Shown here: positions 1-64,000 of the stretch, piece after piece
How positions within the stretch are numbered: position 1 is the first letter of the stretch
Layout: the number at the start of each line of letters is the position of its first letter
DNA from: Romanomermis culicivorax
Taxonomy: Eukaryota > Nematoda > Enoplea > Mermithida > Mermithidae
Length of the DNA: 64,000 nt
Assembly (NCBI GenBank): GCA_963922205.1
Contig: CAWUHX010000173.1
Location: 248,001 to 312,000 of the forward strand
Reading direction: 5' to 3'
Position numbers and translations under genes: made by a program
The notes under the pieces: generated by a model
Databases searched by the model: none
What the model saw: the letters and a program-made list of their open reading frames with translations, nothing else
Told to the model about the DNA's origin: nothing

Positions 1-147
1 TGTCAAGAAAACTAGTTTGCGACGGCTTTTCCAATAAATTTAAGCTAATTCATCGATTTTAGAGTGAGCAACTAAAAATTTATGTGTGCAACCAAAATTT
101 TTCCCCCAAATCGCACATTGCAACCTGGCCTGTGCAAAAAAAACCTG
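1..147. repeat. F5 right-end fragment at window edge
   Basis: TTTAGAGTGAGCAACTAAAA ... TGTGCAAAAAAAACCTG, the same right-hand segment seen at 8515-8610. It continues beyond the left edge. Confidence 0.55.
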
Positions 148-164
148 TATGTACATATAAGACA

Positions 165-322
165 TAGAGTTCGAGTCCGAGTCCGATCGGACTCGCACCT
201 GAAAATTCGAGTCCGAGTCAGAGTAAGCTGAAATTTGAAGTTCGATTCCGAGTCCAAGTAAGCCGAAATTTGAAGTCCGAGTCCGATTGCACGAAAAATC
301 CGGGTCCGTCCCATCCCTACTA
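165..322. repeat. GAGTCCGA-repeat, probable hAT end
   Basis: Several copies of GAGTCCGAGT and AAATTTGAAGT, ending CCGGGTCCGTCCCATCCCTA, which resembles the TAGGGATG termini of the hAT copies further right. No partner end or TSD found. Confidence 0.4.
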
Positions 323-600
323 TTTACCTTTGAGTTGATTTAAATACACAGTTTTTCCGAATTGTTTTGCTCCTGTGGCTATTCTGCTTTCTCAGACGGA
401 TAGAAAAAGAGACCGTGGTACAAATTTTTCTCCTCGGAACGGACTTCTATGTTGAACGTTTATCTGACTACGTTGATGTTATTGAAAACAAAAACCGATA
501 ATGCCGAATATCTGCCATTAGATCAATAATATTTAGATCCGTTCCATTGTTAAATCGATATCATAAAATAAAATTTCCATTATCATATATTTCAACGACT

Positions 601-678
601 TCAAGTTCGCACAATACGGTGTTCATTTTCATTATCAGAATTAATAGAATCGCTCAAAAAACTTATGTCATCGACTGA
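601..678 (-). CDS. PRRC2: Candidate last exon of PRRC2
   Basis: 25 codons plus TGA: SVDDISFLSDSINSDNENEH then RIVRT-stop, phase 0 like the preceding exons, after a GATGTAG acceptor. The acidic composition resembles exon 22. The pyrimidine tract is poor and I see no canonical poly(A) signal within 300 bp downstream, so this is only a candidate; the true end may lie outside the window. Confidence 0.3.
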   Translation of the reverse strand, partial: SVDDISFLSDSINSDNENEHRIVRT

Positions 679-961
679 CTACATCCATGGCTCAATACTT
701 CAAAACGTGTTTTGCATTGAAAAATGTTAATGTTAAATGGTTAATCGGACACTTAATTCAGCTATTGGCAGTGTGGGTATTAAAATTATGGATTAATTTT
801 GATATTTTTAAGCGGTGCTTGGACTAATCGGCCTTCTATCTTGCCGCAAAAATGATTGACGATTGCAAATCAGACTGTAATTGCGATTAGCCCTACTCCA
901 CTATCCGTTATTCTGACCCTTAAAGCTTAGAAGTAACATTCAGAACAGAATACAAGATTTA

Positions 962-2077
962 AGGCGGAGTGTCACTTCACGCGGCGGGCAACACCGCGCG
1001 TGATGACCGCTAGGACGCTAGTTTAGGACCAAGCGGGCAAGCGGCCGCCGCTAGTAATTTTCAAAGGTTACTGTAGAAATTTCAATCGGAATTTCGGCGG
1101 TGTTGCTCGCCAATGTTTTTTCGCGTAGACCTTTCACCATTTGGTGAACGCGATCAAAATTTTTTCCGCTATTCTATCCATGCCGTTTTTTGCTTAAAAA
1201 TACCACGGTGCGCTTTATTCATGCATTTTGAGCTTTTCTTGATGTAATTCAATCAGTAATTCACGAAAAAGGAAGAAAAAACGAAGATTGTCGACTTGAG
1301 TCAGATTATGATAAGAATATATCGAAATTAATAGTAATAGCAAAAAGCCAAAGCGAGGAAAACCTATGTATTTGTGCTTAGCCAAAATGAAGAGTCATAG
1401 ATTCAATTGGAATCATTCTTCTTTTTTTGGGTTCTGATACCTTAGATTAGAACGTTGTAAGATAAATCTTTCCAACACATATTTCATGATTTGCAATTTA
1501 ATCAAGCCTCTTGTGCCAATTGGAACAATTGTCCGTGCTCAAAAAACACACTGCCCTTTTCCCCAGTTGGGAAAAGGCCGGTGGGAAAAGACAGTGGCTC
1601 TCAGGAAAAAATTTGGTTGCTCTGCTCGAAAAAAACCCAGAAAGAAATAGTAGCCAAGCACAAAAATTGGTTGAAAATTGAACAAAAATCGGAATTTAAG
1701 AAATTCTGCACTTTTTTACGAATTGTTAATTTAAACTCGTCGGGAAGATTTATTTTAGCAATAAATTCGATTAAAATCGCCGAATGAACAATAATTTTGC
1801 AAAAAAAAAACCACGATGAAAATGGTTTAAAAATAACAATTCGGTGCAAGCGCTGCCCGCTAGGATAGAAAAAATTTCTAAACTAGCGGGCGCGTGAAAA
1901 ACTACGGTAGGATTGCTAGCGGGGATTTCGGTCATCACGCGCGACACCGCTCGCGGTCTGCCCGCTGGGTATATGTCACTTCGGAAGCGGGGCGAGCGGT
2001 TCACGCTCGATTTTGATTGGTCCATTTTTTCTTTTTACTGTAGCGTGACGCGGGGAGCGTGAAGTGACATTCCGCCT
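962..2077. mobile_element. PIF/Harbinger-like non-autonomous element
   Basis: Termini AGGCGGAGTGTCACTTCACG ... CGTGAAGTGACATTCCGCCT with TTA on each side (959-961, 2078-2080), the 3-bp TWA duplication of PIF/Harbinger. A second inverted block (CGCGCGTGATGACCG near 994, CGGTCATCACGCGCG near 1929) extends the termini. 1,116 bp; no transposase seen. Confidence 0.78.
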
Positions 2078-2356
2078 TTAGTAGGCAAATTCCTCGACAA
2101 GAGAAACCAAACACACATCCGCGGAATGTAATTGGATAACTAGAAATATAAATGCATCAGAGCCAATAAAAGAAACTATCGCTCAGAATACTGAGTGAAC
2201 AGTCACACTACATTTTGGACGACATTTGTGATCCCTCCCCGAACTTTCCCCATTCATGCATGAATATTCTTTTCAATATTTTTGAAAGTATTCGGAAAAG
2301 TTATTATTCCACTAACAACAGGCTCAGTTGAGTAAAAAGTAAAAAACGTTTCTTAC

Positions 2357-48488
<46,132 letters not shown>

Positions 48489-48836
48489 AATTTTTTCGCT
48501 CGTACGTACAAGGCGAGCATTGAGCTTACAACGGATAACAATAATTCAGGATTCGCCAATAACCTTTTGCGTAATTAATCAACTGAAAAATGCGAAGCTA
48601 ATAATAATCATAATTGATGTACGATAATAATAATAATCATCTAACACCAAGCCCTTGTGATATATCATCTTGGAGTCGAATTTAATTTTCTGAATGTCTT
48701 ATTTACGCTCAAAAATCTATAGCCAACATTATCAATAGAACCTGATGGTTTATTGATAATGTTTTTTGAATTAATTACATTTGGTTATGATTCAACCGTT
48801 GAAGCATTTTTTAGGTCTCCTACAGACATAAATGTA
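48489..48836. promoter_or_regulatory. PRRC2: Upstream region of PRRC2
   Basis: About 350 bp between the PRRC2 start codon and the nearest upstream transposon. It must contain the 5' UTR and perhaps the core promoter. I see no convincing TATA box; a CGTACGTACAAGGCGAGC stretch near 48500 is the only GC-richer part, and AATAATAATAATAATC near 48620 is a short trinucleotide repeat. Confidence 0.35.
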
Positions 48837-49211
48837 ACGACGCTCCGAGGTCAGAGGGGGGAGTCAAGCGACTTTTTGGAGGCTGATGGTCATCGATTGC
48901 CTAAAATTTTAGATAGCCCTTGAAGTTCGCAAATTCAAAATAATTCGATTTTTCGTCTAAAAATCTGAAAATGGATTAAAAAGAGTAGTCTAAAAAAGCG
49001 TGAGGCACCGAAAAATTGACATTCATGATCGTCTTTTGTTCAAAAATGACCATTTTTCATTTAAAAACTGGCACTTTTCATTTTTTATCCGGTCTAGAGC
49101 ATGGGGGTGATTATGGCTAGTCGTGATTGGCAAATCTTGAGGGGAATGACCATATGGCCGACCATTACTATAGGGACTTTCTAAGGCACTTCCCCCAATT
49201 ATTTATGTATG
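48837..49211 (-). mobile_element. F1 element upstream of PRRC2
   Basis: Inverted copy: CATAAATGTAACGACGCTCC ... CCCCCAATTATTTATGTATG, TSD CCTACAGA / CCGACAGA (7 of 8). It lies about 350 bp upstream of the PRRC2 start codon. Confidence 0.8.
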
Positions 49212-49234
49212 CCGACAGACAGCCCAAATTCAGG

Positions 49235-49745
49235 ATCCCCCGATGTCTGACGGAGAAGTGCGGCGACTTTCTAAAGTTGGGGGTCACTGATTCCCCAAAA
49301 TTTTGGGAGAAGTCCCTGAGAAAAAAACTGTTTTCCGGCGAAAATTGACACTTTTGACCAGACATGCACGGCAAGAACTTTCCAGGGGGAGGGTCCATGG
49401 ACTTTTTCCCAGGAAATAGGGATGGGGGTGGATAAGCAAAAAAACAAAAAAAAGTTCTGCAAGCCTGTTTTTCATACAAAATATGCACAAAAATCATGAA
49501 AAAAGCTGTCTTGGAAAAAGCTCAGGGGGTGTTTGACGAATCTATTTGGCCAAGGGGGGGTTTACCCCCCTACTATGTGCGTGTATGCTTTTGACCATTT
49601 TTTGTTCAAAAATTTGTATTTTCCATCAAAAAATTACATTTTTTCAGTATGAGCAAAAGTATGGCGGGTTCAGTATGGCTAGCCATAGGATTGGCAAATC
49701 CTGTGTGAGCTCACCCAATGTCTAGCCATATGGCTAACGGTTTCT
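49235..49745 (-). repeat. Degenerate F1 copy split by an F2 element
   Basis: Recognisable F1 stretches (GGGGTCACTGATTCCCC, TTTTTTGTTCAAAAATTTG, ATGGCTAGCCATAGGATTGG) on both sides of the F2 element at 49359-49587. Ends not identifiable. Confidence 0.6.
49359..49587 (+). mobile_element. F2 element nested in F1
   Basis: 229 bp, CAGACATGCACGGCAAGAA ... CTACTATGTGCGTGTATG, perfect TSD CTTTTGAC (49351-49358, 49588-49595). It interrupts a degenerate F1 copy. Confidence 0.87.
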
Positions 49746-50871
49746 GAGTCTGAAGAACAAATTCTTCGGCGTTCTAGAATGTCAAAAAACCCTAAAAAAT
49801 TTCCGATGCGATTAATCCGTGTTTATATGAATTGGACTTGAAACTAGAAAATTATAATCTTTTGTCTATTTCTTTCTGACAATTCGCGCTCTAAAAATAT
49901 CAGAATATTTGAATAAGCTCAGAATAGCTTGAAAAAGGCGTGGTCTGTGAGCATTTTCAACCGTAAAATAGAAGTTTAGTGAGATCGGAAAATTTTTTTG
50001 CCCTCTTTTCCTCATTTTCGGAGAATATCGGCGGGGAAACACGGTGCTTCCAAGTTTCAAATTCTAAAGCCATGGAAGCAATGTTTTTTAGCACGGACAT
50101 TTGTGCCAATTGGCTGTATAGAGGCAACAAAAGTTTGTGCAAACGACACAACAAAATTTCTCGTTAGTAACATACTGAAAACTGTGCAAGAATTCTAAGC
50201 TAAAAGTTTGATAAGAATATAATTAAAGCTACATTTGCCGCCCTTATACACCTGAAAATCTTGCTGACCCTTTTTTCCATCTATTGATGTCAGTGAGAAC
50301 GCAAGAAAACGCTTTACGATTCAAGCGAGGAGTCAAATATCTCCATAGAATTGTTCAGGAAGTTTATATCTTCGTTTTTATTTTTGGTATAACGATTTTT
50401 TTCAAAGATCGATGTAGGGAATAAATAGAGGATGTCTATAACTCACTTTCTTTTTTTGCCACTGATATTTTATGCGAAAAAAATCTAGAAATGGTGCAAA
50501 AATTTTAATTTATTCGCCAAGAAAAATATTATGAAAAATAATTTCATTGATATTTTACTATATTTTATTTTTTATTTTAATATTTCCTGTCATGGTTCGT
50601 TTGGTTTAGCACGATGCTAATGAACTTTGGGCCTGTGCTAATGAAAATTTTAGTCGTGCTAAGAAAAAGTGATACAAATAAAGGGAGATGAGACTCGTGC
50701 TAGAAAAGCCTGTTTCCTTTGACAGGTAATAAAATATTTCATTTCATTCTAATATATAATTTGAAAATTCGATTATGTCATTAGATAACGCGCAAGGCTG
50801 AATCGCTTAAAATGTAATATCTTCTTATTTAATACAAAGTACTCTCCAATATTATGTTGTGTTAGAGTACT

Positions 50872-51950
50872 CATAGTTTTTTAGCATTTTACAAGCCATG
50901 ACTTGTTGGACTGACAAAATGGCTTGTAGAATTTTAGTCCAACAAGCCAAAATGGCTTGTCAGAATTTTTTGAGTCATGTGTTTGATCATATCGGATACA
51001 GAAAAGATGCATTTTGGTGAATTTTAGAAGGTCATAATCTCAAAATTTCCCGGCGCTACGCGCCGGTTATAACTTGAATAAGCATTATTATTTATTTCCT
51101 AGCTCAGGCGCTGCTTCTAACATGTCTACCTTCATTTATCAATCAATTTTTAATAGTTTTAATCATCTTGAACGTATATCTTATGTTTTAATTGATAATC
51201 TTCAATATTTCATCTTGATATTTAATGAAGATTCACATTTTTCCCTTGACACATTTTTTGAGAAAGATCAATACGTCAAGTCTGTAAACTTTTTGAAGCG
51301 ATTATTCCTTTCTTGACGTAAAATCAATCCAAAAGCTTCATGGAAGTAGTTTTTGGAAATTTCTACTCTTCTTACTCATCGGCCAAGTTCATGAGAGTGT
51401 GTGAATAAATTAATGGTTTTAAAATTTTTCAAACATAAAGTTCTACAAATTACGACTTTTGAACAGAAAATTCGGAACTAATTTTTCAAACAAGTGGTTG
51501 GAAAATTGATTTTCTAGCATCGCAGAATGTCAATACCCAAAAAATTTTTCCGACGTTTCGGGCAGGAAAGATTAATAGCTTTTTTGGGCTCTCATTTGTC
51601 ATCATAGAGGACTTAACCGTCGATTTCTCGTGTAATTCAAAGTCATTATGTTCTTGGATAGTTTGCTGGAAATTTTTTTCCACAATGCTTGTAGATTAGA
51701 CTTCGATCAAACTCAAAAATTTCAAATGTTTCCTGAATTTTAATGAATTAACGGCTCTAAAATGTTATTGAATAAATGTTGAATGATATCCCTTTTTTTA
51801 TCGATTGCCGTGACGCTCAATATACATATTGCTTTAAAAAATAACCTAGCATTGGAATTCATTCACGTATACTGATATTATAAAATCGGCTTATAAAATT
51901 TTAGGTCAACAAGCCACTTGGCTTGTGACTCGTAGGTCAAAAAAACCCTG
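50872..51950. mobile_element. F5-related element
   Basis: CATAGTTTTTTAGC ... GTCAAAAAAACCCTG; TSD AGAGTACT / AGAGTATT (7 of 8). Subterminal 'ACAAGCCAAAATGGCTTGT' words and hairpin CCGGCGCTACGCGCCGG. 1,079 bp. Confidence 0.78.
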
Positions 51951-52303
51951 AGAGTATTATTGGACGGAAAGCAAGATTTTTCTCGATATTTTTACAACCT
52001 TTTAGCCGTCTGTAAAACGTTATGATTTTTTGGACATGATTTTTTAGCATTTTAAAAATGATTAAAACCACGGTTTTTTCCTCGAAGATTTATTCTACGT
52101 GAGAACCGCAACCAAAACCTTGTTCCACATTTTTCAAAAGTTGCATCCCTACTAGATAGAAGCTCTAAAGTTACAGTCTTAAAATGACGTTATGTTCCAC
52201 AGTTCTGAAAGCGTTAATAATGTCGTCACGAACATTTTTCTGCTTTCTTGGCATATACGCAAGCATTCTGATGCTTTCAGAGTCAATAACCTGCAATAAC
52301 CTG

Positions 52304-53966
52304 CGAAGAAACTTTCTGCCTGTTTGGTTGAACCATTCTCACATATTTTCGAAGTTTCTTTCAGAACTGGATCACTCCCCTTATTGTGGAAAAAGGCCAA
52401 CATTGTTCCTGTATTCAAAAAAGGCGACCCTGCCCTTCCTTCCAACTATCGGCTTATCTTTTTGTGCAGTGTCCCTTGCAAGATTATAGAAAGTATCATT
52501 AACTCCTCTATCATGTTTTATCTGAGAAATAATTCTCTCTTAACTCCATGGCAGTTTGGTTTCCTCCCAACAAAATCTTGTGAAACACAATTACTTCAAT
52601 GTAAAAATGTATGGACCAAACACATTGATTCCGGCTTTCCAATCGACACAATTTACATTGATTTCAAGAAAGCCTTTGATTCCGTTTCTCACAAAAAATT
52701 GATGCTTAAATTGAAAACCTATGGTATCTCAGGCTTTCTAGAAAAGTGGATCTTAGATTTCCTCTCAACTCGGACCCAGAGAGTCTGTATCAATAATGTC
52801 ACTTCTCAGTTTGCTCCCGTCTCTAGTGGTGTTCCTCAGGGTAGTGTTCTAGGTCCTAAACTTTTCTTGTTATTCATCAATGATCTCCCTGACAATCTAA
52901 AATCTGATATCTATCTTTTTGCTGATGATGTTAAGATCTTTAATTGTTCCAGAAACAAACGTATCCTCCAAGATGATCTTGATCAAATTTTTGGTTGGTC
53001 AAAAAAATGGCAATTAGAAATTTCTGCTGAAAAAAGTACTGTTCTATATTTGGGTTCTTCAAATCCAAAATACAATTACACAATGGGTAATTCTATTATT
53101 CCCGGCAACAATCCATACGTTAGAGATCTTGGTATACTTATCTCCCAAAATTTAAATTTCAGGGATCACCTAAATCATATAATTAAAAAGACTTACCAAC
53201 GGAGCTATTTGATAATGAAAACATTTACTTCTCGTAACGCCTCTAATCTTATCTGTGCCTTTACAGTTTATGTTAGACCAATATTAGAGTATTGTTCCAC
53301 TGTTTGGAATCCCTATTATGCTTCTGATATCGACTTAGTTGAAAATGTTCAGAGGAGATTTACTAAGCGAATTTTTGGTTTTAAGTGTGAACTTTCCTAC
53401 AACCAGCGCTTATCAAAACTGGGTATAGAACGCCTAGAAGTTCGTCCACTGTTATCTGCATTAAATCTCATGTTCCAAATCTTTAAGAACCAATCCTGCC
53501 TTAAACCATCAGATTTTTTCATTAGCAGCAGTTCTGACTTTACTCGCCGTAAAAATGACTACAAACTGATTACTGGTAAAGCCAAAACAAATGCAAGGCT
53601 TTATGATTTCTCTAACAGATATGTCAACATATGGAATGACATCCCAAATGATGTTATTAGTTCTTCCAATCTACAGGCCTTTAAAACTATAGTGTCAAAA
53701 ATAGATTTTTCAAGGTATCTTGGGGGGGGGCGCGTTAGTTCTGTTACGCATAGTAACCTGCGCTCCCTATTACTTGCAGCCTGATTTACTGTTATCATTT
53801 TTCGCCTATCGTCGCATCTTTAATATGGTTTTTTTCGCATTTTGTTTACTATTAGTAACAATTTTCTATTTTTTTGTAATTACCGCTCAAATTATATTTA
53901 TTTCCATTGACTGTCATCGTTGTTTATTTTTTCTAATGCAAGTAATAAATTCATTCATTCAAAAAT
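52304..53966 (+). mobile_element. 5'-truncated CR1-like LINE insertion
   Basis: Carries the RT ORF, about 170 bp of 3' untranslated sequence and an AATAAATTCATTCATTC tail typical of CR1 elements. F6 sequence stops at AACCTGCAA (about 52300) and resumes as AAAAATGAG (about 53961), so the LINE split an older repeat. Confidence 0.8.
52306..53784 (+). CDS. CR1-clade non-LTR reverse transcriptase, 5'-truncated ORF2
   Basis: Reverse transcriptase and C-terminal region of a CR1/L2-type retrotransposon. Open for about 490 codons without an ATG at the left edge. In order: WKKANIVPVFKKGDP with NYRLIFL (RT-1/2 region; the usual NYRPISL is changed), IYIDFKKAFDSVSH (motif A with the first Asp), SSGVPQGSVLGPKLFLLFIN (motif B), YLFADDVKIF (motif C, catalytic Asp pair intact), then the CR1-type tail with LEYCSTVWNPYY and VENVQRRFTKRIFG. 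The endonuclease domain and ORF1 are missing, so the copy cannot move by itself. It interrupts an F6 repeat and ends in an (ATTC)n tail. Confidence 0.92.
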   Translation, partial: KKLSACLVEPFSHIFEVSFRTGSLPLLWKKANIVPVFKKGDPALPSNYRLIFLCSVPCKIIESIINSSIMFYLRNNSLLTPWQFGFLPTKSCETQLLQCKNVWTKHIDSGFPIDTIYIDFKKAFDSVSHKKLMLKLKTYGISGFLEKWILDFLSTRTQRVCINNVTSQFAPVSSGVPQGSVLGPKLFLLFINDLPDNLKSDIYLFADDVKIFNCSRNKRILQDDLDQIFGWSKKWQLEISAEKSTVLYLGSSNPKYNYTMGNSIIPGNNPYVRDLGILISQNLNFRDHLNHIIKKTYQRSYLIMKTFTSRNASNLICAFTVYVRPILEYCSTVWNPYYASDIDLVENVQRRFTKRIFGFKCELSYNQRLSKLGIERLEVRPLLSALNLMFQIFKNQSCLKPSDFFISSSSDFTRRKNDYKLITGKAKTNARLYDFSNRYVNIWNDIPNDVISSSNLQAFKTIVSKIDFSRYLGGGRVSSVTHSNLRSLLLAA

Positions 53967-54258
53967 GAGAGTAAACCAAAGGAAATTCTAGTCAGGTCAG
54001 TAACATAGAGCTAATGAACGACACAATGGTGTTTTACGACAGTTCAAGGCATATTAGCGATAAATTCTCATGAGTTTGTCTGCTATTAACATTTCTGTGA
54101 TTCTGATTAAAGATATAGAATTTTATGTTTTCCTTATTTTGGCGCAAAGCGCCAAGAAAATTTCGGGTTTTCACATTCTAAAACACATGAAAATGAACTT
54201 TCACAACGTTGAGAAATTAATTAAAATCAAACTGATAGAGTATAATTTGCTTGTTATA

Positions 54259-54414
54259 CATATATCGGCGTTAGGGGGACCCCCTCCCCCCAACTTGGCC
54301 AACCATGTACCCAACCCCCCAGACTTGAAAAAATTGGCAAAAAAGTGCCTTTTTAAGGAAAAATTTCGACTTTTTGCGACCACCCCTCAACTGGTTGGAC
54401 CTCTTACTGGTAAG
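54259..54414 (+). mobile_element. F3 element, older copy
   Basis: CATATATCGGCGTTAGGGGG ... GACCTCTTACTGGTAAG; same internal blocks (CCAACTTGGCCAACC, CTCAACTGGTTGGACC) but more diverged, with shorter G and C runs. Confidence 0.65.
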
Positions 54415-54538
54415 TTAATCTCTGCAACAAATATCCCTCAATAAAAACTTTAAAATTTCAGTCTAGAATGATGTCTTCGATCTTCATCGTCTATAAATGC
54501 AAAATTCCATGCTGAAAACATTTGACTTATTGCAAGCC

Positions 54539-54743
54539 CATACCTGTACACTTGGGGGGGGTTGGGGGACCCCCCCCCCCAACTTGGCCAACCCTGTACC
54601 CAAAATCATCCACCCCCCCCCCCCCCAGTTTGGAAAAAATTACAAAAATTTGCAAAAAAGTGTATGTTTTTTGGCCTTTTTTGGGAAAAATTTCGACTTT
54701 TTTCTACCCCTTCCCCCAACTGGTCGGAGGTCCTACAGGTATG
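54539..54743 (+). mobile_element. F3 element with perfect TSD
   Basis: CATACCTGTACACTTGGGG ... GAGGTCCTACAGGTATG, 205 bp; perfect TSD TGCAAGCC on both sides. Nearly the same core as the copy at 24936. Inserted in an F6 repeat. Confidence 0.9.
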
Positions 54744-55349
54744 TGCAAGCCCCAGAGAAAAAATAGACATTTTATGAAATTTCTGTGAAATACTGACTGT
54801 TAACGATTGCAAAATGAGACGAGGTAACTCAATTGATGGAAATTGTCGAGGATAATGATTATTATACCAACGGAAAATTTTGCCTCTTTCCGGTTTTGAA
54901 TTCCCCAACATTTTTTCCTCATTACTAGATTTTTTCTTTAAAAGACGTCTATTAGAGAAAAAAACAGTAGTTTGAATCCCTCCCGAATTAATCGGACCTC
55001 ACAAGTATGCAAAAAAACTGCGAGAACGAGTAATCCTTCAAATTTTAAACTCCAAGTTCCATAAAATGATATTGACAGGAAACTTACCTGAAAGAAGTAT
55101 GAAGAACAATTATTTATTTATAGCGCGAGTTGGAATCCGAAGAAAGCTCGCTGCTCTTCCAAAATTTATTTGATAAGTTCAATTCAGTCAGCGGATAAAA
55201 AACTAAGGTCGGATATTATAGCGTCGACGGTCAATCTAGAAGAAGAACGAAAGTATCAATTATTTGAATTTTGAATTTCAGTTGGCAACGTTCGCAGACG
55301 AAGTGGCGACTGCAATATTTAACTGACCGAGACGTACTACTTAGACAGA

Positions 55350-55568
55350 CATACCTGTAAGAGGTCCGACCAGACCAGTTGGGGGGGGGGGGTAAATCCG
55401 AAATTTGGGGGAAGGGGATCGAAAAAAGTCGAAATTTTTCCCAAAAGAGGTTTAAAAAACACTTTTTTGCCAATTTTTTCAAGACTGGGGGGAGGTTGGG
55501 TATATGGTTGACCAAGTTGGGAGGGGGTCCCCCCACAACCCCCCCCCACCGGCACAATTACAGGTATG
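55350..55568 (-). mobile_element. F3 element, inverted
   Basis: CATACCTGTAAGAGGTCCG ... CACAATTACAGGTATG; G-run then AT-rich core then C-run, in reverse order to the other copies. No clear TSD. Confidence 0.8.
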
Positions 55569-56821
55569 TAGCACCGTTTTTCTTTCCTCGAAGATTTTTT
55601 CAACATGGGAACCGCACCCAAAATTTTTTTCATCATTTTCCAAAAATTTTCCACATTTTCAAAAACGCTTATAATGTGGCTACGGATGCTTTTTTATGCA
55701 TTTAAGGAGCATACCCAAGCATTTTGTTGTATTTGTAGTCAGAAACCTGCAAAAATGAGGAAAAAAATTGAGAAAATTCTGGTTCTGTTAGTCAAAATGA
55801 GCTCATGAAGAATATATTGGTGTTCTATAGGAGCGGATAAAGTAAGTTAGCGATAGAGTTCTCATGAATATATCCGCTATCAACATTTCTGTGATTCCGA
55901 TTAGAATCATATAATTTTATTTAGTTCTTGGTCCGGCGCAGAGCGCCGAAAAAATTTTTGGATTTTCACTTTCTAAAACACTGGAAAATGAACCTTCATA
56001 ACACTGGGAAATAAAAAAAAGTGCAATTTGCTCCTCATTCCGGCACGAAGCGCCGAAAAAATTTTCGGGTTTTTATATCCTAAAACGCTGAAAAATAATA
56101 AATCTCTCCAACAGATAATTAATGAACAAAAGTTTTAAAATCGCAGTCTAGAATGATCAGGGTTGGCAAAAACCAAACTTTTGAAATTTCGACATTTTGG
56201 TTTTTTGGTTTTTTAGTGGTTTTTTATGGTTTTTTAATGGTTTTTTTGGTTTTTCTATGGTTTTTTAGTGGTTTTTTTCTGGTTTAATTCTTTAAAATGT
56301 TTGGTAATCGAAATAACTATGTAAAATACTGCTGGAAGCTCCCTGTATCATCTAAGACTAGTCAGGTAGCCTTAAAATGGCAGCTAGAAGTATTAATCTT
56401 ACCCGAAGTGTCATTATTTTATGCTATACGAAATCCCTATTATAAGCGGGCACACAAGAAAGAAACGATGAGTGAAGAACATAAGAAAAGTAAAAATGGA
56501 ACAGAGCATGCGATATCAGGGTTGGCAAAAACCCAGTTTTTGAAATCTTCATTTTTGGGTTTTTGGGTTTTTTGGTGGGTTTTTCTGGGTTTTTGGTGGG
56601 TTTTTCTGGGTTTTCGGTGGGTTTTTCTAGGGTTTTTGTTCCAGTTTTGTACTAATGAATGATCATTTTACTTAAAATATATATGAGAATGTTATTTTTA
56701 ATGTATAAAGTGCATGAAATTGCTGAACAGTCTTCAAGACTGACTATACATTTGGTTGTAACATATTTACACGAGTCACGACTGCACATTGCACAACGAT
56801 TTTATCGATTTGGCTCATTAA

Positions 56822-57260
56822 AACAGCGAACCAGAAACAAAAAAAGAACGAAAAAAATGAAAACATAAAAAATTCAATACAGAAAACAACAAAAAACAAA
56901 AAAAGAAAAGAAAAACAAAAAAAAAACAGAAAAAAATCAAAAAAAAAGAAAAACAACGAACCAGAAACAAAAAAAAGGAAAGAAAAAAAAACATAAAAAT
57001 CAATACCATACAGAAAACAAAAAGAACCAAAGGGAAAAAACAAAAAAAAGAAAAACTAACGAACCACAAACAAAAAATAAACAGAAAAAAATTAAAAAAA
57101 AAAACAGAAAACAACGAACCAGAAACAAAAAAAGAAAGAAAAAAATGAAAACATAAAAAAATACAATACAGAAAACAACAAAAAACAAAAAACAAACAGC
57201 AAAAAACGAAAAAATGAAACAAAATAAGAAAAAAATTTAAAAATTTTGAAAACATTTTAA
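56822..57260. repeat. A-rich irregular tandem array
   Basis: Almost pure A with C and G interruptions. The word AACGAACCAGAAACAAA (or a close form) recurs near 56822, 56955, 57057 and 57112, and ACAGAAAACAAC after each. Lies next to the RNase T2 exon within the nested element. The long F-rich minus-strand ORFs here are products of poly(A). Confidence 0.8.
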
Positions 57261-57385
57261 AATTTATAAATTTAAGTGATAAATACCGAAAATAATGCAA
57301 AATATTGATTTTTTAAAATTAACTTTGAAACTTTGAAGAATAAACAAATTTTCTTATCAAAAAAATTGATGACGTCATTTTTTAC

Positions 57386-57499
57386 CTTATCAAATTATAG
57401 GAATCGTGTATTTTCAATCCACGATTAAAATAGGCCGATTCATCGGGCAAAGATTTGACTTCCGTAGCGCAGGAACCGTGTTTTTCCCATTCGTGTTTC
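57386..57499 (-). CDS. RNASET2: RNase T2 exon (catalytic CAS-II) inside a hAT-like element
   Basis: 114-nt open exon flanked by TTTTCATAG acceptor and AG|GTAAAA donor, entering and leaving at phase 2. It encodes (W)KHEWEKHGSCATEVKSLPD, ESAYFNRGLKIHDSYNLI, matching the second conserved active-site segment of RNase T2 (F-W-K-H-E-W-x-K-H-G-T-C) with the catalytic His, Glu, Lys and His all present. The incoming split codon would complete Trp (TG|G), as in the family. No other RNase T2 exon (such as the HGLWP segment) was found nearby. It lies wholly inside the nested transposon 56517-57785, so it is probably a captured exon, not a working gene. Confidence 0.85.
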
Positions 57500-59185
57500 C
57501 TATGAAAATTTTTTTTTAATTTTGAAAAAATAAAAAGAAATTTAAAAAAAACTTTTTTAATGAAAAAAATAAAACGAAAACAAAAAATTTTAGGAAACAT
57601 AAAAAAAATTTAAAATATAAAAAAAGTTTAAAATTTAAAAAAAACTAAAAACTAAATTCTTTTTCTGAAAACAATACTATCTGAAAATTTAAAAGAATTA
57701 AGAAAAACCCAAAAACCCAAATTTTGTCAAGAAAATGCACCCAGAAAAACCCAAAAACCCAAAAACCCAGGTCTTGCCAACCCTGTGCGATATGTAAGGA
57801 GCATTCAAGGAAAAGAAGAAAAATTATAAATAAAGGGAAATATACAATACGCAATGAATGTAATCAAAACTCATAAAAAATCAACCACAGAATTGTACCA
57901 ATGCATCACGTATGCACAGGAAAGCTGAAATGACGCAACTTTTAAGTACCTATACCGTTTTTGATAAGAGGGTTTTAACTTGATAGATTATTACATATGT
58001 TATTAATATTACAAACTGCAGTTGAAAGTCACACATAGACATTTCAGATGTTTCCAAATTTGGCTTTTCAAACCTGTCTGTAACTACAGCAAATCGGTCT
58101 TATTATATATACTATCCTCGCTTGCATGATAGATACGTATTTTTGTAAGATGTTTTTCTACCTAGTAGTGACGTCAAGTCACATAAAAATGAGCCACTCA
58201 AAAGCTCTTCTCTTTGTTAACCTACAGTATGCTTAACTGATCTATATACAATTTTATTATTGTTTTCTCATTTATATTTTGAAATTTCGAGCTAAGAAAA
58301 TTGAAAAGCTTAGCGTAACAATGAATCCAGGATTATTATACTCAATCATATTTTGTAAAATTTTGATGATATGGATCAATGGATGTCACCTCGTATGGTC
58401 AGAGTACACTCTACGAAAGATTTAGCGTCCAATTTTTTTGTGAGCAAATTATAGCAAACTAAACTCATGTACTAAATGTGTGCTTGCAAGATGGGTACGA
58501 AGGAAAGGATCCTTTGTGTGCGAAATGTATCATAAAAATACGACTTTTTTTATTTTGTAGTGAAGTCAATTCAACTAAATTGATTGTTATTTTAATTTAG
58601 ATAGACACCAATACATGCCTAGAAGATCAACCAATATGAAAAAACAGTTTCCTAATGATTTTGGAAAAAAACCAAAAAAACCAAAAAACCAGAGATTTTC
58701 CAATTTTTTGGTTTTTTTAAAAAACCAAAAAAACCAAAAACCAAAAAACCAAAGCCTTGCCAACCCTGAGAATGATGTCTTCAATTTCCACCTACAATAA
58801 ACGCAAAAGTTCAGATTGCAAACGTTTAAAAAATATTCCAATCATCGAGAGAAAAAATTGAGAGAATTGATGAAAAATCTTTATTTTCGGCGACATATAA
58901 TTGACTGTAAACGATTAGAAAATGAAACGAGCTAACTTGATTGATAGAAACTGCTGAGAATTAATTAGTAAGTCGGAGTAGATATGCTAACGACGACCGC
59001 GCCGCGCCGGAAAATTTTGAGATTTTGACCTTTTAAAGTCCACCAAAACACATCTTTTCGGTTTAGAGTTCCCCAAAATTTTTTCCACAATGAGAACCAT
59101 ACCCAAAATTTATTTCCTCATTTCGAAATTTTTTTCCTCAAAAGACCCCATTTGAGGAAAAAAACGGTGGTATGTAGACAGACAA

Positions 59186-60486
59186 ACTGTAGAAACAAAA
59201 CATGCTCACAAATCGGCTATCGATCGATCCCAGACGAAGTGATTACTGTAGACTACTCCGTACTCCCGGAACGAATTCTACAGACATCCTCAGTTTCAAA
59301 TTTCAAAACTTGACATATATCAAATAGCTGAAGAATTAGTGCTTATTTCTCAGAATAATAACTATTTCATTGAGAAAGAAGTAGGATTCATTTGAAGCCA
59401 GTTTTCAATTTTACAATTCTCCGCCGCAGCCTTCGGCGTATCTTGGAAAATGATCAACACACCGAAAGTCCCTGCTGACTATATCCCACACATTTTGAAA
59501 ATATCGATGCAGAAATCCCATGAAAGAAAGTTCAGTACGGAAAAAAGTAGTAAGCTTATCACTGTAATCAATGAGATTTTTTTTCGTCAGAAGTGTTGGA
59601 ACTTTCGTCGAATAACTTTTCGAAATTTATCGATTAGCACTCGGGGATTGACGCAATTGTGTCCAAATCGACAAGGTAGAAAACGACGACGACGAAGAAG
59701 AAAGTTCCACAAAACCGAACAGCGCAGGACATACATTGTCAAAGACGGCTATCAACTAATAAATTCCAAAAAAATTAAATTTCTACGATTTTCGTTCATG
59801 TTTTCGGCATAGTGGTTTTTAATGCTGCGATGCAAAACAGCGCCACCAAAATAAAGTTATCTGCTTTGTTAGTTCTAAATCTAAACAACGAGAGAGAACA
59901 GCGCCCCAAAATTTAAAAAATATGTTAACAGTTTTTGTTTACGATTCATAACTAGACGAAGCTCATCTTTCAGTCGAAAAAAACGTTTTTCAAGCAGCGT
60001 TAGGCCAAAAATGTTTCCCCAAGCGATCCCCGGTCCGTCAGACAGCTTGCAAAGTTTTTTTTAAAAATTGAATCCAAATTTGAGAGCCGAAAAAAAATTA
60101 TTCACGTACAGTAAACTTTTCTACTGGCCCACTCTGATTTGCTGCTGTATATAGATAAGAAGTCTTGATTATTGCGAAACCTATCCCGTGACTATACCTT
60201 CAACTAGGTCATTGAATGAAATTTTCAGTTCTTCTGTTTGCCGTTCGCTGACTAGAAATGTTGATCATCGATTACAGTAATAAGCTATTATTTTTTCACG
60301 TTTAACCTACTTTCATGGAGTCGCTGCATCGATCACTTCAAAATTAAATTGAGTATATAGGTAAAGATTGCGTATCCAATTGCACTACTGTTTTACTTCT
60401 CGCTGCGCTTCATTTTAAATTAAACGGGCTGCAGCAGCCGTTATCAACTGAATCCACGGTGTGGTTCATTCGATTACAAGCCGGAG
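59186..60486. other. Unassigned region left of the inhibitor-2-like gene
   Basis: Holds a 120-codon plus-strand ORF (59450-59812), strongly basic with GRKRRRRRRKFHK, which I cannot assign; its surroundings show no splice sites I trust. A short direct repeat, CGCTGCATCGATCACTTC near 60323, recurs near 60990. Confidence 0.35.
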
Positions 60487-60492
60487 TTTATT
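60487..60492 (-). terminator. Poly(A) signal of the inhibitor-2-like gene
   Basis: AATAAA on the minus strand, about 110 bp downstream of the stop codon at 60603-60605. Placement fits a cleavage and polyadenylation signal. Confidence 0.5.
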
Positions 60493-60602
60493 ATTGTTGT
60501 GTTCAACGCACGTTTTACTCAGAGAAAAAATGGCATTCAATAATATAACACAGTCGTAAGTAAAATTCGATGTGTGCATAGAGGCGACAGGGAATTCCTT
60601 CA

Positions 60603-60692
60603 TCATTTTTCATCCTCTTCTCGATCAGGATTTGCTTTTTCTCTGTCGGACTTATCCGTGTTCTGTAACTCGCTTTGTGGTGTCTTCTTCGA
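60603..60692 (-). CDS. PPP1R2: Terminal exon, protein phosphatase inhibitor 2-like
   Basis: Last exon of a second minus-strand gene: SKKTPQSELQNTDKSDREK, ANPDREEDEK, then TGA TGA. Hydrophilic acidic tail, as at the C-terminus of inhibitor-2. Phase 0, acceptor GCTTTGCAG. A canonical AATAAA (minus strand; 60487-60492) lies about 110 bp after the stop, so the 3' UTR is short. Confidence 0.6.
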   Translation of the reverse strand, partial: SKKTPQSELQNTDKSDREKANPDREEDEK

Positions 60693-61198
60693 CTGCAAAG
60701 CATAAATGACATCAAACCATTTAGAAATATGATCTACGATCTGTTTTTTATGACATGCTTGTTAACTGAAAAGTGACAAAAATAAGTACCGCATCACAAA
60801 GCTCCTCTTTACTCGAAAAGTAGTAAGCGTAGGCTGAGTATAGACTCACGTATTTCTATACCAGGTTTATTTATTGCATTTCCTTCATGATGCAGACTCC
60901 TTGATGATCACTCTTCTCAACCATTTAAAGCTTATCTAAATTGATTGCCTGATCTCTAGTAAGGCTGCGCTTGCCGAAACTCCGACCGCTGCATCGATCA
61001 TTTCAAAATGAATAGAGTATAGTTTAACCACGATTATGATTTGGCAGGAAATGACAAAAATGTGAAATAGTAACTTACTTTCCACAAAAGCATTTCAAGA
61101 AAAGCAGACCGTAATTCATGTTATTTAGATAAATCCACCAAAAAAAAATTCCCATCGCTTTTCAGATTTCTCCTCAAAGATTTATTCAAAGAGCATAC

Positions 61199-61354
61199 TG
61201 GTTGAGCATCCGATTTGTCCTCCATTGCTGCGAATTTCAAAGCCCCCTGTGCCGCCGAAAATTCATTTTTGTAGTGTTTGTCGCGTTTACTTTTGAAATC
61301 ATCACTTTTTTCATCAACATACGTTTCGGCGTTTTTCTGATCTTCTAGCGTGGG
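61199..61354 (-). CDS. PPP1R2: Penultimate exon, protein phosphatase inhibitor 2-like
   Basis: 52 codons, phase 0-0, acceptor TATATATAG, donor CCA|GTATGC. The core FKSKRDKHYKNEFSAAQ, then GALKFAAMED, resembles the 'FE.KRK.HYNEF.A...A..L' block (the HYNE motif) with which inhibitor-2 proteins occupy the PP1 active site. The insertion of K in HY-K-NE and the missing L-A-R-K-L pattern make this a divergent member. The upstream exons (KGILK and KSVKW-like motifs) should lie to the right; I did not find them before 64000. Another R/K-rich coiled protein is possible. Confidence 0.5.
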
Positions 61355-64000
61355 CTATATATATTATTGAAGTTTACAATGCGAATAATCAGTGGTCACA
61401 ATTAAATCAGGAGCTACAAATGCACAGTTTCAGAGCCAAAAACTGCTGGGGTCACACTACATACATGGGGGATGCGTGACTTTTTTTGCAGTACCACTGC
61501 AAGGCAAGTTAAGTACCATTATGCACACCAAGTTGGTGGTTGTAGGTTTATGATGGGTTTCCATACGTTAATATGTATAATTTTTTATCAATACTAAAGT
61601 TTTGCATATCAGGTGAAAATTGGAGGTTTTCTTAGGCCTGATGAACTCAAAAACCTACTAAAGGTGGAATTTGTTGAGGTCAGAATTCTGTGATTTGATC
61701 CCCAAATTTCCTTCCAAGAACGTGTATGCTAGACATGAAGAAATTCTGAATTTGAATCGAAAAAATTATCATGCTATTTTCTTTTTTTTTGTACTAAATC
61801 CAACTGTTAAGTGATTGCAGTACATACAGAATGACAAAAAACGCAGTCCTGTTTCAGCCAACCGACAACTCCTTGGAGGCTTATTAGTCATATATAGTAT
61901 CAAATTATTAGTCCGTCTAAGACAAAAATGTTTGTATTTCCATCATTTTGGAAACAACAAATAAACGCTTCGGGCGGACTCACACCACAGTGATATTTTT
62001 TGCTCCAATAGAATTTTCCTGAATGCAACATAAAGCATCAGTAACTCCAATACACTGATTGAGAGAGCAACTCCTATCACACCGATGAATGAATTGAGAA
62101 AAGCCTATGTGTTATTACATTTTCTCAACGTCAAGTCCGAAATATTATATCTGATTCGAATTAAATATATTCTTGCATCTCTCAAGTTTATCTGGATCAT
62201 TTATACCATCTCAACTTCCTGGACCATTTTTTGAAACATAAAGAACTACAAAATACCGTGAGTTGGATGTTAGTCATATGACCCCCAAAGTTCGCCTATT
62301 CCCGTTGTGCCAAAACGGTAAGAGCTAGAACCTCGGAGGTTTTTCATACTTTCGGGCCAGGGTGAATGTAGTCATTTGACATTTATCTGTAAACGTGCAA
62401 ATAGGCCTTTTTAGACCTCCAGCTACAGCATGCCTAACATTCGATGTAGCGCCCCCGAGCTCGATACTTCCCCCTTGCATACCCAGTGTCCCTCAGATTA
62501 CACTAAAATGGCCTAAACTTAAATGGAAATATGGTTTCAATCCAATCAAAGACCCGGGAACTCCCAAAATTCCACAATTTTGTTATATAAAGTTTATGGC
62601 TTCAAAAAAATTATATTTTGCATAAACCGTATTTCTGGTATGTTTTTCTAAGCATGATGCGCATCTAAGCATGCCAGGAACTATCTGAGCTCATGCCTAG
62701 CTGGACTATTGGAGCTCCGCGCAGTTGGACTGTCTGAGCTTCGCCTATTTGGACTGTGCATGCGAAACGACTGTTGGACTGTCTGCATGCGAAACGCAAA
62801 CGTCTGCAAGTGAGACGCAGCCACTCGCAAGTGAGCAGCAGCTGTTCATAAGCGAGACGCAACTGTCCGTGAGCATAACGCAGCCATCACAAGCGAGATG
62901 TAGCTGTCCACAAGCGAGATGTAGCTGTCCACGAGCGAGATGCAATCGTCCAGAGCGAGGTACAGCCATCCTAGAGTGAGATGCAGCCATCCGCAAGTAA
63001 AGCGCAGCCGTCTGCAAGCGAGACGCAGCTATCTACAGGTGGGGTGCTGCACTCCACAGGTGAGATGCAGCGGTCCGCAAGTGAAACGCAGCCTTTTGCT
63101 GGTGAGACGTAGCCGTCTGCGTATGAGATGTAGCCACACGAAAGAAAGTGACCCGTGCAAAATGTGATCTTTTTGGGGGTCTCAAAGTTTGCAATCTTGT
63201 AGCTTGATACTTTGGCCCATGCAGTTTCAACAGTGCGAAATCTGAGGCACATGGTCAAATCCTAAAAAATTGGAGATTTTTCTCTTCCTCAAAAAATTGT
63301 TCTGTAAAAGAGGTTTTCGAATCAATGAAGTCTGATGGACATTGTCAAAGAGAGCAAAAAACAACCAGATTCAAATAGTGAGGGTGCTCAGTAAAAATGA
63401 TTAGACTAGTTTATTGAAAAATGCCCAGATGAGGCAGAAGAGTTTGATGCTGAAAAAGGGGTGGAAAATGTGGTAAAAGTTGTGGACAAAATACCAAAAA
63501 TAAAAGAACAATACTATCTCCACAAAAAATTATAAAAATTCTTCACCCAAAAAAGAGGTTGATGGACATTGTGCCTTCTATTTTGTCTTTGAAAAAGTAT
63601 ATTGTGCAGCTGAGTACATGTTTCAACCAACACCTACACGTGTGTCAGATGCACACTTAACATGTGTAAAACTTATGTATAAGGATACACATGTGATTCT
63701 AATCTGTTGTGCAGGCCTTTCCTTAGGGAGTTAGAGAAAAATAGGTTTGAACTAGTTATAACTATTCCTTGGCTAAGCCTCAGATATGGTGCAACAGTTC
63801 ACCCCCAGACCTGGCAACAATAATAACACTCACCTCATTTAAAGGGGCCCCACAACGGCTCCTCGTAGACTCCCAGGGGAAAATCTAGATCCTCTTGAAG
63901 GAATGACACTCAAAGGATCCCTAGAATGGTCTTCCTTCTAATTGAGGTCTGCAATAGATGTACGCCTGGGCGTAGAGCCCTTCATTACTCACCTCAACCA
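61355..64000. other. Right edge, upstream of the inhibitor-2-like exons
   Basis: Apart from the minisatellite I see no further exon, though the gene's 5' part is expected here or beyond. 61440-62650 and 63150-64000 contain no recognised repeat or RNA gene. Confidence 0.4.
62750..63140. repeat. 21-bp minisatellite, about 17 copies
   Basis: Imperfect tandem units of consensus GCAAGCGAGAYGCAGCYGTC plus one base; most units are exactly 21 bp. Because 21 is a multiple of three, several frames stay open on both strands, giving C/S/A/R/Q-rich ORFs that I do not consider genes. A looser GGACTNTCTGAGCT-like prelude starts near 62660. Confidence 0.85.

Follow-up and report, generated by a model that had tools for sequence, protein, structure and literature searches.

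The window analysed here is a stretch of 64,000 nucleotides that contains, at 56517..57785, a non-autonomous hAT-type element carrying an exon of an RNase T2 gene. This element is itself inserted in a larger hAT-like element. The two elements and their parts are arranged as follows (a dot stands where no strand is assigned):

56158..58768, strand (.): outer hAT-like element, host of the nested inner one, with TSD AGAATGAT at 56150-56157 and 58769-58776
56509..56516, plus: left TSD TGCGATAT of the inner element
56517..57785, strand (.): non-autonomous hAT-type element of about 1.27 kb, with TIRs CAGGGTTGGC.../...GCCAACCCTG, an 8-bp TSD, and dispersed copies with their own TSDs
56517..56819, plus: element-derived left part, common to siblings with a hAT transposase C-terminus
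56820..57654 (approximate limits), minus: captured RNase T2 gene segment (A-rich intron, exon, intron), at element positions 304-1138, matching the donor on contig C369
57384..57385, minus: splice donor GT
57386..57499, minus: exon captured from the RNase T2 gene, 114 bp long, phase 2-2, with the KHEWEKHGSC segment and a Pfam match; donor and element consensus are identical at all 114 positions
57500..57501, minus: splice acceptor AG
57655..57785, plus: element-derived right part and TIR
57786..57793, plus: right TSD TGCGATAT of the inner element

The earlier note had read this locus as a hAT-like transposon with TIRs and a perfect 8-bp TSD, and we found both ends, at 56517 and 57785, and the TSD TGCGATAT, which is exact on both sides. 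The inverted ends are imperfect and start with CAGGGTTGGC. The TIR consensus of the hAT superfamily starts with CA(G)GG, as do the short TIRs of this element (CAGGGTTGGC/GCCAACCCTG). Both TSDs belong to one element: in a search with the joined flanks, 40 of the 41 matched rows of the outer repeat family crossed the junction without the insert, and the best of these empty sites matched at 98% and 97% (C36 and C152). The exact left limit of the captured segment cannot be placed because the intron there is of low complexity. A scan of the window with Rfam gave no match at the gathering threshold.

Coding sequence was also recognised elsewhere in the window. On the minus strand, 48033-48500 encodes the N-terminus of a BAT2_N (PRRC2-type) gene, which has an apparent coding start near 48.5 kb and coding-like segments that go on at lower coordinates; it is the nearest recognised same-strand gene to the element. 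BAT2_N genes are metazoan, which points to an animal genome. On the plus strand, an open frame at 52300-53784 contains a reverse transcriptase domain (RVT_1, 113.6 bits) and is probably a LINE.

The exon at 57386-57499 had been assigned to RNase T2 from its letters, and the profile search agrees. It matches Pfam PF00445 (Ribonuclease_T2) with 37.9 bits (E 2.6e-9, cut-off 26). Among solved structures the closest relative, at E 3.4e-7, is 3t0o, which bears the name Ribonuclease T2. Its minus-strand frame reads RKHEWEKHGSCATEVKSLPDESAYFNRGLKIHDSYNLI without a stop, and both splice sites are in place on that strand, with AG before 57499 and GT after 57386. The match includes the second conserved active-site segment of the family, the HEWxKHGxC motif. 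The first active-site segment (HGLWP), which a working enzyme needs, is absent, and the exon is the sole PF00445 match in the element. Since the donor stretch did not yield an exon with the first segment either, the element alone cannot encode a working enzyme. The symmetric phase 2-2 of the earlier note held for the 3' side, where the next donor exon joins in frame (AG|A); no donor exon was found ahead of it, so the 5' phase is the one given by the reading frame only.

Copies, relatives and the donor gene

We searched the window's own genome (359 Mb in 595 contigs), for which all repeat counts are lower bounds. The whole element gave at least 71 matched pieces, many of them spanning positions 1-1269 (40 scored of 2359 candidates), and the exon gave at least 40 rows at 98-100% identity, donor included (40 scored of 53 candidates). 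Of the 51 matches to the Pfam Ribonuclease_T2 profile in the genome, two belong to the donor locus (the donor exon and one other) and 49 to element copies. These 49 loci carry the exon whole or in part, a few of them having it cut or shifted. Weaker Pfam matches (C81, C33, C199 and C128) were considered as resident gene candidates, and all were element copies. A near-full-length element match in C32 is absent from the Pfam matches.

We aligned 47 of the 49 exon-bearing copies, leaving out the C45 copy and the C8 copy at 2140789, both of which have element sequence. Both ends are kept in 35 of the aligned copies, and the other 12 are incomplete within the stretches read. When the ends were allowed to shift by up to two bases, 30 of the 35 two-ended copies had an exact TSD, three had one with a single mismatch, and two had none; without such a shift, 29 were exact and four had one mismatch. 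An 8-bp TSD with 0-1 mismatch, present in 33 of these 35 copies, is as expected of the hAT superfamily. The 33 scored TSDs are of 32 distinct sequences, the sole repeat being the pair formed by the window copy and the C29 copy. Hence, dispersed copies with the same ends and their own TSDs exist, the family became multicopy by transposition, and the exon travels with the element, as the earlier note had supposed. The target sites of three copies resemble one another (CCCCCAAC; CCCCCACC/CCCCCAAC; TCTCCAAC) and may represent insertions into one abundant C-rich repeat.

The family also encodes a hAT transposase, of which only the C-terminal part is present in sibling elements with the same ends. 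These siblings have the same left 303 bases and right end, with the transposase C-terminus (PF05699, Dimer_Tnp_hAT, 33.2 bits, cut-off 21.4) replacing the RNase segment. The transposase fragment is abundant (at least 150 matches, with 150 scored of 1032 candidates). Relatives in C348 and C66 contain the transposase fragment and the captured intron without the RNase exon, and have exact 8-bp TSDs according to a reading by eye (CATGGAAC and TAGATTAG). Another relative, in C253, likewise has the captured intron without the exon. Since exon-less relatives transposed too, the exon is dispensable for mobility. These structures suggest that the ancestor held both a transposase part and the captured part, and that the form seen in the window lost the former, its remaining parts meeting at a shared AAAAC. 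An intact autonomous member of the family was not isolated; the one candidate fetched as a possible autonomous parent (C91) consists only of a sibling and a remnant of the element in which part of the exon is present.

The earlier note had expected the source RNase T2 gene to lie elsewhere, with its exon and flanking introns aligning to the element. We found it on contig C369, with the following exons:

C369:113724-113837, minus: donor exon, identical to the captured exon, without element ends
C369 110475-110595: next donor exon, reads ILSSVDIYPSDENLYPSKLIFDHLKSILNNSFSLHCLKSQ, follows in order and joins in frame; its Pfam score of 15.7 bits falls short of the cut-off of 26
C369 around 106249-106398: C-terminal donor exon, reads EWYLSEFRLCLDKFDFRLIDCP..., without a Pfam match

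The donor differs from the element consensus at 0 of 114 exon positions, at 2 of 147 positions on one intron side, and at 8 of 155 (plus three gap columns) on the other. With so few differences in both exon and introns, the introns were carried along and the capture is recent. The presence of introns excludes capture via spliced RNA, and the match of exon and introns without element ends shows capture at the DNA level followed by transposition. No TIR-like 9-mer occurs anywhere in C369:102300-152600. The parental copy is thus elsewhere and unbordered by the element, and a host gene fragment, exon and introns, lies inside a TIR element, as in Pack-TIRs.

The two further RNase T2-like exons lie downstream of the donor exon in the correct order. 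The C-terminal one can be tentatively assigned to the RNase T2 gene by its order, by its Cys-containing motifs, which we take to be RNase T2-like, and by its occurrence: the EWYLSEFRLCLDKFDFRLIDCP exon was found in the genome at the C369 locus only, including a partial second copy in tandem, about 20 kb from the first. The RNase T2 locus in C369:102300-152600 is tandemly duplicated and its introns are A-rich tandem repeats. Both 3' exons are present in the second copy, and the second-motif exon was not found there. Regular expressions revealed no 5' donor exon with the first catalytic motif in C369 102.3-152.6 kb, and a genome-wide pattern search for this motif gave 66 matches (21 in a reversed control), none of them on C369. 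Since its 5' exons were not found in these 50 kb, the donor gene may be truncated at the 5' end, or the assembly may have split it.

Origin of the element and state of its exon

The element has hAT ends, captured its cargo from the gene on C369, and transposed multiple times. We are highly confident that it is a Pack-TIR of the hAT superfamily whose RNase T2 fragment came from C369 and spread to about fifty sites. On this reading, a non-autonomous hAT element took up, at the DNA level, about 0.8 kb from the genome's own RNase T2 gene, probably by template switching or gap repair. The captured piece corresponds to one whole exon and the inner parts of both adjoining introns. The fragment-bearing elements then spread to about fifty sites, presumably by means of a hAT transposase supplied in trans. 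The window copy lies inside the outer hAT-like repeat, and this composite has itself transposed.

The exon alone could be taken for a piece of a resident RNase T2 gene or pseudogene with incidental TIRs, and the earlier note had named further RNase T2 exons around this position as the sign of such a gene. In the Pfam genome search, the exon is the single RNase T2 match on C173, the contig of the window, the donor sits on another contig, and the same element occurs at dozens of sites with different TSDs. Together with these dispersed copies, the existing empty sites already refute a resident gene, whose probability we regard as negligible. The spread of the exon by segmental duplication rather than by transposition is hardly more than conceivable. 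It would account for the C29 copy, which is 98% identical to the window copy and has the inner TSD in common with it (one mismatch, on one side). Yet, C29 contains the same composite of outer and inner elements, and its homology to the window ends exactly at the outer ends, where the TSDs differ (TATGCACA in C29, AGAATGAT in the window). Different outer TSDs around a shared inner one indicate that the composite transposed as a unit, and the window and C29 provide the only repeat among the 33 scored TSDs.

The setting and the sequence of the copies bear on a possible use of the exon by the host. Their flanks gave 181 translated segments, from which 74 recurring between loci were dropped; a Pfam scan of 10 of the 107 listed segments gave one match, Cyt-b5 (48.8 bits). 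This match is the second of two exons of a cytochrome b5 gene (the first was identified by eye) between which the C96 copy lies in antisense. Relative to the commonest sequence, the 43 aligned copies without indels have 32 distinct changes in the exon, 22 of them nonsynonymous and 10 synonymous (expected ratio 2.6, p=0.69; so few changes give the test little power). These changes include two stops and residues in the active-site segment. In 48 rows including the donor, the exon diverges from the consensus by 0.9%. The corresponding values elsewhere in the element are 1.0% (positions 130-310), 1.2% (730-869) and 2.4% (984-1160, a range that extends slightly beyond the captured part). The exon at first seemed specially conserved, at 98-100% compared with about 94% for whole copies, but this contrast was gone once the A-rich tandem repeat was set aside, the non-repeat sequence of the element being just as conserved. 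Judging from these changes, the captured exons look neutral. Length, AG/GT and open frame are intact in 38 of the 47 aligned copies, as expected of a young family.

These 38 copies would also fit a mobile exon, i.e., one that is kept because sense intronic copies are spliced into host mRNAs and alter proteins or regulation. A 114-bp phase 2-2 exon would leave the frame unshifted in a phase-2 intron, and at least one copy does lie in a host intron. However, this cytochrome b5 copy, the sole intronic one shown, is antisense, the changes fit neutrality and affect the active-site segment or introduce stops, the exon is no more conserved than the rest of the element, and relatives lacking it transposed too. 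We therefore find this reading improbable, and neutral changes, ordinary conservation and the mobility of exon-less relatives leave any host use of the exon unsupported at the sequence level. It is very unlikely that the element carries the exon to supply antisense or small RNAs directed at the RNase T2 gene: the element consensus equals the donor exon over 114 bp, and there are many copies, at least one of them antisense inside a host gene, but a selection signal is absent. Within the Pack-TIR, the exon is most likely a neutral passenger, with splice signals that would still be usable in the intact copies.

There is a small chance that sense intronic copies are spliced into host transcripts, which would be exon shuffling by a hAT transposon caught in the act, with nested composites spreading the exon further. 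About fifty sites, including at least one host intron, now hold a catalytic exon that is neutral to the reading frame and whose splice sites are apparently usable. One genome holds the donor gene, the captured exon with its introns, the carrier, empty sites and dozens of copies, so that the first steps of exon shuffling can be seen here in a clean and recent case.

Comparison with known gene-capturing elements

The element resembles hAT MITEs, which are short, non-autonomous and numerous, with an 8-bp TSD and TIRs that start with CAGGG. Ordinary hAT MITEs are deletion derivatives without host gene cargo, unlike the present element. The Pack-TYPE elements described in PMC8903248, including Pack-MULE and Pack-hAT, are likewise non-autonomous TIR elements with gene fragments, but they are plant elements. 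Turmoil-1 of C. elegans, as presented in PMC2572040, is likewise an animal DNA transposon with transduplicated coding sequence; its cargo lies in the inverted terminal repeats, whereas here it is an internal exon with introns.

Tan et al. 2021 reported 370 Pack-TIRs in 100 animal reference genomes, of which four were multicopy (PMC8277862). Their examples include the frog hAT Pack-hAT-N8_XT, which captured a 5' UTR and is found on three chromosomes, the multicopy Ssk-FB4 family of flies, and the capture of a coding exon with its neighbouring introns (ERP44); chimeric transcripts are described for some Pack-TIRs, not all (PMC8277862). The animal Pack-TIRs of that account share with the present family a host gene fragment within a TIR DNA transposon (a hAT in the frog case), a parental copy elsewhere that is untied to the element, and distinct TSDs. 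Hence, the remark in the earlier note that small animal hAT elements are much less known for such capture has to be tempered, given these published Pack-TIRs and the frog hAT among them (PMC8277862).

The present family differs from the cases described there in several respects. It has 49 exon-bearing loci, against three chromosomes for Pack-hAT-N8_XT (PMC8277862). Its cargo is a complete coding exon, symmetric in phase and flanked by both splice sites, instead of the 5' UTR of the frog element, and one copy moved again inside an outer element. In a limited literature search, we came across no family of animal TIR elements in which a captured exon is present in so many copies. Because multicopy capture by animal TIR elements is reported as rare (PMC8277862), the size of this family lets host use of a splice-ready exon be measured. 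The capture of gene fragments in animals is already known, and the copy number reached here looks unusually high.
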